Shown here piece after piece: positions 1-64,000 of a stretch of 64,000 nucleotides of DNA. Origin of the DNA: Paludibacter sp. (GTDB lineage: Bacteria; Bacteroidota; Bacteroidia; Bacteroidales; Paludibacteraceae); assembly GCA_028692715.1 (NCBI GenBank), contig JAQUWU010000003.1, positions 1 through 64,000 of the forward strand, in the 5' to 3' direction. Position numbers and translations under genes: made by a program. The notes beneath the pieces were generated by a model. That model ran no database searches, was not told the DNA's origin, and saw only the letters and a list, made by a program, of their open reading frames with translations. The stretch's first letter is position 1; each line of letters starts with the position of its first letter.

Positions 1-1
1 A

Positions 2-124
2 TACGTCGAAACTCAAACAAGGACGATTTTTAACCGCTTACCTCACTTGTTTTTCGGTTCACCAGCCGAGGTCGCGCATTCAAGAACGACATCGGTATAC
101 GATAAAACGTATTTTAACTTATAG
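2..124 (+). CDS. Possible 3' end of an upstream gene (partial, unidentified)
   Basis: A frame is open from the window edge and ends at TAG 122-124, giving about 40 residues with no start codon in view. The first ~100 bases are visibly richer in G and C than the AT-rich DNA that follows, which would fit the tail of a real gene. I do not recognise the residues, and 40 open codons at a window edge can arise by chance. It could equally be the edge of a repeat or a non-coding remnant. Confidence 0.2.
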   Translation, partial: YVETQTRTIFNRLPHLFFGSPAEVAHSRTTSVYDKTYFNL

Positions 125-321
125 TAGAAAGATCACAAGAAACTATATGCAATATTTATTCGATAAAATAGAATTTTATAACCAGCTCATTATCAATATA
201 TAAATTTAGATATATTAATATTATCAATAAGTTAAATGCTTGCGAAAGTTGAGATACTTACTCTATAACAAACCATTGTTCTAAAGTACAGCTAATAAGT
301 GAGTTTTGATAAGTACTTTAT

Positions 322-484
322 GTAACTACTCAGCCCCCCAACCCCCTAAAGGGGGAGTTCTGGAGCGACATTCATCGTTTATGCGCTTTAATTTGGCTGC
401 TTTTCTGTGAAAATTACATGTTTTTACTCTGCAATTTCCCTAAAAACCTCAAATGAAGTACTTCTTGAAGTGCTGAGTAGTCAC
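322..484. repeat. MITE-like repeat family A, copy 1
   Basis: A 163-base element. Its ends, GTAACTACTCAGC at 322-334 and GCTGAGTAGTCAC at 472-484, are inverted repeats matching at 12 of 13 positions. It is flanked by the perfect 8-base direct repeat TACTTTAT (314-321 and 485-492), which looks like a target-site duplication. Near the left end is the palindrome CCCCCTAAAGGGGG, and near the right end GAAGTACTTC. Near-identical copies lie at 4308-4471 and 48597-48759. It has no coding capacity, so it would need a transposase supplied in trans. Confidence 0.85.
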
Positions 485-560
485 TACTTTATACATTTTC
501 CGGCTATATTTTTTCAATTTATTTTTCAATTTAATCAAAAAACACATACTTTTATAAAAG

Positions 561-638
561 TCGTCTTGACTTTTTATAATACTGCTCCTAGGGAGCTTTT
601 GTTTTATTGAAAAAAATATTCATAATAAGTCAAGACGA
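561..638. repeat. Nested palindrome (12-base perfect outer arms)
   Basis: TCGTCTTGACTT at 561-572 is perfectly inverted at 627-638. Between the arms lies a second small hairpin, GCTCC-TAG-GGAGC at 584-596. The whole would fold into a branched structure of about 78 bases. There is no gene on either side within 500 bases, so it is not an obvious terminator. It could be another small foldback element or a structured RNA. Confidence 0.6.
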
Positions 639-1122
639 ACTCATAAATGAAATCATTAACCATAAACATAGATCAACTCGTAATATGCTGTATCTCTTCT
701 TTTTATTTAATTGTAAATGGTACATTGTTTAATAGTAAATACTTATATGCTTTTTCTGCTAAACAAAATGATAGTAAATGGGTTTAATAAAAGTAACAGA
801 TTGATTTAATATTTTATTATTGCAAAGAGATAGATTAATTCTTATTTTTCGTTTTTTTTCATTTATCCGTGAACTGAGTCATAACCAATTATTACAATAT
901 AAAATTACATTTAAAATAGTTAAATAAAACAACGCTATTTTTTCCAACATTTACTTTTCTCAACTTACGATTTAATATCCAATATCAAATAATGCAATAT
1001 TTTTTTGTATTTCAATCCGAAATAATAAGAATTAGTAAGTAATTAGGTACAAATTAAAAAATCTTCGTAAAAAGTTATAAAACAAAACATTAACCTCAAC
1101 GTTCACTTCATTAAATTGTATA

Positions 1123-1153
1123 TTGCCGTACTAAAATAATATTCATACATTTG
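1123..1153 (+). promoter_or_regulatory. Promoter of the ptb-like gene
   Basis: TTG at 1123-1125, a 20-base spacer and TACATTTG at 1146-1153 match the Bacteroidota pattern (-33 TTG or TTTG, -7 TAnnTTTG). It lies 30 bases before the ATG at 1183. Confidence 0.65.
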
Positions 1154-1182
1154 TCATACCAATTAATATTTAAGCCGCTTTT

Positions 1183-2091
1183 ATGAACTCTATATCGTCA
1201 TTTGCTGAACTTGCTACACACCTCAAAGATGTGAATATACGTCGACGTATGGTAGTAGCAAATGCAGTTGATAACCATACACTTGAAGCGGTTTTCAAAG
1301 CTGTAGATTTGGGACTAATTGAAGCTTTTTTAATTGGGGATGTTGCTTCAATTGAGTCACCCGAGCTATTCGAACACAATCCATCTCCGTACATTCATAT
1401 TATTGACATCCCTGAAGTTCACGAAGCAACAATTGAAGCGGTTCGCATGGTAAAATCCGGTGAAGCTGATATTCTAATGAAGGGTCTTGTAAATACCGAC
1501 GTACTGCTTAGAGCTATTCTTGATAAAGAAAAAGGAATTTTACCAGCGGGGAATGTATTAACTTATAATGCAGCATTGGAAATTCCAAACTATCATAAAT
1601 TGCTCTTTTTCTCCGATCCGGTAGTTATTCCATCGCCAAATCTGTACCAACGAACAGCCATGATTAAATATGCCATACAAACAGCATATAAGTTTGGTAT
1701 TACAAAACCAAAAATAGCCATGATTCATGCTACTGAAGTAGCAAATCCAAAAATTCATTACATGCAGGACTATCTGGATATAATGCAAATGTGGCGTGAA
1801 GGTGAATTTGGTGATGTGATCATGGACGGACCACTGGATATTTTCCTGGCATTGGACAAAGAACGTGGAAGTATCAAAAAAGTACAAACTCCTGTTTTGG
1901 GCGATACAGACATAGCTATTTTTCCAAATTTTGAAAGTGCCAATATTTTCTACAAAGGGCTAGCACTCTTTGCCGGAGCACAAATGGGCGGACTACTTCA
2001 GGGGACAACTAATCCCGTCGTGCTTACTTCCCGAAGCGAAAGTATTGATTCAAAATTCTATAGTATTGCTATGGCCTGCGTGTTAAGTTAA
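1183..2091 (+). CDS. ptb: Phosphate butyryltransferase-like enzyme (phosphate acyltransferase family)
   Basis: The 302-residue protein has the length and sequence features of the phosphate acetyl/butyryl transferase family, closer to Ptb than to Pta. Characteristic stretches are 'ADILMKGLVNTDVLLRA', 'IHATEVANPKI' and the C-terminal 'MGGLLQGTTNPVVLTSRSES', which belongs to the CoA/phosphate site of the family. The expected reaction is butyryl-CoA (or another short acyl-CoA) plus phosphate giving acyl-phosphate plus CoA, in the cytoplasm. The usual partner, butyrate kinase, does not follow: the next gene is on the opposite strand and ends 5 bases away. The kinase could lie elsewhere, or before the window, although 1-1182 holds no gene. 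The start is set by the promoter 30 bases upstream. Substrate (butyryl, branched acyl, acetyl) cannot be told from sequence. Confidence 0.85.
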   Translation: MNSISSFAELATHLKDVNIRRRMVVANAVDNHTLEAVFKAVDLGLIEAFLIGDVASIESPELFEHNPSPYIHIIDIPEVHEATIEAVRMVKSGEADILMKGLVNTDVLLRAILDKEKGILPAGNVLTYNAALEIPNYHKLLFFSDPVVIPSPNLYQRTAMIKYAIQTAYKFGITKPKIAMIHATEVANPKIHYMQDYLDIMQMWREGEFGDVIMDGPLDIFLALDKERGSIKKVQTPVLGDTDIAIFPNFESANIFYKGLALFAGAQMGGLLQGTTNPVVLTSRSESIDSKFYSIAMACVLS

Positions 2092-2095
2092 TACA

Positions 2096-3214
2096 TCAGG
2101 CCAGAAACTGTGCGGCTTTTGTGAAAACCTGTTGAAAGGAATGATTTACCTCCTCAGTACCCACTCCATTTACCGGGAACGGATTTTCATGTGCATAAGC
2201 AAAAGGAAAATCCATTAATTCTATTCTCGAAGCAGCAGTTTCATCACCCATCGCATCTTTAATTCCCTGATATGGCATTACCTTGTCATGAAGGAGCGAA
2301 ATACCACTTAGCTTATTTTCAAAACTTTTAAAAAACGTTTCTCTCTTAAGTTGATCACGTTCCGGAGAAATCATTCGATTAAATGATTCAAGGATATTAT
2401 CGTTTTTGTGGTTTGCTGAGACTTCTTGAATAAAGTCAGACATGTAATAACTGTATAAACTTTGAAATGCTTTTTTATCCATTATACTACGCGATTCGCC
2501 TAGCATAGAACTGAAAATTCCACCGCCACAAAACAAAAATAATTTTGAATCGGAAAATAATGCATCGAAATTTGACATGATTGTTATTTCGGAAAGAAAT
2601 GCTCCAATCGAATAGGCAAATACATCAATCTGTGTGTTTTCGCAAAACAATTCATGTCTGCCCTGTTTTATTTCAGATAATAAAGTGGTCAAATCACTCA
2701 CGCTTTGTCGGCCCGAACTGTAAAAGCGAAAAGGTTGTTCGCTGATTCGTTCGCTTAGTGCAACATTGGCAAAACTCAATGACCGGTCTTCGCCATTTAG
2801 CTGTCGGCGAAGCGTTAATAAGGGTTGTAATACACGTGGATTTGACCACGAGTCAGGAGAACGGTTCATGTGAAAAGCAATGGGAAAAAGTATTACCGGC
2901 TTTCCCGTTTGTTTGCATAAGAATTCTGCCCAGGTAAGGTATTTACTCCAACTACGTTCATTTAATCCGTGTAATAACAATATTGCTTTGTCGGCTCGTT
3001 TCATTTTTGCAGGAACAAAAACAGGATACTTGAATTCATTATTTTCAAATATTTTTTTATCTGCAGGCTCTTTAATTTCTTGTACAAATAGAGTAGATAA
3101 CAAGTTGCTTCGAAAGTTGAAAAATCGGATATTGATATCTGAGTCAACAATGTTTACATCTTTCCCCATTTTGAAAAGCGCATTTAATTCGTCGTATCGT
3201 CTATTATATTGCAT
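2096..3214 (-). CDS. Alpha/beta-hydrolase-like protein (possibly DUF6051)
   Basis: The protein of 372 residues has no signal peptide. 'LLLHGLNERSW' at about 79-89 looks like the beta-strand/oxyanion-hole segment of an alpha/beta hydrolase. 'VFAYSIGAFLSE' at about 198-209 looks like a nucleophile elbow with Ser202, although the usual Gly before the Ser is Tyr-preceded here (A-Y-S-I-G). A possible late acid/His pair sits near 'AYAHENPF' at the C-terminal end. I think it belongs to a Bacteroidota-restricted family (DUF6051), but this is from memory. It is convergent with ptb, with 4 bases between the two stops. Substrate is unknown. Confidence 0.55.
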   Translation of the reverse strand: MQYNRRYDELNALFKMGKDVNIVDSDINIRFFNFRSNLLSTLFVQEIKEPADKKIFENNEFKYPVFVPAKMKRADKAILLLHGLNERSWSKYLTWAEFLCKQTGKPVILFPIAFHMNRSPDSWSNPRVLQPLLTLRRQLNGEDRSLSFANVALSERISEQPFRFYSSGRQSVSDLTTLLSEIKQGRHELFCENTQIDVFAYSIGAFLSEITIMSNFDALFSDSKLFLFCGGGIFSSMLGESRSIMDKKAFQSLYSYYMSDFIQEVSANHKNDNILESFNRMISPERDQLKRETFFKSFENKLSGISLLHDKVMPYQGIKDAMGDETAASRIELMDFPFAYAHENPFPVNGVGTEEVNHSFQQVFTKAAQFLA

Positions 3215-3312
3215 AACTTATTAAAGTAAAATTTTCTGCAAATTTAACAAGATGAATATCAGAGTACAATTTTAAGGGAAATAAAACAGGGAAGTGGGAC
3301 TATTTATATAAA

Positions 3313-3360
3313 TATGGGGTGAAAATAAAACTATGGGGTTGAAAACAGAGCTCGATGGGA
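3313..3360 (+). promoter_or_regulatory. Direct repeats in front of the LytTR promoter, possible autoregulatory sites
   Basis: TATGGGG occurs at 3313-3319 and 3332-3338, each followed by a T(T)GAAAA stretch, with a weaker GATGGGA at 3354-3360. The periods are 19 and 22 bases. Known LytTR regulators bind direct repeats spaced about two helical turns apart, and these sit just upstream of the -33 element at 3369. That they bind this protein is inference. Confidence 0.4.
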
Positions 3361-3368
3361 CAAAGGAG

Positions 3369-3400
3369 TTTGCATTTATGGTTAGAATAATATACTTTTG
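3369..3400 (+). promoter_or_regulatory. Promoter of the LytTR gene
   Basis: TTTG at 3369-3372, a 20-base spacer and TACTTTTG at 3393-3400: a near-ideal Bacteroidota promoter, 28 bases before the ATG at 3429. Confidence 0.75.
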
Positions 3401-3428
3401 CATAACTTTTCTTTGAACATAAAAAATT

Positions 3429-4283
3429 ATGAATGCAAAGATTCCACCTTATATGTATGAGAAAAACAATGTCGTTCGTTTGATATTGTTTACAGCCACT
3501 TTTGCACTTCTATTTATCAATATTTTTAAACCTTTCGGAGCAAGAGACTGGTATAAAATTTCCGATTTAAAATTCTTTTTGTTTGCCAGTCTAATTGTAC
3601 TGGTAGGTATGTTGGTGGTAGTTCTGAGTAGGATAATTATGCTTTCATTCGTAAAGAAGAATTCACTTACCTATCAGCAATATGGTGTCTGGGTGTTGGC
3701 CGAAATACTTTCTATGTCAATGTTTTACGCCTTATTCACCAAGTTTATTCCGGTAGAGAATGCAAATCGTGACTTTATGCAAATATTTTACGACTCTACT
3801 CTTCATACTGCTCTAATATTGTTATTGCCCTATTCTTTTTTTTGGATGTATTTATCGTGGCATGAAAAGAATCTGTTGTTGGAAAATATAAAACTTGAAG
3901 ATAAAAATATTGACTTACCAAAAAAAAATATGATGGCTTTTCCCGATGAAAAAGGAGAGATAAAAATCTCCATCATATTGGAAAATCTTCTTTTTGTGGA
4001 TTCGGCGGACAATTACGCTACCATTCATTACCTCAACAAATCAAAAGTATCACATTTCCTTATCCGAAACTCGCTCAAATGGATGGAAGAAAACCTGACC
4101 AAAGACAGTCCTTTGGTGCGTTGTCATCGTTCTTATATAGTTAACCTCGATAAAGTTAAAGTATTGCGAAAAACAAAAGATGGCATTTACCTCGAACTCG
4201 ATGCGATAAATACTCCTGACATTCCTGTTTCAAAAACATATTACGAAAGGGTGATGAATAAATTTTCGAAATATTCGGTTTAA
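3429..4283 (+). CDS. Membrane-anchored LytTR-family transcription regulator
   Basis: The 284-residue protein has two parts. The N-terminal half has four hydrophobic segments at roughly 16-33, 48-72, 85-105 and 124-142. The C-terminal part (about 175-280) is a LytTR DNA-binding domain, with 'LLFVDSADNYATIHYL' and 'LVRCHRSYIVNLDKV' typical of it. There is no receiver domain and no histidine kinase beside it, so it probably senses a membrane signal directly. This one-protein layout is common in Bacteroidota. It has its own strong promoter, and possible direct-repeat sites lie upstream (3313-3360), suggesting autoregulation. Target genes are unknown; the divergent hydrolase gene is a possible one. 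A family A repeat lies right after the stop. Confidence 0.85.
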   Translation: MNAKIPPYMYEKNNVVRLILFTATFALLFINIFKPFGARDWYKISDLKFFLFASLIVLVGMLVVVLSRIIMLSFVKKNSLTYQQYGVWVLAEILSMSMFYALFTKFIPVENANRDFMQIFYDSTLHTALILLLPYSFFWMYLSWHEKNLLLENIKLEDKNIDLPKKNMMAFPDEKGEIKISIILENLLFVDSADNYATIHYLNKSKVSHFLIRNSLKWMEENLTKDSPLVRCHRSYIVNLDKVKVLRKTKDGIYLELDAINTPDIPVSKTYYERVMNKFSKYSV

Positions 4284-4307
4284 TAGTTTGTAAAGTTAGT
4301 CAAGTTC

Positions 4308-4471
4308 ATAACTACTCAGCCCCCAACCCCCTAAAGGGGGAGTTCTGGAGCGACATTCATCATTTATGCGCTTTAATTTGGCTGTTTTTTTGTGAAAATT
4401 ACATTTTTTTTACTCTGCAATTTTCCCTAAAAACGTCAAATGAAGTACTTCTTGAAGTGCTGAGTAGTCAC
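4308..4471. repeat. MITE-like repeat family A, copy 2
   Basis: A 164-base copy closely matching 322-484, with ends ATAACTACTCAGC and GCTGAGTAGTCAC. The flanks differ from the other copies. Instead of an 8-base duplication there is a perfect 16-base direct repeat, TAAAGTTAGTCAAGTT, at 4291-4306 and 4472-4487, whose similarity continues for about four more bases. This could be a longer target duplication or an insertion beside an existing duplication. Confidence 0.85.
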
Positions 4472-4550
4472 TAAAGTTAGTCAAGTTTATAAGGCTAATT
4501 GATTTATTATGAGTTAGTTTAAATTTTAAAAAAGTTTATTTTGAAACAAC

Positions 4551-4606
4551 TAATCACTAATCGTTAATCACTAATCGTTAATCAATAATCGTTAATCACT
4601 AATCAC
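4551..4606 (+). repeat. 14-base tandem repeat, four units, in the patatin leader
   Basis: The unit TAATCACTAATCGT is repeated at 4551, 4565, 4579 and 4593. Unit 3 has one change (C to A), and unit 4 ends AC instead of GT. The array stops 9 bases before the ATG at 4616, so it occupies the ribosome-binding region. Changes in unit number would alter leader length or structure without touching the reading frame. Confidence 0.85.
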
Positions 4607-4615
4607 CCCGAAATA

Positions 4616-5425
4616 ATGGATTTACTACATTTACTTAATCGGAAACCCTACAAAATAGGCATTGCGCTAAGCGGTGGAGGTATTAAAGGCTTATGTCATG
4701 CCGGAGTTTTGAAAGCTTTAGAAGAAAACGGTATTAAGCCCGACATTGTGTCCGGGGTTAGTGCAGGTGCTGTTGTTGGAGCTTTATATACCGATGGATA
4801 TTCGCCAGACGAAATTGCCACACTTTTTGAAGATATTAGCTTCCGTCAGATGACAAAAATTCAAATCCCGGATGGTGGATTTTTCAAAATTGATGCGTTT
4901 CAGAATTTTTTAAAAAAGAAATTAAGAGCAAAAACATTTGAAGAACTAAAAATTCCGTTACGAGTTGTTGCAACGGATTTAGATAAGGGTGAAAGTGTAA
5001 CTTTCACAAGTGGTAGCTTATTAGAACCAGTAATTGCTTCTTGTAGCATTCCTGTTTTGTTTAGTCCGAAAGAAATTGAAGGGGTACATTATGTAGATGG
5101 GGGCGTTCTGAAAAACTTTCCGGTTTCAACCATTCGTCAGGAATGTGAGATAGTTATTGGGATCAACGCCAGCCCATTAGTAGCTGAAAAATATAAGCCA
5201 AGCATCTTAAACGTTGCTACACGCTCATACCATTTTATGTTTAAAGCAAATATTCTGCATGATAAAGAATTATGTGATTTATTGATTGAACCAGTTGATA
5301 TGGGTAATTACGAAACATTTGATGTAGATAAAGGTCGTGAGATTTTTGAACTGGGCTATCAAACGACCATGAAAATATTACAAAGCAAGCTAAACGGAAA
5401 AAGAATTGAAATTGAACAAATTTAA
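4616..5425 (+). CDS. Patatin-like phospholipase
   Basis: The 269-residue protein carries the complete patatin signature: glycine-rich oxyanion loop 'GGGIKG' at 20-25, nucleophile elbow 'GVSAG' with Ser49, and the catalytic 'DGG' with Asp161. There is no signal peptide and no beta-barrel domain, so it is a compact cytoplasmic or membrane-peripheral form like RssA. The expected activity is acyl-ester hydrolysis of lipids; the natural substrate is unknown. It stands alone between repeats and aspC. Translation starts 9 bases after a 14-base tandem array, which may influence expression. Confidence 0.9.
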   Translation: MDLLHLLNRKPYKIGIALSGGGIKGLCHAGVLKALEENGIKPDIVSGVSAGAVVGALYTDGYSPDEIATLFEDISFRQMTKIQIPDGGFFKIDAFQNFLKKKLRAKTFEELKIPLRVVATDLDKGESVTFTSGSLLEPVIASCSIPVLFSPKEIEGVHYVDGGVLKNFPVSTIRQECEIVIGINASPLVAEKYKPSILNVATRSYHFMFKANILHDKELCDLLIEPVDMGNYETFDVDKGREIFELGYQTTMKILQSKLNGKRIEIEQI

Positions 5426-5468
5426 TTCGGGAGACAAAATAATCGACCCATAATGATTTTTTTTTGAT

Positions 5469-5476
5469 TACTTTTG
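5469..5476 (+). promoter_or_regulatory. -7 element of the aspC promoter
   Basis: TACTTTTG matches the Bacteroidota -7 motif TAnnTTTG, 42 bases before the ATG at 5519. No clear -33 TTTG is seen. Confidence 0.5.
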
Positions 5477-5518
5477 TATCGTATTTAATAATTAATAAAA
5501 ATTTAAAACAGACAAATT

Positions 5519-6712
5519 ATGTTTCCAGTATCAGATCGCTTGGCAGCACTTTCTCCTTCGGAAACGCTTGCCATGTCCCAGAAAAGTAACGAGCTTAAGG
5601 CTCAAGGGATTGATGTAATTAATTTAAGTGTAGGTGAACCTGACTTTTACACGCCTGATCATATTAAAGAAGCTGCCAAACAAGCCGTGGATAATAACTT
5701 TTCGTTTTATTCGCCAGTACCCGGCTATCCAGCTTTAAGAAATGCCATTTGTGCAAAGTTAAAGACAGAAAATGGTTTAGAATATAAACCCGAGCAAATT
5801 GTTTGTTCTAATGGAGCTAAACAATCGGTTTGTAATGTTCTACTTTCTATTATCAGCAAAGGCGATGAAGTAATTATTCCGGCACCGTACTGGGTAAGTT
5901 ATCCCGAAATGGTAACTCTTTCGGATGGAACAAACGTTCCTGTTTATGCTGGGATTGAACAGGACTTCAAAATTACACCTGCTCAATTAGAAGCAGCAAT
6001 TACCGACAAATCAAAAGCAATTATCCTTTGTTCTCCTTCAAATCCTACAGGGAGTGTTTACACAAAGGACGAATTGAAAGGGTTGGCAGATGTGTTGGCA
6101 AAATATCCAAATATCATTATTATTTCTGACGAAATTTACGAACATATTAATTATGCCGGAACTCATGAAAGTATTGCACAATTTGAAAATATAAAAGATC
6201 GTGTTGTAATTGTGAATGGTGTTTCAAAAGGGTACGCAATGACCGGCTGGCGTTTGGGTTGGATTGCAGCGCCAGCATGGATTGCAAAAGCGTGTAATAC
6301 ATTACAGGGTCAATATACATCAGGACCTTGCTCTGTTACTCAAAAGGCTGCCGAAGCGGCTTATACCGGCGACCAGTCTTGCGTTGAAACAATGCGTGTT
6401 GCTTTCTTACGTCGCAAAAAATTAGTGGTTGATTTGGCTCGTCAGATTCCCGGATTAAAAGTAAATGACCCTCAGGGTGCATTTTATATTTTCCCTGATT
6501 GCAGTGCCTATTTTGGGAAATCATATAATGGAAAAACTATTTCTAACTCCGGTGATTTAGCATTGTATTTATTAGAAGAAGGACATGTAGCTTGTGTAAG
6601 TGGTGGAGCCTTTGGTGCTCCTGACTGTATCCGCATGTCATACGCTACTTCTGACGAAAATCTTGTAAAAGCTTTTGGTTGGGTCAAGGAAACTTTAGCA
6701 AAATTAAGCTGA
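5519..6712 (+). CDS. aspC: Class I/II pyridoxal-phosphate aminotransferase, probably aspartate aminotransferase
   Basis: The 397-residue length is right for the family. The PLP-binding Lys237 lies in 'GVSKGYAMTGWRLGW', 'SPSNPTGSVY' is at about 172-181, and the cofactor Asp lies in 'IISDEIYEH' near 204. It is of the aspartate aminotransferase Ib-type group and is expected to interconvert aspartate and 2-oxoglutarate with oxaloacetate and glutamate in the cytoplasm. Related enzymes use other amino acids or prephenate, so specificity is not proven. It is a single-gene unit with its own -7 element and a strong terminator at 6736-6769. Confidence 0.88.
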   Translation: MFPVSDRLAALSPSETLAMSQKSNELKAQGIDVINLSVGEPDFYTPDHIKEAAKQAVDNNFSFYSPVPGYPALRNAICAKLKTENGLEYKPEQIVCSNGAKQSVCNVLLSIISKGDEVIIPAPYWVSYPEMVTLSDGTNVPVYAGIEQDFKITPAQLEAAITDKSKAIILCSPSNPTGSVYTKDELKGLADVLAKYPNIIIISDEIYEHINYAGTHESIAQFENIKDRVVIVNGVSKGYAMTGWRLGWIAAPAWIAKACNTLQGQYTSGPCSVTQKAAEAAYTGDQSCVETMRVAFLRRKKLVVDLARQIPGLKVNDPQGAFYIFPDCSAYFGKSYNGKTISNSGDLALYLLEEGHVACVSGGAFGAPDCIRMSYATSDENLVKAFGWVKETLAKLS

Positions 6713-6735
6713 GAATCAACTTAGTTGAATAAAAT

Positions 6736-6769
6736 AAAACGGGACTTTGATCACTCAGAGTCCCGTTTT
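6736..6769 (+). terminator. Intrinsic terminator after aspC
   Basis: AAAACGGGACT at 6736-6746 pairs with AGTCCCGTTTT at 6759-6769 around a 12-base loop, ending in a short T run. It lies 23 bases after the stop. Confidence 0.85.
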
Positions 6770-6822
6770 CACATCATTTCTAAAACACTAAATTAAATCT
6801 ACAAAACAATTATACCATCTGT

Positions 6823-6855
6823 ACATATAAAATAGCCCAAAGCTATTTTATATGT
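6823..6855. repeat. Perfect 14-base hairpin with 5-base loop
   Basis: ACATATAAAATAGC at 6823-6836 pairs perfectly with 6842-6855 around CCAAA. A second, imperfect inverted pair follows at about 6869-6889 and 6923-6943 (TTGTTTGTA and ATCGG blocks in both arms). Together they make a structured patch between the convergent ends of aspC and the sorting-tail protein gene. It may act as a terminator or be a small foldback repeat. Confidence 0.6.
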
Positions 6856-6988
6856 CTACTGTGGTTAATGCCGATGTATACAAACAAATAGGGCAATGAG
6901 ACAAAGTCGAAATTGGACAGTATTGTTTGTACTATCGGTATTACAAAGATTATACATCACTCACAAATCTATTTAAAACTTATTGAGA

Positions 6989-7750
6989 TTATGCTGCTTT
7001 ATTAAAAAGCATTTTTCTTTTAAATATTATATAAATAGCTGCTAACACTAATAAAAACATCCAACCATCACCAGCAGGTACTGGCTCTATTGGTCCATCA
7101 CCCGGATCTGAAGCTCCTTTTTGAGCGGAATCCATAGCCATTGAGGTAGTACTATCATTAAATATAGTCAAATCGACATTTAGCGAACTAACACTAGCTA
7201 TAGGAGAAGAATCAATAGCATACGTAGCACTGCTATTAAATGAATTTATCGAGCCTCCTGTTGCAGAAGAATTTGTTGAACTACTTCCACCAAAATTTGA
7301 AGAATAAGAAGTTGATTGCGAACTATTTTCCGATTTTATTTTTCTTGAATTTGGAATCCTATTATAAGCTATTAATCGGTTAGAATTTTTTCCTGTTGAA
7401 GGATAATTATTTGCCGAATGCCTGTTTTCGTTTTTCCGTTTACTATAATTATCGTCCACTTGAATTACAGGTGATTCTGTTCTATTTACAGCGCCATCAC
7501 TTGGAGCATTTCTTATCGAATTTAAAGCAACTATACCAGCTTTGATTGATCCTAGACCAGCATTCAAACTATTTACCTGAAAACTTGCTCTTCCAATATT
7601 TACTCTGCTGAAATTTACTCCCTGATTTTCAGCGAAATAAACTTTATTTGTGTATAGGTCAGGACTTCCCCAAGGTGAATATAGCAATAGCAACAACATT
7701 CCTGCTGCAGTTAAAATTCCTATTAAAAGTTTTTGTTCCTGTCTAATCAT
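6989..7750 (-). CDS. Surface protein with candidate C-terminal sorting tail (PID-CTERM-like)
   Basis: The protein of 253 residues has three parts. An N-terminal hydrophobic segment (about 8-25) is followed by 'SPWGSPDLY'. A long Ser/Asn-rich, low-complexity middle (about 105-190) looks unfolded. The C-terminus has a Gly/Pro motif, 'DPGDGPIEPVPAGDG' (about 215-229), then a short hydrophobic helix and 'FKRK'. This motif-helix-basic tail is the layout of CTERM sorting signals; in Bacteroidota the PID-CTERM type looks much like this. No matching exosortase-like enzyme is in the window. Function is unknown. It is followed downstream by hairpins (6823-6943). It could instead be a plain membrane-anchored stalk protein. 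Confidence 0.55.
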   Translation of the reverse strand: MIRQEQKLLIGILTAAGMLLLLLYSPWGSPDLYTNKVYFAENQGVNFSRVNIGRASFQVNSLNAGLGSIKAGIVALNSIRNAPSDGAVNRTESPVIQVDDNYSKRKNENRHSANNYPSTGKNSNRLIAYNRIPNSRKIKSENSSQSTSYSSNFGGSSSTNSSATGGSINSFNSSATYAIDSSPIASVSSLNVDLTIFNDSTTSMAMDSAQKGASDPGDGPIEPVPAGDGWMFLLVLAAIYIIFKRKMLFNKAA

Positions 7751-8369
7751 TTTGGGTGCAAAATTCGATTTATTTCTATATTTTTTATAGATGGCTATCG
7801 TATATTTTTATTAACCCAAAATTAATAAATAGAACTTATATTATTGACTAGTAATGCTTTGTAGCATTTTGTCGCAACCTTCTGTATTTTTTGCTACAAA
7901 TTCAAAAACAGACAATCGAACCAATATTATTTGACTTTGCATGCAAGTTTAATATTGAATTTATTAAAAGAATATACACAGACAAATGATTTATTTTAAA
8001 CACTTTATCCTTCACAGAGCCAAAACAACAATTATTTTCTTGTAGTAATTTTTGTATTTTCAAAAGCAATTATTACATATTTTAAAGGTGTATATATTAA
8101 TTTAAAATAGAAGGGTAGTTCAATTTTTAATTAATTTGATGTTTTACAGTAAAAGATAGCATTATATTTAATTTTATTTAACACAACTCTCAGGTTTTAC
8201 TAGCAACTTATAACTTAGTTAAAATTCATACAGTGTTGAATTCTGTCAAATTCAGGATGGTTTTGTAGCAAAAACACCGATAAAACAGCCCTAAATCAAT
8301 CACTATAAAAAAACCACTCTGAAGTTTATTGACTTTCAGAGTGGTTTTATTCGTGCAAAATATCAACGG
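7751..8369. other. Intergenic region, no gene seen
   Basis: The 619 AT-rich bases lie between two minus-strand genes. They hold the terminator of the T9SS cargo gene (8310-8348) and must hold the promoter of the sorting-tail protein gene, which I could not place with confidence. A small hairpin (AATGCT-TTGT-AGCATT) is near 7853-7868. Nothing else stands out. Confidence 0.6.
8310..8348 (-). terminator. Intrinsic terminator after the T9SS cargo gene
   Basis: AAAACCACTCTGAA at 8310-8323 pairs perfectly with 8335-8348. Read on the minus strand, the stem ends in a T run. It lies just beyond the stop of the gene ending at 8370. Confidence 0.85.
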
Positions 8370-11300
8370 TTATTTTATCATAATTTGAATTGATTTTTGT
8401 GTAACAGCAGTTTCTGCTTTTAAAATATACAAACCGCTGGCAAGTTCTGTTAATACACTAAAATTTTCATTTGATTCGAATTTTCGGGTTTGAATAATTC
8501 TACCAGAAATATCGTACAGTTTCATCACTCCCGGATAGTCAGTTTGATTATCTAAATAAATCGTTTTATCACTGTTATATAGTTTCAATCCTGATGCTAT
8601 ATTTTGACTGCCTGTTGAGACATCAAGCGCATTAATAATTTTAAAACGAGTTTCAGGTTCTTTATTAGCTGCATCAAAAGTGTATTTTGAACCGTCCTGA
8701 GAAATATCAGTTGTAGTTCCATCGTACAAATCAACCAAATATAAGGTTGGATATTGCAATGACATATTCTGATGATTAAATGTCAGGGTATATCTGGTAT
8801 CACTTCCGGCTATAAAACCTATTTTTGTATTATTAAAGTCATCCACCGTATTTACTTGAAAGTCACCGGCAACTTCCTCTGCATAAATCTGAGGTGCAGA
8901 ACTAGCTCCAAATTGTTTGTATCCATCCCAGCCATTATCAAAACCTCTGGTGCAAGCGGACTCTGAAATCAACCATAATCTATCGGTATAATTCGTTCCT
9001 TTTACATCAATTCGTGTACTGATTTTCGTTGCTTGAGCAGCACGTTGCATAGATGTATTATTTGTCACAGTACCTGTAGAACTATAAGGTATTGAAAGCG
9101 TCGCCAATGAATTATCTTGCAAAACTTTAACAAGAAATGCCTGCATAGAAGGAATCTGTGAAGGCAAGTATTCATCAATACCTGCTACTGATTTTGGAAT
9201 AACAATCCATTGTCCGGGTTCTGAGCTTTCCACAGAAGAAGCCGCACCTGATCCAGCTGTAGTCCAATCATCGTACGAACCCGTATTGTATAAATAAACT
9301 GAATTTTCCATAATTTCTGAATTATCTGTTCCAAATACCAGAGCATTAATATTTATGGCAGCAGTATATGGATTTCCAATAAGATGTTGACCCGGATACT
9401 GCTTCCCTGATGTATAAGATAATTGTCCCGACGAATAGTCTTCATTTACAAGGTTTCCGCTAAACGAATAGGTTTTTCCAGACAATTGAGTCACCTCATA
9501 ACCCATAAACGGAGATAATGTAGCTCCATTTTGCAATTGAACCCAATGGCAAGTCTCGGCATATCCGGCATACCAACCTGCTTCATTAAACCTTCTTACA
9601 TAATTAACGCCATCTACAAATGTTGGGGATTTCTCAAGAGTTTGGACAGGAATACCCATAAATTGCCATTTATAACTAGAGGACTTAGCAGCTTTACTAT
9701 ACATTTCTATCGTTGCTTGCACAGGTGATTCGGATGCGTTGTGAAATATAAGGGAACCATTGGGTACTGTAGAACTGGCTTTGATCTGTAAAGCAGAAGT
9801 TCCACCTTCATTTTTCAAGGTGTCATTCACAGTCACTGATGCATTTGACTGAATAGTCAAGAGAGGACTTACAGCATCATGTGCTGCATTTATAGTTAGA
9901 TTATTAGCAACTGCATTGGTAGTTACCTCACAGTTTCCATCAACATATACCTTTACAGCAGGATGAAGCGCAGCTGTTGGAACAGTAGCATGATCCCAAC
10001 GGGTTGAAGTTGTAAAATCTTCTGCGGTTGTAACTCCTATAGAGTTAGTAAAAGTTGTAGTTGACCAAGGGGAGAAGGTATTAGGGTTATTAGCGCCAAA
10101 TTCAGTTGTTAGATATTTTTCAAAGTTAACTGTACCATTAAATTCAAAAGCTTGAATTGTATAAAGTGTTCCAGGATACAAATTTGTAACCTCAACAGAA
10201 GAGCCTGATCCATAATAAATACAATAGTAACCAGAAGAACCTAATTCATCTCCTTTAATATTCCAGTCTGAATTTGCATTATATTTATAATCATTATTGG
10301 GATTAGTAATTATTCCTGTTCCTTCTTTCATAAATACTGCACGTGAAGTAAGATTTCCATTTGTCCATCCAATAGTAGAGGTGGTAAAGGTAGGTGAAGT
10401 AGTTATATCGTAAGTTTGAATACCTGTGCCCGTTGAAACTTCAATAACATTACTAAAACCACTATAATTCCCTGTATTCATACTTAAAAGCAAGTAGTAA
10501 TAAGTTGTACCTGCAGCAAGTCCTGTTAAATTATACGAAAGTACGTTTTCTACAGAAATAAGATCTGCTGTATTGAATTCTGGGTCAGTTGAATAATATA
10601 AATAATATGCTTGTGCACCACCACCAACTTCCCAATTAGCTGTAAATCCTTGTGCAGTTATATTTGATGCTTCAATTGCGTTTGGAGCTTGTGGATAAAC
10701 TAACAAAACCCGTTCAACAGGTGTCGCAGATAGAACATTTTCATTACCAGCTTGTATAGCAGTTATTGTAGTTGATCCTGCACCAGTTATTGTAACCGTA
10801 CTCCCAGAAATAGTTGCTACGGTTTCATCACTACTAGTATAATTAACAGGTAAGCCACTACTTGATGACCCTGTTAAATCAAAAGCAGGATCACCATAAG
10901 TATACTCCAAAAAATCATCAAATGTAATGGTTTGTATTTCTTTAGTAGCAGTAACACTTATATCATCTATTGATAAAGTATGGTTAATAGCATCGTTTGA
11001 GTCCTCCCATCTTAACATTATTTCACTGCCTGCAGGAATATCTAAGTTGTTTATGTCAATTGTAATACCAGAAACTCTATTTTCGGCCAGATTGCCATCA
11101 AGTGTAGCTGCAGAACCACCGATTTGAGGACTAGCAAATTCAGATGTAGTTAGGATATAAGTTCCAGTAGTTAAGTTTGTAACTGAAGATCCGATTTGAT
11201 AACTCAATTTTATAAATTGAGTATTATAATCTGCAGCTTTTCTCCATTGCTCACCACTCCAGACAACCCGAATAGTGCCAATACGTTTTCCAGTATTATT

Positions 11301-11672
11301 TTTTAATCTCCAACCCAAATAGGCTTTCTTACCGACTGAACCCGTAAAAAATATACCTGCAGGATAAAACCCCAAGGATCTGTCGCTATTACTAGTAGAA
11401 CCAAACGAATATATACCTGAAGATGTCGTGCTGCCATCATCTGCTTTATACTGATTTGTAAAACTACTCTTGTAGTCAGTACTAGCATACCACGAAGCTA
11501 ATGTAGAATTGCTTGTCCAAGTTGCAGGTAACGTAGATGTTGTAAGCGTGTTGAAATCTTGACTTATTGTAGTTCCAATAGCTACAATAGAAGTTTGCCC
11601 ATACATATTCCCTATACCCACAGAAGCCAGGACAGTCAGAACAAATAAATATCTCAGTGTATTCTTTTTCAT
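8370..11672 (-). CDS. Large secreted T9SS cargo protein with fibronectin III-like domains
   Basis: The protein of 1100 residues begins with a signal peptide (residues 1-25, 'MKKNTLRYLFVLTVLASVG' then 'YGQ'). About 250-330 is an Ig-like repeat ('VATISGSTVTITGAGSTTI'), as in invasin or bacterial Ig modules. A fibronectin type III domain follows at about 333-415 ('TAQGFTANWEVGGGAQAYYL'), with a second related stretch to about 510. The last ~75 residues ('LYDISGRIIQTRKFES', 'LASGLYILKAE') are a T9SS type A sorting domain. The protein should therefore cross the outer membrane by the type IX system and be released or anchored to the surface. No catalytic domain is recognisable, so adhesion or binding is more likely than enzymatic action. 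Start ATG and terminator are clear. Confidence 0.88.
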   Translation of the reverse strand: MKKNTLRYLFVLTVLASVGIGNMYGQTSIVAIGTTISQDFNTLTTSTLPATWTSNSTLASWYASTDYKSSFTNQYKADDGSTTSSGIYSFGSTSNSDRSLGFYPAGIFFTGSVGKKAYLGWRLKNNTGKRIGTIRVVWSGEQWRKAADYNTQFIKLSYQIGSSVTNLTTGTYILTTSEFASPQIGGSAATLDGNLAENRVSGITIDINNLDIPAGSEIMLRWEDSNDAINHTLSIDDISVTATKEIQTITFDDFLEYTYGDPAFDLTGSSSSGLPVNYTSSDETVATISGSTVTITGAGSTTITAIQAGNENVLSATPVERVLLVYPQAPNAIEASNITAQGFTANWEVGGGAQAYYLYYSTDPEFNTADLISVENVLSYNLTGLAAGTTYYYLLLSMNTGNYSGFSNVIEVSTGTGIQTYDITTSPTFTTSTIGWTNGNLTSRAVFMKEGTGIITNPNNDYKYNANSDWNIKGDELGSSGYYCIYYGSGSSVEVTNLYPGTLYTIQAFEFNGTVNFEKYLTTEFGANNPNTFSPWSTTTFTNSIGVTTAEDFTTSTRWDHATVPTAALHPAVKVYVDGNCEVTTNAVANNLTINAAHDAVSPLLTIQSNASVTVNDTLKNEGGTSALQIKASSTVPNGSLIFHNASESPVQATIEMYSKAAKSSSYKWQFMGIPVQTLEKSPTFVDGVNYVRRFNEAGWYAGYAETCHWVQLQNGATLSPFMGYEVTQLSGKTYSFSGNLVNEDYSSGQLSYTSGKQYPGQHLIGNPYTAAININALVFGTDNSEIMENSVYLYNTGSYDDWTTAGSGAASSVESSEPGQWIVIPKSVAGIDEYLPSQIPSMQAFLVKVLQDNSLATLSIPYSSTGTVTNNTSMQRAAQATKISTRIDVKGTNYTDRLWLISESACTRGFDNGWDGYKQFGASSAPQIYAEEVAGDFQVNTVDDFNNTKIGFIAGSDTRYTLTFNHQNMSLQYPTLYLVDLYDGTTTDISQDGSKYTFDAANKEPETRFKIINALDVSTGSQNIASGLKLYNSDKTIYLDNQTDYPGVMKLYDISGRIIQTRKFESNENFSVLTELASGLYILKAETAVTQKSIQIMIK

Positions 11673-12267
11673 AATATATATTTTTAAAATCTATAAAATC
11701 GTTCTCTGACCCTAATTGATATCCATTTTATGTCCGATATCTGTTCGTAAATCTTTGAATTTTAGCAGGATTTAATCTGGGTTCTATTCCTTAAATGTTG
11801 TAATATCATCAACTTATTTCTCTCTGTTATTAAAGATGTTGAGTCTTTGTTACATCTAAATTCTCATTACACCATACAAACATAACAAATTAATCTTTAA
11901 GCTGTTACATTTGTATTTTGTAATACTTTATGCATAATAAATGTAGTTTTTATGACAAATAATTTAATATACAAAAACTATATTTAACGTGACGAATTGA
12001 TATTTTTCGAAATTGAAAATTGAAGGATATAAAATACTGAATGAATGAACAATACAAAGGGATTACTTTATTAGAAGTTAGGGTGTGTTAAATTTGCTTG
12101 TGGCAGATACTACTACACGAGTAGTATATTTGAGGATATTATAATACGGAAATAGGAGGGTAATAGCCAAAAAGGACAATAATTAAAGCAAATAATATAA
12201 CATTATTTAACTTATTACCGAAAAAAATAAGTGTTAATAAAGCTGACGATTGTAATTGAAGCAAATT
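11673..12267. other. Intergenic region, no gene seen
   Basis: The 595 bases lie between two minus-strand genes. On the minus strand a possible -7 element (TATGTTTG, complement of 11877-11884) may serve the T9SS cargo gene, which would give a long leader of about 200 bases. A perfect interrupted palindrome, ATACTACT-ACACG-AGTAGTAT, is at 12107-12127. Nothing else is recognisable. Confidence 0.5.
12107..12127. promoter_or_regulatory. Palindromic site, possible operator
   Basis: Eight-base arms ATACTACT and AGTAGTAT are perfectly inverted around ACACG. The size and symmetry fit a dimeric regulator site, but it lies 140 bases beyond the stop of mscS and 435 bases before the cargo gene start, so no target is evident. 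Confidence 0.3.
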
Positions 12268-13077
12268 TTATTTCTCGATATGAACAACTCTTTGAGGGAA
12301 TGGAATGGTTACATCCTTTTTCTTAAATTCATCAAATATCCGAACCCTGATTTCACTTTTAATATTTTCGGCTCTGAACACAGCGTCCGACCAAAAAAAC
12401 ACTTCAAAATTCAGAGATGAGTCTCCATAATCTGTAAACCGGACAAATGGGACTGGTTCTTTTTTGACTCCTTTTTGATGTACTACAGATTCTTTTAGGA
12501 TATTCATTACTAAGTTCACATCGGAAGAATAATCAACACCAACTTTGATTTCAAAACGGGATGTTATATCGCTATGCGTCCAGTTTATTAATTGATTTTG
12601 TGTGAGTTGAGTATTTGGCAAGATAATATATTTGTCATCCCGGGTTAACACGGTCGTCGTTCTTAAATTAATTTCTTGCACCTGACAAACCAAACCGTTC
12701 ACATCTATTATATCGTTTACTTTTACCGATGAGTCAATTAACAAAATAATACCTGAAACAAAATCGCTGAATAAATTCTGAAGTCCTAAACCAACACCCA
12801 CGAGCAATGCTGCAGAACTGGCAATAAGAATTGATAAATTGAATCCAAGCATTTGCAATCCGATAACAAATGACAAAACAAGGATAAAGTACTTTAATAG
12901 ATTGAAAATGGCATACTTCTTCGATTGATCAATTCTGGTTATTCTGAAAATAACCTTTTTAATTAATCGTATAATGATTAAAATTGTTACAACAAAAAGA
13001 AATAGCTTTAACAACGAAAAAACATTCAAGCTGGTGCCATCTATCTCGAACAACTTATAATTAAGTATTTCTTTCAT
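12268..13077 (-). CDS. mscS: Small-conductance mechanosensitive channel, MscS family
   Basis: From ATG 13077 the protein has 269 residues; a TTG three codons upstream (13086) is possible but weaker. Three membrane segments lie in about 15-110. The Gly/Ala-rich pore helix appears as 'SSAALLVGVGLGLQNLFSD' (about 90-108), the hallmark of MscS TM3. The beta domain follows ('DIIDVNGLVCQVQEINLRTTTVL'), then the cytoplasmic cage. The length is close to E. coli MscS (286). The role is to release solutes on hypo-osmotic shock through the inner membrane. It is divergent from the feo operon, with about 225 bases between them. Confidence 0.92.
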   Translation of the reverse strand: MKEILNYKLFEIDGTSLNVFSLLKLFLFVVTILIIIRLIKKVIFRITRIDQSKKYAIFNLLKYFILVLSFVIGLQMLGFNLSILIASSAALLVGVGLGLQNLFSDFVSGIILLIDSSVKVNDIIDVNGLVCQVQEINLRTTTVLTRDDKYIILPNTQLTQNQLINWTHSDITSRFEIKVGVDYSSDVNLVMNILKESVVHQKGVKKEPVPFVRFTDYGDSSLNFEVFFWSDAVFRAENIKSEIRVRIFDEFKKKDVTIPFPQRVVHIEK

Positions 13078-13268
13078 ATTTATCAATCATTATTCAGGGA
13101 AATAATAAAACTCTTTATATTGAATAATTAAAACATAAAAGTAACAATTTTTCGATAAATTGTACGCACATTCATAATATTAAACCCAAATTATAAACAT
13201 TTTCATATTATTCTATAATATTTCGGACAATAATTAAAGAATCATTCTTTAGAATCAATCTAAATAAG

Positions 13269-13276
13269 TATCTTTG
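13269..13276 (+). promoter_or_regulatory. -7 element of the feo operon promoter
   Basis: TATCTTTG matches TAnnTTTG, 28 bases before the TTG start at 13304. No TTTG is seen at the right distance upstream. No Fur-box match was obvious by eye. Confidence 0.5.
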
Positions 13277-13303
13277 CACAAAAATTAAAAACACATTTAA
13301 ACC

Positions 13304-15820
13304 TTGAAATTATCAGAGCTTAAAACAGGTGAAAAAGCCTCAATTGTAAAGGTCCTGGGTCATGGAGGATTTCGCAAACGCATTGTAGAAATGGGGTTTG
13401 TGAAGGGGAAAGTTGTATGCTCAATTTTAAATGCACCACTCAACGACCCAATCAAATATAGTGTTATGGGCTATGAGGTTTCATTGCGTAGAAGTGAAGC
13501 TGCCCTGATTGAGATAGTAAGTGAAGAGGAAGCACGATTATCAAAATCTCATTCTGAAATTCGTACCGGCTTAATGGACGAAGAAGAGGTGAGGAGAATG
13601 GCTTTAAACAAACGAAAAGAAATAAGTGTTGCGCTGGTTGGAAATCCCAATTGTGGAAAAACAACTCTTTTTAATTTTGCATCCGGCGGACATGAGCATG
13701 TTGGAAATTATAGTGGTGTGACTGTTGATGCAAAAGAGGGTACTTTCGAGTTTCGCGGATACAAAATTACGTTGGTAGATTTACCCGGAACCTATTCGTT
13801 GACAGCCTATTCACCTGAAGAAAAATACGTTCGCGGTTATATATCGGAGAAAATGCCCGATGTCATTATCAATGTGGTTGATAGCACAAATCTTGAACGA
13901 AACTTATATCTCACCACTCAGCTAATTGACATGAATGTGAGAACTATCGTTGCACTAAACATGTACGATGAGTTGGAACATAGTGGCGATAAACTGGATT
14001 ATAAAACGCTTGGTAAACTTATCGGAATTCCTTTTGTGCCGACTGTTGCAAAAAAAAGTATTGGCATTGATGATCTTTTTAGAATGGTCATTAAACTTTA
14101 TGAAGGAAGCGATGTATTGAATGATGAGGGAATTCTTATTTCATCTGTAAAAGATGATGATTTATTAGATAATTATCTCCACAGTATTGAAATGCACCAT
14201 CAACATGATAAAAAACATCATGCATCCGACTTTACAGGAGTTCATAAAGTGCACGAAACAGCCAGACATATCCATATAAATCATGGTGCAGAGATTGAAC
14301 TCAGTATTCAACGATTAAAAATCCCCATAGCTTTAAACTCATCCTTAAGAGCTAATTATTCTACACGCTTTCTTGCCATTAAATTACTGGAAAATGATAA
14401 AGAAATTGAAAAAATTATCAGCAAATTACCAAATGCTCAACCGATACTTTCACTTCGCGATATTGAGTCAAAAAGACTTAAAACAGAACTAAAAGAAGAT
14501 GCCGAATCGGCTATAACGGATGCAAAATACGGTTTTATTCATGGTGCTTTGAAAGAAACCTGGACTGATGGCAAAAAGAAACACAAGCACAAACGAACAT
14601 CAAAGATTGATGCTTTAGTCACGCATAAATACTGGGGTTATCCCATATTTTTGTTGTTTTTGTATATCATGTTTCAAGGCACTTTTACACTTGGCCAATA
14701 TCCAATGGATCTTATTAATGCCGGAGTTGGTTGGTTAGGAAATTTTGTTCAAAAATCGATGAGCGAAGGTTCATTACGCGATCTATTGGTAAATGGAATT
14801 ATTGGTGGTGTTGGAGGAGTAATTGTTTTTTTACCCAACATTTTATTGTTGTATTTTTTTATTTCATTAATGGAAGATACGGGTTATATGGCTCGTGCAG
14901 CATTTATCATGGATAAAATAATGCACAAAATGGGACTTCATGGTAAATCATTTATTCCATTAATAATGGGGTTTGGATGCAACGTTCCGGCAATATTGGC
15001 AACACGAACCATTGAAAACCGCAATGCTAGAATGATTACCATACTCATAAACCCACTCATGTCCTGCAGTGCTCGTTTACCTGTTTACCTATTGTTGGCT
15101 GGAGCCTTTTTTCCAAACAATGCCGGTCTGGTTTTGTTTGGTATTTATATGACAGGGATTGTGTTGGCCGTAATATTGTCAAGGTTATTCAAGCGCTTTT
15201 TATTCAAAAAGGAAGAAACTCCTTTTGTTATGGAATTACCACCATACCGTGTTCCTACACTGAAATCGATGTTAAGTCACACATGGGAAAAAGGCGAACA
15301 ATACCTTAAGAAAATGGGAACAGTCATTTTGATTGGTTCAATTATCATCTGGTTCCTGGGATATTACCCACGACCTGAAAATGCATCAACAATGACGCAG
15401 ACTGAACGAATGGAACAACAGGAAAACTCGTATATCGGACAGATTGGACATTTTATTCAACCGGTTATCGCACCCCTAGGTTTCGATTGGAAAATAGGAG
15501 TTTCGTTATTATCCGGAGTTGCAGCAAAAGAAATTGTAGTAAGCACCTTAAGTGTTTTATATACAGGCGATCCGGATGGTGATATTGATTCTTTGTCCAA
15601 AAGGCTTCAAACAGAAGTTAATGCAGATGGCAACTCCTCCTTTACTCCTGTAATAGCTTTAGGATTAATGTTATTTGTGCTAATATATTTCCCCTGTCTG
15701 GCCACAATTGTTGCTATAAAAAATGAAACGAAAAGTTGGGGTTGGGCTTTATTTGCAGCTAGTTACAGTTTAGTATTGGCATGGCTGATGGCATTTGCCG
15801 TATTTCAGATTTTTGGATAG
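13304..15820 (+). CDS. feoB: Ferrous iron transporter, FeoA-FeoB fusion
   Basis: This 838-residue protein starts at TTG; the FeoA domain begins at once, so no later start fits. Residues 1-75 are a FeoA (SH3-like) domain. The GTPase domain follows, with G1 'GNPNCGKT' at 113-120 and G3 'DLPGTYSLTAYSPEE'. The membrane part (about 445-838) has the two Gate regions, 'PLIMGFGCNVPAILATRTIE' and 'LSGVAAKEIVVSTL'. It imports Fe2+ across the inner membrane. Between the GTPase and membrane parts is an unusual His-rich stretch, residues 293-327, with 11 His in 35 residues, then a Lys/His run before the first helix. It is followed 41 bases later by its Cys-rich partner gene. Confidence 0.96.
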   Translation: MKLSELKTGEKASIVKVLGHGGFRKRIVEMGFVKGKVVCSILNAPLNDPIKYSVMGYEVSLRRSEAALIEIVSEEEARLSKSHSEIRTGLMDEEEVRRMALNKRKEISVALVGNPNCGKTTLFNFASGGHEHVGNYSGVTVDAKEGTFEFRGYKITLVDLPGTYSLTAYSPEEKYVRGYISEKMPDVIINVVDSTNLERNLYLTTQLIDMNVRTIVALNMYDELEHSGDKLDYKTLGKLIGIPFVPTVAKKSIGIDDLFRMVIKLYEGSDVLNDEGILISSVKDDDLLDNYLHSIEMHHQHDKKHHASDFTGVHKVHETARHIHINHGAEIELSIQRLKIPIALNSSLRANYSTRFLAIKLLENDKEIEKIISKLPNAQPILSLRDIESKRLKTELKEDAESAITDAKYGFIHGALKETWTDGKKKHKHKRTSKIDALVTHKYWGYPIFLLFLYIMFQGTFTLGQYPMDLINAGVGWLGNFVQKSMSEGSLRDLLVNGIIGGVGGVIVFLPNILLLYFFISLMEDTGYMARAAFIMDKIMHKMGLHGKSFIPLIMGFGCNVPAILATRTIENRNARMITILINPLMSCSARLPVYLLLAGAFFPNNAGLVLFGIYMTGIVLAVILSRLFKRFLFKKEETPFVMELPPYRVPTLKSMLSHTWEKGEQYLKKMGTVILIGSIIIWFLGYYPRPENASTMTQTERMEQQENSYIGQIGHFIQPVIAPLGFDWKIGVSLLSGVAAKEIVVSTLSVLYTGDPDGDIDSLSKRLQTEVNADGNSSFTPVIALGLMLFVLIYFPCLATIVAIKNETKSWGWALFAASYSLVLAWLMAFAVFQIFG

Positions 15821-15861
15821 AAAATTTATTTTTATCGCATTAAATAATAATCATAGAGGAT

Positions 15862-16020
15862 ATGCAAGATATAATAGTTTTAATTGTAGGAATTATCGTT
15901 TTCGGCTATGTCGGCTGGAAAATTTATAAACTGATAACCCGAAAACCGAGTGCTGCCGATAAATGTGGTGGCTGTACTGGTTGTGCTTTAAAGGAAAAAA
16001 CAGATTGTACTATAAAATAA
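15862..16020 (+). CDS. FeoB-associated Cys-rich membrane protein
   Basis: The protein has 52 residues. An N-terminal membrane helix (residues 4-18) is followed by basic 'WKIYKLITRK' and the cysteine cluster 'CGGCTGCALKEKTDC' (Cys35, 38, 41, 49). This is the layout of the small Cys-rich FeoB partner found in many Bacteroidota and Firmicutes feo operons. The family is thought to help FeoB, perhaps by binding iron or an iron-sulfur cluster; the mechanism is not established. The stop TAA shares one base with the next start (TAATG at 16018-16022), so the following porin gene is probably translationally coupled. Confidence 0.88.
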   Translation: MQDIIVLIVGIIVFGYVGWKIYKLITRKPSAADKCGGCTGCALKEKTDCTIK

Positions 16021-17168
16021 TGGGGCAAGTCAGGAATCAGATTACAACTGTTTTGAAAAAAATATTCACGCTTACAATTTACATTGCATTCTTTACCAAC
16101 ACTATAAAGTCTGAAAGCAATGTAGTGAATCAATCAAAACCACTAGAAATTGGCGCATCGTATACCGGCGATTTAGTGTCGAATTTTGTAGGTGGAATTA
16201 AAACCGGAACTACCTACCTTGGATTGATAAACGTGGCAGCAGATTTTGATACTCAACAGGCAAACTGGTGGAATGGTGGTGAATTTTTTGTAAACATTGC
16301 CAACACTCACGGTGGAACTCCTTCGGCCAATTTAGTGGGAGATTTTCAAGGGATTTCAAATATTGAGGCTGGAAATCTCACCTTCTTATATGAACTTTGG
16401 TACAAACAAAACATTGGCCAATTCGAATTTACACTCGGCTTGCAGGATTTGAATGCCAATTTTGCAACCAACGAGAATGGAGCTATTTTCACAAACAGTT
16501 CGTTTGGAATTCAATCCAGTCTTGCCGATAATATCTCCACTCCTATTTTTCCATTAACCGCTTTAGGCATTAATGCCAAATGGAATTTTTCTGATGAGTT
16601 TGCGTGGCAAGCTGCCATTTACGATGGAACACCTGATGATTTTGAAAGCAATCCATTTAATATCAACTGGGAATTAAGTAAAGAACAAGGTTTTTTGGCA
16701 GTAACTGAATTTCAGTATTTTAATAGTCTATTGAAAAACAGAACAGGGAATTACAAACTTGGAATTTATTTTCATGAACATAACGACAACACGAATGTTC
16801 AACAGGAAAATGGTGGTTTGTATTTTGTTGGAGAACAACAAGTAACTGAAAATTTTTATCTATTTTCACAAATAGGGTTCAGTCCAAAAAGCAAAAACAC
16901 ACACAATCAATTTTATAGTTTAGGATTAAATTGCAAAAAAGTGTTTGAAAAAAGACCAAATGATGAGTTTGGACTGGCAATTGCCTATGCAGTGATTGAT
17001 GGGAATAATATTGGAAGTGAAACGGCTATAGAATTATTGTATTTATTTTCATTTAGTTCTCATTTTTATCTTAAACCGGATTTAGAATATATTATTAATC
17101 CGGCTGGAACGAATGTGAAACTACCTAACGCTCTTGTCGGATCCATTCGGGTTGGCCTAAACTTCTAA
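16020..17168 (+). CDS. OprB-like outer-membrane porin
   Basis: From ATG 16020 the protein has 382 residues. An upstream ATG-initiated extension from 15963 is rejected because it would overlap the Cys-rich gene. The signal peptide is about 1-32. The body has the alternating aromatic and Gly-rich pattern of a beta-barrel and resembles carbohydrate-selective porins of the OprB family ('WWNGGEFFVNIANTHGG', 'IGQFEFTLGLQDLNANF', 'AWQAAIYDGTPDD'), ending in Phe ('GSIRVGLNF') as outer-membrane barrels do. It overlaps the stop of the Cys-rich gene by one base. Known OprB porins pass sugars; coupling to feo suggests this one may serve iron uptake, which is inference. Confidence 0.8.
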   Translation: MGQVRNQITTVLKKIFTLTIYIAFFTNTIKSESNVVNQSKPLEIGASYTGDLVSNFVGGIKTGTTYLGLINVAADFDTQQANWWNGGEFFVNIANTHGGTPSANLVGDFQGISNIEAGNLTFLYELWYKQNIGQFEFTLGLQDLNANFATNENGAIFTNSSFGIQSSLADNISTPIFPLTALGINAKWNFSDEFAWQAAIYDGTPDDFESNPFNINWELSKEQGFLAVTEFQYFNSLLKNRTGNYKLGIYFHEHNDNTNVQQENGGLYFVGEQQVTENFYLFSQIGFSPKSKNTHNQFYSLGLNCKKVFEKRPNDEFGLAIAYAVIDGNNIGSETAIELLYLFSFSSHFYLKPDLEYIINPAGTNVKLPNALVGSIRVGLNF

Positions 17169-17305
17169 AGTTTATGGTTATTTCAGTTTATATTTTAAGA
17201 AAATATATTATATGATTATCCGCAAGTTAACCTAATTTAAATTCGAGACAAGGATTAATATTGGTTTTTGATTAAAAAAAATGATTTCTATAAATAAAAA
17301 ATTAT

Positions 17306-17368
17306 AACCACGAATTTACACAGATTAATAATATGCATTTTTAGTGAAAATTCGTGTAATTCGTGGTT
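17306..17368. repeat. Hairpin repeat with 'accacgaatt' arms
   Basis: AACCACGAATTTACAC at 17306-17321 pairs with GTGTAATTCGTGGTT at 17354-17368, with one bulged base. Sequences of this type ('accacgaatt...') are scattered between genes in many Bacteroidota genomes. Here it may double as the terminator of the feo-porin operon, although no good T run follows. Confidence 0.6.
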
Positions 17369-17427
17369 GAAAATGAATTCTATATTTTATTATTACAAAA
17401 TAATTGTGTTTAATATTTATAGGAGCT

Positions 17428-17457
17428 TTTGCTAATAATCATTATATGTTATTTTTG
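17428..17457 (+). promoter_or_regulatory. Promoter of yjbQ
   Basis: TTTG at 17428-17431, an 18-base spacer and TATTTTTG at 17450-17457. The position decides the start: the ATG at 17483 lies 25 bases downstream, while the earlier in-frame start at 17429 would lie inside the promoter. Confidence 0.65.
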
Positions 17458-17482
17458 TCAGGTAAAATTAACTTTTAAAACT

Positions 17483-17893
17483 ATGGCTTTCCAAACAGAA
17501 TTCTCACTCAGACCTCAGAAACGCGGTTTTCACCTTATTACCGATGAAATATTGTCCCATTTACCTGATCTTCCAAAATGCGGAATATTAAATTTATTCA
17601 TGAAACACACATCGGCAGCACTTACAATTAATGAAAATGCAGATCCTGATGTGCCAAGTGATTTGAAACAAATTTTCAATCGATTGGTAAAGGACGGAGA
17701 GACTTATTATAACCACGTATTGGAAGGAGATGATGATATGTCAGCACATGCAAAATCAAGTATCATAGGTGTTTCACTCACAATTCCCATTACCAATGGA
17801 AGGTTGAACATGGGTGTATGGCAAGGAATTTATCTTTGTGAATTTCGTACCAATGGAGGAAGTCGAAAAATTATAGCAACAATTATTGAATAA
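17483..17893 (+). CDS. yjbQ: YjbQ/UPF0047 family protein
   Basis: From ATG 17483 the protein has 136 residues, the usual family length. 'LFMKHTSAALTINENADPDV' and the C-terminal 'NGRLNMGVWQGIYLCEFR' are the family signatures, with the conserved His in 'KHTSAA' and in 'SAHAKSS'. YjbQ can act as a weak thiamine phosphate synthase in E. coli mutants; the true role is unsettled. It is a single gene with its own promoter. The family is sure; the function is not. Confidence 0.9.
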   Translation: MAFQTEFSLRPQKRGFHLITDEILSHLPDLPKCGILNLFMKHTSAALTINENADPDVPSDLKQIFNRLVKDGETYYNHVLEGDDDMSAHAKSSIIGVSLTIPITNGRLNMGVWQGIYLCEFRTNGGSRKIIATIIE

Positions 17894-18011
17894 GGCGAAC
17901 CAGAAGCTGAAAATGAGTATATTTAGGTTTTAAATAGCTATTTCTGGTAAGGAATGCATGTCAACCGTAAACCATCTTTTAACACACACATAACGGTTTA
18001 GTGCTTAGTGC

Positions 18012-18488
18012 TTATTTCTTAGCTTTTAAAGCCATGAAAAGTCCTTCACAAGCATCTTCAAGCAAATCAATTACATTTTCGAATCCATTATCACCTCCAT
18101 AATACGGATCAGGGACAGAGGTCGCTTGATGAATGCGGCAAAAATCAGTCATGCGATAGATTTTCTGTTCGTGCTCTTTTGTAGAAGCCATTTTTTTTAA
18201 TCCGGCAATATTATCATCATCCATTCCAACAATCATATCAAATCGATCAAAATCTGACATCTTAACAGGTCGGGAACGATGCACCAAATGATAAGCACGC
18301 TTTGATGCATGAAAACGCATTCGACTATCGGGTAACTCACCTTCGTGATACGATAAAAGTCCGGCTGAGTCTATTTCAAAATGTAGAAGCGCATTTTCAC
18401 GTTCCACAATTTTTCCGAAAATGACTTCAGCCATAGGCGAACGGCAGATATTTCCTAAACACACAAAAAGAACAGTTGTTAACTCCAT
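18012..18488 (-). CDS. Low-molecular-weight protein-tyrosine phosphatase
   Basis: The 158-residue protein has the phosphatase loop CX5R ('CLGNICRS', Cys10 and Arg16) at the N-terminus and the general-acid Asp in 'VPDPYYGG' near the C-terminus, which is the complete LMW-PTP active site. The expected reaction is cytoplasmic hydrolysis of phosphotyrosine; arsenate reductases share the fold, but the DPYYGG motif favours a phosphatase. It is the last gene of the porQ-cmk-ispH-pfkA run, 61 bases after pfkA, with a terminator hairpin in the gap, so it may be read at a lower level than pfkA. Confidence 0.92.
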   Translation of the reverse strand: MELTTVLFVCLGNICRSPMAEVIFGKIVERENALLHFEIDSAGLLSYHEGELPDSRMRFHASKRAYHLVHRSRPVKMSDFDRFDMIVGMDDDNIAGLKKMASTKEHEQKIYRMTDFCRIHQATSVPDPYYGGDNGFENVIDLLEDACEGLFMALKAKK

Positions 18489-18496
18489 AAAATAAA

Positions 18497-18534
18497 AAAG
18501 CTCTAATTAAAACAGGTGTAATAATTAGAGCTTT
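18497..18534 (-). terminator. Hairpin terminator between pfkA and the phosphatase gene
   Basis: AAAGCTCTAATTA at 18497-18509 pairs with 18522-18534. On the minus strand it is followed by a T-rich run that reaches to within a few bases of the phosphatase ATG (18488). It may stop or reduce read-through. Confidence 0.7.
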
Positions 18535-18549
18535 CAAAAAAGTTTAATA

Positions 18550-19533
18550 TTATATCGAAAGAATTTGTAATACACCCATCAAATTTTCATCCACAGGTTT
18601 ATCATCTTTAATCGCTTTTGTAAAAGGCACATGAACAATAACATCATTTACAATGCCAATCATAATACTTCGTTGTTCGTCTCTTAAAGCATCAATAGCT
18701 GCTACACCCATACGACTTGCGATAATTCTGTCGTAAGCAGTAGGGGAACCGCCACGTTGAATATGACCAAGAATGGTAACACGTACATCATACTCAGGAT
18801 ATTCATTTCTCATACGTTCGGCCAAACCATTTGCTCCACCCGTAATATCGCTTTCGGCAACAATTACAATACTACTGTTTTTTGACTTACGAAAGCCGTT
18901 TTTAATCAATTCTTCCAATTGGTCAACTTTAGTCTCACGTTCCGGAATGATAGCTGCCTCGGCACCAGAAGCCAAAGCGCTGTAAAGAGCTAAAAATCCC
19001 GCGTCACGTCCCATTACTTCGATAAAAAACAAGCGTTCGTGAGATGTTGCCGTGTCACGAATTTTGTCGACTGCATCAATAATTGTATTTAAGGCAGTAT
19101 CGTATCCAATCGTTGAATCAGTACCGTATAAATCGTTATCAATTGTTCCTGGCAAACCAACAATCGGAACATTAAATTCCTGAGCAAATATTCGCGCTCC
19201 GGTAAAAGTTCCATCGCCACCAATAACTACCAAGGCATCAATTCCTTCTTTTACCATATTCTCGTATGCTTGCTTACGTCCTTCCGGCGTTCTGAATTCG
19301 GCACAACGTGCACTTTTCAGAATTGTACCTCCCTGTTGAATTATATTGCTAACATTTTGTGTTTGAAACTCAGCTATTTCTCCGGTTATCAACCCTTTAT
19401 AACCACGATAAATGGCTTTCACCCTAATTCCGTTAAAAATTGCTGCACGTGTTACTGATCGTATAGCAGCATTCATTCCGGGAGCATCGCCGCCGGAAGT
19501 TAACAATCCAATACATTTAATTTCGTATTTCAT
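18550..19533 (-). CDS. pfkA: ATP-dependent 6-phosphofructokinase
   Basis: The 327 residues match the bacterial PfkA size. '[14 protein letters not shown]' (12-25) and 'GGDGTFTGA' form the ATP site; the Gly after GGD (GGDGT) is the mark of ATP-dependent rather than PPi-dependent enzymes. The catalytic base lies in '[11 protein letters not shown]', and 'GRDAGFLAL' and '[14 protein letters not shown]' are also present. It phosphorylates fructose 6-phosphate in glycolysis. It lies 21 bases after ispH on the same strand, in the order porQ-cmk-ispH-pfkA, which I recall as common in Bacteroidota. Confidence 0.96.
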
Positions 19534-19554
19534 TCTGAAAAAATTAAAAATAAA

Positions 19555-20436
19555 CTAAACCTGTTTTTGTTTCAACGATTCTTCATTCAATTTAGCAGCA
19601 ATATTTTCCATAACCCAACGTGGCGTAGATGTTGCTCCACAAATTCCGATTTTTTTTGAAAAATCTATATTAAGACTTTCTATTTCCTCGGCATCTGAAA
19701 CAAGAAATGTATTTGGATTAATTTTTTTACTGTGTTCATATAACACTTTCCCATTTGAACTTTTCTTGCCACTAACAAAAATGATGATATCTTTTTGTTT
19801 TGCAAAAGTAGTGATATTTGGGATTCTATTAGCAACTTGTCGGCAAATTGTATCAAAATATTCAAAATCAGCTCCCTCCTTTGTTTTTTTAGAGAGAGTT
19901 GTTACAAGATGATTAAAGCCATTGAGCGATTTGGTTGTTTGAGAAAAAAGCCGGATATTTTTAGAAAAATCCACTTTGTTTAGTTCTGATTCATCTTCAA
20001 TAACAATGGCAGTTCCTTTTGTTTGTCCAACTAAACCATTCACTTCGGCATGTCCATGATGTCCAAAGATCACAATTTGAGTATCGGCGGTAGGTGAATT
20101 TTCGTATGATTTTTTTATGCGAGCCTGTAATTTCAACACCACTGGACATGAAGCATCAATTAAGGTAATATTGTTTTTATTTGCTAATTCATAAGTCGAA
20201 GGTGGCTCACCATGTGCACGTAACAATACTTTTACATTATGAAGTTTAGAAAACTCTTCATGATTTATCGTAATTAAGCCCATTTCTGCAAGCCGTTCCA
20301 CTTCCTGTCCATTATGTACGATATCGCCTAAACAATATAACGTTTCCCCTTTTGCCAGTTCTTCTTCAGCTTTATTTATTGCTTTTACTACACCAAAGCA
20401 AAAGCCTGATTTATCATCAATTTCTATATTTGTCAT
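19555..20436 (-). CDS. ispH: 4-hydroxy-3-methylbut-2-enyl diphosphate reductase
   Basis: The 293-residue protein has the three cluster cysteines of IspH: 'SGFCFGV' (Cys13), 'DASCPVV' (about 96) and one in the middle to C-terminal part ('DTICRQVANR'). 'GKKSSNG' and 'GATSTPRWV' are also family features. It is a [4Fe-4S] enzyme making IPP and DMAPP, the last step of the MEP pathway, in the cytoplasm. It provides the isoprenoid precursors that UppS, encoded at 40662-41387, would use. It lies between cmk and pfkA on the same strand. Confidence 0.96.
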   Translation of the reverse strand: MTNIEIDDKSGFCFGVVKAINKAEEELAKGETLYCLGDIVHNGQEVERLAEMGLITINHEEFSKLHNVKVLLRAHGEPPSTYELANKNNITLIDASCPVVLKLQARIKKSYENSPTADTQIVIFGHHGHAEVNGLVGQTKGTAIVIEDESELNKVDFSKNIRLFSQTTKSLNGFNHLVTTLSKKTKEGADFEYFDTICRQVANRIPNITTFAKQKDIIIFVSGKKSSNGKVLYEHSKKINPNTFLVSDAEEIESLNIDFSKKIGICGATSTPRWVMENIAAKLNEESLKQKQV

Positions 20437-20552
20437 ACTTTAGTTTAATTTTAAAAAAATACAATTTATAATCAAGGTCTGATTATAGTTTGTAAAATCA
20501 AACAAATACTATCATTAATAGTTTATACTCATTTCGCAAAAAAATGCTAATA

Positions 20553-21242
20553 TCAATTGGATGTTGTTTTTTCAACAAATAATTTTTTTAATATATCCTG
20601 TTGCTGCTTTTCTGTTAAAACTGAATTGTCAATTACGAAGGCATCGTCTGCTTTTCTCAAGGGACTTTCAGCTCTGTTCTGATCCCGGTCGTCACGCTCC
20701 AAAACATTAGCCAGTACTTCTTCAAAAATTACATTTTCATCTTTTTCTTTCATTTCCAAATAACGGCGTTCAGCACGTATTTCGGGCGAAGCAGTTAAGA
20801 AAATTTTCAATTCTGCAGTTGGAAAAACAACTGTCCCAATATCGCGACCATCCATAACAATCCCTTTTTTCTCGCCCATCAATTGTTGTTGACGTACCAA
20901 CTCGCGTCGAACAAAACCCAATGTACTTACTCTGCTTGCTCCATTAGCAACTTCAAGTGTTCTTATTTCGGATTCAACGTTTTTATTGTTTAGGTATGTT
21001 TCACTTATCCCTTCAGCATTCGTTCTAAAATCAATACGGATTGAATGGATGTGTTTTTTAATCTCAACTTCATTCATATCTGTTTCAGTCATCCAACCAT
21101 TTTGTATGCAATACAAAGAGACTGCCCGATACATGGCGCCTGTATCAACATATATATAACCGGTTTCACCTGCCAGTTTTTTAGCCATAGTGCTTTTTCC
21201 ACAGGACGAAAAACCGTCAATTGCAACAATTATTTTTTTCAT
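20553..21242 (-). CDS. cmk: Cytidylate kinase
   Basis: The 229-residue protein has P-loop 'DGFSSCGKSTMAKKLA' (9-24), NMP-binding 'YVDTGAMYRAVSLY', 'MDGRDIGTVVFP' and the LID arginines 'RAERRYLEM'. It phosphorylates CMP and dCMP with ATP in the cytoplasm. It starts 41 bases after porQ ends; the gap carries a tetranucleotide repeat (21256-21274). The ispH gene begins 116 bases downstream. Confidence 0.95.
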   Translation of the reverse strand: MKKIIVAIDGFSSCGKSTMAKKLAGETGYIYVDTGAMYRAVSLYCIQNGWMTETDMNEVEIKKHIHSIRIDFRTNAEGISETYLNNKNVESEIRTLEVANGASRVSTLGFVRRELVRQQQLMGEKKGIVMDGRDIGTVVFPTAELKIFLTASPEIRAERRYLEMKEKDENVIFEEVLANVLERDDRDQNRAESPLRKADDAFVIDNSVLTEKQQQDILKKLFVEKTTSN

Positions 21243-21255
21243 AGAAATTTAAAGT

Positions 21256-21274
21256 AATGAATGAATGAATGAAT
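21256..21274. repeat. Tetranucleotide repeat (AATG, 4.75 units) before cmk
   Basis: AATG is repeated four times, with a partial fifth, from 21256 to 21274. On the coding strand it is a CATT repeat in the leader of cmk, 13 bases before the start. Slippage here could change leader length. Confidence 0.7.
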
Positions 21275-21283
21275 AAAATTCAG

Positions 21284-22312
21284 TTACATTCTGAAATCAT
21301 TTAATGATGTACTTATAGAAAACTGATAGGAATAGTTTCCAACCTGAAATTGAGTCATACCAAATCCAACATGAAACTTATAAAGTTTTATTCCACCACC
21401 AAAAGAAAAACCCGACATTGTTTTAAAACCGGACATAACCATTTCGGCATGTCGACGGTGATTATATGCAGCCGTCAGATAAAAACTCTTTGACGGAACA
21501 AATTCGACAGCGAAAATAGAGTGACGGAAAGCCATATCGATTAAACTAATACTTTCTTCATCGGTAAGATCTGTTTGATTAGTTGATTGATAGCTTAAAT
21601 CCCATTGTTGAAGATTATGAAGTGTTAACGATAAGCGTAATGGAGCATGATCCAACTTTTTACTTAAGCCCATTTGAATATCAAAAGGTAATGGCTCATA
21701 ATGTTGACTATATTCATCCGAATAATAACCCTTTAATTGTGTTCCCAAATTTCGGAGGACAAAACCTGCTGAAAAAAGTTTACTGGTACTTAAATAATTT
21801 ACACCTGCATCGATTGCAACACCAAAGCTGGTATAACTCTCCAACACAGAATAAACAGGCTTTAAAGTTGCACCGACTGAAATTTTATCATTAATAGGTC
21901 GGGAGTAAATCAAACTTAAGGCATAATCTTTTGCAGTAAAATAGGTATCACCTACCTGATTGTTGAGTTCATTGGCATATTTAAATGTTCCATAATCAAC
22001 ATATTGAATGCCAACGGCAAAACTATTATTCCCAATACTCCGGGTATACATTGCAGACCCAAATTGAATATCAGCTAAATAATTAGCCATATTAAGTCCA
22101 ACAATATTATCCATTTCTGCATTCAAAAGAGATGGATTTTGAAAAGCAAAGTTTAAATCATTATCACTTACCGAAACATTTGTTCCACCTAAAGCTGCCA
22201 GCCTTGATGATACGGGTAAATCTAAAAACTTATAAACTCCATACCCTGCTTGAGAATAAATTTGGAAATAAGACGTTATAATTAATAAAAATATGAAAAT
22301 TATCTTTCTCAT
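21284..22312 (-). CDS. porQ: Type IX secretion system protein PorQ
   Basis: The protein has 342 residues. The signal peptide is about 1-20 ('IIFIFLLIITSYFQIYSQ'). The mature N-terminus, 'GYGVYKFLDLPVSSRLAALG' then 'NDLNFAFQNPSLLN', is the PorQ/PorV-type signature of a FadL-like outer-membrane barrel with an N-terminal plug. PorQ is part of the PorU-PorV-PorQ-PorZ attachment complex on the cell surface that processes and anchors T9SS cargo, such as the product of 8370-11672. It is followed by cmk, ispH and pfkA, an arrangement I recall from other Bacteroidota. Confidence 0.9.
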   Translation of the reverse strand: MRKIIFIFLLIITSYFQIYSQAGYGVYKFLDLPVSSRLAALGGTNVSVSDNDLNFAFQNPSLLNAEMDNIVGLNMANYLADIQFGSAMYTRSIGNNSFAVGIQYVDYGTFKYANELNNQVGDTYFTAKDYALSLIYSRPINDKISVGATLKPVYSVLESYTSFGVAIDAGVNYLSTSKLFSAGFVLRNLGTQLKGYYSDEYSQHYEPLPFDIQMGLSKKLDHAPLRLSLTLHNLQQWDLSYQSTNQTDLTDEESISLIDMAFRHSIFAVEFVPSKSFYLTAAYNHRRHAEMVMSGFKTMSGFSFGGGIKLYKFHVGFGMTQFQVGNYSYQFSISTSLNDFRM

Positions 22313-22630
22313 TAATGCAACAATTAGGTGTTTACAAAGGGATTCTTAATAAAAAAACTAAAAATAATGATTTTAATCACCTGTTTTCAAAAAAAACACC
22401 CAAAGATACACTATTTTTGTGGTCTCAAAACAAGTTATCAAAATTACTAAACGAAAAAAAACAGAAAAATTATATTTTTACAAAAAATAAATAGCGATAA
22501 AAATAAGCTTCAATCGAAAAATTGAATATATTTAGAAAGAAAAATGTTTTTTTCGTGATTTGACAAATAAACTTTAAAAAAAATATATTACATTTGCCCA
22601 TCTGAAATTTCAAAATAAAATAACATAATT
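22313..22630. other. Divergent intergenic region between porQ and tonB
   Basis: The 318 AT-rich bases lie between divergent genes. A -7-like TACATTTG at 22589-22596 would serve tonB, starting 35 bases before its ATG; no TTTG lies at normal spacing (the nearest, 22559-22562, is 26 bases away). The porQ promoter was not placed. Confidence 0.5.
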
Positions 22631-23311
22631 ATGGACTTAAAAAAATCACCAAAAGCCTCATTAGAAGACAAAAAAATGTACTTTCTTTTAATAGGTTTCG
22701 TTATGGTTTTGTCATTGATTTACATTAGTTTAGAGTGGACTAAGTCTGAAGTCACTGTTTACGAAAATGTAAATTCAGACTTTCTTGTTGAAGATGAATT
22801 AGATGTCATCCAAACTTCTCAAGAAGTTGCTCCTCCCCCACCACCACCTCCTGCACCTGAAGTAGTAGAGGTATTAAACGTTGTGGAAAACGATAAGGAA
22901 GTTGCCTCTATTGAGATTAATTCAGAAGATGAAAAAGACAAAGTGGTAGTTGTAAATGCTCCTGTAGCACCTAGAGTTGTAGAGGAAGATGACAATGTAG
23001 TATTCCAGGTTGTAGAAACAATGCCTTTGTTCCCGGGAGGAGAAGCGGCAATGATGAAATACATGGGTGACAACATTAAATATCCTGTTATTGCTCAGGA
23101 AAATGGCATACAGGGACGTGTTATCTGTCAGTTTGTAGTAAACAAAGATGGTTCAATTGTCGATGTGGTAGTAGTTCGTAGTGTAGACGCAAGTCTCGAC
23201 AAAGAAGCTATCCGTATGATTCAATCAATGCCTCGATGGACTCCTGGAAAACAACGTGGGAAACCGGTACGTGTAAAATACACTTTACCTGTAAACTTTA
23301 GACTACAATAA
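22631..23311 (+). CDS. tonB: Energy transducer TonB
   Basis: The 226-residue protein has a single N-terminal membrane helix (about 17-34), then an acidic and proline-rich spacer ('APPPPPPPAPEVVEV' at about 66-80) to span the periplasm, and a C-terminal TonB domain (about 135-226) with 'FPGGEAAMMKYMGDNIKYP', 'GRVICQFVVNKDGSI' and 'MPRWTPGKQRGKPV'. It passes proton-motive energy from ExbB/ExbD to outer-membrane receptors. No exbB or exbD is next to it, so the partners are elsewhere; the genome probably has several TonB paralogues. It ends with a strong terminator. Confidence 0.93.
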   Translation: MDLKKSPKASLEDKKMYFLLIGFVMVLSLIYISLEWTKSEVTVYENVNSDFLVEDELDVIQTSQEVAPPPPPPPAPEVVEVLNVVENDKEVASIEINSEDEKDKVVVVNAPVAPRVVEEDDNVVFQVVETMPLFPGGEAAMMKYMGDNIKYPVIAQENGIQGRVICQFVVNKDGSIVDVVVVRSVDASLDKEAIRMIQSMPRWTPGKQRGKPVRVKYTLPVNFRLQ

Positions 23312-23353
23312 TTGACATCAAATTAAATGCAAAATAATTGTACCACGGTCAAT

Positions 23354-23361
23354 TATCTTTG
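23354..23361 (+). promoter_or_regulatory. Possible -7 element lying before the tonB terminator
   Basis: TATCTTTG matches TAnnTTTG. It lies 20 bases before the terminator hairpin at 23381-23413 and 112 bases before hflX. A transcript from here would read through the hairpin before reaching hflX. No good -33 TTTG is seen. Confidence 0.35.
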
Positions 23362-23380
23362 CACTGAGAAATAGAAATAA

Positions 23381-23413
23381 AAAAAACCGTTTGGTAACTC
23401 CAAGCGGTTTTTT
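23381..23413 (+). terminator. Intrinsic terminator after tonB
   Basis: AAAAAACCGTTTGG pairs with CCAAGCGGTTTTTT (one G-T pair) around a short loop and ends in a T run. It lies 70 bases after the tonB stop. Confidence 0.88.
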
Positions 23414-23472
23414 TATATTTGAATAAATTTTAGAACCTACATAATCTCAATTTATTAATAAAGATTTTCGAT

Positions 23473-24687
23473 ATGAAAACAGAGATATACGAAGAAAAGG
23501 CAGTACTTGTTGGAGTGATTACTCAAATGCAAAACGAAGAAAAAGCGAAAGAATATCTCAATGAGTTGGCTTTTTTAGCTGAAACTGCAGGTGCATCCCC
23601 TGAGAAACTCTATTTCCAGCGATTGGAATATCCAAATCCTAAAACCTATGTAGGACCCGGAAAATTATTCGAAATAAAGCAGTTTGTAGATGAAAATGAA
23701 ATCGGGCTGGTTATTTTCGATGACGAATTATCACCAAAACAACTAAGAAATATCGAAGCAGAATTAAAAGTTCTCGTTCTGGACAGAACAACGCTAATTT
23801 TGGATATTTTCGCCAAACGAGCACAAACAGCCAATGCTAAAACACAGGTTGAATTAGCTCAATTGCAATATATGTTGCCCCGCTTAACTCGTTTGTGGAC
23901 TCACCTCGAACGTCAACAGGGTGGTATTGGAATGCGTGGACCGGGTGAAACTCAGATTGAGACTGACCGTAGGATTATTTTGACAAAAATTTCTTTGTTG
24001 AAACAAAACCTTAAAGACATTGATGTACAAATGTCGACTCAACGAAAAAACCGGGGGAAAATGGTTCGAGTAGCTTTAGTTGGCTACACGAATGTAGGGA
24101 AATCTACTTTAATGAATTTACTCAGCAAATCGGATGTTTTCGCTGAAAATAAACTTTTTGCAACACTCGATACAACCGTTCGAAAAGTAATTATTGATAA
24201 TCTTCCCTTCCTCTTGTCTGATACCGTGGGTTTTATTCGAAAATTACCACACCATTTGGTTCAATCATTTAAATCGACACTCGATGAAGTGCGTGAGGCT
24301 GATTTACTCATTCACATTATAGATGTTTCACATTCAAATTTTGAAGAGCAACTCGATGTTGTAAATGAAACGTTGAAAGAAATTGATCCACAAGAAAAAC
24401 CGATGATTCTTGTTTTCAATAAAATAGATGCATTTTCATACACTCCCAAAGATGAGGATGATCTTGCTCCGGTGAGAAAAGAAAATCGAAGTCTGGAAGA
24501 ACTAAAGAAAACATGGATGAGCAAGATGCATGACAACTGTATTTTTATTTCTGCTCGTCAAAAGCTAAATATTGATGAACTTAAAGAGTTGATGTATCAG
24601 AAAATAAAAGAAATTCATATAGAACGATATCCTTACAACGACTTTTTATTTCAAAAATACACTGATATAGAAGACGAAACATTATGA
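23473..24687 (+). CDS. hflX: Ribosome-associated GTPase HflX
   Basis: The 404-residue protein has an N-terminal HflX domain (about 1-190) with 'QRLEYPNPKTYVGPGKL', a coiled-coil linker with 'GGIGMRGPGETQIETDRR' (150-167) and a GTPase domain with G1 'GYTNVGKS' (204-211) and G3 'DTVGFIRKLPHHLVQSFKST'. HflX splits stalled 70S ribosomes under stress. Its last four bases overlap the next start (ATGA at 24684-24687), so the DUF4954-type protein should be made by translational coupling. Confidence 0.95.
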   Translation: MKTEIYEEKAVLVGVITQMQNEEKAKEYLNELAFLAETAGASPEKLYFQRLEYPNPKTYVGPGKLFEIKQFVDENEIGLVIFDDELSPKQLRNIEAELKVLVLDRTTLILDIFAKRAQTANAKTQVELAQLQYMLPRLTRLWTHLERQQGGIGMRGPGETQIETDRRIILTKISLLKQNLKDIDVQMSTQRKNRGKMVRVALVGYTNVGKSTLMNLLSKSDVFAENKLFATLDTTVRKVIIDNLPFLLSDTVGFIRKLPHHLVQSFKSTLDEVREADLLIHIIDVSHSNFEEQLDVVNETLKEIDPQEKPMILVFNKIDAFSYTPKDEDDLAPVRKENRSLEELKKTWMSKMHDNCIFISARQKLNIDELKELMYQKIKEIHIERYPYNDFLFQKYTDIEDETL

Positions 24688-26615
24688 CACCAAATTACCG
24701 ACAACTTGCCGACAAAGAGATTGCCACATTAACCGTTTACGGCTGTTCTGCTGAAAACTGGAAAACAGTAAATGTGGTAGAAGATTTCACGCCAAATTAC
24801 TTTTCGAATGTACATTTTTCGGGAAATATATTTTTGGGTAAATACGACGACATTTTTGATCTTGCCGGTGGTATAAAAAAACATTCTGGCATTTTCAACT
24901 GTCATTTACACAATTGTACGGTTGGAAACAATGTCTACATTGATAAAATAAACAATTACATTGCTAATTATGAAATTGCGGATAATGCCTATATCGAGAA
25001 TGTAGACTTAATTGTTGCGGAAGGAACATCCGGTTTTGGAAATGGAGTTAAAGTGGCTACAATGATTGAAAGTGGCGGACGTGAAGTTCCCATTTACGAT
25101 AAACTTTCGGCTCCAATTGCCTATATGATGACCTTTTACCGTCATAATTCATCTTTGATTGAAAGTCTTGAAAAAGCTGTCTCAGATTACACTTTATCGC
25201 AACTATCTGACAAAGGAAAAATAGGGAAATATTCCCGCATTTTAAACAGTGGGAGTCTTAAAAATGTTCGTATTGGCAATTTTTGTGACATAAACGGAGC
25301 TTCATCTCTTGAAAATGGTTCAATCCTAAGCAATGAATCTGCTCCTATTATTATCGGTTCTGGCGTTCAGTGTAACGATTTTATTATACAATCCGGCACA
25401 ACAGTAACCGAATCGGCCATGTTGACCCGATGTTTTGTGGGACAAGGTTGTTTAATTGGAAAACAATTTTCGGCTATCGACTCGCTATTTTTTGCTAATT
25501 GTCAGGGATTACATGGCGAAGCAGTTTCTATTTTCGCAGGACCTTACACGGTAACGCATCATAAAGCAACACTAATGTTGACTGCTTTATATTCGTTTAT
25601 GAATGCTGGAAGTGGTTCTAACTTTAGTAATCACATGTATAAGTTAGGACCTGTTCACCAAGGAATTACTGAACGAGGTGTAAAAACGTCAAGCAATTCC
25701 TATATTATGTGGCCAGCAAAAATCGGAGCATTTTCGGTGGTATTAGGCACTCACAAAGGAAATCCCGATATTTCAGATTTGCCTTTTTCCTATTTAATCG
25801 AAAACGATGGTGAAACTCATTTGCTCCCCGGAATTAATTTACATTCTGCCGGAACAATGCGTGATGTACAAAAATGGCCAAAAAGAGATTTACGAACTGA
25901 TATTGAAAAGATTGATCCGATATGTTTTGATTTTTTATCGCCATACACCATTTCTAAAATATTGAATGGAATAGAAATCCTGAAAGAATTACTCACTAAA
26001 ATTGACAAAAAGAATCAATTTGTATGGTATCAGAATTGTAAAATTAAGCGGTCTGCCATTCGCAAAGGTATTGAATTATACGAGATGGCTGTTGATTCAT
26101 TTATTGGAAGTTCAATATTGAAAAAATTGAATGGAAATGGACTTAAAACAATTAACGACCTAGCAAGTTTGGACGCAACTTCAGAAATAGGCACTGGCAA
26201 CTGGGTGGATATGAGCGGATTATTTGCGCCAAAATCAGAGGTTGAACGATTGACAAACAAAATAGTTTCAGAGGGATTAAGCGTTGAAGCTATTCAAGTG
26301 GAATTAAATAATATCTTTTCAGAATATAATGAGTTTTCTTGGAATTTTACTACAGATTTACTACAAAAAGTTTCCGGAAAAGCCATTATGGATTCAGACA
26401 TACTAGCTGTTGAAGAATTAATTAAAAAAGGAGAGAGTGCAGATCTGACTTTCAATGACTTGATTTTGAGAGATGCAAAAAAAGAATTCAATAGCATCTC
26501 GAAAACAGGTTTTGGAATCGATGGGGATGAAAATGATAGGGACTTAGATTTTATAAATACAAGAGGAACCTTTGAAAATCATCCGTTTGTTATCGAGTTA
26601 CTTAGCAAAAAATAA
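24684..26615 (+). CDS. DUF4954-type protein with left-handed beta-helix (hexapeptide) region
   Basis: The protein has 643 residues. The N-terminal two-thirds show an irregular hexapeptide-repeat pattern ('NCTVGNNVYIDKINNYIANY', 'GNFCDINGASSLENGSILS') like the LpxA-type left-handed beta-helix used by acyl and nucleotidyl transferases. The C-terminal third is helical. 'HHKATLMLTALYSFMNAGSG' and 'THKGNPDISDLPFSYLIEN' are conserved-looking. It matches what I recall as the DUF4954 family of Bacteroidota. A sugar-nucleotide or acyl transferase role is plausible but unproven. The ATGA overlap with hflX is close coupling to a ribosome-rescue GTPase, which is unexpected for an envelope enzyme. Confidence 0.75.
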   Translation: MTPNYRQLADKEIATLTVYGCSAENWKTVNVVEDFTPNYFSNVHFSGNIFLGKYDDIFDLAGGIKKHSGIFNCHLHNCTVGNNVYIDKINNYIANYEIADNAYIENVDLIVAEGTSGFGNGVKVATMIESGGREVPIYDKLSAPIAYMMTFYRHNSSLIESLEKAVSDYTLSQLSDKGKIGKYSRILNSGSLKNVRIGNFCDINGASSLENGSILSNESAPIIIGSGVQCNDFIIQSGTTVTESAMLTRCFVGQGCLIGKQFSAIDSLFFANCQGLHGEAVSIFAGPYTVTHHKATLMLTALYSFMNAGSGSNFSNHMYKLGPVHQGITERGVKTSSNSYIMWPAKIGAFSVVLGTHKGNPDISDLPFSYLIENDGETHLLPGINLHSAGTMRDVQKWPKRDLRTDIEKIDPICFDFLSPYTISKILNGIEILKELLTKIDKKNQFVWYQNCKIKRSAIRKGIELYEMAVDSFIGSSILKKLNGNGLKTINDLASLDATSEIGTGNWVDMSGLFAPKSEVERLTNKIVSEGLSVEAIQVELNNIFSEYNEFSWNFTTDLLQKVSGKAIMDSDILAVEELIKKGESADLTFNDLILRDAKKEFNSISKTGFGIDGDENDRDLDFINTRGTFENHPFVIELLSKK

Positions 26616-26737
26616 TTATGGATAATTTTAATTTTTAATGCCTTATTTATATTTGGGAAGGATTGCGAAAACGAAACAGGAAAATATGTAAAACGATTAA
26701 CCCTTTTAAAATATCAAATATATTTTTTTTAATTAAA

Positions 26738-26868
26738 CGCAAAGAACGCAAAGCATAATAATTTTGTAATATACAGTATTTCAAATATATCTGCAAAGAA
26801 CGCAAAGAGAAAAACTTGAAGTTTTTCTTAGCATCTTAGCGCCTTTGCGCCTGCCTGCTGCAGGTAGG
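26738..26868. repeat. Foldback patch with 'cgcaaagaacgcaaag' motifs
   Basis: CGCAAAGAACGCAAAG at 26738-26753 recurs almost exactly at 26793-26808. A palindrome AAAAACTT-G-AAGTTTTT lies at 26810-26826. An inverted relative, TTAGCGCCTTTGCGC, lies at about 26836-26850, followed by the near-palindrome CCTGCCTGC-T-GCAGGTAGG (26850-26868). Motifs of this kind are frequent between genes in Bacteroidota genomes. The patch looks like a decayed palindromic element. Confidence 0.6.
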
Positions 26869-26904
26869 TTGAAAAATATAATTTTATAACGAACTATTGT
26901 AAAC

Positions 26905-27167
26905 TAAGTAATTGAAAACAAATAATGTCGTATTTTGCATGAAAATATTTAAGAATAGAATGCTGATTTTCACTGATAGAGTGGATTTGAAAAAACGGAT
27001 TTGAATTCCGATAAATCGGAATGATTTACAGATAGTTGCGTCTTAATCATCTTGCCGAAGGCAAGAAAAATCCGTTTCGTTTTATCCTTTATTTTCCGAT
27101 AAATCAGCGAAAATCAGCGTTCTATTAATGTTTCTAAATGGTACATTAATTTGTTCCATTTACTTAC
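26905..27167. repeat. Foldback repeat family B, copy 1 (263 bases)
   Basis: A 263-base block almost identical to 36623-36885 (only a handful of differences). Its ends, TAAGTAATTGAAAACAAA and the complement of the right end (TAAGTAAATGGAACAAATT), are imperfect inverted repeats. Inside, 'gctgattttcactgat' on the left pairs with 'aatcagcgaaaatcagc' on the right, and 'aacggattt' with 'aaatccgtt', so the whole element folds on itself. It encodes nothing. No clear target duplication is visible. Confidence 0.85.
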
Positions 27168-27367
27168 TTTCTCATAATAATCAAACCATAGGTATTTTAT
27201 TGTACAGATAAAAATGATAGTTTTGTCAAATTAACTTTACCTGAAAACAATACATCTATACTTGTCGATAAATATCAATTATATTTACCTTCTGAAAGGC
27301 AAATATTACAAGAATTAAAAAATAAATTAAGTACTTTCAACAACAATCATCACAAGAATAATAATTT

Positions 27368-28582
27368 ATGGCTATAACCAAACAACTCCATATTCAATCC
27401 CAAGAACTCAATCTCCAGATTTCCCTTCCTGCCTCCAAAAGTATCAGCAACCGCGCTTTGATTTTGAATGCATTAGCATACAGTCCGTTTGAAATTCAGA
27501 ACCTTTCAGATTGCGATGACACACGCGTAATGGTAAAAGCATTTGATTCTAACGATACAACTTTTGATATTGGCGCAGCAGGAACTTCAATGCGCTTTCT
27601 TACCGCTTTTTTGTCAAAAACAGTAGGCGAATGGATGATTACCGGAAGTAAGCGGATGAAGAATCGTCCGATTAGAATATTAGTGGATGCTTTAAATAGT
27701 TTAGGAGCACGAATTGAATACGTTGAAAATGAAGGCTTTCCACCTTTACGCATTTTTGGCTGCGCATTAACGGGAGGCGAAATCAGTTTGAATGGCGGTG
27801 TGAGCAGTCAGTATATTTCTGCTTTAATGATGGTAGCTCCTTATATGCAAAACGGATTGAAAATTAAATTGGAAAGAAATGTGATTTCAGTTCCATATAT
27901 TCAAATGACTATGAGCATGATGAGGGAATATGGTGTGAATGTGGTTTTTGAAAATAATGTAATTGATATTGAACCTCAAATTTACAAACCTATTCAATAC
28001 AAAGTAGAATCAGACTGGTCGGCAGCTTCCTACTGGTACGAAATACTTTCGATTGTACACAAAGGTCAGATATTTTTAAAAGGTTTATATAAAAATAGCT
28101 CACAAGGAGACAATAAAGTAGCTGAACTTTTTGAACAACTAGGAGTGAAAACTCAATATCAGGAAGATGGTGTTTTACTTACTCCAAATGGAAATTCAGT
28201 TGAAAAATTTGAATATAATTTTGTAAATCAACCTGATTTGGCACAGACTTTTGCCGTGACTTGTTGTTTGAAAAATATCCCGTTTCATTTTAAAGGCGTT
28301 CAAAGTCTGAAAATTAAAGAAACCGATAGAATTGCAGCACTGATAAACGAACTGAAGAAACTTGGTTATGTTTTAGTTGAACCAAAAAACGGAGAATTAG
28401 CATGGCAAGGTAAGAGATGCGAACCGGAAACGACTATCAGCATTGCTACTTACGAAGATCATCGCATGGCTATGGCATTTGCACCGGCAGCATTAATTAC
28501 TGCACTTATTATTGAAGAACCGCAGGTTGTAAGCAAGTCTTATCCTACTTTCTGGGAAGATATTGCCAAAATTCAAAACTAA
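27368..28582 (+). CDS. aroA: 3-phosphoshikimate 1-carboxyvinyltransferase (EPSP synthase)
   Basis: The 404-residue protein is slightly shorter than the usual ~430. It has 'LPASKSISNRALILNAL' (shikimate/PEP-binding Lys-Ser-Asn-Arg), 'GAAGTSMRFLTAF' (the family loop, usually GNAGTxxR), 'QYISALMM', 'KIKETDRIAAL' and 'YEDHRMAMAFAPAAL'. It makes EPSP from shikimate 3-phosphate and PEP in chorismate biosynthesis. Eleven bases separate it from fetA, so the two may share a transcript. Upstream are repeats and no clear promoter. Confidence 0.93.
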   Translation: MAITKQLHIQSQELNLQISLPASKSISNRALILNALAYSPFEIQNLSDCDDTRVMVKAFDSNDTTFDIGAAGTSMRFLTAFLSKTVGEWMITGSKRMKNRPIRILVDALNSLGARIEYVENEGFPPLRIFGCALTGGEISLNGGVSSQYISALMMVAPYMQNGLKIKLERNVISVPYIQMTMSMMREYGVNVVFENNVIDIEPQIYKPIQYKVESDWSAASYWYEILSIVHKGQIFLKGLYKNSSQGDNKVAELFEQLGVKTQYQEDGVLLTPNGNSVEKFEYNFVNQPDLAQTFAVTCCLKNIPFHFKGVQSLKIKETDRIAALINELKKLGYVLVEPKNGELAWQGKRCEPETTISIATYEDHRMAMAFAPAALITALIIEEPQVVSKSYPTFWEDIAKIQN

Positions 28583-28593
28583 TAATTTTTAAA

Positions 28594-29223
28594 ATGTTCA
28601 AGCTCGAAAATATCACAAAAACATTTACGAAACAATTTGTTCTGCAAAACTTCTCGTATGAAATTCTGAAGGGTGACAAAGTGATTATTTCAGGTAAATC
28701 GGGCATTGGTAAAACAACTTTATTTCGCTTGCTTTTAGGATTTGAAACAGTGGACAGTGGAAATATTTTTTTTGAAGATCAACTTTTAAACGAACAAACA
28801 GTTTGGGAGTTACGCAAAAAAGTGGCTTATGTTAGTCAGGATTTGAATATCGGACGAGGGAAAGTTCAATCATTATTTGATGAAACTCTTTCGTTAAAGT
28901 CTAATATTCAATACAAAAATTCATCGAATGATAAAATAAATGACCTTTTTATTCAATTTAATTTAGACAAAAGCTTATTAGACAAGGATGTTGAGGAGTT
29001 GTCAGGAGGCGAGAAGCAACGAATTGCTATAATCAATGCATTGTTGTTAAACCGAGACATTTTCTTTCTTGATGAAATCACATCAGCTTTGGATAAAACA
29101 TTAAAGTTCAAGGTGATGGATTTCTTTTTCGAAAATCCATCTTATACCGTTTTATCTGTTTCGCATGATAATTACTTGCCACAAAACACTGAAATTAAAA
29201 TAATTAATTTAGATAAAGTATGA
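28594..29223 (+). CDS. fetA: ABC transporter ATP-binding protein, FetA-like
   Basis: The 209-residue protein has Walker A 'GKSGIGKT' (34-41), signature 'LSGGEKQRIA', Walker B 'IFFLDEITSALD' and H-loop 'VLSVSHD'. Its start comes 11 bases after aroA, and its last four bases overlap the permease start (ATGA at 29220-29223). The FetA/FetB pair is implicated in iron export and oxidative-stress resistance in E. coli; that role is carried over here by family and gene pairing. Confidence 0.85.
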   Translation: MFKLENITKTFTKQFVLQNFSYEILKGDKVIISGKSGIGKTTLFRLLLGFETVDSGNIFFEDQLLNEQTVWELRKKVAYVSQDLNIGRGKVQSLFDETLSLKSNIQYKNSSNDKINDLFIQFNLDKSLLDKDVEELSGGEKQRIAIINALLLNRDIFFLDEITSALDKTLKFKVMDFFFENPSYTVLSVSHDNYLPQNTEIKIINLDKV

Positions 29224-30014
29224 GCGGAGCAGTAGATTTATCAGCTTTTTCGATGATAATGTGCGGTGTTCTTCTTGCCGTACCAATAATCATTATAGTA
29301 TATTTAAAATTGGGAATTGCTAAAAAGTTGATGATTTCAACTACTCGAATGGCTGTTCAACTGGTTTTAATTGGGTTTTTTCTTGAATATCTTTTTCGTT
29401 ACAATAACTGGCTGGCCAATATTGTCTGGTTTGTTATTATGATAACTATTGCCGTTATTTCGGTCATAAATAATTCAGGTTTGAAAATTAAACATTTTGC
29501 ATCTCCTCTTTTATTAGCTTTTCTACTATCTAACTTTTTTGTTGTTATTTATTTCAATTTATTTATTTCCAGACTCGATTTTATTTTCGATGCAAAGTAT
29601 ATGATTGCCATCGGAGGAATGATTTTGGGTAATTCACTGCGTGCAAATGTAGTAGGGCTGGGCGATTTTTATAAATCATTGAGAAAAGATGAGCAGTTAT
29701 ATTTATATAAATTATCACTTGGTGCAACGAAATACGAAGCTTTATTACCTTTTGCAAAAAGAAGTTTTATTGCGGCGATAAATCCTACCATCGCGACTAT
29801 GGCTACTATGGGCATTGTGTCTTTACCGGGCATGATGACAGGTCAGATTCTTGGAGGTTCAGTGCCTTTAGTTGCTATCAAATATCAAATCGCTATCATG
29901 GTAGCTATTCTGACCTCAACTTTTTTAAGCATTGGATTAAGTATTCTATTTACTGTTCGTTTTTCTTTTTACCAAAATGGTGTTATCAAGAAGAGTATTT
30001 TTAAAAGCAAATAA
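29220..30014 (+). CDS. fetB: ABC transporter permease, FetB family (UPF0014)
   Basis: The 264-residue inner-membrane protein has about seven hydrophobic segments. 'IGGMILGNSLRANVVGLGDF' and 'GIVSLPGMMTGQILGGSVPL' are family hallmarks; 'LSLGATKYEALLPFAKRS' is the coupling region facing the ATPase. It overlaps fetA by four bases, so both are made together. Likely iron or metal export; substrate not proven. Confidence 0.88.
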   Translation: MSGAVDLSAFSMIMCGVLLAVPIIIIVYLKLGIAKKLMISTTRMAVQLVLIGFFLEYLFRYNNWLANIVWFVIMITIAVISVINNSGLKIKHFASPLLLAFLLSNFFVVIYFNLFISRLDFIFDAKYMIAIGGMILGNSLRANVVGLGDFYKSLRKDEQLYLYKLSLGATKYEALLPFAKRSFIAAINPTIATMATMGIVSLPGMMTGQILGGSVPLVAIKYQIAIMVAILTSTFLSIGLSILFTVRFSFYQNGVIKKSIFKSK

Positions 30015-30018
30015 GTGC

Positions 30019-30507
30019 TTACTTCTTCGTTAATTTTTCCAAGACCTCAAATACAATGGGACAAGTATAAGCATTTTTGACTGACAGTTGATATATCTGA
30101 TAAAAACGTTTACGGTCGGTATGTGGATATTCTCTACACGCTTTAGGGCGAGATTCGTAAATAGCGCAATAATTATCATCGCCTAAAAACGGACAAGGCA
30201 TAGTTTGAAAAACCGTGTCGCCATCTTCATCTATTCGTAGATATTTTTTTATCACATCTACAGATTTCATTCGAAGCGATTTCGACATGCGTTCTACATC
30301 TTTATCTGTAATTCGTGGACCAAGCGAACGACAACAATTGGCACATTTAAGACAATCAACTCTATCAGAAACTTCATCGTGCAAATCATGAATGATTATA
30401 TCCATGCTTTCCAACTTTTTTTTATTTTTAGAAAAGTATTTTTTCCAATAGGGTTCCGCTTTTAAAGCCAAAACACTCAAAAGATTATGATCAATTTGTT
30501 TGCTCAC
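30019..30507 (-). CDS. YkgJ-family cysteine cluster protein
   Basis: The 162-residue protein carries the family cysteines in two groups: 'CLKCANCCRSLGP' (about 54-66) and 'CPFLGDDNYCAIYESRPKAC' with 'REYPH' (about 104-128). The family (formerly UPF0153) binds zinc or an iron-sulfur cluster; the precise job is unknown. It is convergent with fetB, with 4 bases between the stops, and divergent from spt. No signal peptide. Confidence 0.85.
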   Translation of the reverse strand: MSKQIDHNLLSVLALKAEPYWKKYFSKNKKKLESMDIIIHDLHDEVSDRVDCLKCANCCRSLGPRITDKDVERMSKSLRMKSVDVIKKYLRIDEDGDTVFQTMPCPFLGDDNYCAIYESRPKACREYPHTDRKRFYQIYQLSVKNAYTCPIVFEVLEKLTKK

Positions 30508-30595
30508 TTTTTATTAAGTTGTGTATTTTTAGGCAGTAAAAATACAGAATAATACAATAGCAATCAATAAAAATGGTTTTTTAGACAAAAAATAG

Positions 30596-30603
30596 TATCT
30601 TTG
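30596..30603 (+). promoter_or_regulatory. -7 element of the spt promoter
   Basis: TATCTTTG matches TAnnTTTG; it is followed by GCAGCC, as often in this phylum. It lies 32 bases before the ATG at 30636. Confidence 0.6.
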
Positions 30604-30635
30604 CAGCCGTTTTATTTATATAGAAATATATTTTT

Positions 30636-31823
30636 ATGAGTCAACTAAGTAATGTATTGGGACAATATGATGCGCCCCAACAAGCAAAAGCTATGGGCGT
30701 GTATCCTTATTTCCGTCCCATTGAATCCGATCAGGACACTGTTGTCACCATTGCGGGGAAACGGGTTTTGATGTTTGGGTCTAACAGTTATCTGGGACTT
30801 ACAAACCATCCTCAATTAAAAGAAGCTGCCATTAAAGCGGTGGAAAAATATGGGACAGGATGTGCTGGGTCAAGATTCCTAAACGGTACGTTGGATATTC
30901 ATTTAGAATTGGAAGACCGTTTAGCGAAATTAGTAAATAAAGAAGCCGCACTGGTATATGCAACAGGATTCTCGGTAAATTCGGGTGTCGTTCCTTGTAT
31001 TACCGGTCGCGAAGACTATTTAATTTTTGATGAATTTGATCATGCATCCATCATTGAAGGGAAAAGACTTTCTTTTTCAAAACAATTTAAATATCGACAC
31101 AACGATATGGATGCATTGGAAAAACTACTTCAACGATGCGAACCTGACAAGTTAAAAGTGATTGTAACTGATGGAGTGTTCAGTATGGAAGGTGATGTTG
31201 CAAAACTGCCTGAAATAGTAGATCTATCGAAAAAATATAATGCATCAATAATGGTTGATGAAGCACATTCATTAGGCGTTTTTGGTAAAACGGGAGCAGG
31301 TATCTGCGAACATTTTGGCGTTTCGGATGATGTAGACTTAATTATGGGTACTTTCAGTAAATCGCTTGGAACAATTGGCGGTTTTATTGCCTCAGACGAG
31401 AATATTATCAATTACCTAAAACATAATTCCCGCACATTAATTTTTAGTGCCTCTATTACTCCTGCTTCAACAGGATGTGTATTGGCAGCTCTAGATGTAA
31501 TGGAGTCGGAAACATGGAGAAAAGATGCTCTTTGGGCAAATACAAAACGTGCAAAGGAAGGCTTTCTTAATGCAGGTTTTGAAATTGGACCTACAGAAAC
31601 TCCTATTATTCCGCTTTATGTGCGTGATAATACAAATACATTTAAATTGACTCGCATGTTAATGGACGATGGCGTATTTGTAAACCCGGTAGTTTCACCT
31701 GCTGTACGTTCGGAAGATTCGTTAATACGATATTCTTTAATGGCAACTCATACTTTCGATCAGATTGATGAATCCATTCTTAAAATTTCAAATGCAGCCC
31801 GTAAATTGGGGATTATTGAATAA
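30636..31823 (+). CDS. spt: Serine palmitoyltransferase-type alpha-oxoamine synthase
   Basis: The 395-residue protein is of fold-type I PLP class II. The PLP Lys242 is in 'GTFSKSLGTIGGF', the cofactor Asp in 'IMVDEAHSLGVFG', and 'GTGCAGSRFLNGTLDIHLEL' binds substrate. The family includes KBL, ALAS, BioF and SPT; the N-terminal 'QYDAPQQAKAMGVYPYFRPI' resembles the Bacteroides sphingolipid enzyme, so the likely reaction is L-serine plus a fatty acyl-CoA giving 3-ketosphinganine. It is a single gene with promoter and terminator. Other sphingolipid genes are not in the window. Glycine C-acetyltransferase is the main alternative. Confidence 0.82.
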   Translation: MSQLSNVLGQYDAPQQAKAMGVYPYFRPIESDQDTVVTIAGKRVLMFGSNSYLGLTNHPQLKEAAIKAVEKYGTGCAGSRFLNGTLDIHLELEDRLAKLVNKEAALVYATGFSVNSGVVPCITGREDYLIFDEFDHASIIEGKRLSFSKQFKYRHNDMDALEKLLQRCEPDKLKVIVTDGVFSMEGDVAKLPEIVDLSKKYNASIMVDEAHSLGVFGKTGAGICEHFGVSDDVDLIMGTFSKSLGTIGGFIASDENIINYLKHNSRTLIFSASITPASTGCVLAALDVMESETWRKDALWANTKRAKEGFLNAGFEIGPTETPIIPLYVRDNTNTFKLTRMLMDDGVFVNPVVSPAVRSEDSLIRYSLMATHTFDQIDESILKISNAARKLGIIE

Positions 31824-31853
31824 TTTACCTTCACAAAAATTATTAAAACAATT

Positions 31854-31899
31854 GAATAGAACAAATCTTTTAAACAGATTAGTTCTATTCTTTGTTTTT
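31854..31899 (+). terminator. Intrinsic terminator after spt
   Basis: GAATAGAACAAATCT (31854-31868) pairs with AGATTAGTTCTATTC (31876-31890), followed by TTTGTTTTT. Confidence 0.8.
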
Positions 31900-31901
31900 A
31901 A

Positions 31902-33584
<1,683 letters not shown>

Positions 33585-33869
33585 TAATTATTATTGAAAT
33601 ATTTCGAAACACACAGAGTTTACAATAGTTCTAGATAGAAAAGAGAAGACTAAGTTCACTAATGGAACAACCAGAGCGACGAGGTATTGTGTTGTATATC
33701 AGCACGATTAATGGTTCTGTAAAAGAATCTTCAGATAATTTTAACTTGTGCCCTAAGTTTTTTCACTTCAATTTTTCCCTATGTGCTGGTCTCGACTGTG
33801 ACGTTTTTTTTGTGTTAAAGCATATCATAAATATCAACAACTACTTAACAACCTTTAATTTTGAGTATA

Positions 33870-34082
33870 ATGGAAGAGAAAATGAATGACTGTAAGGACA
33901 AAAACCGAAATCATCAGGCAACAGCGTCCGGTGGTGCAGTGTATGGATTCGGATTAATTGGAGCTGCTATTTATTTTATTTCACAAGCCACAACCTTTTG
34001 GTTGGGAGTTCTCGGTTTTCTTAAAGCAATTGTTTGGCCGGCAGTACTGGTTTACGAAGCTCTAAAATCGCTAGGAGCTTGA
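33870..34082 (+). CDS. Small conserved membrane protein
   Basis: From ATG 33870 the protein has 70 residues. A hydrophilic start ('MEEKMNDCKDKNRNHQATAS') is followed by two hydrophobic stretches ('GGAVYGFGLIGAAIYFISQA' and 'FWLGVLGFLKAIVWPAVLVY'). I recall this type as a conserved uncharacterised protein of Bacteroidota. Start by ATG 9 bases after a TTG. It is convergent with nfnB across a shared terminator (34105-34145). Function unknown. Confidence 0.75.
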   Translation: MEEKMNDCKDKNRNHQATASGGAVYGFGLIGAAIYFISQATTFWLGVLGFLKAIVWPAVLVYEALKSLGA

Positions 34083-34104
34083 TGCCTCCAAGATCATAAA
34101 TAAA

Positions 34105-34145
34105 AAGAATGCGCCATCCGAAATTAATTCGAATGGCGCATTCTT
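34105..34145. terminator. Bidirectional terminator between the small membrane protein gene and nfnB
   Basis: AAGAATGCGCCAT (34105-34117) pairs perfectly with ATGGCGCATTCTT (34133-34145). It serves convergent genes from both sides. Confidence 0.85.
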
Positions 34146-34171
34146 AATTCTTAACTCTTAATTGTTAATTA

Positions 34172-35632
34172 TCAATTGGATTTGATCCATTCATCCATGG
34201 CTTTTGCAGCTTTACGCCCATCGCCCATAGCAAGGATAACTGTTGCGCCTCCACGAACAATATCGCCTCCGGCAAAAATGATCGGAACAGCGGACTGCAT
34301 AGTTTCGCTATTTACCACCACAGTACCCCATTTGGTTACTTCAAGTCCCTGTACCGATTGAGGAATCAGCGGATTTGGCGAAACGCCCACACTCACTACA
34401 ACTTCATCTACTTCAACTAATACTGTTTCCCCTGGAACTTCAATAGGAGAACGACGTCCTGAAGCATCAGGTTCGCCGAGTTTCATTACCTGCAATAACA
34501 TATGAGTAACACGTCCTTGTTCGTTTCCAATATATTCAATCGGATTATGCAAAGTCAGAAAATCAATCCCTTCTTCTTTTGCATGCTTTACTTCTTCCAC
34601 ACGAGCCGGCATTTCTTCTTCAGAACGACGGTAAACAATCATGGCTTTTTCAGCACCCAACCGACGAGCAGTACGAACAGAATCCATAGCGGTATTACCG
34701 CCACCAATCACAGCTACTTTTTTGCCTTTAAAAACAGGAGTATCCGATTCAGGATTAGCTGCATCCATTAAATTGACACGAGTCAGGTATTCGTTTGAAG
34801 ACATTACACCAACATAATTTTCTCCTTTGATATTCATGAAACGAGGCAATCCGGCACCACTTGCCACAAAAATTCCTTTAAAACCATCGTCTTCCATATC
34901 TTTTATCGAAATGGTTTTTCCTACCACACAATTGGTTACAAAGTGAACTCCCATCGATTGCAAATTTTGGATTTCTACATCGACTATTTCGTTCGGCAAA
35001 CGGAACTCAGGGATACCGTATTTCAACACCCCACCAATTTCATGCAATGCTTCGAAAACAACTACTTCATAACCCAATTTTGCCATATCACCGGCAAAAG
35101 CTAATCCTGCAGGACCTGAACCAACAGCTGCAATTTTTATATTGTTATGTTCTGCCACTTGAGGAACAGAAATATTTCCACTTTCGCGTTCCCAGTCTGC
35201 TGCAAAGCGTTCCAAATGCCCCACTGCAACAGGATCTTTTCCCATTTTCAGATAAATACATTGACCTTCGCATTGCTTTTCCTGAGGACAAACACGTCCG
35301 CAAACAGCCGGCAATGCAGAAGTTTCTTTTAATGTTTTGGCCGCTTCTGCAAAATCTCCACGCTCTATATTTTTTACAAATTTTGGAATATTAATCCCTA
35401 CAGGACAACCCAGCATGCAAGTAGGATTCGCACAATCCAAACAACGTTTTGCTTCCTGCATTGCCATTTCAGCAGTTAGACCGAGGTTTACTTCCTCTAA
35501 TCTGGTATGGCTACGATATTCAGGATCGAGTTCGGGCATGTGAACACGGGGAATATCAGTTCGTTCTTTGGCTTTCATCGACTTGCGTAATTCTTCACGC
35601 CATGCTAATGCTCTTTCTTCTTTGTGATTCAT
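34172..35632 (-). CDS. nfnB: NfnB: large subunit of NADH-dependent ferredoxin:NADP+ oxidoreductase
   Basis: The 486-residue protein is related to the glutamate synthase small subunit. N-terminal cluster cysteines occur in 'CLDCANPTCMLGCPVGINIP' and 'CGRVCPQEKQCEGQC', holding two [4Fe-4S] clusters. 'AVGSGPAGLAFAGDMAKLGY' binds FAD and 'AVIGGGNTAMDSVRTARRLG' binds NADPH; the C-terminal 'IFAGGDIVRGGATVILAMGD' completes the FAD site. It lies 28 bases after nfnA, whose product is the small FAD/[2Fe-2S] subunit. That pairing argues for Nfn rather than GltD, as no gltB is near. Nfn couples NADH and reduced ferredoxin oxidation to NADPH formation by electron bifurcation. Confidence 0.88.
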   Translation of the reverse strand: MNHKEERALAWREELRKSMKAKERTDIPRVHMPELDPEYRSHTRLEEVNLGLTAEMAMQEAKRCLDCANPTCMLGCPVGINIPKFVKNIERGDFAEAAKTLKETSALPAVCGRVCPQEKQCEGQCIYLKMGKDPVAVGHLERFAADWERESGNISVPQVAEHNNIKIAAVGSGPAGLAFAGDMAKLGYEVVVFEALHEIGGVLKYGIPEFRLPNEIVDVEIQNLQSMGVHFVTNCVVGKTISIKDMEDDGFKGIFVASGAGLPRFMNIKGENYVGVMSSNEYLTRVNLMDAANPESDTPVFKGKKVAVIGGGNTAMDSVRTARRLGAEKAMIVYRRSEEEMPARVEEVKHAKEEGIDFLTLHNPIEYIGNEQGRVTHMLLQVMKLGEPDASGRRSPIEVPGETVLVEVDEVVVSVGVSPNPLIPQSVQGLEVTKWGTVVVNSETMQSAVPIIFAGGDIVRGGATVILAMGDGRKAAKAMDEWIKSN

Positions 35633-35660
35633 ATTTTAAATTATATAGCTATTTAGTTTA

Positions 35661-36497
35661 TCACTTTTTATTGTTCAATGATAACTCGTATTGTTCATTT
35701 TCTTCCCTTTCAATATCTTTATATCCACCTAAACGCATCAACATCTCATCAAAATCAACCTGATGTGCATCAAATTCAGGACCATCCACACATACAAATT
35801 TTGTTTTGCCTCCTACGCTAACCCTGCAAGCACCACACATTCCAGTTCCATCTACCATTATGGTATTGAGTGAAGCAAGTGTTGGAACTTCGTATTTTTT
35901 TGTCAACAGGCTAACAAACTTCATCATAATAGCTGGCCCAATGGTAACACATAAATCAACTTTCTCTCTATTTATCACGGTTTCCACTCCAGTTGTTACC
36001 AGGCCTTTATTTCCGTACGAGCCATCGTCTGTCATAATAATAACTTCATCAGAATTAACCCGCATTTGTTCTTCTAGTATAATTAAATCTTTTGTACGAG
36101 CTGCAAGTACTGTGATTACCTTGTTCCCAGCTGCTTTTAATGCTGCAACAATCGGCATCATGGGTGCAGTTCCTACACCACCGCAAGCACAGACTACGGT
36201 TCCAAATTTTTCGATATGAGTAGCTTTCCCAAGGGGACCAACCATATCGGTAATAAAATCACCTTCTTCCAATGCACATAATTTTGACGATGAAACACCC
36301 ATTTTTTGGACAACTAGCGTTATAGTTCCTTTTTGTAAATCGGCATCGGCTATTGTTAAGGGTATACGTTCACCTTTTAATCCAACTTTTACCATAACAA
36401 AATGTCCTGCCTTCCGCGATTTAGCAATTAGTGGAGCTTCCACTTCAAATTTTATCACATTAGCTGAGAAATACTCTTTACTGATGATTTTATTCAT
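35661..36497 (-). CDS. nfnA: NfnA: small subunit of NADH-dependent ferredoxin:NADP+ oxidoreductase
   Basis: The 278-residue protein is of the ferredoxin-NADP reductase/dihydroorotate dehydrogenase electron-transfer (PyrK-like) type. FAD-binding 'RIPLTIADAD' (about 40-49), NAD-binding 'CACGGVGTAPMMPIVAAL', and C-terminal cysteines 'MVDGTGMCGACRVSVGGKTK' with a following 'FVCVDGPEF' bind a [2Fe-2S] cluster. 'Sulfide dehydrogenase' or 'SudB' annotations describe the same family. It is the first gene of a two-gene unit with nfnB. The complex would supply NADPH and balance ferredoxin in an anaerobe. Confidence 0.88.
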   Translation of the reverse strand: MNKIISKEYFSANVIKFEVEAPLIAKSRKAGHFVMVKVGLKGERIPLTIADADLQKGTITLVVQKMGVSSSKLCALEEGDFITDMVGPLGKATHIEKFGTVVCACGGVGTAPMMPIVAALKAAGNKVITVLAARTKDLIILEEQMRVNSDEVIIMTDDGSYGNKGLVTTGVETVINREKVDLCVTIGPAIMMKFVSLLTKKYEVPTLASLNTIMVDGTGMCGACRVSVGGKTKFVCVDGPEFDAHQVDFDEMLMRLGGYKDIEREENEQYELSLNNKK

Positions 36498-37218
36498 TTT
36501 AAAAATTTTAATTATTCGAAACGCAAAATTACATAAAATTAATTCTAAATAAAGTTCTTGTTGTTATAAAAAACTGGAAAATGATTGATTTTATAAAGAA
36601 TTTTGGTTATGAGTGTATCAATTAAGTAATTGAAAACAAATAATGTCCTATTTTGCATAAAAATATTTAAGAATAGAACGCTGATTTTCACTGATAGAGT
36701 GGATTTGAAAAAACGGATTTGAATTCCGATAAATCGGAATGATTTACAGATAGTTGCGTCTTAATCATCTTGCCGAAGGCAAGAAAAATCCGTTTTGTTT
36801 TATCCTTCATTTTCCGATAAATCAGCGAAAATCAGCGTTCTATTAATGTTTCTAAATGGTACATTAATTTGTTCCATTTACTTACAATGGCTTAATATAA
36901 CAAATTATTTTTCTTGCAGATGGAACATGCCGAGTATTGCATGTCGTAAAATCGCAAAAAAAACCTACGAATCGGTATTTTCAGTTATCATATTGATCTA
37001 TAAAACCATAAATACTTTTGCGTCGAAGCATTGACTTTCGGAAATTGTTTGAAATAATATTGTTATAAAAACTTTTGAGGGAATAAGCATTTTTTATACT
37101 TCCGAAAAAAATAACTACATCTTAAAAAACGCTTTCATTTCATTCTCAAATATTTGCATTTCTCTTGATAAAAAGAAAGCTAAAAAATATATTTAGTTTG
37201 AAAAATTAAAAAAATCCC
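36498..37218. other. Intergenic region with family B repeat
   Basis: The 721 bases between nfnA (minus) and the end of acpH (minus) hold the second family B repeat at 36623-36885. An open frame of 79 codons at 36795-37034 lies partly in the repeat and is not believed. The remaining ~330 bases are AT-rich with no gene and no clear terminator for acpH. Confidence 0.65.
36623..36885. repeat. Foldback repeat family B, copy 2 (263 bases)
   Basis: Same length as, and nearly identical to, 26905-27167, in the same orientation, with the same imperfect inverted ends and the same internal pairing arms. The left flank ends ...TCAAT and the right flank begins AATGG; no firm duplication is seen. Both copies lie in gaps larger than 700 bases. 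Confidence 0.85.
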
Positions 37219-37809
37219 CTAATTCTCATTCCCAACAGTCTGATTTTCACAGAAAGCAATAAGGTCTTTAAAAAACAAATCAAACAACACCTCCAACTCA
37301 TCATGGTGTTGCTGCAAAAACTGTATCGTTTTATCGGGGTTGAGTGCTTTTACTTTATACTTTGACATTATTTCAAGTGAATTCCTTAACCCCTCTTGAC
37401 TTTGGTATTTATTTAATCTGTTGGATAAAATGAAGTGAAAAATAAAACCTTTTACTCTCGATGGTAAATGCCAGTAATTCAATAGAGCATAAAAATAAAA
37501 TTTCCAAGCGAAAAACAGAAGGGAAACAGAACTATACTTTCTGAAATTTTTTGCCAGAAAATAGTCGAAATACATATCCGAAATTATTCCTGAATACCTC
37601 GCAAAAGTGGGTCTTAAAAGTTTATTAAATTCAATAACAATTGGATGAGAATCGGTAAATTCATCAATCCTTCTATGAAAACGTATTCCTTCCCTAATCT
37701 TTGGTGGATAATCATTGAATTTACTTCCTTTCACAAAGTCGCCAATGAAATTTCCAATTTGAATTTTTGAATTTTTTCCTGATAAAAAAATATGTGCTAA
37801 ATAGTTCAA
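37219..37809 (-). CDS. acpH: Acyl carrier protein phosphodiesterase-like protein (AcpH/DUF479)
   Basis: The start is taken at TTG 37809, giving 196 residues beginning '(M)NYLAHIFLSG', the exact family N-terminus; the longer frame from 37914 adds 35 AT-derived residues that do not fit. 'IGNFIGDFVKGSKFNDYP' and 'GIRFHRRIDEFTDSHPIV' carry the metal-binding residues (Asp, His, Asp/His). The family removes phosphopantetheine from acyl carrier protein in E. coli. It is divergent from the SpmAB-like gene. Overall the family assignment is good; the activity is by homology. Confidence 0.85.
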   Translation of the reverse strand: MNYLAHIFLSGKNSKIQIGNFIGDFVKGSKFNDYPPKIREGIRFHRRIDEFTDSHPIVIEFNKLLRPTFARYSGIISDMYFDYFLAKNFRKYSSVSLLFFAWKFYFYALLNYWHLPSRVKGFIFHFILSNRLNKYQSQEGLRNSLEIMSKYKVKALNPDKTIQFLQQHHDELEVLFDLFFKDLIAFCENQTVGNEN

Positions 37810-37901
37810 GTTAATTAATTTAAATTCTCTACAAAAATAGCGATAATAATTAATTTTAAACTTTAAACAAGGCAAATGAATAGTTATGGTAAAACAAAAT
37901 C

Positions 37902-37930
37902 TTGAGCAAAACAAAAAAAATGTACTTTTG
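37902..37930 (+). promoter_or_regulatory. Promoter of the SpmAB-like gene
   Basis: TTG at 37902-37904, an 18-base spacer and TACTTTTG at 37923-37930, 60 bases before the ATG at 37991. Confidence 0.55.
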
Positions 37931-37990
37931 TATTTCTAAATTTTAAAAAAATATCGTTTTCTTTTCATTAACCCCACCAAATCGTTAAAA

Positions 37991-39223
37991 ATGGTCTTAA
38001 ATTATATCTGGGTTGCATTTTTGGTTATTGCTTTTGTGGTAGCCTGTGTACAATTTTTATTTTTTGGAAATACACAGATTTTTACTGATGTTATTCAAGC
38101 CGCTTTTGGTTCGGCAAAAACCGGTTTCGAAATTTCGTTAGGACTAACGGGAGTACTTTCTATGTGGCTCGGAATAATGAAAATTGGTGAAAGGGGGGGA
38201 GTTATTCAATTCTTTTCTCGAATGGTAGCACCTTTCTTCTCAAAAATATTCCCTGACATTCCAAAAAATCACCCGGTTATGGCAAGTATGTTTATGAATA
38301 TGTCGGCTAATATGCTTGGACTTGATAATGCAGCTACACCAATGGGATTAAAAGCCATGAAAGAACTTCAAGAATTAAATCCGGATAAAGACACAGCATC
38401 CAACCCAATGATAATGTTCCTTGTGCTGAATACTGCCGGACTGACTCTTATCCCTATTAGTGTAATGGTTTATAGGGCTCAGCTAGGCGCTGTTAATCCG
38501 GCGGATGTTTTTCTTCCAATTTTACTGTCTACATTTTTTGCAGCACTTACAGGTTTAATCAGTGTTTCAATCGTTCAAAAAATAAACCTATTCAACAAAA
38601 CCGTTTTACTTACTTTGCTTGGATTAACGTCCATCATTGCCGGAATTATATTTTTTCTTAGTGGTTTGCCAAAAGAGAAAATAGCAGATTATTCAGCTTT
38701 TGCAGCTAATTTCATCTTATTCTCCATTATCATTTCATTTGTATTAAGAGCTTTTGTGAAAAAAGTAAATGTTTACGATGCATTTATCGAAGGTGCGAAA
38801 GAAGGATTTCAAGTTGCTATAGGCATCATACCTTACCTTATTGCCATTTTGGTTGCCATAGCCATGTTCCGGGCGTCAGGAGCAATGACCGTCCTCACCG
38901 ATGGCATAACATGGTTAGTCGCCTTAACCGGCGTAAACACCGATTTTGTGGGTGCATTACCTACTGCATTAATGAAACCATTGAGCGGAAGCGGTGCAAG
39001 AGGAATGATGGTTGATACCATGACATTACACGGAGCTGACTCATTTCTTGGAAGATTGTCCTGTGTAATTCAGGGCTCAACAGATACCACTTTTTATATC
39101 TTAGCTGTTTATTTTGGTTCTGTTGGAATTAAAAACTCACGTTACGCTGTTGTTTGCGGATTATTGGCCGACCTTGCCGGAATTACTGCTGCTATATTAC
39201 TTGGTTATTTGTTTTTTCATTGA
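37991..39223 (+). CDS. Fused SpmA/SpmB-like nucleoside-recognition (Gate) membrane protein
   Basis: The 410-residue protein has about ten membrane segments and two Gate domains. The first half resembles SpmA ('LSMWLGIMKIGERGG', 'MFMNMSANMLGLDNAATPMG'), the second SpmB ('IPYLIAILVAIAMFRASGAM', 'ALMKPLSGSGARGMM', 'LSCVIQGSTDTTFYILAVYF'). In Bacillus these two proteins help dehydrate the spore core. Here they are fused in a phylum that does not form spores, so the role must differ; transport of a small molecule is plausible. It has its own promoter and a gap of 95 bases before ybeY. Confidence 0.88.
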   Translation: MVLNYIWVAFLVIAFVVACVQFLFFGNTQIFTDVIQAAFGSAKTGFEISLGLTGVLSMWLGIMKIGERGGVIQFFSRMVAPFFSKIFPDIPKNHPVMASMFMNMSANMLGLDNAATPMGLKAMKELQELNPDKDTASNPMIMFLVLNTAGLTLIPISVMVYRAQLGAVNPADVFLPILLSTFFAALTGLISVSIVQKINLFNKTVLLTLLGLTSIIAGIIFFLSGLPKEKIADYSAFAANFILFSIIISFVLRAFVKKVNVYDAFIEGAKEGFQVAIGIIPYLIAILVAIAMFRASGAMTVLTDGITWLVALTGVNTDFVGALPTALMKPLSGSGARGMMVDTMTLHGADSFLGRLSCVIQGSTDTTFYILAVYFGSVGIKNSRYAVVCGLLADLAGITAAILLGYLFFH

Positions 39224-39318
39224 GAGTGAGTTTGAATAGTTTATAAAGTTTTTAAAGTTTAAAAGATATATTGGCTTATCAATATGTTTTCTAAGATATA
39301 CATAAATAATACACTTAA

Positions 39319-39738
39319 ATGATTCAATATATTACAGAAGAAGTTCAACTTCCCGCTATCAAAAAAATAAAAATAAATCGCTGGATAAAAGATACAGCAT
39401 CATATTACAATAGAAAAACAGGTGAAATTGCCTTTGTTTTTTGTAATGATGAACGGATTTTGCAAGTCAACAACGAATATCTTCAACACGATTATTTTAC
39501 TGATATTATTACTTTTGACTACTCCGATGGATTAATAATTTCCGGTGATATGTTTATCAGTCTGGATACTGTTTCGAGTAATGCCAAAGAATTTAATGTA
39601 AGTTTTGAAGATGAATTGCATCGGATTTTAATTCATGGCATATTACATTTGTGTGGTCAGGATGATAAAACAGACGAATCTAGAAAATTAATGACTCAAA
39701 AAGAGAATATTGCGCTAAAAAAGCTCTCTGAATATTGA
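39319..39738 (+). CDS. ybeY: Endoribonuclease YbeY (rRNA maturation)
   Basis: The 139-residue protein has the conserved 'NNEYLQHDYFTDIITFDYSD' and the metal-site region 'HRILIHGILHLCGQDDKTDE'. The first two zinc-ligand histidines (HGxLH) are kept, but the third ligand position, His in E. coli (HGYDH-type), is occupied by Asp/Lys (GQDDK). I recall such a change in other Bacteroidota. YbeY acts in 16S rRNA 3'-end processing and ribosome quality control. Confidence 0.9.
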   Translation: MIQYITEEVQLPAIKKIKINRWIKDTASYYNRKTGEIAFVFCNDERILQVNNEYLQHDYFTDIITFDYSDGLIISGDMFISLDTVSSNAKEFNVSFEDELHRILIHGILHLCGQDDKTDESRKLMTQKENIALKKLSEY

Positions 39739-39860
39739 TAAAAAATCATATTTTTTATAGCTTTCGCCTTAAATTCCTATTAACTCCGTAATTTTGCAAT
39801 TTTTTGTTAAATAAAGCCAACCCCTAATAGGCTATTTATCATCATTTAAAAGATTATCAC

Positions 39861-39868
39861 TACTTTTG
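39861..39868 (+). promoter_or_regulatory. -7 element upstream of the DUF6089-type gene
   Basis: TACTTTTG matches TAnnTTTG. It lies 89 bases before ATG 39957. No -33 TTTG is seen at the right distance. Confidence 0.4.
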
Positions 39869-39956
39869 TTGCAGGATTTAAAATTGAATGATAAAATTAA
39901 AACACAAAAATTACGTTGTAAGTCTAATTAAATATACTCATACAAATCATGTGAAT

Positions 39957-40643
39957 ATGAAAAAAATTAGATTATTATTCATTTCTATTTTAATTTTCCA
40001 ATCGGTATTTGTTTCATCGCAAGTGCCGGACATACAAGTATACGAGGCTGAAGTAGGCATAAACGGCGGTGGATCGTTTTATTTGGGTGAAGCGAATAAC
40101 ATATTATTCAATAACATTCAGCCTGAATTTGGTGGATTTTTCAGATATTTACTAAATAGTAGAATTGCTTTTAAAGCAGAACTAACAAGTACATCTGTTT
40201 CGGGAAGCGGATTTAATAAAAATTCTATTTATATTGGAGACTTATTGGGCGAATTCAATTTCTTTGATTTAGAACAAAATCCCTATAAACAATTCAGTAA
40301 AATATATTCACCCTATATTTTTACGGGTATTAGCTTGTTTACTGATGTATGTTATGATCAAAAATTTCCCGAATTTGGAATTCCATTTGGAGTTGGTCTA
40401 AAGGTGAAGTTGGGGAATCGTTTGAATCTAAATGCTCAATGGACTGGCAGATTGCTATTTGCAGATAATATTGAAGGTACAGCAAGTATAGGGAATCATG
40501 ATCCGTTCAATAATCCGAACAATTTAAATGGGTCGAATACTTTTAATAATGATCTTATTTCCACTTTTTCAATAGGAATAAGTTACAATATTTGGAAAAA
40601 ACAGTGCGATTGTTTGAATCAAAATTCAAAGAGAAAAAGGTAA
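39957..40643 (+). CDS. DUF6089-type outer-membrane beta-barrel protein
   Basis: From ATG 39957 the protein has 228 residues and starts with a clear signal peptide ('MKKIRLLFISILIFQSVFVS', then 'SQ'); the earlier in-frame ATG (39888) would place 23 non-signal residues in front. The mature part is a small barrel with Gly/aromatic alternation ('YEAEVGINGGGSFYLGEANN', 'YIFTGISLFTDV'). Position just before uppS-bamA-skp fits the DUF6089 family, which I recall in that place in Bacteroidota. Function unknown; the context suggests outer-membrane assembly. Confidence 0.75.
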   Translation: MKKIRLLFISILIFQSVFVSSQVPDIQVYEAEVGINGGGSFYLGEANNILFNNIQPEFGGFFRYLLNSRIAFKAELTSTSVSGSGFNKNSIYIGDLLGEFNFFDLEQNPYKQFSKIYSPYIFTGISLFTDVCYDQKFPEFGIPFGVGLKVKLGNRLNLNAQWTGRLLFADNIEGTASIGNHDPFNNPNNLNGSNTFNNDLISTFSIGISYNIWKKQCDCLNQNSKRKR

Positions 40644-40661
40644 AACCTAACCAAAACTGAA

Positions 40662-41387
40662 ATGTCATCTTTTAAAGAAAAAATAGATAAATCACGTTTA
40701 CCAAAACATATAGCCATTATTATGGATGGCAATGGACGTTGGGCAAAAGAACGTGGTTACGATAGAATTTTCGGTCATCAAAATGGAGTCACATCAGTAC
40801 GTGAAACAACCGAAGCGGCAGCTGAAATTGGGGTTGAATATCTTACACTTTATGCTTTCTCCACTGAAAACTGGAGTCGTCCTCAATCGGAAGTTGATGC
40901 TTTAATGGAATTACTGATTGACACTATTGAAAGAGAAACACCAACTTTGAACAAAAACAATGTTCGTTTAATGGCAATTGGTGATTTAAGTCGCCTACCC
41001 GGAAGTGCTAGCGAAAAACTTCAACGTTGCATAAAACAAACTGAGAAAAACACCGGTTTAGCATTAGTATTAGCATTAAGCTATTCCTCCCGATGGGAAA
41101 TTACGAATGCGGTAAAAAATATTTGTAAAGAAGTTCTCAATGGAAATTTATCTATTGAAGAAATAAACGATGATATTATTAGTAGTCATCTAACTACCAA
41201 CACTATTCCCGATCCTGATTTAATGATCAGAACAAGCGGGGAAATTCGCATCAGTAATTTTTTGTTATGGCAAATGGCTTATACTGAACTCTACTTTACT
41301 GATATACATTGGCCGGCTTTTAAAAAAGAAAGTTTCTATAAAGCTATTTACGACTTCCAACAACGAGAAAGACGTTTTGGAAAATAA
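40662..41387 (+). CDS. uppS: Isoprenyl transferase (undecaprenyl diphosphate synthase)
   Basis: The 241-residue protein has '[17 protein letters not shown]' (catalytic Asp and Asn/Gly/Arg), '[15 protein letters not shown]' and '[20 protein letters not shown]' with the diphosphate-binding Arg pair. It extends farnesyl diphosphate with IPP to make the C55 carrier for peptidoglycan and other glycans. It lies 18 bases after the DUF6089-type gene and 49 bases before bamA, in an envelope-biogenesis operon. Confidence 0.96.
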
Positions 41388-41436
41388 TCCGGACAACACA
41401 AAATAATAAAAGTACTTCGTCACACTAAATATTCTT

Positions 41437-44028
41437 ATGAATTACAAAACGCTCTTCTTGCTTTCATTGCTCTTTATTTTCAACCAACTACTTGTAGCAC
41501 AATCCGGCGAAATAAACGACACAACCAACCTTCCGGTAATTGAATATTCTAACGCCGCCCCTAAATATGAAATTGCTGAAATAACTGTTTCCGGAGCCGA
41601 TAATTATGAAGATTTTGTATTGATCGGTTTTTCCGGTTTAGCAGTTGGTGACATTATTAATGTACCGGGAACTGCTATTACCAATGCGGTAAAACGTTTT
41701 TGGAAACAAGGGCTCTTCTCCGATGTTAAAATTTTAGCAACAAAAATTGAAGATGGTAAAATTTGGCTGAAAATTGATTTAAAAGAAAGACCACGAATCT
41801 CCGAAATAAATTATAATGGTCTAAAGAAAAGCGAAATAGATGATCTTGAGATCCGTGTTGGACTAGTAAAAGGGAATCAAATCACTCCAAATATTTCCGA
41901 CAGAGCCAAAACAGTTATCGAGAAATACATGGAAGAAAAAGGTTTTTTAAATGTTTTAGTAAACGTTTATCAGAAAAACGACCCCAAGAAAGCAGGACAT
42001 GTTATTGTTGATATAAATGTTGATAAAAAACTAAAAACTAAAGTACATTCTATTAATATTACCGGGAACAATGCTTTGACTTTCAATCAGATTAACAAAG
42101 CTATGAAAAAAACCAACGACAAAAACTGGCGTAACTTTTTTAGAACAAAAAAATTCGTAAAAGAAGAGTTTGAAAAAGATAAAGTTGCCCTTGTTGACAA
42201 ATATAACGAAGTCGGTTATCGGGATGCTTATATCGTTTCGGATAGTGTTGCTGCGTTTGATGAAAAAAGCGTTGACATCTTCATGAAGATAGATGAGGGG
42301 AAAAAATATTATTTTCGAAATATTAAATGGATTGGAAATACTATTTATCCTTATGAATACTTAGATGCTGTTTTAAATATTAAAAAGGGGGATGTGTATA
42401 ACCACAAAAACCTTATGAACAGATTACAAACGGATGATGATGCAGTGAGTAAGCTTTATCAGAACAGAGGATACTTGTTTTTTCAGGTAGATCCGGTAGA
42501 AGTTCAGATTTACAAAGATTCTATTGATCTTGAAATGAGAATGTTTGAAGGTAAACCGGCAACTATTAACGAAATTGGCATCAAAGGAAATACACGTGTT
42601 TACGAACATGTTGTTCGTCGTGAAATAAGGACTAAACCCGGTCAGCTATATAGCCAGGAAGATGTAATGCGTACCTTACGTGAATTGGCTCAAATGGGAC
42701 ATTTCGATCAGGAAAAACTGGTTCCAGACATTCAACCTGATCCTGAAAACGGAACAGTGGATATTACCTATCAATTAGAGACCAAAGGAAGTGATCAGAT
42801 AGAATTTTCGGCAGGTTGGGGTTCAACGGGTGTGGTTGGAAGTATTGGATTAAAGTTTAGCAACTTCGCTATTCAGAATTTATTCAGACCAGAAACATAC
42901 CGCATCGTACCTCAAGGCGAAGGTCAAACATTATCATTAAATGCGCGTACCAACGGCGATTCTTACTCATCATTTAGCTTATCGTTCCTTGAACCTTGGC
43001 TGGGAGGAAAACGCCCGAACTCATTATCAGCGTCGATTTATTATTCAACCCAATCGGCTATTAGTGAACGATATTCTAGTAACTTATCTAGTCTATACAG
43101 CAGCTATTATACCAGTGGCTATAGCAGTGGCTACAACAGCTCTTATATAACCGAAGTTGATCCTGAAAGATATATGCGAACAATTGGGGCTTCATTAGGT
43201 TATGGAAAAAGACTGAGTTGGCCAGATGATTATTTTACCTTTTATGGTGAACTTTCATATCAACTATTTATGCTGAGCAACTGGTATGCAGGATATTTTC
43301 CAATGACTGATGGCGCTTTTAATAACCTAAGTTTAAATTTGACATTGAGTCGTAGTTCCATTGATAATCCTATTTATACACGTTCTGGATCAGCATTTTC
43401 ACTTGGTCTAAAGATCACACCGCCTTACTCTTCATTTAATGGAAAAGATTATACTGACGAGGATATGACCTCAGCCGAAAGATATAAATTTATTGAATAT
43501 CATAAATGGACAATGTCAGGAAAAACATTTACACCTTTAACACCTGACAACAAACTGGTATTGATGAGCAGAGTAATGTTCTCCTACCTTGGTCATTATA
43601 ATGAAAACGCAAAATCACCATTTGAAGCATTTAATATGGGTGGCGATGGCATGTCAAGTTATACCAGTTATGGTACTGATTATATTGCTATGCGTGGTTA
43701 CGAAAGTGGGGCACTAACACCGGTAAATTCAACTACCGGAACATATATGGGCTATTTATACGATAAATTCACCATGGAGCTTCGTTACCCGCTATCCCTT
43801 GAACAATCGGCAACTATTTATGCATTAACTTTCGTCGAAGCCGGTAATTGCTTTAGCGGGATTAAAGACTACAATCCTTTTGACTTGAAACGTACAGCCG
43901 GTGTGGGCGTTCGTATCTTTTTACCAATGTTTGGTATGATGGGAATTGACTGGGGTTATGGATTCGACAAAGTAAATGGCACTACCAGCGGTAGTCAGTT
44001 CCACTTTGTTTTAGGTCAGGAACTATAA
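41437..44028 (+). CDS. bamA: Outer membrane protein assembly factor BamA
   Basis: The protein has 863 residues. The signal peptide ends near 'NQLLVAQS' (22). POTRA domains cover about 45-450 ('SEINYNGLKKSEIDDLEIRV', 'INITGNNALTFNQI', 'NEIGIKGNTRVYEHVVRREI'). The C-terminal Omp85 barrel starts near 'IEFSAGWGSTGVVGSIGLKF' and ends '...GSQFHFVLGQEL'. A Ser/Tyr-rich run near residues 545-570 looks like an extended surface loop. It folds beta-barrel proteins into the outer membrane. Two skp genes follow, whose products are the periplasmic chaperones. Confidence 0.95.
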   Translation: MNYKTLFLLSLLFIFNQLLVAQSGEINDTTNLPVIEYSNAAPKYEIAEITVSGADNYEDFVLIGFSGLAVGDIINVPGTAITNAVKRFWKQGLFSDVKILATKIEDGKIWLKIDLKERPRISEINYNGLKKSEIDDLEIRVGLVKGNQITPNISDRAKTVIEKYMEEKGFLNVLVNVYQKNDPKKAGHVIVDINVDKKLKTKVHSINITGNNALTFNQINKAMKKTNDKNWRNFFRTKKFVKEEFEKDKVALVDKYNEVGYRDAYIVSDSVAAFDEKSVDIFMKIDEGKKYYFRNIKWIGNTIYPYEYLDAVLNIKKGDVYNHKNLMNRLQTDDDAVSKLYQNRGYLFFQVDPVEVQIYKDSIDLEMRMFEGKPATINEIGIKGNTRVYEHVVRREIRTKPGQLYSQEDVMRTLRELAQMGHFDQEKLVPDIQPDPENGTVDITYQLETKGSDQIEFSAGWGSTGVVGSIGLKFSNFAIQNLFRPETYRIVPQGEGQTLSLNARTNGDSYSSFSLSFLEPWLGGKRPNSLSASIYYSTQSAISERYSSNLSSLYSSYYTSGYSSGYNSSYITEVDPERYMRTIGASLGYGKRLSWPDDYFTFYGELSYQLFMLSNWYAGYFPMTDGAFNNLSLNLTLSRSSIDNPIYTRSGSAFSLGLKITPPYSSFNGKDYTDEDMTSAERYKFIEYHKWTMSGKTFTPLTPDNKLVLMSRVMFSYLGHYNENAKSPFEAFNMGGDGMSSYTSYGTDYIAMRGYESGALTPVNSTTGTYMGYLYDKFTMELRYPLSLEQSATIYALTFVEAGNCFSGIKDYNPFDLKRTAGVGVRIFLPMFGMMGIDWGYGFDKVNGTTSGSQFHFVLGQEL

Positions 44029-44159
44029 ATAGAGTTAAGAATGATAATATGTAATTCGAAGTTTTAAGTTTTAATAATTTTAGCTCGAAATTTTTCTGGC
44101 AAAGAATTTGTATATTGATTTCCAACAGCAATAAAGTATAACCAAAAATAATAGATAAT

Positions 44160-44675
44160 ATGAAAAAACTAATTATTTCCCTCTGTTTATTAACAGGTTT
44201 TGTTTTTAGTGGAAATGCACAGAAATTTGCCATGTTAGACATGGAATATATCATGAAAAACATACCCGCCTTCGAAACTGCTAACGATCAATTGAATCAG
44301 GTTTCAAAAAAATGGCAATCTGAAGTGGAAGCTCAGATGCAGGAAGTACAGAAAATGTACAAAAACTATCAAACGGAACTGGTGTTTCTATCGGAAGATA
44401 TGAAAGTGAAACGTGAAGAAGAAATTGTTGCAAAAGAAAAAGCGGCACAAGAACTAAAACGCAATTACTTTGGAGCCGAAGGCGAATTATTTAAGAAACG
44501 CGAAAGCCTTATGAAACCAATACAGGACGAAGTTTACACCGCCATTCAGGATATCAGTAAAGAAAAAGATCTGGAGCTCGTTTTTGATAAGAGTTCTTCA
44601 ATGAGCGTTTTGTTTACTTCTCCAAAATTAGATATCAGTGACTTAGTTCTTCAAAAATTGGGATATTCAAAATAA
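44160..44675 (+). CDS. skp: Periplasmic chaperone Skp/OmpH family (first copy)
   Basis: The 171-residue protein has a signal peptide (about 1-20, 'IISLCLLTGFVFSGNAQ'). The mature part has the short N-terminal strand 'KFAMLDMEYIMKNIPAFETA', a long charged coiled-coil arm (about 40-125) and the C-terminal strands 'LVFDKSSSMSVLFTSPKLDI'. Skp trimers hold unfolded outer-membrane proteins for BamA. It lies 131 bases after bamA; a second copy follows 62 bases later. Confidence 0.92.
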   Translation: MKKLIISLCLLTGFVFSGNAQKFAMLDMEYIMKNIPAFETANDQLNQVSKKWQSEVEAQMQEVQKMYKNYQTELVFLSEDMKVKREEEIVAKEKAAQELKRNYFGAEGELFKKRESLMKPIQDEVYTAIQDISKEKDLELVFDKSSSMSVLFTSPKLDISDLVLQKLGYSK

Positions 44676-44688
44676 ATTTTTACTTTTG
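44658..44688 (+). promoter_or_regulatory. Internal promoter before the second skp
   Basis: TTG at 44658-44660, a 20-base spacer and TACTTTTG at 44681-44688. It overlaps the end of the first skp and lies 50 bases before the ATG at 44738, so the second copy can be made independently. Confidence 0.6.
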
Positions 44689-44737
44689 CACACCATTTTA
44701 ATAATTTCGAATATAAACAAATAAAAATAAAATCATC

Positions 44738-45244
44738 ATGTTAAAGAAAATTGCCCTCGTATTGCTTTTTGCTCTTCCTATTAGTTTAATGGCTCAGGAT
44801 GTTAAGTTGGGACATACAAACTCTCAGGAAATCTTATCTCTTATGCCAGAACGAACAACAATTGAGAAAACTATCAACGATTTACAAACTCAATGGGAAA
44901 ACGAATTGGTAAAAATGCGTGAAGAGTACTACGCAAAAATTAAAGAATTTCAGGAAAAACAAGCAACAATGCCTGAAAGTATTAAAACCGCTCGTCAAAG
45001 TGAATTATCTGACCTTGAACAACGTATTACTACTTTCAATCAAACTGCCAGTACTGACATCCAGAAAAAACAACAAGAATTGTTTTCCCCTGTTATTGAA
45101 AAAGTAAAAAAAGCAATCAACGAAGTAGGTACTGAAAACAATTACTTATACATATTTGATTTAGGTGCTCAAAGCATAATTTATCAGTCACCTAAATCTA
45201 ATGATGTAACTGCATTAGTTAAGAAAAAATTGGGTTTAAAATAA
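44738..45244 (+). CDS. Periplasmic chaperone Skp/OmpH family (second copy)
   Basis: The 168-residue paralogue has a signal peptide (1-19, 'IALVLLFALPISLMAQ'), 'DVKLGHTNSQEILSLMPERT', a coiled-coil arm (about 38-120) and the C-terminal 'YIFDLGAQSIIYQSPKSNDV'. Tandem skp genes after bamA are common in Bacteroidota. It has its own promoter and a terminator at 45287-45321. Confidence 0.92.
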   Translation: MLKKIALVLLFALPISLMAQDVKLGHTNSQEILSLMPERTTIEKTINDLQTQWENELVKMREEYYAKIKEFQEKQATMPESIKTARQSELSDLEQRITTFNQTASTDIQKKQQELFSPVIEKVKKAINEVGTENNYLYIFDLGAQSIIYQSPKSNDVTALVKKKLGLK

Positions 45245-45286
45245 ATTCAATAAATCTGAACAATTGTTCAGTATAAAGCATTTAAT

Positions 45287-45321
45287 AGGAAAAAGGAGGA
45301 GTTTTAGCTTCTCCTTTTCCT
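45287..45321 (+). terminator. Intrinsic terminator after the second skp
   Basis: AGGAAAAAGGAGGA (45287-45300) pairs with TTCTCCTTTTCCT (45309-45321), with small mismatches. It ends the bamA-skp unit and lies 21 bases before the next ATG. Confidence 0.75.
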
Positions 45322-45342
45322 GTTTATAAATTCGAGAAAAGT

Positions 45343-46095
45343 ATGAACCGTCCTGTTAAGTCACTATTACTTTTATTGCTTATACTAAATACTGTTACTC
45401 TTTCATCTCCGTTAGCTGCTCAAACAAAATACAGCAAAACAATTTATAATGCTTTTATTTCCGGAGACTTTAGTATATGGTTAAGCATTATAAATACAAT
45501 AGAGCATAGCAATGAAGCTCTTACAAATGACCAAGAACTTGAACTTGTAAGCTACTATTATGGCTATGTGAGTCATTTAATCAGAAATAATGAATATGAT
45601 AAAGCTCTTGCGATTTTACCAAAAGGAGACAAACATATTGCTAATATTCTAAAAGATTCTCCATTAAATCCAACTGCACATTCTTATAAAGCATCATTTT
45701 TGGGTTTTCGAATTTCAATAAGTAAATTTAAAGCTTTTACGCTGGGTGCTGAAAGTACAGAAAATATTGATGTCGCATTAAAAACAGATCCGAATAATAT
45801 TCAGGCTTTGGTCGATAAGGGCAACTCCCTATTTCATTTACCGGGCATTTTTGGGGGCGACAAAGTTGAAGCGATGAGATTGTATTTAAAAGCTATGAAA
45901 TTAATGGAACAAACTGGTAAAACAGAAGAAAATTGGTTTTATTTAAATTTACTTACCATAATAGGAAAATCATATATGAAACTGGACAAACTACCCGAAG
46001 CAAAACTTAGTTTTGAGAAAGCATTACGAAAAGAGCCTGATTATATGATAGTGAAAACAGTATTGTACCCCAATTTACTAAAAATAATGCATTGA
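45343..46095 (+). CDS. Secreted TPR-repeat protein, function unknown
   Basis: The 250-residue protein has a signal peptide (about 1-26, 'LLLLLLILNTVTLSSPLAAQ'). The rest is helical. A clear TPR motif lies at about 200-233 ('IGKSYMKLDKLPEAKLSFEK'), with weaker ones around 68-100 and 145-185. 'NSLFHLPGIFGGDKVEAMRL' resembles periplasmic TPR proteins in which a GG-loop connects helices. It probably binds another protein in the periplasm. It stands alone between terminators; no partner is suggested. Confidence 0.7.
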   Translation: MNRPVKSLLLLLLILNTVTLSSPLAAQTKYSKTIYNAFISGDFSIWLSIINTIEHSNEALTNDQELELVSYYYGYVSHLIRNNEYDKALAILPKGDKHIANILKDSPLNPTAHSYKASFLGFRISISKFKAFTLGAESTENIDVALKTDPNNIQALVDKGNSLFHLPGIFGGDKVEAMRLYLKAMKLMEQTGKTEENWFYLNLLTIIGKSYMKLDKLPEAKLSFEKALRKEPDYMIVKTVLYPNLLKIMH

Positions 46096-46261
46096 AATTT
46101 AACCGCAAGGATTATAGGTAATTGGATATTTCCCGTAGAACCAACATATTTGTTTACATTTTAAGAATCCTCTGGGAGTAATATTTTCAGAAATTAAATT
46201 TCCCATTTTCGAACAATAACTAGAAGACAGTTGTTTTGATGCTAAATTAAAACATAAAAAT

Positions 46262-46822
46262 ATGAGTAAAATAATTTCAATACTATTAATATCACTATTA
46301 AGTATTTCAACTAGTTATTCAACCGAAAAAAAATCAAATATGAACATTTATCAATTTAATGCCAAAACACTTCAAGGGAAAGAAATTAGTTTGAACGAAT
46401 ACAAAGGGAAAGTAATTTTAATAGTAAATACAGCCAGTAAATGTGGATTTACACCACAATTCGAAGGATTGGAAAAACTATACAAAACCTATAAAGATAA
46501 AGGACTGGTTATTTTAGGATTTCCTTGTAATCAGTTTGCTAATCAGGAGCCCGGAACCGCCGAAGATATTTCAAACTTCTGTACAGCAAATTACGGAGTC
46601 AGTTTTCCAATGTTTATGAAAATAGATGTTAATGGAAAAAATGCTGATCCAATTTATAAATATCTGAAAGATGTGCTCCCGGGCACATTTGGCGATAGTA
46701 TTAAGTGGAACTTTACTAAATTCTTAATCAACAAACAAGGGATACCTGTTGAACGATATGCCCCAACAACCAAACCAGCTAGTATTGAGGATGATATTAA
46801 AAAATTGCTTGCTGAAAAGTAG
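46262..46822 (+). CDS. Glutathione peroxidase-family thiol peroxidase
   Basis: The 186-residue protein has a signal peptide (about 1-21, 'SKIISILLISLLSISTSYS'). The peroxidatic Cys is in 'NTASKCGFTPQFEGLEKLY', followed by 'FPCNQFANQEPG' (resolving Cys and catalytic Gln) and 'WNFTKFLI' (catalytic Trp/Asn). Cys rather than selenocysteine, with a second Cys in the FPCNQF motif, suggests a thioredoxin-dependent enzyme. It is exported, so it would detoxify peroxides in the periplasm. Single gene with terminator. Confidence 0.9.
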   Translation: MSKIISILLISLLSISTSYSTEKKSNMNIYQFNAKTLQGKEISLNEYKGKVILIVNTASKCGFTPQFEGLEKLYKTYKDKGLVILGFPCNQFANQEPGTAEDISNFCTANYGVSFPMFMKIDVNGKNADPIYKYLKDVLPGTFGDSIKWNFTKFLINKQGIPVERYAPTTKPASIEDDIKKLLAEK

Positions 46823-46844
46823 AAATTGAAATTACAACATAGTT

Positions 46845-46881
46845 AAGAAGAGTCTTTTTTAATAAAGAACTCTTCTTTTTT
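46845..46881 (+). terminator. Intrinsic terminator after the glutathione peroxidase gene
   Basis: AAGAAGAGT (46845-46853) pairs with ACTCTTCTT (46869-46877) and is followed by more T. Confidence 0.75.
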
Positions 46882-46975
46882 GTTAATGCCAAATATATTT
46901 TTTATCTTTACGCCATGTTCACATAGTATAGTTCTAATTCTTCAAATAACTATTAACCCTTTAAATCAAATTTTT

Positions 46976-47374
46976 ATGAGAAAACTTAAAGCATTTATGT
47001 TGTTTGCAATTGTACTTTTTATTGCAGCATGTTCTAGTAGTAACACACCTGAAAGTGTTGCTGAAAGTTTTAGTAAGGCACTATATACTGCCAACTTTGA
47101 TGGAGCAAAATCTTATTGCACAGAAGACAGTAAACAAGCGGTAGATTTTGTAGCAGCCTTCGCCACTGAAAAAGTAGCTGATATGAAAAAAGCTGACATT
47201 AAATTCTTAGCAAAAGATGTAAAATTGTCAGAAGATGGTAACTCTGCTACTATTGATGCTGTAATTATGGGTGCAATCGACTTGAAAGATGGCGAAGTAC
47301 AGGATTCAACCAACACAAAACTTCACATGGTAAAACAAGATGAAAAGTGGCTTGTCGATTTCAAACTGAAATAA
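46976..47374 (+). CDS. DUF4878-type lipoprotein
   Basis: From ATG 46976 the protein has 132 residues; the earlier in-frame start (46880) lies in the preceding terminator and is rejected. It begins with a lipoprotein signal ('LKAFMLFAIVLFIAACSSSN', lipobox Cys near 19). The mature part, 'TPESVAESFSKALYTANFDG' to the C-terminal 'VKQDEKWLVDFKLK', has the cystatin/NTF2-like layout of DUF4878. Probably membrane-anchored and periplasmic; function unknown. The next gene starts in or right after its last codons. Confidence 0.8.
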   Translation: MRKLKAFMLFAIVLFIAACSSSNTPESVAESFSKALYTANFDGAKSYCTEDSKQAVDFVAAFATEKVADMKKADIKFLAKDVKLSEDGNSATIDAVIMGAIDLKDGEVQDSTNTKLHMVKQDEKWLVDFKLK

Positions 47375-47949
47375 TTAAGTTACTAGCATTTCTGATTCTG
47401 ATGTTTTTATTGGTGGGTTGTCATTCGCCGGTAAAAGCACCAGAATCGTTGCATTACGACACTTCCAAACTAAAATCAGGTGATATAATTCTTCGAAAAG
47501 GTTTTGGCTTAATTAGCGAGATTGTAGTGATTAAACTCAAAGATACGCTGGATATTTCACATTGCGGAATTATTCACATAGATAATACTGGTAAAATCAA
47601 TGTAATTCATAGCTTGTCGAAAAAAGTTTCAGACTTTGATGGGGTTCAGACTTGTACCCTGAAATACTTCATGGAGGATAGTAAAACTGAATCGGTGCGA
47701 ATTTTGAGATTTAGAAATGACAGCAATTCAATTATCATCAAGAAAGCACTTTATTATCTCAGACATCAAACACCTTTTGATGAGAAATTTGACGAAAAAG
47801 ACACAACAGCATTTTTCTGTTCCGAGTTCCCTATACATATAATCAAATCCGGATTTAATATAGATATCTCAAACGGTGCCTCTATTCCAAAATTCTCCCT
47901 GTTTTTAAACAAAGATTACTTCGATGAAATTGAGTTTGTCGTCAGATAG
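47347..47949 (+). CDS. Lipoprotein cysteine hydrolase, YiiX-like (NlpC/P60 superfamily)
   Basis: Taking GTG 47347, the protein has 200 residues. Only ATG 47401 offers a standard start further in, but it would cut the signal peptide ('LLAFLILMFLLVGC'), so the true start is uncertain and may be a rare codon. The lipobox Cys lies about 25 residues in. 'LKSGDIILRKGFGLISEIVV', 'DISHCGIIHID' (catalytic-type His after Ser) and the Cys in 'TAFFCSEFPIHII' fit the YiiX/YebB permuted papain-like family. The first 28 bases overlap the DUF4878 gene if GTG is used. Substrate unknown; likely peptidoglycan peptide or lipid amide. Confidence 0.72.
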   Translation: MACRFQTEIIKLLAFLILMFLLVGCHSPVKAPESLHYDTSKLKSGDIILRKGFGLISEIVVIKLKDTLDISHCGIIHIDNTGKINVIHSLSKKVSDFDGVQTCTLKYFMEDSKTESVRILRFRNDSNSIIIKKALYYLRHQTPFDEKFDEKDTTAFFCSEFPIHIIKSGFNIDISNGASIPKFSLFLNKDYFDEIEFVVR

Positions 47950-48483
47950 ACATTTAGTACTCTATAATTTTGTCAACTTTTCTGTTAATTAGTGTAATTA
48001 TTTTGTAGAAAAAAATCTATTTTTAGAATTTTTTCTAAGACATGAAATAGACCGATAAGTTATTTTATGTTATTTATAAGGTTAAGTATTGTTATAAATA
48101 CTACTTAATTTTCTCAAATAATGAAAAGTTGGTTGACATTAAGTGTCTATTATAAAAAGAGGATGTTATTTTCTATAAAAATTAAGTTCAAATGATATTT
48201 TTTAAAATCATTTAAGTAGTAAATTTTCTTAAATAAAACGAGAAATTGAGAATTCAATTGTCTACACATCAGCTATTTACAAACAATGCAACGAAAATAA
48301 ATTTTTCACTTTATTGCTTGTTATATTATCGCACTGCTAAATCTTATTTTAGTTTTGTAGTAATTTACTTGACACCTGACAAATAAAATACTACAATCAT
48401 TTATATATCAGCATTTTATATTTATTTCGTATGTTTGTAATGCTCACTCAACATAAATATAAAACAACTAAATACAAAACATC
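47950..48483. other. AT-rich gene-free stretch
   Basis: No gene or strong hairpin is seen over 534 bases. A -7-like TATGTTTG at 48430-48437 may drive the 31-codon frame starting at 48484; no -33 TTTG at the right spacing. Confidence 0.5.
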
Positions 48484-48579
48484 ATGAAAACTTCAATCAG
48501 ACAATTGTTCATTACTGCAAGTATTATTTTTTCAACTTATATGCTGATTTTAATTGTAGTTGAAATGATTATAAGCTAA
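48484..48579 (+). CDS. Possible 31-residue hydrophobic small protein
   Basis: ATG to TAA gives 31 residues: a short basic start ('MKTSIRQLFITAS') and a hydrophobic stretch ('IIFSTYMLILIVVEMIIS') of transmembrane length. A possible -7 element (48430-48437) lies 46 bases upstream. Its start, frame and composition look like a small membrane protein, but in AT-rich DNA a frame of this size can be chance. A family A repeat sits 17 bases after its stop. Confidence 0.4.
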   Translation: MKTSIRQLFITASIIFSTYMLILIVVEMIIS

Positions 48580-48596
48580 TTAAATTACTATTTTTC

Positions 48597-48759
48597 GTAA
48601 CTACTCAGCCCCCCAACCCCCTAAAGGGGGAGTTCTGGAGCGATATTCATTATTTATGCGCTTTAATTTGGCTGTTATTTTGTGAAAATTACATTTTTTT
48701 ACCCTGCAATTTCCCTGAAAACGTCAAAAGAAGTACTTCTTGAAGTGCTGAGGAGTCAC
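48597..48759. repeat. MITE-like repeat family A, copy 3
   Basis: A 163-base copy, same orientation as copies 1 and 2, with ends GTAACTACTCAGC and GCTGAGGAGTCAC (one change in the right end). The flanks TATTTTTC (48589-48596) and TATTTTTT (48760-48767) are an 8-base direct repeat with one mismatch, as in copy 1. Confidence 0.85.
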
Positions 48760-48824
48760 TATTTTTTACTTCAGTTTATTGTTACAAATAGATAAGAGAA
48801 ATAAGTAAAAAAATAATTAATTCT

Positions 48825-48879
48825 AAACTAAAGCATCAGAGGCTGTTCGTATTGTGAACAGCCTCTGATACTTTAGTTT
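48825..48879 (-). terminator. Terminator overlapping the lysC stop codon
   Basis: AAACTAAAG-C-ATCAGAGGCTGTTC (48825-48848) pairs with the inverted sequence at 48856-48879. The outer stem includes the last codons of lysC, whose stop is at 48873-48875, so the hairpin begins inside the gene. Confidence 0.85.
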
Positions 48880-50132
48880 GTTTCTTTCATTAAATATCTT
48901 CCGGTTCTCCTGGTTCCTTGTTTCAATAAAATGATTCTACCATTCGTCGTTTGCTGTACAATTTCGTCATTAATTCCACGAATAGTTAATAACTCCAGTT
49001 TATCATTATACGAAACTTTAAAATCATTCCCTAACTCGTCCAATGCACCCGACAAATAGCGTGTATTATCTACACAGACCGAAATACTAATAGCCGAACT
49101 CTGAATGAGCGATACTTTTAATCTGTGTTTGTTCATAACAGCAAAGGCTTTCGATAAACTTTCTTCCAACACAAATGAAAAATCTCGGGGACGAATGGTT
49201 ACCAATACCTGATTTTTGCGAAGAATTAATACCGGGACATCTATTGGTTTCTCTGTTGTAGCTTTAATTACCGAACCTGTTGCCGAAGGATTACCAAATG
49301 GTCTCACAAATAGAGGAATATTTTTGTTTTCAAGAGGTTTAATCGTTTTAGGATGAATAATTTGCGCACCGGAATAAGCTAATTCAACCGCATCCAAATA
49401 GGTAAGTTCAGGAATATGAACTGTATTTTCGAACAATCGCGGATCTGCATTTAATATTCCCGGGACATCTTTCCAAATAGTTACACTTTCGGCTTCAAGT
49501 AAATTCCCAACTAAAGCGGCAGAATAATCAGACCCTTCACGACCCAGAGTAGTGGTATTTCCAATAATATTTGCCCCAATAAATCCCTGACCAATAAAGA
49601 TATTACTCTTTTTAAAGTCGGCTGCATCCAATAAATTAATTTGAGACTCGGTCATTCGGACATTTGCTTCACGATAATTACTGTCGGTCACCAATAATTT
49701 TCGCATATCCAACCATTTATTATTAATTCCCGATTCAGTAAGAAATGTAGAAATAATAATTGTAGAGAAAACTTCGCCATACGAAACCAGACGATCGTAC
49801 CATTTATCATATTCATCACCAACTCCTTCACGAATCAACATTCTTAGTTCGTCAAAATATGGTTTTACAACAGATATCCCCTTCTCAGGTTGAACAAATA
49901 ATTCATTTATTATATCAATGTGGAAATTTTCAACTTCAATAAATTTTACAAGTGATAATTCATGTTCTGCTTTCATAAAAAAGTCAAGCACAACTTCCAT
50001 TGCATTGGTTGTTTTGCCCATAGCCGATATTACTATAAACAAGTTTTCGGTTTCTTGCGAAACAATTTTTGCAATATTTTTAATTCCATCAGCTGACCGG
50101 ACAGATGCACCACCAAATTTATATACTTTCAT
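48873..50132 (-). CDS. lysC: Aspartate kinase (monofunctional)
   Basis: The 419-residue protein has 'KVYKFGGASVRSADGIKNIA' (nucleotide/substrate site), 'GFIGANIIGNTTTLGREGSD' (catalytic loop) and 'ADPRLFENTVHIPELTYLDA'; the last ~140 residues are ACT-type regulatory domains. It phosphorylates aspartate, the first step to lysine/DAP, threonine and methionine. No homoserine dehydrogenase domain is attached. It lies 75 bases after the T9SS plug gene and may share its transcript. Confidence 0.93.
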   Translation of the reverse strand: MKVYKFGGASVRSADGIKNIAKIVSQETENLFIVISAMGKTTNAMEVVLDFFMKAEHELSLVKFIEVENFHIDIINELFVQPEKGISVVKPYFDELRMLIREGVGDEYDKWYDRLVSYGEVFSTIIISTFLTESGINNKWLDMRKLLVTDSNYREANVRMTESQINLLDAADFKKSNIFIGQGFIGANIIGNTTTLGREGSDYSAALVGNLLEAESVTIWKDVPGILNADPRLFENTVHIPELTYLDAVELAYSGAQIIHPKTIKPLENKNIPLFVRPFGNPSATGSVIKATTEKPIDVPVLILRKNQVLVTIRPRDFSFVLEESLSKAFAVMNKHRLKVSLIQSSAISISVCVDNTRYLSGALDELGNDFKVSYNDKLELLTIRGINDEIVQQTTNGRIILLKQGTRRTGRYLMKETN

Positions 50133-50207
50133 TTTCGATTGATTAGTTAATTGGTTGATAAGTGGATTGGTTAATTAGAATGATTTGTGAACTAGCAAAT
50201 GACTTAT

Positions 50208-51455
50208 TTACTCTATTACTTTTACAGCTATCAGTTTGTCATACCTTTCTCCCCACGCACGATGATAAACATAAATTGTATATTCATTTTTTGTTTGCCA
50301 AAAAGTCCCGTCGACCCTCTCGGTCAATGCTTTTGTACTTCCCTTTGGAACAAACCAGTATTGATAGTTGTAACCTCCTTGTTTTAATAGAATGGATTGA
50401 TAATAAGATTTAGTATCAATATCATATTTCATACGGGAAGTTTTGTTCATTAAATTATAATTAAATTCGCCTCCAAGATACAATTGTCCATCAAAAAAAG
50501 GTGAATTTGCATCAAGCGAGAAATGAACGATCATATAATCGCCTTCAATATCATCATCATCTGAGCGTTGCATATTAATAATGTATTTGCCATTTACATC
50601 CGGTTCATAGATATATGAATTGGATGGTTTTATTTTATCCTGTATCAAATAAGCATCATAATGAGTTTGATTATACTTTATATTTTCTACTCTTTCGCTG
50701 GCTGAATAGACCGAAGATATATCAAAACTATGATATTCGTACCCACCTTCAAAAATTAATGCCTTATTATTTATATAATCTAACTTTGATCCGGAATAGT
50801 AAGTTGGTTTTAAATCTGTAACCTGATTGTCAATCCTATTATTCTGACGTACAAGTACTTTTAGCTCGGAACTTGCATCTCTAACTGAATACCCATTCAG
50901 ATTCACATTAAAATCAAGTTGTTGAAATCTTCTGTTCAACTCTGTATCGGTATTGCCACGAACGCTACCTGTTATACTTATTTTGGGTTCAACAATCGAG
51001 AAACAAGCTTGTGCAATCGGCTTATCGGGCTGATTATCCTCATATATGATTACCACATAATTACCGGAGATTTTAAAGGACATATCATAGTTTGGTAAAC
51101 TAAATTTATAATGTGTATAAAGGTAAGTTGTGTTAATTGAAAGTGTATAATCTGTGATATTTGATGTGGTAAAACCCTGAATATATTCCGTCGAGGATAT
51201 ATCGGTTGGAGTCCAATCGGCATTGCAATGTATTACTTTATAACTGTAGGAATGCGCTTCATGTGACATTTCGTCGAAGCTCACTTCTAATATCTCAGAA
51301 CTATTCATCTCAATTAATGGCGTGCCAAAATCCTGTCCAGCAACACCTATTTGTAGAGTCTTAATATTCTCACTGTTAATCTGTGTACGAAAATCTGTTT
51401 GCGAAAAAAGAATAAAACTATTGAATATAAATAATTGGAAGAGTATTTTTCTCAT
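50208..51455 (-). CDS. Type IX secretion system plug protein (DUF5103)
   Basis: The 415-residue protein has a signal peptide (about 1-19, 'ILFQLFIFNSFILFSQ'). 'LIEMNSSEILEVSFDEMSHE', 'YSYKVIHCNADWTPTDISST' and 'FTTSNITDYTLSINTTYLYT' match the DUF5103 family, whose Flavobacterium member (PlugA/Plug) closes the SprA translocon channel on the periplasmic side. It is thus a T9SS part, along with PorQ. It is followed by lysC on the same strand; the pairing has no evident functional meaning. Confidence 0.85.
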   Translation of the reverse strand: MRKILFQLFIFNSFILFSQTDFRTQINSENIKTLQIGVAGQDFGTPLIEMNSSEILEVSFDEMSHEAHSYSYKVIHCNADWTPTDISSTEYIQGFTTSNITDYTLSINTTYLYTHYKFSLPNYDMSFKISGNYVVIIYEDNQPDKPIAQACFSIVEPKISITGSVRGNTDTELNRRFQQLDFNVNLNGYSVRDASSELKVLVRQNNRIDNQVTDLKPTYYSGSKLDYINNKALIFEGGYEYHSFDISSVYSASERVENIKYNQTHYDAYLIQDKIKPSNSYIYEPDVNGKYIINMQRSDDDDIEGDYMIVHFSLDANSPFFDGQLYLGGEFNYNLMNKTSRMKYDIDTKSYYQSILLKQGGYNYQYWFVPKGSTKALTERVDGTFWQTKNEYTIYVYHRAWGERYDKLIAVKVIE

Positions 51456-51832
51456 TTAAGTATGTATTTCAAAAGATAATAACAATTAGTCTGCCACAAA
51501 AATAATTAAATAAATAGAAACCTGTTTGTTTAAAACATATAATTGCTTAATTTTGACTCTGACATTTATGATAAAATAAAAAAAATAAAGCTCGAGTACG
51601 AATTAACGAATTATTTCTTTAATTAAAATTGCAATGCCATAAATATTTTGTATTTTTGCAGCGTTTTTCTGAAAGTAAGTTCGAAACAAGCTTTTTCTAC
51701 TTATCTACCTCATATATTGATTATTACAACTAATCTTAATCAAAATAAATGAAGGTTTATTTCAAAAAAAACAAGAATACAAAAAACAGATTTCACTTTA
51801 ACTCGTAAAAAACAAATTATCACAATAATTAT
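51456..51832. other. Divergent intergenic region, with a long nqr leader
   Basis: The 377 bases between the plug gene and nqrA hold the nqr promoter (51629-51658). The leader from there to the ATG is about 165 bases and AT-rich; no recognisable riboswitch fold was found by eye. Confidence 0.55.
51629..51658 (+). promoter_or_regulatory. Promoter of the nqr operon
   Basis: TTG at 51629-51631, a 19-base spacer and TATTTTTG at 51651-51658, followed by CAGCG. Confidence 0.7.
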
Positions 51833-53215
51833 ATGGCTAACCTAATTAGAACAAAACGTGGTTTGGACATTCAAATAAGCGGTAAAGCTCAGGAGATTAT
51901 TGGTAAAGCCAATACTTCGGAAGTGATAGCACTTATTCCTGATTATTATCATGGAATTACACCTAAAATAATTGCAAAAGAGGGAGAAACGGTAAAAGCA
52001 GGCTCACCTATTTTTTACAATAAATCTGTACCCGAAATGAATTTTGTTGCTCCTGTGAGCGGTAAAATCATTGCAGTAAACCGTGGTGAACGAAGAAAAA
52101 TAATGAGTATTACAATAGCTGCTGATGCTAAAACAGAATATCAAACATTCAAAACAGGCACATTAGCAAAATTATCGGGCGAAGAAATAAAAGCTCAATT
52201 ACTTACCGCAGGTATTTGGCCTTATATTAAACAACGACCATACGATGTTATTGCAAATCCTGCAAATGCACCAAAAGCAATATTTATTTCAAGTTTCGAC
52301 TCTGCACCTTTGGCCCCTGATTTCAACTTTGTGCTTAAAACACAATTCGCTGATTTCCAGACAGGAATTGATGCATTAGCTAAGCTTACTAAAGGAAAAG
52401 TTCATTTAGGAGTAAAAGCCGGAAATAGTACTTCTGAATTTCACTCCATAAAAAATGCAGAAATTACCGAATACGATGGTCCACACCCAATTGGAAATGT
52501 AGGCATTCAAATTAATCAAATTGATCCTGTGAACAAAGGAGAGGTGGTATGGACAATTAATGCTCAGGATGTATTGTTTATAGGTCGATACTTCAACAAA
52601 GGGGTAGTTGATTTAACGAAAATAATTGCACTAACAGGACCGGAAGTAAAAGAACCTCAGTATTTTCAAACTATTACCGGAACTTCGATTGATCCAATTG
52701 TAAAAGGAAGAGTTAACCTTGAAACACCGTTACGCTATATAAGTGGCAATGTACTTACAGGTATTAAAATTGAAGCAGATGGCGTGCTTGACCCTTATGC
52801 AAATCAAATTACGGTAATTGACGAAGGTGACGAAACACACGAAATGTTTGGTTGGGCTATGCCTCGTTTCAATAAATTCAGTACCAGCAAAACCTATTTT
52901 ACCGGCATTGTAGGAAGTAAATTATTTCAAAATATTTTTGGAAAAACAAAATTTAAATATGACGCACGTTTAATGGGTGGTGTTCGTGCCATTATCATGT
53001 CAGGCGAATATGATAAAGTTTTACCAATGGATATATTACCTGAATTCCTTATGAAAGCAATGATTACAGGAAACATTGACAAAATAGAAAACTTAGGCGG
53101 TTACGAAATTGCTCCTGAGGATGTTGCTCTTTGCGAATTTGTTTGTACATCGAAATTACCACTGCAATTTATTGTTCGCAATGCTCTGGACAATTTGAGA
53201 AGTGAGTTGGAATAA
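51833..53215 (+). CDS. nqrA: Na+-translocating NADH:quinone reductase subunit A
   Basis: The 460-residue protein has the NqrA N-terminal 'IRTKRGLDIQISGKAQEIIG' and a biotinyl-lipoyl-like region ('SPIFYNKSVPEMNFVAPVSG'). It is a peripheral cytoplasmic subunit near the quinone site. It is the first gene of nqrABCDEF. A 127-base gap with an inverted repeat separates it from nqrB, the largest gap in the operon. Confidence 0.95.
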   Translation: MANLIRTKRGLDIQISGKAQEIIGKANTSEVIALIPDYYHGITPKIIAKEGETVKAGSPIFYNKSVPEMNFVAPVSGKIIAVNRGERRKIMSITIAADAKTEYQTFKTGTLAKLSGEEIKAQLLTAGIWPYIKQRPYDVIANPANAPKAIFISSFDSAPLAPDFNFVLKTQFADFQTGIDALAKLTKGKVHLGVKAGNSTSEFHSIKNAEITEYDGPHPIGNVGIQINQIDPVNKGEVVWTINAQDVLFIGRYFNKGVVDLTKIIALTGPEVKEPQYFQTITGTSIDPIVKGRVNLETPLRYISGNVLTGIKIEADGVLDPYANQITVIDEGDETHEMFGWAMPRFNKFSTSKTYFTGIVGSKLFQNIFGKTKFKYDARLMGGVRAIIMSGEYDKVLPMDILPEFLMKAMITGNIDKIENLGGYEIAPEDVALCEFVCTSKLPLQFIVRNALDNLRSELE

Positions 53216-53229
53216 CATAAAAGACCACT

Positions 53230-53325
53230 AACCCCTAAAGGGGAGAGAGTCTCTTTTTCAACTTTTAAATATTGAACAAAAAATTTATTTAAAACTAAAC
53301 AAACTTCAGCTCCCCTTTAGGGGTT
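53230..53325. repeat. Inverted repeat inside the nqr operon
   Basis: AACCCCTAAAGGGGAG (53230-53245) and CTCCCCTTTAGGGGTT (53310-53325) are perfect 16-base inverted repeats, and each contains its own palindrome CCCCTAAAGGGG. The loop is 64 bases. The same CCCC(C)TAAAGGGG(G) core lies in the family A repeats. A part copy (CCCCTTTAGGGGTTAGGGG) is at about 59978-59996 before hisS. Confidence 0.85.
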
Positions 53326-53342
53326 GGGGGTTATTATAAAAT

Positions 53343-54539
53343 ATGAGCGCATTAAAAAATATAGTAGATAAAATAAAACCACATTTCGAAAAAGGTGGAA
53401 AAATGGAAAAATTCCATTCAGTTTTCGATGGTTTTGAATCGTTTCTATTTGTTCCAAACAGCACTTCGAAAAGCGGATCACACATTCACGATTCAATTGA
53501 TTCAAAGCGTACAATGATTGTTGTTGTTCTTGCATTAGTTCCGGCATTATTGTTCGGAATGTTTAATGTTGGTTATCAACACTATCTTGCTATAGGTCAA
53601 AATGTAGGTTTTTGGGAGCAATTCTTATTCGGATTTTTAGCCGTACTGCCGTTTATTGTTGTTTCTTATGGCGTAGGTTTGGGAATTGAGTTTATTGTAG
53701 CACAAATCAAAGGGCACGAAATTCAGGAAGGATTTTTAGTCACTGGCTTTCTAATTCCACTTATTGTTCCAATCGATACTCCACTTTGGATGGTTGCTGT
53801 AGCAACAGCTTTTGCTGTAATCTTTGCAAAAGAGGTTTTTGGTGGAACCGGAATGAATATTTTCAACGTTGCTTTGGTAACACGTGCATTCTTATTCTTT
53901 GCATATCCGACTTTCATGTCGGGTGATAATGTTTGGGTGCGCACAAGTACAACATTTGGAATTGGTGGAGGAAATGCTGTTGACACATTCTCAGGTGCAA
54001 CTCCACTCGGACAGGTCGCAACTTCTACAACTCCAATTGCACATATAGCTGGAACAATTGGAAATCCTCTTAGTTTCATGGATGGATTTATCGGATTAAT
54101 TCCCGGATCGGTAGGTGAAACGTCAGTTATCGCCATTTTAATCGGTGCAGCTATTTTACTAATAACTAAAATTGGCAGTTGGAAAACGATGTTTTCAGTT
54201 TTTGCCGGCGGTGCTGTGATGGCATTTGTTTTCAATCAGTTTGGACCGGAAACTGCTTCAGCTCATTTCCCCTGGTACAACCATTTAGTATTTGGAGGTT
54301 TTGCTTTTGGTGCAGTATTTATGGCTACTGATCCTGTTACTTCAGCACGTACTGAAAGAGGTAAATGGATCTATGGTTTCTTAATTGGTTGCTTGGCAAT
54401 TATCATACGCGTATTAAATCCGGGATATCCCGAAGGAATGATGTTAGCCATATTGCTAATGAATATTTTTGCTCCGCTAATTGATTATTATGTAGTTGAT
54501 GCCAACATCAAAAAACGCATGAAACGGGCAGTAAAATAA
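53343..54539 (+). CDS. nqrB: Na+-translocating NADH:quinone reductase subunit B
   Basis: The 398-residue inner-membrane protein has about ten helices. The covalent FMN attachment site is 'FSGAT', Thr220. 'FGGTGMNIFNVALVTRAFLF' and 'ATDPVTSARTERGKWIYGFL' are family hallmarks. It carries FMN and is thought to form part of the sodium path. The ATG at 53343 follows 17 bases after a strong inverted repeat. NqrC follows 22 bases later. Confidence 0.96.
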   Translation: MSALKNIVDKIKPHFEKGGKMEKFHSVFDGFESFLFVPNSTSKSGSHIHDSIDSKRTMIVVVLALVPALLFGMFNVGYQHYLAIGQNVGFWEQFLFGFLAVLPFIVVSYGVGLGIEFIVAQIKGHEIQEGFLVTGFLIPLIVPIDTPLWMVAVATAFAVIFAKEVFGGTGMNIFNVALVTRAFLFFAYPTFMSGDNVWVRTSTTFGIGGGNAVDTFSGATPLGQVATSTTPIAHIAGTIGNPLSFMDGFIGLIPGSVGETSVIAILIGAAILLITKIGSWKTMFSVFAGGAVMAFVFNQFGPETASAHFPWYNHLVFGGFAFGAVFMATDPVTSARTERGKWIYGFLIGCLAIIIRVLNPGYPEGMMLAILLMNIFAPLIDYYVVDANIKKRMKRAVK

Positions 54540-54561
54540 TTTGATATTAAATAAATAAAAC

Positions 54562-55281
54562 ATGAATACAAATAGTAACGGATATACGTTGTTTTACGCC
54601 ACTATTATGGTTGTGGTTGTTGCATTGTTGTTGGCTTTTGTCTCAGGAGCATTGAAAGATACTCAAAATGCGAATGTCAAACTTGACAAGAAAAAGCAAA
54701 TTTTAAGTTCATTGGAAATAAATACAACCGGACAAGATGTAGACGCATTGTATGATCAATACATTACTAAAGCCATAGTTATCAATTCCAAAGACGAAAT
54801 TCTTTCAGAATCAAAAGAAGATGCTTTTGATATAGATGTAACGAAAGAATTATCAAAAAAATTGGAAGATAGGAAAATCCCGGTTTATATAGCCGAAGTT
54901 GATGGGAATACAAAATACATTATTCCATTAAGGGGTACTGGTCTTTGGGGTCCAATATGGGGTTATCTTGCGTTAAACAACGATAAAAACACCGTTTTTG
55001 GAACCTTCTTTTCACATGCCAGCGAAACTCCTGGTCTTGGCGCTAACATTGCGGATGCTCCTTTCCAAAAACAATTTATCGGAAAACATATTTTAAATGA
55101 CAAAAATGAATTTGTTTCAATTGCGGTAATGAAAGCAGGAAAAAAATCTGAAACACAAGAACAAGTTGATGCAATTTCGGGCGGTACTATTACGAGTAAA
55201 GGCGTAGAAGCAATGCTTTTAAATTGTATAGGACAATATGATACATTTTTACAAGATTCAACAATGGGAGGGAACAAGTAA
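54562..55281 (+). CDS. nqrC: Na+-translocating NADH:quinone reductase subunit C
   Basis: The 239-residue protein has one N-terminal helix (about 9-28) and a periplasmic FMN domain. The flavin site reads 'DAISGGTIT', with Thr209 the likely attachment; the usual SGAT is SGGT here. Flavin attachment needs ApbE, which is not in the window. The stop TAA shares one base with the nqrD start (TAATG). Confidence 0.95.
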   Translation: MNTNSNGYTLFYATIMVVVVALLLAFVSGALKDTQNANVKLDKKKQILSSLEINTTGQDVDALYDQYITKAIVINSKDEILSESKEDAFDIDVTKELSKKLEDRKIPVYIAEVDGNTKYIIPLRGTGLWGPIWGYLALNNDKNTVFGTFFSHASETPGLGANIADAPFQKQFIGKHILNDKNEFVSIAVMKAGKKSETQEQVDAISGGTITSKGVEAMLLNCIGQYDTFLQDSTMGGNK

Positions 55282-55910
55282 TGGCAAAAATATTTTCAGA
55301 AAAAACAAAACAGATTTTCTTAGGTCCACTAAGTAAAAATAATCCAATTACTGTTCAAGTATTAGGAATTTGTTCAGCATTGGCAGTTACTGCCAACCTA
55401 AAACCAGCATTGGTAATGGGTATTTCTGTAACTGTAATTGTTGCATTTTCAAATTTAATTATTTCGTTATTACGAAATACAATTCCTACTCGAATCCGTA
55501 TTATTGTCCAGTTAGTGGTTGTAGCAGCATTGGTAACGATCGTTAGTGAAATTTTAAAAGCCTACGCATACGATGTTAGTGTTCAACTTTCGGTTTATAT
55601 TGGATTGATCATTACCAACTGTATTTTAATGGGACGATTAGAAGCTTTTGCTATGAGTAATAAACCCTGGGAATCATTTATAGATGGACTTGGTAACGGT
55701 TTTGGTTATGCTATAATTTTAGTAATTATTGGTGTTTTTCGTGAATTATTAGGTTCGGGAGCTTTGTTGGGATTTAGAATAATTCCCCAAGCCTTCTATG
55801 ATGCTGGATATATGAATAACGGTTTGATGATGATGCCTCCAATGGCATTAATTCTCGTTGCCTGTATCATTTGGGTACACCGTTCAAAAAATAAAGAATT
55901 ACAAGAGTAG
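55281..55910 (+). CDS. nqrD: Na+-translocating NADH:quinone reductase subunit D
   Basis: The 209-residue membrane protein has six helices. 'KNNPITVQVLGICSALAVTA' holds the cluster Cys shared with NqrE at the subunit interface, and 'ITNCILMGRLEAFAMSNKPW' the second. It overlaps nqrC by one base, so it is coupled. It is homologous to RnfE and NqrE. Confidence 0.95.
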   Translation: MAKIFSEKTKQIFLGPLSKNNPITVQVLGICSALAVTANLKPALVMGISVTVIVAFSNLIISLLRNTIPTRIRIIVQLVVVAALVTIVSEILKAYAYDVSVQLSVYIGLIITNCILMGRLEAFAMSNKPWESFIDGLGNGFGYAIILVIIGVFRELLGSGALLGFRIIPQAFYDAGYMNNGLMMMPPMALILVACIIWVHRSKNKELQE

Positions 55911-55978
55911 TTCATAGTTGGTAGTTAGTAGTCTAAAGTTGAAAATAAAACCAACATTAAAGTCAAAATTTAAAATAT

Positions 55979-56596
55979 ATGGAAAATATAGCTAGTATAT
56001 TCGTAAAATCGATATTCGTAGACAATATGATTTTTGCGTATTTTTTAGGGATGTGCTCTTATCTGGCCGTTTCTAAAAACGTAAAAACTTCAATGGGATT
56101 AGGTGCTGCCGTAATATTCGTATTAGCCATCACACTGCCTGTAAATTATTTGCTCGAAAATTATTTTCTTAAAGAAGGTGCATTAAGCTGGTTAAGCCCA
56201 AAATTAGCAACACTGGATTTAAGCTATCTTGCATTCATTCTGTTCATTGCTGTTATTGCAGCCATCGTTCAGTTAGTCGAAATGGTTGTAGAAAAATTCA
56301 GTCCATCTTTATACGCTTCGTTGGGAATATTCCTTCCTTTGATTGCTGTAAACTGTGCTATCATGGGTGGTTCACTATTTATGCAACAAAAAGCATTCAA
56401 CAATTTGGGTGAAGCAACTTCATATGCTCTTGGCTCTGGAGTGGGTTGGTTACTGGCAATCGTTGGGTTGGCTGCTATTCGTGAAAAAATGGAATATTCA
56501 GATGTTCCAGCACCTTTACGTGGATTAGGAATCACATTTATTACTGTTGCATTAATGGGAATTGCCTTTATGTGTTTTTCAGGATTAAAAATATAA
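55979..56596 (+). CDS. nqrE: Na+-translocating NADH:quinone reductase subunit E
   Basis: The 205-residue membrane protein has six helices. '[20 protein letters not shown]' and '[20 protein letters not shown]' carry the two conserved Cys that form, with NqrD, the intramembrane iron centre. It is homologous to RnfA. It lies 68 bases after nqrD and 86 before nqrF. Confidence 0.96.
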
Positions 56597-56682
56597 ATTT
56601 CAAAAGGGTTAGTCAAAGAATAATAACAATTTAAATAGACTCGCAGTTTAATAAAAACAAATGTGAGCTTTCAAAAAAAATT

Positions 56683-57942
56683 ATGATTTTAGCAATCAAT
56701 ACAATGAACATTGTCGCCAGCCTGGGAATTTTCTTGGTGGTCATTTTGCTTTTGGTGGTTATCTTGCTCGTGGCAAAAAAATATTTAGTAGCTTCTGGTG
56801 ATGTAACAATAACCATTAATGATGAGAAACAACTCGTAGTTGAAGCTGGTAGTACTTTGTTGTCAACATTAGCTAGTCAGAAAATCTATCTCCCTTCAGC
56901 CTGTGGTGGTGGAGGAACCTGTGGTGAGTGTCGTTGTCAGGTTATTGAAGGTGGTGGTGAAATTTTGCCTACCGAGACAGGGCATTTTACCCGAAAAGAA
57001 ATTAAAGACAACTGGCGTTTAGGCTGTCAGGTAAAAGTGAAAAATGATCTTTCCATTAAAATAAATGAATCAATTTTAGGCGTTAAAAAGTGGGAATGTG
57101 AAGTTGTATCAAACAATAACGTAGCTACTTTCATAAAAGAATTTGTGGTAAAATTACCGAAAGGCGAACATTTGAATTTTATTTCAGGTAGTTATATTCA
57201 AATAGATGTACCTAAATACGATATTAAATTTTCTGATTTTACTGTGCAGGATCGTTTCCGTGGGGACTGGGATAAGTTCAATATGTGGAATTTGGGTTGT
57301 AAAAACGAAGAAGAAACTATGCGTGCTTATTCTATGGCCAACTACCCAGCTGAAGGTGATATTGTAATGTTGAACGTACGTATTGCCACACCTCCTTTTG
57401 ATAGAGTTGCAGGTGGATTCCAAAAGGTAAAACCGGGAATTTGTTCGTCATATATTTTTAATTTGAAACCTGGAGATAAAGTTATGGTTTCAGGTCCTTT
57501 TGGTGAATTCCATCCGATTTTAGATTCAAAACGCGAAATGCTGTATATCGGTGGTGGAGCAGGTATGGCACCACTTCGTTCACATGTTTTACATTTATTG
57601 AACACCCTGAAAATCACTGATCGTAAAATTTCATACTGGTATGGTGCACGTTCGAAAAATGAAATTTTCTATGAAGATAACTTCCGTAAATTAGAAGCTG
57701 AATTTCCTAATTTCAATTTCCACATTGCACTTAGCGAACCACAACCGGAAGATAATTGGACTGGTCCAGTCGGATTTATTCATAACGTGATTAAAGATAA
57801 TTATCTGATTAACCACGAAGCACCGGAAGATATTGAATACTACATGTGTGGTCCCGGTCCAATGGCTAAAGCAGTTGAGAAAATGTTATGGGATCTTGGC
57901 GTTCCACGCGAAATGTTGATGTTCGACGATTTTGGAGCCTAA
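56683..57942 (+). CDS. nqrF: Na+-translocating NADH:quinone reductase subunit F
   Basis: The 419-residue protein has an N-terminal helix (about 8-31), a [2Fe-2S] ferredoxin domain ('SACGGGGTCGECRCQVIEGG' and a following 'LGCQVKVKN' Cys) and an FAD/NADH domain ('RAYSMANYPAEGD', 'YIGGGAGMAPLRSHVLHLL', 'YMCGPGPMAKAVEKMLWDLG'). It takes electrons from NADH. ATG 56704 is a possible alternative start that would shorten the N-terminus by 7. A terminator follows at 57961-57992. Confidence 0.96.
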   Translation: MILAINTMNIVASLGIFLVVILLLVVILLVAKKYLVASGDVTITINDEKQLVVEAGSTLLSTLASQKIYLPSACGGGGTCGECRCQVIEGGGEILPTETGHFTRKEIKDNWRLGCQVKVKNDLSIKINESILGVKKWECEVVSNNNVATFIKEFVVKLPKGEHLNFISGSYIQIDVPKYDIKFSDFTVQDRFRGDWDKFNMWNLGCKNEEETMRAYSMANYPAEGDIVMLNVRIATPPFDRVAGGFQKVKPGICSSYIFNLKPGDKVMVSGPFGEFHPILDSKREMLYIGGGAGMAPLRSHVLHLLNTLKITDRKISYWYGARSKNEIFYEDNFRKLEAEFPNFNFHIALSEPQPEDNWTGPVGFIHNVIKDNYLINHEAPEDIEYYMCGPGPMAKAVEKMLWDLGVPREMLMFDDFGA

Positions 57943-57960
57943 TAAAGATTAAAATATATA

Positions 57961-57992
57961 AAAAAGGATGTGGATTATTTCACATCCTTTTT
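57961..57992 (+). terminator. Intrinsic terminator of the nqr operon
   Basis: AAAAAGGATGTG (57961-57972) pairs perfectly with CACATCCTTTTT (57981-57992) around an 8-base loop. Confidence 0.9.
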
Positions 57993-58010
57993 TATGCTTT
58001 CAATTCAACA

Positions 58011-58041
58011 TTGAAAAATTGAATGCTTTTCAGTACTTTTG
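58011..58041 (+). promoter_or_regulatory. Promoter of mnmD
   Basis: TTG at 58011-58013, a 20-base spacer and TACTTTTG at 58034-58041. It overlaps the longer in-frame TTG start at 58039, so translation must begin at ATG 58060. Confidence 0.7.
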
Positions 58042-58059
58042 CAAAATAGTTTTTTTCAA

Positions 58060-58761
58060 ATGGATAATATTTCAGTTTCAACGCCCCCTCTTTTTGGGAA
58101 GAATAATGTAGAGCTTAAGATTACTTCCGATGGTTCACACACGTTATTTGTGCCTGAAATTAATGAAACCTATCATTCAACTCACGGTTCTATTCAGGAG
58201 TCAATGCATATATTTATTGAAACGGGATTAAAACAATGTAAAAAAACTGAAATATCTATTTTGGAAATTGGCTTTGGAACAGGTTTAAATGCATTTATGA
58301 CATTATTAGAAGCATTAAAAACAAATATCATTATTCATTATACAACACTAGAACTTTATCCTGTAGAAGTTGAAAAGGCGATTCTTTTGAATTTCCCGGA
58401 GATTCTTTCTTCTGAAAATAGAAATTTATTCGAAAAACTACACACTTCAAAATGGAATGAAGAAGTACAAATCAATTCAAATTTCTTATTAAATAAAATC
58501 AAAACAGATTTTACAACTTACACTTTTGATAAAAATTTTGATGTGATATATTTCGATGCATTCTCTCCTGAAAAGCAACCTGAAATGTGGTCACAACAGC
58601 AATTTGAAAAACTGTATAAGCATTGTAATAATGGGGCAATTCTAACTACCTATTGCGCAAAAGGAGCCGTTCGCAGGGCAATGCAAGCTGCCGGATTTAA
58701 AGTAGAACGTTTGCCTGGACCTCCGGGCAAACGAGAGATATTAAGATCTTCAAAAGTGTAA
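58060..58761 (+). CDS. mnmD: tRNA 5-aminomethyl-2-thiouridine methyltransferase (MnmD-type)
   Basis: From ATG 58060 the protein has 233 residues. SAM-binding 'ILEIGFGTGLNAFMTLLEAL' is followed by 'FDVIYFDAFSPEKQPEMWSQ' and 'LTTYCAKGAVRRAMQAAGFK' with 'LPGPPGKREILRS', the DUF752/MnmC methylase signatures. The FAD oxidase domain of E. coli MnmC is absent, so it is the free-standing methylase. It methylates the wobble uridine of tRNAs that read split codon boxes. The leader is under 20 bases. Confidence 0.88.
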   Translation: MDNISVSTPPLFGKNNVELKITSDGSHTLFVPEINETYHSTHGSIQESMHIFIETGLKQCKKTEISILEIGFGTGLNAFMTLLEALKTNIIIHYTTLELYPVEVEKAILLNFPEILSSENRNLFEKLHTSKWNEEVQINSNFLLNKIKTDFTTYTFDKNFDVIYFDAFSPEKQPEMWSQQQFEKLYKHCNNGAILTTYCAKGAVRRAMQAAGFKVERLPGPPGKREILRSSKV

Positions 58762-58813
58762 TCCTGACAATTAACTCTTGCACAAGAGAGAGCTAATAAA
58801 ATAACAACTTTTC

Positions 58814-59458
58814 ATGAAAAAATATTTGGCTTTTTATATTCCATATTTTATTTTTATTATTGTCTTTTCATTATTAATATTAAATAATGAAAAAGCTGAT
58901 TTACATCTTTGGCTTACATCTCTGCATACAAATTTCAGTGATATATTTTTCCGTTTTTATACCGAAGTAGGTGGCTCTATTCCATTTATTATTGCAGGCG
59001 TGTTCCTGTTTGTGAAATATCGGATTTCACTTTATGTATTGGTAGCTCAACTGACAAGTGGTTTAATAGTACAAATTGCTAAACGCATTTTTGAAGAACA
59101 ACGACCAAAATTATATTTTCAAACACATTTTCCCGACATACTTTTGCACAAAATTGATGGCGTAAATTTGTATTCAACACATAGTTTTCCTTCTGGGCAC
59201 ACCTGCTCTGCATTTGCTCTTTTTCTAACACTATCATTTTTTACAAAAAAACCATTAATTCATTTTATATTTTTTATAATGGCGTTTTTGGTGGGTTATT
59301 CACGAATTTATCTTTCGCAGCATTTTGCATTGGATGTCTTGGTTGGGTCAATGATTGGAGTATTAACAGCTGTAATTTGCCGTTTTTATCTGGATAAATT
59401 TAGCATAAAATGGGCAGATGGGTCATTAAAGGATATTATTTACAGAAAAGTGAAATAA
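58814..59458 (+). CDS. PAP2-family membrane phosphatase
   Basis: The 214-residue protein has about five membrane helices. The three phosphatase motifs are all present: 'KRIFEEQRPK', 'SFPSGHT' and 'SRIYLSQHFALDV' (KX6RP, PSGH, SRX5HX3D). Active-site loops face the periplasm, so it hydrolyses a lipid phosphate such as undecaprenyl diphosphate, phosphatidylglycerophosphate or lipid A phosphate. Which one cannot be told. It lies 52 bases after mnmD. Confidence 0.88.
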   Translation: MKKYLAFYIPYFIFIIVFSLLILNNEKADLHLWLTSLHTNFSDIFFRFYTEVGGSIPFIIAGVFLFVKYRISLYVLVAQLTSGLIVQIAKRIFEEQRPKLYFQTHFPDILLHKIDGVNLYSTHSFPSGHTCSAFALFLTLSFFTKKPLIHFIFFIMAFLVGYSRIYLSQHFALDVLVGSMIGVLTAVICRFYLDKFSIKWADGSLKDIIYRKVK

Positions 59459-59462
59459 AGCC

Positions 59463-59493
59463 TTTGTCATTAAAAATTAAAAGCTTATCTTTG
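59463..59493 (+). promoter_or_regulatory. Promoter of rpsO
   Basis: TTTG at 59463-59466, a 19-base spacer and TATCTTTG at 59486-59493, followed by CAC. It is one of the best promoters in the window. The leader to the ATG is about 80 bases and could hold the S15 autoregulatory site. Confidence 0.75.
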
Positions 59494-59576
59494 CACACTC
59501 AAAATCAAACCTGTAGTTTTGTGATGTGTACATTGCTAAGTTTGTATTTTAAAACATTTATTTTTAAATAATTATC

Positions 59577-59846
59577 ATGTATTTAACAGCTGAGAAAAAG
59601 CAAGAAATCTTCGAGAAATACGGAAAGTCTAAAACTGATACTGGCCTATCTGAGAGCCAGATAGCATTATTTTCATACCGTATTAATCATTTGACAGAAC
59701 ATTTAAAGTCAAATAAAAAAGATTATAGTACAGAACGCGCTTTGGTAATGTTGGTAGGAAAACGTCGTCGTCGCCTTGACTATTTAAAGGCAAAAGATAT
59801 TGAACGTTACCGTGCAATTATCAAAGAGTTAGGAATCAGAAAGTAA
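59577..59846 (+). CDS. rpsO: 30S ribosomal protein S15
   Basis: The 89-residue protein has the S15 signature 'DTGLSESQIALFSYRINHLT' and 'LVGKRRRRLDYLKAKDIERY'. It binds 16S rRNA h20-h22 early in assembly. Strong promoter and terminator make it a single-gene unit; in many bacteria S15 represses its own translation through the leader. Confidence 0.97.
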   Translation: MYLTAEKKQEIFEKYGKSKTDTGLSESQIALFSYRINHLTEHLKSNKKDYSTERALVMLVGKRRRRLDYLKAKDIERYRAIIKELGIRK

Positions 59847-59873
59847 TTCTGGCTTTCAAAAAAACTTTTAAAG

Positions 59874-59909
59874 AAGGCGTTTCAAAAGCTATTTTGAAAT
59901 GCCTTTTTT
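59874..59909 (+). terminator. Intrinsic terminator after rpsO
   Basis: AAGGCGTTTCAAAA pairs with TTTTGAAATGCCTT around GCTA, then a T run. Confidence 0.88.
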
Positions 59910-60004
59910 CTTACCCCAAACCTTATAAAGAAGGCTTTGGAGTTTTTTAAACATATAGACATAGTAATTAATTAATTCCCCTTTAGGGGTTAGGGGTCAA
60001 CATT

Positions 60005-61360
60005 ATGCAGAAACCATCCATTCCAAAAGGAACACGCGATTTTACGCCTCAGGAAATGGCAAATCGCAACTATATTTTCAACACCATAAAAGACGTCTTC
60101 CGCCTATATGGTTTTCAACAGATTGAAACACCAGCTATGGAAAACCTGTCAACATTGATGGGAAAATACGGCGATGAAGGAGATAAATTATTGTTCAAAG
60201 TTCTGAATTCTGGCGATTATCTGTCTGGATTGACCAATGATGAGTTATCAGGAAGAAACAGCACAAAACTGACCACTAAGATTTCCGAAAAAGGGCTTCG
60301 CTACGATTTGACGGTTCCCTTTGCGCGTTTTGTAGTACAAAATCGCGATAAAATCTCCTTTCCCTTTAAACGTTATCAGATTCAGCCCGTTTGGCGAGCT
60401 GACAGACCCCAAAAAGGTCGTTACCGTGAGTTTTATCAATGCGATGTTGATGTTGTAGGCAGCAATTCACTTTTGAACGAATTAGAGCTTATTCAGATCG
60501 TTGATGAAGTTTACCGACGTTTACAAATCAAGGTTGTTATTAAAATCAACAATCGAAAAATACTTTCGGGAATTGCTGAGATTATTGGCGAAGCTGAAAA
60601 AATTACCGACATTACTGTAGCCATTGATAAAATGGATAAAATAGGTCTTGAAAAAGTAAACGAAGAAATTGCTTTTAAAGGGATATCTTCTGAAGCCATT
60701 GATAAGTTACAACCAATTTTAAAACTCAGTGGATCTAACTCGGAGAAACTGGTACAGTTAAAAACTGTATTAGCCGATTCTGAAATTGGGTTAAAAGGAG
60801 TGGCTGAACTTGAAACTATTTTTGGTCTGTGTGAATTCATGACCGTTAAAACCCAAATTGAGTTAGATTTAACGCTGGCACGCGGACTGAATTATTATAC
60901 CGGTGCCATCTTTGAAGTTAAAGCGTTAGATGTTGAAATTGGCAGTATTACGGGAGGTGGTCGCTATGACAACCTGACTGGGGTTTTTGGCATGGAAGGA
61001 GTTTCAGGTGTTGGTATCTCGTTTGGAGCTGATCGAATTTACGATGTTCTAAATCAATTGAATTTATATCCTGAAACTTCTGTTGAGCAAACGCAGATTC
61101 TTTTTGTCAGCTTTGGCGAAAAAGAACTTATGTATTGTCTCCCACTACTTAATACTCTACGAAACAAAGGAATAAATGCTGAAATTTACCCTGAACCCGT
61201 GAAACTGAAAAAACAAATGAGTTATGCAGATAATAAAAAAATTCCATTTGTAGCTATTGTTGGCGAAACAGAAATGACAGAAGGAAAAGTAATGCTGAGA
61301 AATATGAAAACTGGCGAACAAAATCTTGTTTCATTAGACGAGCTTATTGAAACACTTTAA
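60005..61360 (+). CDS. hisS: Histidine-tRNA ligase
   Basis: The 451-residue class II synthetase has motif 2 '[20 protein letters not shown]', histidine-binding '[15 protein letters not shown]', and motif 3 '[15 protein letters not shown]' after '[10 protein letters not shown]'. The C-terminal anticodon domain begins near 355. It charges tRNA-His with histidine. A 'ccctttaggggttagggg' remnant lies 8-27 bases before the ATG. The terminator at 61368-61407 serves both strands. Confidence 0.96.
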
Positions 61361-61367
61361 TAGATAC

Positions 61368-61407
61368 AAAAAAAACTCCTGTTGAGTTCTCAACAGGAGC
61401 TTTTTTT
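61368..61407. terminator. Bidirectional terminator between hisS and the Spy-like gene
   Basis: CTCCTGTTGA (61376-61385) pairs with TCAACAGGAG (61390-61399), flanked by an A run (61368-61375) and a T run (61401-61407), so it works both ways. Confidence 0.9.
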
Positions 61408-61428
61408 GTATCAAGTATCGATGCGAAA

Positions 61429-61845
61429 CTAATTATTTCTGTTAGCACCACCTCCACGATTTTGCATATTTTGTCTTTGTTCCTGGCGCTGAGTTTGCAT
61501 TTTTTGGAATTTTTCATCTCCGATAATTGCTTTTAATTCTGCATCCTGTGATTCACGAAATTCTTTCATTTTTGTTCTGAAATCAGGAGTGTCACGATTA
61601 ACTTCCGATCTGAATTTAGTCATATCCACATCTTGTTTTTTATACAATTCCACAACTTTTGCTTTCTCAGCATCGGTTAAACTCAAATCTTTTGCTAATT
61701 TCTCAGCTCTTTTTTCAGGAGTTACTTGTTGTCTTACTTCGGTGTTTCCTCCCTGTCTACCACCATTGTTTTCTCTGTCTTGCGCATTGATTGCTACGCT
61801 GAACATAAAAGTGCAGGCCAATAATAACATTGCATACTTTTTCAT
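61429..61845 (-). CDS. Small secreted Spy/CpxP-like protein
   Basis: The 138-residue protein has a signal peptide (about 1-21, 'YAMLLLACTFMFSVAINAQ'). The mature part is charged and helical ('AEKLAKDLSLTDAEKAKVVE', 'FRTKMKEFRESQDAELKAII') with 'GDEKFQKMQTQRQEQRQ' before a Gly/Asn tail. The LSLTDAEKAKV...Y motif resembles the periplasmic Spy/DUF4890-type chaperones. Function unknown; a chaperone or metal-stress role is possible. Confidence 0.65.
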   Translation of the reverse strand: MKKYAMLLLACTFMFSVAINAQDRENNGGRQGGNTEVRQQVTPEKRAEKLAKDLSLTDAEKAKVVELYKKQDVDMTKFRSEVNRDTPDFRTKMKEFRESQDAELKAIIGDEKFQKMQTQRQEQRQNMQNRGGGANRNN

Positions 61846-61974
61846 ACTGTTTATTTTTAAAAGTTGTTTGTTTTAAATATCGATACATTGACTTTTCAAG
61901 AGAACTTTAGTTTAATCCTTATTAAAATATTCATTATTATTAACTATGAACGTCTGCATTCTGAATAAATATAA

Positions 61975-62005
61975 AAAAAAGGATGACTAGTAGCCATCCT
62001 TTTTT
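61975..62005 (-). terminator. Intrinsic terminator after the thioredoxin gene
   Basis: AAAAAAGGATG (61975-61985) pairs with CATCCTTTTTT (61995-62005). On the minus strand it ends the arsR operon. Confidence 0.85.
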
Positions 62006-62025
62006 AAAATTAATATTTATAAAAT

Positions 62026-62523
62026 TTATTTTGCACTTACTTTCTTTAGCAATACATCGTTAATTGCTTGTTTGAAAGTTTCTTTTGGTAATGCGCCTTG
62101 TGCCATCTGAGGAGCTTCTCCCATTGGGCAAAACAAAATAGTTGGAATGCTGCGGATACCAAATGCACCTGCTAATTCTTGCTCTTCTTCAGTGTTTACT
62201 TTGTAAATATAGATTTCGCCACTATATTCTTTAGCTAGTTCTTCAAGAATTGGTGCAATCGATTTACATGGTTGACACCAGTCAGCATAAAAATCAATAA
62301 TACAAGGTTTGTCACCTAAATATTTCCACTCGGTTGGATTTGCTTCGAAATTAGCAACTTTCGATAAAAATTCTGCTTTGGTTAAATGAATTGGAGTCAT
62401 AATTTTTTCTTTTGAATTGTTATTTGTTTCTGTTTTAATTTCTTTATTATTTTCTTTTGTAGTACCTGCACAAGCAGATAAAGTAGTAGCCAGTAATAGG
62501 CTTGCAAAAATGATTTTCTTCAT
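62026..62523 (-). CDS. Lipoprotein thioredoxin
   Basis: The 165-residue protein has a lipoprotein signal ('KIIFASLLLATTLSAC', lipobox Cys18), a charged linker (about 19-42) and a thioredoxin domain with active site 'WCQPCKS' (about 81-87) and cis-Pro 'SIPTILF'. The lipid anchor places it in the periplasm or at the outer membrane, where it could reduce disulfides or persulfides. It is last in the arsR operon, 69 bases after the HMA gene. Confidence 0.9.
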   Translation of the reverse strand: MKKIIFASLLLATTLSACAGTTKENNKEIKTETNNNSKEKIMTPIHLTKAEFLSKVANFEANPTEWKYLGDKPCIIDFYADWCQPCKSIAPILEELAKEYSGEIYIYKVNTEEEQELAGAFGIRSIPTILFCPMGEAPQMAQGALPKETFKQAINDVLLKKVSAK

Positions 62524-62592
62524 TGGATCTGTTGTTTATTAATATTATTTTTTTTTACTTTCAAACTTTATAAACTTTATGAATTTAAGCTC

Positions 62593-62856
62593 TTACAATG
62601 CACATCCCCAGATAGATGGTTCATCGTAATCAATGGAGTTTCTTTCATCTTCTTGTTTGAGCTCGGTATAACCTAACTCTAAAAGATGGGTTGCTAATTG
62701 TGCTCTGTTTACTTCATCTGTATGCGAAACCTCCACTATTCCTTTTATCTGATCTACTTCTGCCCCAAACACTCCTTGTAAAGTTCCAAGACTTTTCAGG
62801 GTTTTATTGGTACAGGTCATACAATCGGATTTTGAGATAAAAAATGTACTATACAT
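62593..62856 (-). CDS. Small heavy-metal-associated (HMA-like) protein
   Basis: The 87-residue protein has 'SKSDCMTCTNKTLKSLGTLQ' with metal-type CXXC (Cys12, Cys15) and a ferredoxin-like babbab pattern ('GVFGAEVDQIKGIVEVSH', 'ATHLLELGYTEL') as in HMA metallochaperones, then an acidic tail ending 'SIWGCAL'. It may carry Cu, Zn, Hg or another thiophilic ion or handle a sulfur group. It is 6 bases after the YgaP-like gene, so it is cotranscribed. Confidence 0.75.
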   Translation of the reverse strand: MYSTFFISKSDCMTCTNKTLKSLGTLQGVFGAEVDQIKGIVEVSHTDEVNRAQLATHLLELGYTELKQEDERNSIDYDEPSIWGCAL

Positions 62857-62862
62857 CTATTT

Positions 62863-63105
62863 TTATTTTTCGGGTTTGTATTCTTTTACTTTAACGATAG
62901 TTTTTTGTCCTTTTGTTGTTGGCGTCGAACAACTGCCACCGGGACAACTAATATTGAAAATAGCTTGAGCACCTAAAAATATTGCTCCCATAAGGTATAT
63001 ATTTTCTTTGCTTGTGAAATACCCAATTCCCAGTGCTACTGCAAGAACGATCCTAACAATGCGGGATAAATCCCAACCTGAGAAATAATTTTTAATTCGT
63101 TCCAT
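62863..63105 (-). CDS. YgaP-like (DUF2892) membrane protein
   Basis: From ATG 63105 the protein has 80 residues; the longer frame (63132) overlaps the upstream gene more and is less likely. 'LSRIVRIVLAVALGIGYFTS' and 'NIYLMGAIFLGAQAIFNISC' are two membrane helices, as in the YgaP C-terminal domain, followed by 'CPGGSCSTP'. The cysteines follow the second helix. It overlaps the DUF6132-type gene by 14 bases. Probably passes or holds a thiol/persulfide or metal; not known. Confidence 0.78.
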   Translation of the reverse strand: MERIKNYFSGWDLSRIVRIVLAVALGIGYFTSKENIYLMGAIFLGAQAIFNISCPGGSCSTPTTKGQKTIVKVKEYKPEK

Positions 63106-63301
63106 GTTTTTCTTTCTTTTTGAACATATCAAATAATAAATATCCTAATACAGCACCATAAATTATACTAATATAGGGATTTGATGTAATTGGACAAGTA
63201 CCACTGGTGCATCCCACAAAATAATAATAGGCAAAGCCGGATAATGCTCCCACAGGTAAACCGATTATTTTCAAAATGTGTTTTTTTATAAATTCTTTCA
63301 T
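63092..63301 (-). CDS. DUF6132-type small membrane protein
   Basis: The 69-residue protein has helices 'ILKIIGLPVGALSGFAYYYF' and 'SIIYGAVLGYLLFDMF' joined by 'VGCTSGTCPITSNP' (two Cys). This is the layout of the DUF6132 family in Bacteroidota as I recall it. It starts 20 bases after a near-copy of the arsR operator (63322-63341). Function unknown; the context is metal or sulfur handling. Confidence 0.75.
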   Translation of the reverse strand: MKEFIKKHILKIIGLPVGALSGFAYYYFVGCTSGTCPITSNPYISIIYGAVLGYLLFDMFKKKEKHGTN

Positions 63302-63321
63302 TTAAATTCTTTTTAATGTAT

Positions 63322-63341
63322 ATATAAACATGTATTCATAT
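63322..63341 (-). promoter_or_regulatory. ArsR-type operator, second copy
   Basis: ATATAAACATGTATTCATAT differs at two positions from the perfect palindrome at 63675-63694. It lies between the arsR stop (63358) and the DUF6132-type start (63301). Confidence 0.7.
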
Positions 63342-63357
63342 TATAGCAAAATAAAAA

Positions 63358-63654
63358 TTATACACAGTTACAGGTTTGGATACAATCAATTATCTGTACA
63401 ATTTGCTTATTCTTGAGTGAATAGTAACAGTTTTTCCCATCGCGACGACAATTCAGAATTCCTTTTGCTCTCATGTCGGTGAGATGATGTGAAAGCAAAG
63501 ACTGCTCACATTGTAATTTCTCACCTATTTGGGAAACATTTAATTCTTCTTGTTCAGCCAATAGTGAGATTACACATAATCGTGTTCCATTGGATATTGC
63601 CTTTAAAGTATAAGCAGCTTCATCCATTATATTTATATCAGGTTTTAAAATCAT
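63358..63654 (-). CDS. ArsR/SmtB-family repressor
   Basis: From ATG 63654 the protein has 98 residues; the longer frame (63735) runs through the operator and is rejected. 'ELNVSQIGEKLQCEQSLLSH' and 'HLTDMRAKGILNCRRDGKNC' form the winged helix-turn-helix. Seven Cys (27, 49, 69, 76, 91, 95, 97) are unusual: Cys49 lies in the recognition helix region and three crowd the C-terminus ('DCIQTCNC'). Likely released from DNA by a thiophilic metal or by sulfane sulfur. It is first in the operon. Confidence 0.88.
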   Translation of the reverse strand: MILKPDINIMDEAAYTLKAISNGTRLCVISLLAEQEELNVSQIGEKLQCEQSLLSHHLTDMRAKGILNCRRDGKNCYYSLKNKQIVQIIDCIQTCNCV

Positions 63655-63674
63655 GGTTAAATGTTTCTGCAAAT

Positions 63675-63694
63675 ATATGAACATATATTCATAT
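63675..63694 (-). promoter_or_regulatory. ArsR-type operator, first copy (perfect palindrome)
   Basis: ATATGAA-CATATA-TTCATAT has perfect 7-base inverted arms around 6 bases. It lies 20 bases before the arsR ATG (63654). A repeat with two changes is at 63322-63341. Confidence 0.75.
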
Positions 63695-63934
63695 ATACAA
63701 AATATTTTAGCATTATTTAATAAAAATAGTTTCAAATTAAATGATATTTTTCTGCTTATTCAGTTATGTCATTGAACAACAAATAGATAAATCAAACGGT
63801 CAAGATGCGATATTTTTTTTTGCCTTAATACACTTCCGTTAATTCGACTAACTGACGCAAAGTAGCAATCAACTATAACTATCCGAACATAAATAATAAA
63901 TACAAATACATGATCATTTATTAAAACACACCCA

Positions 63935-64000
63935 ATGCAAAATGAAAATTCAACAATTTTCTACCGTTTTTCGGAATGTCCCATCTGCTATTTTTGGGAT
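63935..64000 (+). CDS. Possible 5' end of a gene cut by the window edge
   Basis: Two frames are open to the end of the window: from ATG 63935 ('MQNENSTIFYRFSECPICYF') and from ATG 63942 ('MKIQQFSTVFRNVPSAIFG'). I recognise neither and the length is too short to choose. The first has a Cys-x-x-Cys. Treat as unresolved. Confidence 0.2.
   Translation, partial: MQNENSTIFYRFSECPICYFWD

Follow-up and report, generated by a model that had tools for sequence, protein, structure and literature searches.

An ArsR-linked operon of small cysteine-pair proteins in Paludibacter sp. may be a variant of the Bacteroidota TrxP-DUF6132 thiol and sulfane-sulfur module

The window, i.e., the whole stretch of 64,000 nucleotides of Paludibacter sp. 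DNA that was analyzed, contains a compact cluster of small cysteine-rich genes headed by an arsR gene. The question raised by this locus was what an ArsR-type repressor, two membrane hairpins, a carrier-like protein and an exported thioredoxin may do together. The ORF reading of the window gave five minus-strand ORFs at 62026-63654 in the order arsR, DUF6132, YgaP-TM-like hairpin, HMA-like protein and lipoprotein thioredoxin. These ORFs bore out the gene order and the cysteines of the original prediction, namely a repressor with seven cysteines and a cysteine pair in each of the other proteins. The following features were assigned to the locus:

63674..63694, minus strand: O1, a putative operator-like palindrome ATATGAATATATGTTCATATA just upstream of arsR, overlapping the TATATTTGC element at 63669-63677 (pattern).
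63358..63654, minus strand: arsR, a repressor of the ArsR/SmtB fold, 98 aa, with cysteines 27, 49, 69, 76, 91, 95 and 97 (n = 7; sequence, profile and structure model).
63321..63341, minus strand: O2, a putative operator-like site between arsR and DUF6132, with 1 mismatch to the pattern (pattern).
63092..63301, minus strand: DUF6132 protein (PF19628), with a GC-x4-CPITS motif (C31/C36) lying between two hydrophobic stretches (Pfam).
62863..63105, minus strand: YgaP-TM/DUF2892-like hairpin with SCPGGSC (C54-x4-C59; below the Pfam cut-off).
62593..62856, minus strand: HMA-like protein with C12-x2-C15 and a C-terminal WGC (C85), no signal peptide seen (below the Pfam cut-off; model).
62026..62523, minus strand: TrxP-like lipoprotein thioredoxin with lipobox LSAC (C18) and WCQPC (C83/C86; sequence).
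62398..62400, minus strand: ATG inside the trx ORF (codon of Met42), where the thioredoxin domain begins, a candidate second start (sequence).
61975..62005, minus strand: intrinsic terminator-like hairpin downstream of trx, the last gene (pattern; 2 such sites in the stretch versus 1.1 expected in shuffles).

The hairpin ORF overlapped the 3' end of DUF6132 by 14 nt. The operon was limited to five genes and therefore held no metal ATPase, arsenite pump or rhodanese, just as had been predicted; some relatives carried rhodaneses within the operon.

The order of the genes was compared in 20 same-genus loci, chosen mostly for long contigs. Besides the window, 15 of these 20 loci kept the full five-gene order, and therefore the arrangement was not due to chance and the original prediction withstood the comparison. 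Of the 47 other genomes of the genus that were searched, 41 had DUF6132 and 36 the HMA protein, several of the misses being incomplete genomes. Three of the 20 loci kept arsR-DUF6132-Trx alone, hence not all parts are needed everywhere. DUF6132 and TrxP would constitute the core, and the YgaP-like and HMA parts, lacking in some relatives, would be additions to it. It could be argued from these three loci that unrelated small genes share the operon by history and have no joint function, and a DUF6132 call was indeed made in the fetched stretches of only a minority of TrxP relatives (14 of the best 80). However, the order was conserved, the operator-like site was unique to the operon in this genome, and the same families were paired repeatedly across the phylum, and we regard such an explanation as very improbable.

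The palindrome at the predicted arsR promoter was kept, with up to 3 mismatches, in 26 of the 27 upstream regions, while none of 100 shuffles was as good. The TATATTTGC element that it overlaps is presumably of the Bacteroidota -7 type, TAnnTTTG. When the own genome was searched with the operator pattern at up to 2 mismatches, both sites of the operon were the only ones recovered, one of them on both strands; a control search with the pattern reversed matched once. A wider ArsR regulon was thus rejected. The same genome contained five rhodanese matches, none of them in the operon, as well as, away from the operon, a CoA-disulfide-reductase-like rhodanese fusion encoded together with thioredoxins; due to the confinement of the operator sites to the operon, this separate locus was not an evident member of the regulon. 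YeeE/YedE and DoxD had no match in the own genome.

The ArsR protein passed the Pfam cut-off for HTH_5 (35.9 bits, cut-off 22), and its AlphaFold model (mean pLDDT of 89.8) showed the ArsR/SmtB winged-helix fold. When the ArsR profile was searched against PDB, SqrR was the best match (65.5 bits), nearly equaled by PagR (64.7 bits), and the metal sensor CadC (55.7 bits) outscored the persulfide sensors YgaV (55.3 bits) and BigR (54.1 bits). Foldseek ranked HlyU best among the solved structures, with SqrR and CadC also among the closer matches. The best matches and the sulfur-related neighborhood of the relatives are shared with the SqrR/BigR/HlyU persulfide sensors as presented in the available text of PMC10509353. 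Unlike those sensors, the ArsR group of the window had no cysteine at the aligned helix-2 position (0 of 27 proteins; Ser30 in the window), and C49, C69, C91 and C95 were the most conserved cysteines instead. C27, the nearest cysteine to that position, lies one turn earlier and was kept in 22 of the 27 proteins. C91 was found in 26, C95 in 25 and C97, which takes the place of the SqrR-type C-terminal sensor cysteine, in 18 of them; covariation of C27 with C97, judged by eye, was not clean. The names TsoR for the repressor and TsoB for the thioredoxin were not adopted, the NCBIfam matches of both being below cut-off; papers found under these names were for the most part unrelated, and TsoB is mentioned once, in a table, in the text available of the one relevant review.

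The E. coli ygaVP operon was another system suitable for comparison. To our knowledge, no DUF6132, HMA or thioredoxin gene occurs there. As far as the available text of PMC9774250 goes, ygaVP resembles the window operon in placing an ArsR-fold repressor and a YgaP-type membrane protein in one self-repressed operon. It differs in that YgaP has a rhodanese domain, which the window hairpin lacks, and in that Cys31 of YgaV aligns, by the match ranges, to Ser30.

The HMA-like protein scored below the Pfam cut-off for HMA (PF00403; 20.0 bits, cut-off 24.8). Its model, of moderate confidence (mean pLDDT of 71), matched CopZ (2qif) with a TM-score of 0.82-0.83 by target length and also matched MerP, which supports an HMA fold, within the limits of such a model. 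HMA domains are metal carriers as a rule. It was considered whether the operon responds to a thiophilic metalloid or metal (As(III)/Sb(III) or Cu/Hg), when the C-terminal cysteine group of ArsR would sense the metal, and the HMA-like protein and the hairpins would bind or move it. The CopZ and MerP matches agree with that, and so does CadC, one of the closer matches of ArsR by profile as well as by fold. The model places C91, C95 and C97 within helix 5 (residues 84-94) or immediately beyond its end, and these cysteines could equally form an As(III) site. Their position resembles that in the atypical As(III) sensors, all ligands of which come from helix 5 according to the available text of PMC10509353. 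Moreover, two distant DUF6132 loci (L090 and L095, the latter by likeness to the former) lead into arsenite-methyltransferase-like genes. However, the C-x-C in helix 3, which is the classical mark of ArsR/SmtB metal sensors, was absent from all 27 ArsR proteins, and neither C97 nor C27 was kept throughout. Wherever the region from arsR to trx was readable in the genus loci, it contained no gene outside the families of the operon, and the DKTGT motif of P-type ATPases was absent from all called genes of 21 genus loci. A response to metals was therefore judged unlikely, and a metal-pump operon was rejected as the leading view.

The two membrane proteins were compared with their Pfam families. 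The DUF6132 protein passed the cut-off of PF19628 (39.0 bits, cut-off 23.2), and positive-inside reasoning would put its GC-x4-C loop in the periplasm; no function of DUF6132 was found in the literature searched, where the only paper containing the term deals, to judge by its title, with nucleotide sugar transporters of plants. The hairpin scored 15.5 bits against YgaP-like_TM (PF11127; cut-off 25.3) and was like that family only in its size, two hydrophobic stretches and a cysteine pair. C54 and C59 were invariant in 19 aligned rows, and this pair is predicted to lie at the cytosolic end of the membrane.

The last gene of the operon encodes a protein that passed the cut-off of the Thioredoxin domain (90.8 bits, cut-off 23.5). 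It was identical to PDB entry 2L5L in 88 of 118 residues (75%) and in 77 of 118 (65%) to 3HXS, which we take to be B. fragilis TrxP; the 3HXS stretch was 95% identical to a B. fragilis gene. An export signal was recognized by pattern, as the lipobox LSAC follows a hydrophobic stretch. Unexpectedly, a methionine near the start of the thioredoxin domain was kept in 35 of 39 lipoprotein TrxPs (29 of 34 in a cruder earlier count), whereas 3 of 9 other lipoprotein thioredoxins, a small control, had a methionine in the compared stretch. This methionine is perhaps a second start.

The surroundings of DUF6132 were surveyed across the phylum. From the 68 DUF6132 matches outside the own genome, 60 were fetched, and 3 of these gave no DUF6132 call with our own profile, leaving 57 loci. 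A Trx-like gene lay within 3 kb of DUF6132 in 37 and a rhodanese-type gene in 23 of these loci; 9 loci were without any tested partner. A Pfam scan of 169 of the 173 proteins encoded next to DUF6132 in operons gave 38 Thioredoxin and 19 Rhodanese matches, the latter against a background of ~7.5 rhodanese matches per whole genome, and many of AhpC-TSA/Redoxin. DUF6132 was found beside TrxP in records from Bacteroides to Ignavibacteria: ArsR-DUF6132-TrxP occurred in Petrimonas and Proteiniphilum and DUF6132-TrxP in Coprobacter, and the two genes adjoined in one record each from Chlorobi and Ignavibacteriae.

The operons of relatives combined DUF6132, YgaP-type hairpins, thioredoxins and, less often, HMA proteins with rhodaneses or CoA-disulfide-reductase-like rhodanese fusions, and further partners were an SQR-like protein, a metallo-beta-lactamase-rhodanese fusion, a half-size YeeE/YedE and DoxDA. 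In one same-genus locus (L065), DUF6132-YgaP-HMA-TrxP directly followed a CoA-disulfide-reductase-like rhodanese fusion, a thioredoxin and an SQR-like gene. The Bacteroidota rhodanese-type sulfur operons (L228, L229, L253, L256 and L270) resemble the window operon in having DUF6132, YgaP-type hairpin and thioredoxin genes; an HMA protein accompanies them, beside rhodanese-type genes, in L253, where Pfam recognized it, and in L256, where our own profile did. They differ by their own rhodaneses and proteins of 460-475 aa, of which the only one scanned, that of L253, was a metallo-beta-lactamase-rhodanese fusion, and L228 has TauE and YeeE/YedE-type genes as well. The window operon has none of their rhodanese, TauE or YeeE genes, and ArsR is added.

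The closest studied parallel is the trxP operon of Bacteroides fragilis. In strain Q1F2, DUF6132 was the first gene of a DUF6132-DoxDA-TrxP operon (L138). The available text of PMC6158253 describes the first gene of the BF638R_2699-doxDA-trxP operon as having no conserved domains, and this "hypothetical membrane protein" is most likely the DUF6132 protein. Both operons have DUF6132 and a TrxP relative, and both combine an exported thioredoxin with a membrane partner. In B. fragilis, DoxDA (DoxD and DoxA domains, TQO-type) stands in place of the YgaP-type hairpin and the HMA-like carrier, and this gene is absent from the window operon; no own ArsR was seen in L138, and control by BmoR is indirect (PMC6158253, available text). 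The joint role of the proteins had been described as not known. That held insofar as DUF6132 went unrecognized in the same portion of PMC6158253, which reports the role of TrxP as not established by earlier work, but not entirely, as DUF6132 and TrxP form both ends of an operon already studied.

The same parallel allows general periplasmic disulfide reduction, when the hairpins and the HMA-like carrier would pass electrons to TrxP as a small analogue of DsbD/CcdA. According to the available text of PMC6158253, BmoR represses a CoADR-rhodanese protein in B. fragilis, loss of bmoR raised the trxP operon under oxygen, and a double mutant lacking the linked oxidoreductase was sensitive to diamide; these findings also agree with the sulfane-sulfur reading given below. 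The many AhpC-TSA/Redoxin neighbors and the 200-aa Trx-like proteins near DUF6132 in one family of genomes fit as well. However, the rhodanese, metallo-beta-lactamase-rhodanese, YeeE/YedE and SQR-like neighbors indicate sulfur rather than disulfides alone. Disulfide reduction as the general role was considered rather unlikely.

Based on all comparisons, we lean slightly towards a Bacteroidota TrxP-DUF6132 thiol/sulfane-sulfur module in a variant form that ArsR represses, with a chain of cysteine pairs across the inner membrane. By binding to the palindrome, which overlaps the predicted arsR promoter, ArsR would keep the operon off until its cysteines were modified by a thiol-reactive compound and it was released; persulfide or polysulfide is the most likely signal. 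The exchangeable pairs would be contributed by the lipoprotein TrxP and the GC-x4-C loop of the DUF6132 hairpin on the periplasmic side, and by the C-x4-C of the YgaP-type hairpin and the HMA-like carrier (C-x2-C and a C-terminal cysteine) on the cytosolic side. TrxP would strip sulfane sulfur or disulfides from periplasmic thiols, and the chain would couple this work to cytosolic reduction, for which the separate CoA-disulfide-reductase-like rhodanese fusion/thioredoxin locus may be compared. Literature searches found no paper on Paludibacter and persulfide.

The operon had been predicted to be a route for a thiophilic metal or sulfane sulfur from the membrane to the periplasmic thioredoxin. 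A thiol route of this kind fits the anatomy of the operon, and its sulfane-sulfur half was supported by the thioredoxin-like and rhodanese-type neighbors of DUF6132 together with the trxP-operon parallel; a metal or metalloid cargo is less likely, the operon being without a metal pump. Because the relatives often sit among sulfur-handling genes, the operon most likely serves, as a small system, to carry reactive sulfur or reducing power through the membrane.

A more specific proposal, doubtful but conceivable, is that DUF6132 is a membrane partner of TrxP, both together making up a minimal transmembrane exchanger of persulfide or electrons that uses two-helix hairpins with C-x4-C in place of the large DsbD/CcdA fold, that trxP makes an anchored periplasmic form and, from the conserved internal ATG, a cytosolic one, and that ArsR is a persulfide or metalloid sensor with a new cysteine layout of C49/C69/C91/C95. 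If true, the same thioredoxin would serve both ends of the relay. The pairing of DUF6132 with TrxP gives both proteins a testable partner, and the Paludibacter operon, being small and having both a repressor of its own and an operator-like site that is conserved, is suited to the study of how anaerobes get reactive sulfur or reducing power through the inner membrane.

The operon occupied positions 62026-63654 of the minus strand.

Features of the operon and its 3' flank
63358-63654, minus strand: arsR, first gene, passing the Pfam cut-off
63092-63301, minus strand: DUF6132 gene, second gene, passing the Pfam cut-off
62863-63105, minus strand: YgaP-TM-like hairpin gene, third gene, below the Pfam cut-off
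62593-62856, minus strand: HMA-like protein gene, fourth gene, below the Pfam cut-off
62026-62523, minus strand: lipoprotein thioredoxin gene (trx/trxP), fifth gene, thioredoxin passing the Pfam cut-off
61975-62005: terminator-like hairpin, 3' of the operon

The five-gene order, the seven cysteines of ArsR and the Cys pair carried by each remaining protein, as given in the original prediction, were all confirmed on the window sequence. The DUF6132 and YgaP-like genes overlapped by 14 nt, and a gap of six bases preceded the start of the HMA-like gene. The terminator scan found 2 sites in the stretch against 1.1 expected in shuffles, hence it was weak by itself. A divergent ORF past the window end, on the arsR side, was read as a dehydroquinate synthase. 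An HMA fold is likely for the HMA-like protein, since its AlphaFold model (mean pLDDT 71, residues 70-81 below 50) matched the structures of CopZ, CsoZ and MerP.

The operon is real and conserved. Among the 47 other members of the genus in the searched set, DUF6132 was detected in 41 and the HMA protein in 36. Further, 20 same-genus loci, picked mostly for long contigs, were examined, and the predicted order held: 15 of them carried all five genes, three had arsR-DUF6132-Trx alone, one (L074) was complete except for the YgaP-like gene, and one (L065) was without arsR. The dehydroquinate-synthase-like neighbour (protein cluster c3) was retained in the compared genus loci except L065, with L069 outside the comparison. 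The HMA protein was rare outside the genus (3/52 further genomes of the family and order); DUF6132 was commoner, occurring in 64/100 genomes of the genus, family and order together.

Just downstream of the operon, positions 61429-61845 (minus strand) encoded a small Gln/Arg-rich protein that is probably exported and weakly resembles the chaperone Spy (27 bits, cut-off 174). Similar proteins (cluster c9) came after the operon in several relatives. An ORF of 130-133 aa, similar in sequence between loci (start ...F.ES.SRY.FD.T...) directly followed trx in two loci of the same genus (L064, L069) and in Petrimonas and Proteiniphilum (L134, L143); judged by eye, it looks like DUF302.

A profile built from 27 ArsRs was compared with solved structures. 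SqrR (65.5 bits), PagR (64.7) and HlyU (63.6/63.0/60.0) ranked highest, followed by NolR (56.4), CadC (55.7), YgaV (55.3) and BigR (54.1); cyanobacterial SmtB scored 41-43 bits. The top profile match is thus a persulfide sensor, though the ranking is not clean. Foldseek placed HlyU first, with CadC, PagR, NolR and SqrR close behind. According to PMC10509353, the defining cysteines of persulfide sensors lie in helices 2 and 5; C-x-C in helix 3 marks the classical metal sensors, and the atypical As(III) sensors are recognised by three ligands from helix 5. In the window ArsR, helix 2 comprised residues 23-34, and Ser30 stood at the position of the SqrR cysteine, where none of the 27 ArsRs had a Cys; C27, one turn earlier, was present in 22/27. 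The other cysteines were conserved as follows: C49 26/27, C69 25/27, C76 22/27, C91 26/27, C95 25/27 and C97 18/27, the last three being C-terminal. C-x-C in helix 3 was found in 0/27. By profile and fold ranks, the repressor is therefore near the persulfide sensors, yet by its sequence it fails their defining cysteine test. Its cysteines may form either a shifted persulfide site or one of the As(III) type.

A palindrome, ATATGAANANATGTTCATATA, was located upstream of arsR in 26 of the 27 ArsR-containing loci (at most 3 mismatches), Petrimonas, Seramator and Proteiniphilum records included (L134, L142, L143); L091 was the sole exception. In each of the 26 loci, 0/100 mononucleotide shuffles matched as well. 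In the window it ran on into TATATTTGC, consistent with TAnnTTTG, the -7 box of Bacteroidota. A second copy with one mismatch lay at 63321-63341 between arsR and DUF6132, which suggests a second regulated promoter within the operon. Second copies (at most 3 mismatches, beating 100/100 shuffles) were also recorded in L063, L064, L068, L069 and L070, and the arsR-DUF6132 gap of most other loci held none of that quality. When the own genome was scanned with the pattern (at most 2 mismatches), matches occurred at these two operon sites only, one also on the opposite strand; a reversed control pattern gave 1 match. Hence, the operon is probably self-regulated, and ArsR most likely acts on hardly anything beyond it.

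The closest solved relatives of the window thioredoxin were 2L5L (88/118 identical) and 3HXS/3HYP (77/118 for 3HXS). The 3HXS entry, which we take to be B. fragilis TrxP, was 95% identical over the matched stretch to a gene of B. fragilis Q1F2, whose record (L138) showed the order DUF6132, DoxDA, TrxP. The Q1F2 DUF6132 protein (L138 4591-4806, 71 aa) scored 27.1 bits, above the cut-off of 23.2, and the 344 aa DoxDA carried DoxD and DoxA domains. In B. fragilis 638R, the operon is BF638R_2699-doxDA-trxP, its first product being described as a hypothetical protein without conserved domains (PMC6158253). Because the Q1F2 operon of the same order in the same species starts with DUF6132, BF638R_2699 is most likely DUF6132. 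The same source describes BmoR, a MarR-type repressor of a protein with CoA-disulfide reductase, rhodanese, TusA and DsrE domains; it reports that the trxP operon was raised in a bmoR mutant under oxygen, with BmoR binding not detected, and that a double mutant was diamide-sensitive (PMC6158253).

From 580 TrxP relatives confirmed in named genomes, the best 80 were inspected. DUF6132 was called in the fetched stretch for 14 of them, so the majority of these 80 were without an adjoining DUF6132. The 14 comprised Petrimonas, Coprobacter, B. fragilis, Proteiniphilum, several Bacteroidales or Porphyromonadaceae records, and one record each from Chlorobi, Ignavibacteriae, Desulfobulbaceae and Elusimicrobia. 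MarR-type genes, so labelled on our own reading, stood beside DUF6132 and TrxP together with CoA-disulfide-reductase-like fusions in L092, L140 and L144, and with a rhodanese in L093. In L065 the order was CoA-disulfide-reductase-like protein, Trx, SQR-like protein, DUF6132, YgaP, HMA, TrxP. The first of these had three rhodanese matches and an NCBIfam score of 427 bits, below the cut-off of 579; the SQR-like protein gave 92 bits to the type III SQR model (cut-off 525).

In the phylum sample, DUF6132 was found in 65/296 genomes. The 57 loci read had a Trx-like gene within 3 kb in 37 cases, a rhodanese-type gene in 23 and a YgaP-type gene in 13; at least one of these occurred in 46, and none of the tested partner families in 9. 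Pfam assigned 38 Thioredoxin, 19 Rhodanese, 13 DUF1858, 5 Sulf_transp and 4 YgaP-like_TM matches among 169 operon neighbours of DUF6132. The DUF1858 matches are probably ORFs of 69-85 aa lying between DUF6132 and the Trx-like gene in one family of genomes, f57 (L214, L219, L221-L224, L252). Chance expectation per 6-kb stretch was about 0.013 rhodanese matches (61 phylum genomes, mean 7.5 matches, 2.2 per Mb) and 0.016 Thioredoxin matches (193 in 21 genomes, about 74 Mb summed). The excess near DUF6132 is large, the ratios being rough because detection methods differed between loci and yardstick. Rhodanese-type, YgaP-type, DUF6132 and Trx genes stood together in L228, L229, L253, L256 and L270, with TauE and YeeE/YedE-type genes added in L228 and the HMA protein in L253 and L256. 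The one protein of 460-475 aa scanned from these loci (L253) matched Lactamase_B and Rhodanese, a fusion that we read as a persulfide dioxygenase.

A sulfane-sulfur role drew its main support from the rhodanese, YgaP, Trx and YeeE-type neighbours of DUF6132 in relatives. Of the earlier suggestion of a thiophilic metal or sulfane sulfur, the latter is the better half. Two other DUF6132 loci, L090 and L095, count against that role: there DUF6132 precedes arsenite-methyltransferase-like, radical SAM and Trx/Trx-reductase genes. The same three kinds occur in the own genome beside a CoA-disulfide-reductase-like fusion. No DUF6132 match was found at that own-genome gene set.

Own-genome gene set on contig C90
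139-7868 (L281): Trx, CoA-disulfide-reductase-like rhodanese fusion, Trx/Trx-reductase fusion, radical SAM/SPASM-like and arsenite-methyltransferase-like genes

Across 642 aligned columns, the C90 fusion shared 75.5% identity with the fusion adjoining the operon in L065.

Positive-inside reasoning would place the C-x4-C loop of DUF6132 in the periplasm and the YgaP-like Cys pair in the cytosol. Together with the outward-anchored TrxP and the HMA-like carrier on the inner side, this would give four Cys pairs spanning the membrane. The module probably carries sulfane sulfur or electrons, in one direction or the other, between periplasmic TrxP and cytosolic partners, the C90 rhodanese fusion being a candidate. 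Paludibacter is a strict anaerobe, and a persulfide dioxygenase that needs oxygen would hardly benefit it; this may explain the absence of the relatives' fusion enzyme from the window operon.

An internal ATG (62398-62400, minus strand) lay at the start of the thioredoxin domain. At or near this domain start, 11 to 19 residues ahead of a conserved KVxNYE-type motif, a Met was present in 35 of 39 lipoprotein-type TrxPs (32/39 in a narrower window), which were not independent, 17 coming from the window's genus. Four lacked it, B. fragilis Q1F2 among them. The linker farther upstream held 1 Met in 623 residues; a small control set had a Met in the compared stretch in 3/9. Where TrxP had no signal peptide (L137, L139, L141, L189), the called ORF started at that Met. 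A dual product with periplasmic and cytosolic forms would account for the conserved Met and is possible; a relic of signal-peptide fusion would also explain it.

It was concluded that the operon belongs to the TrxP-DUF6132 module, which is known but poorly understood, and that the window version is a new variant of it.
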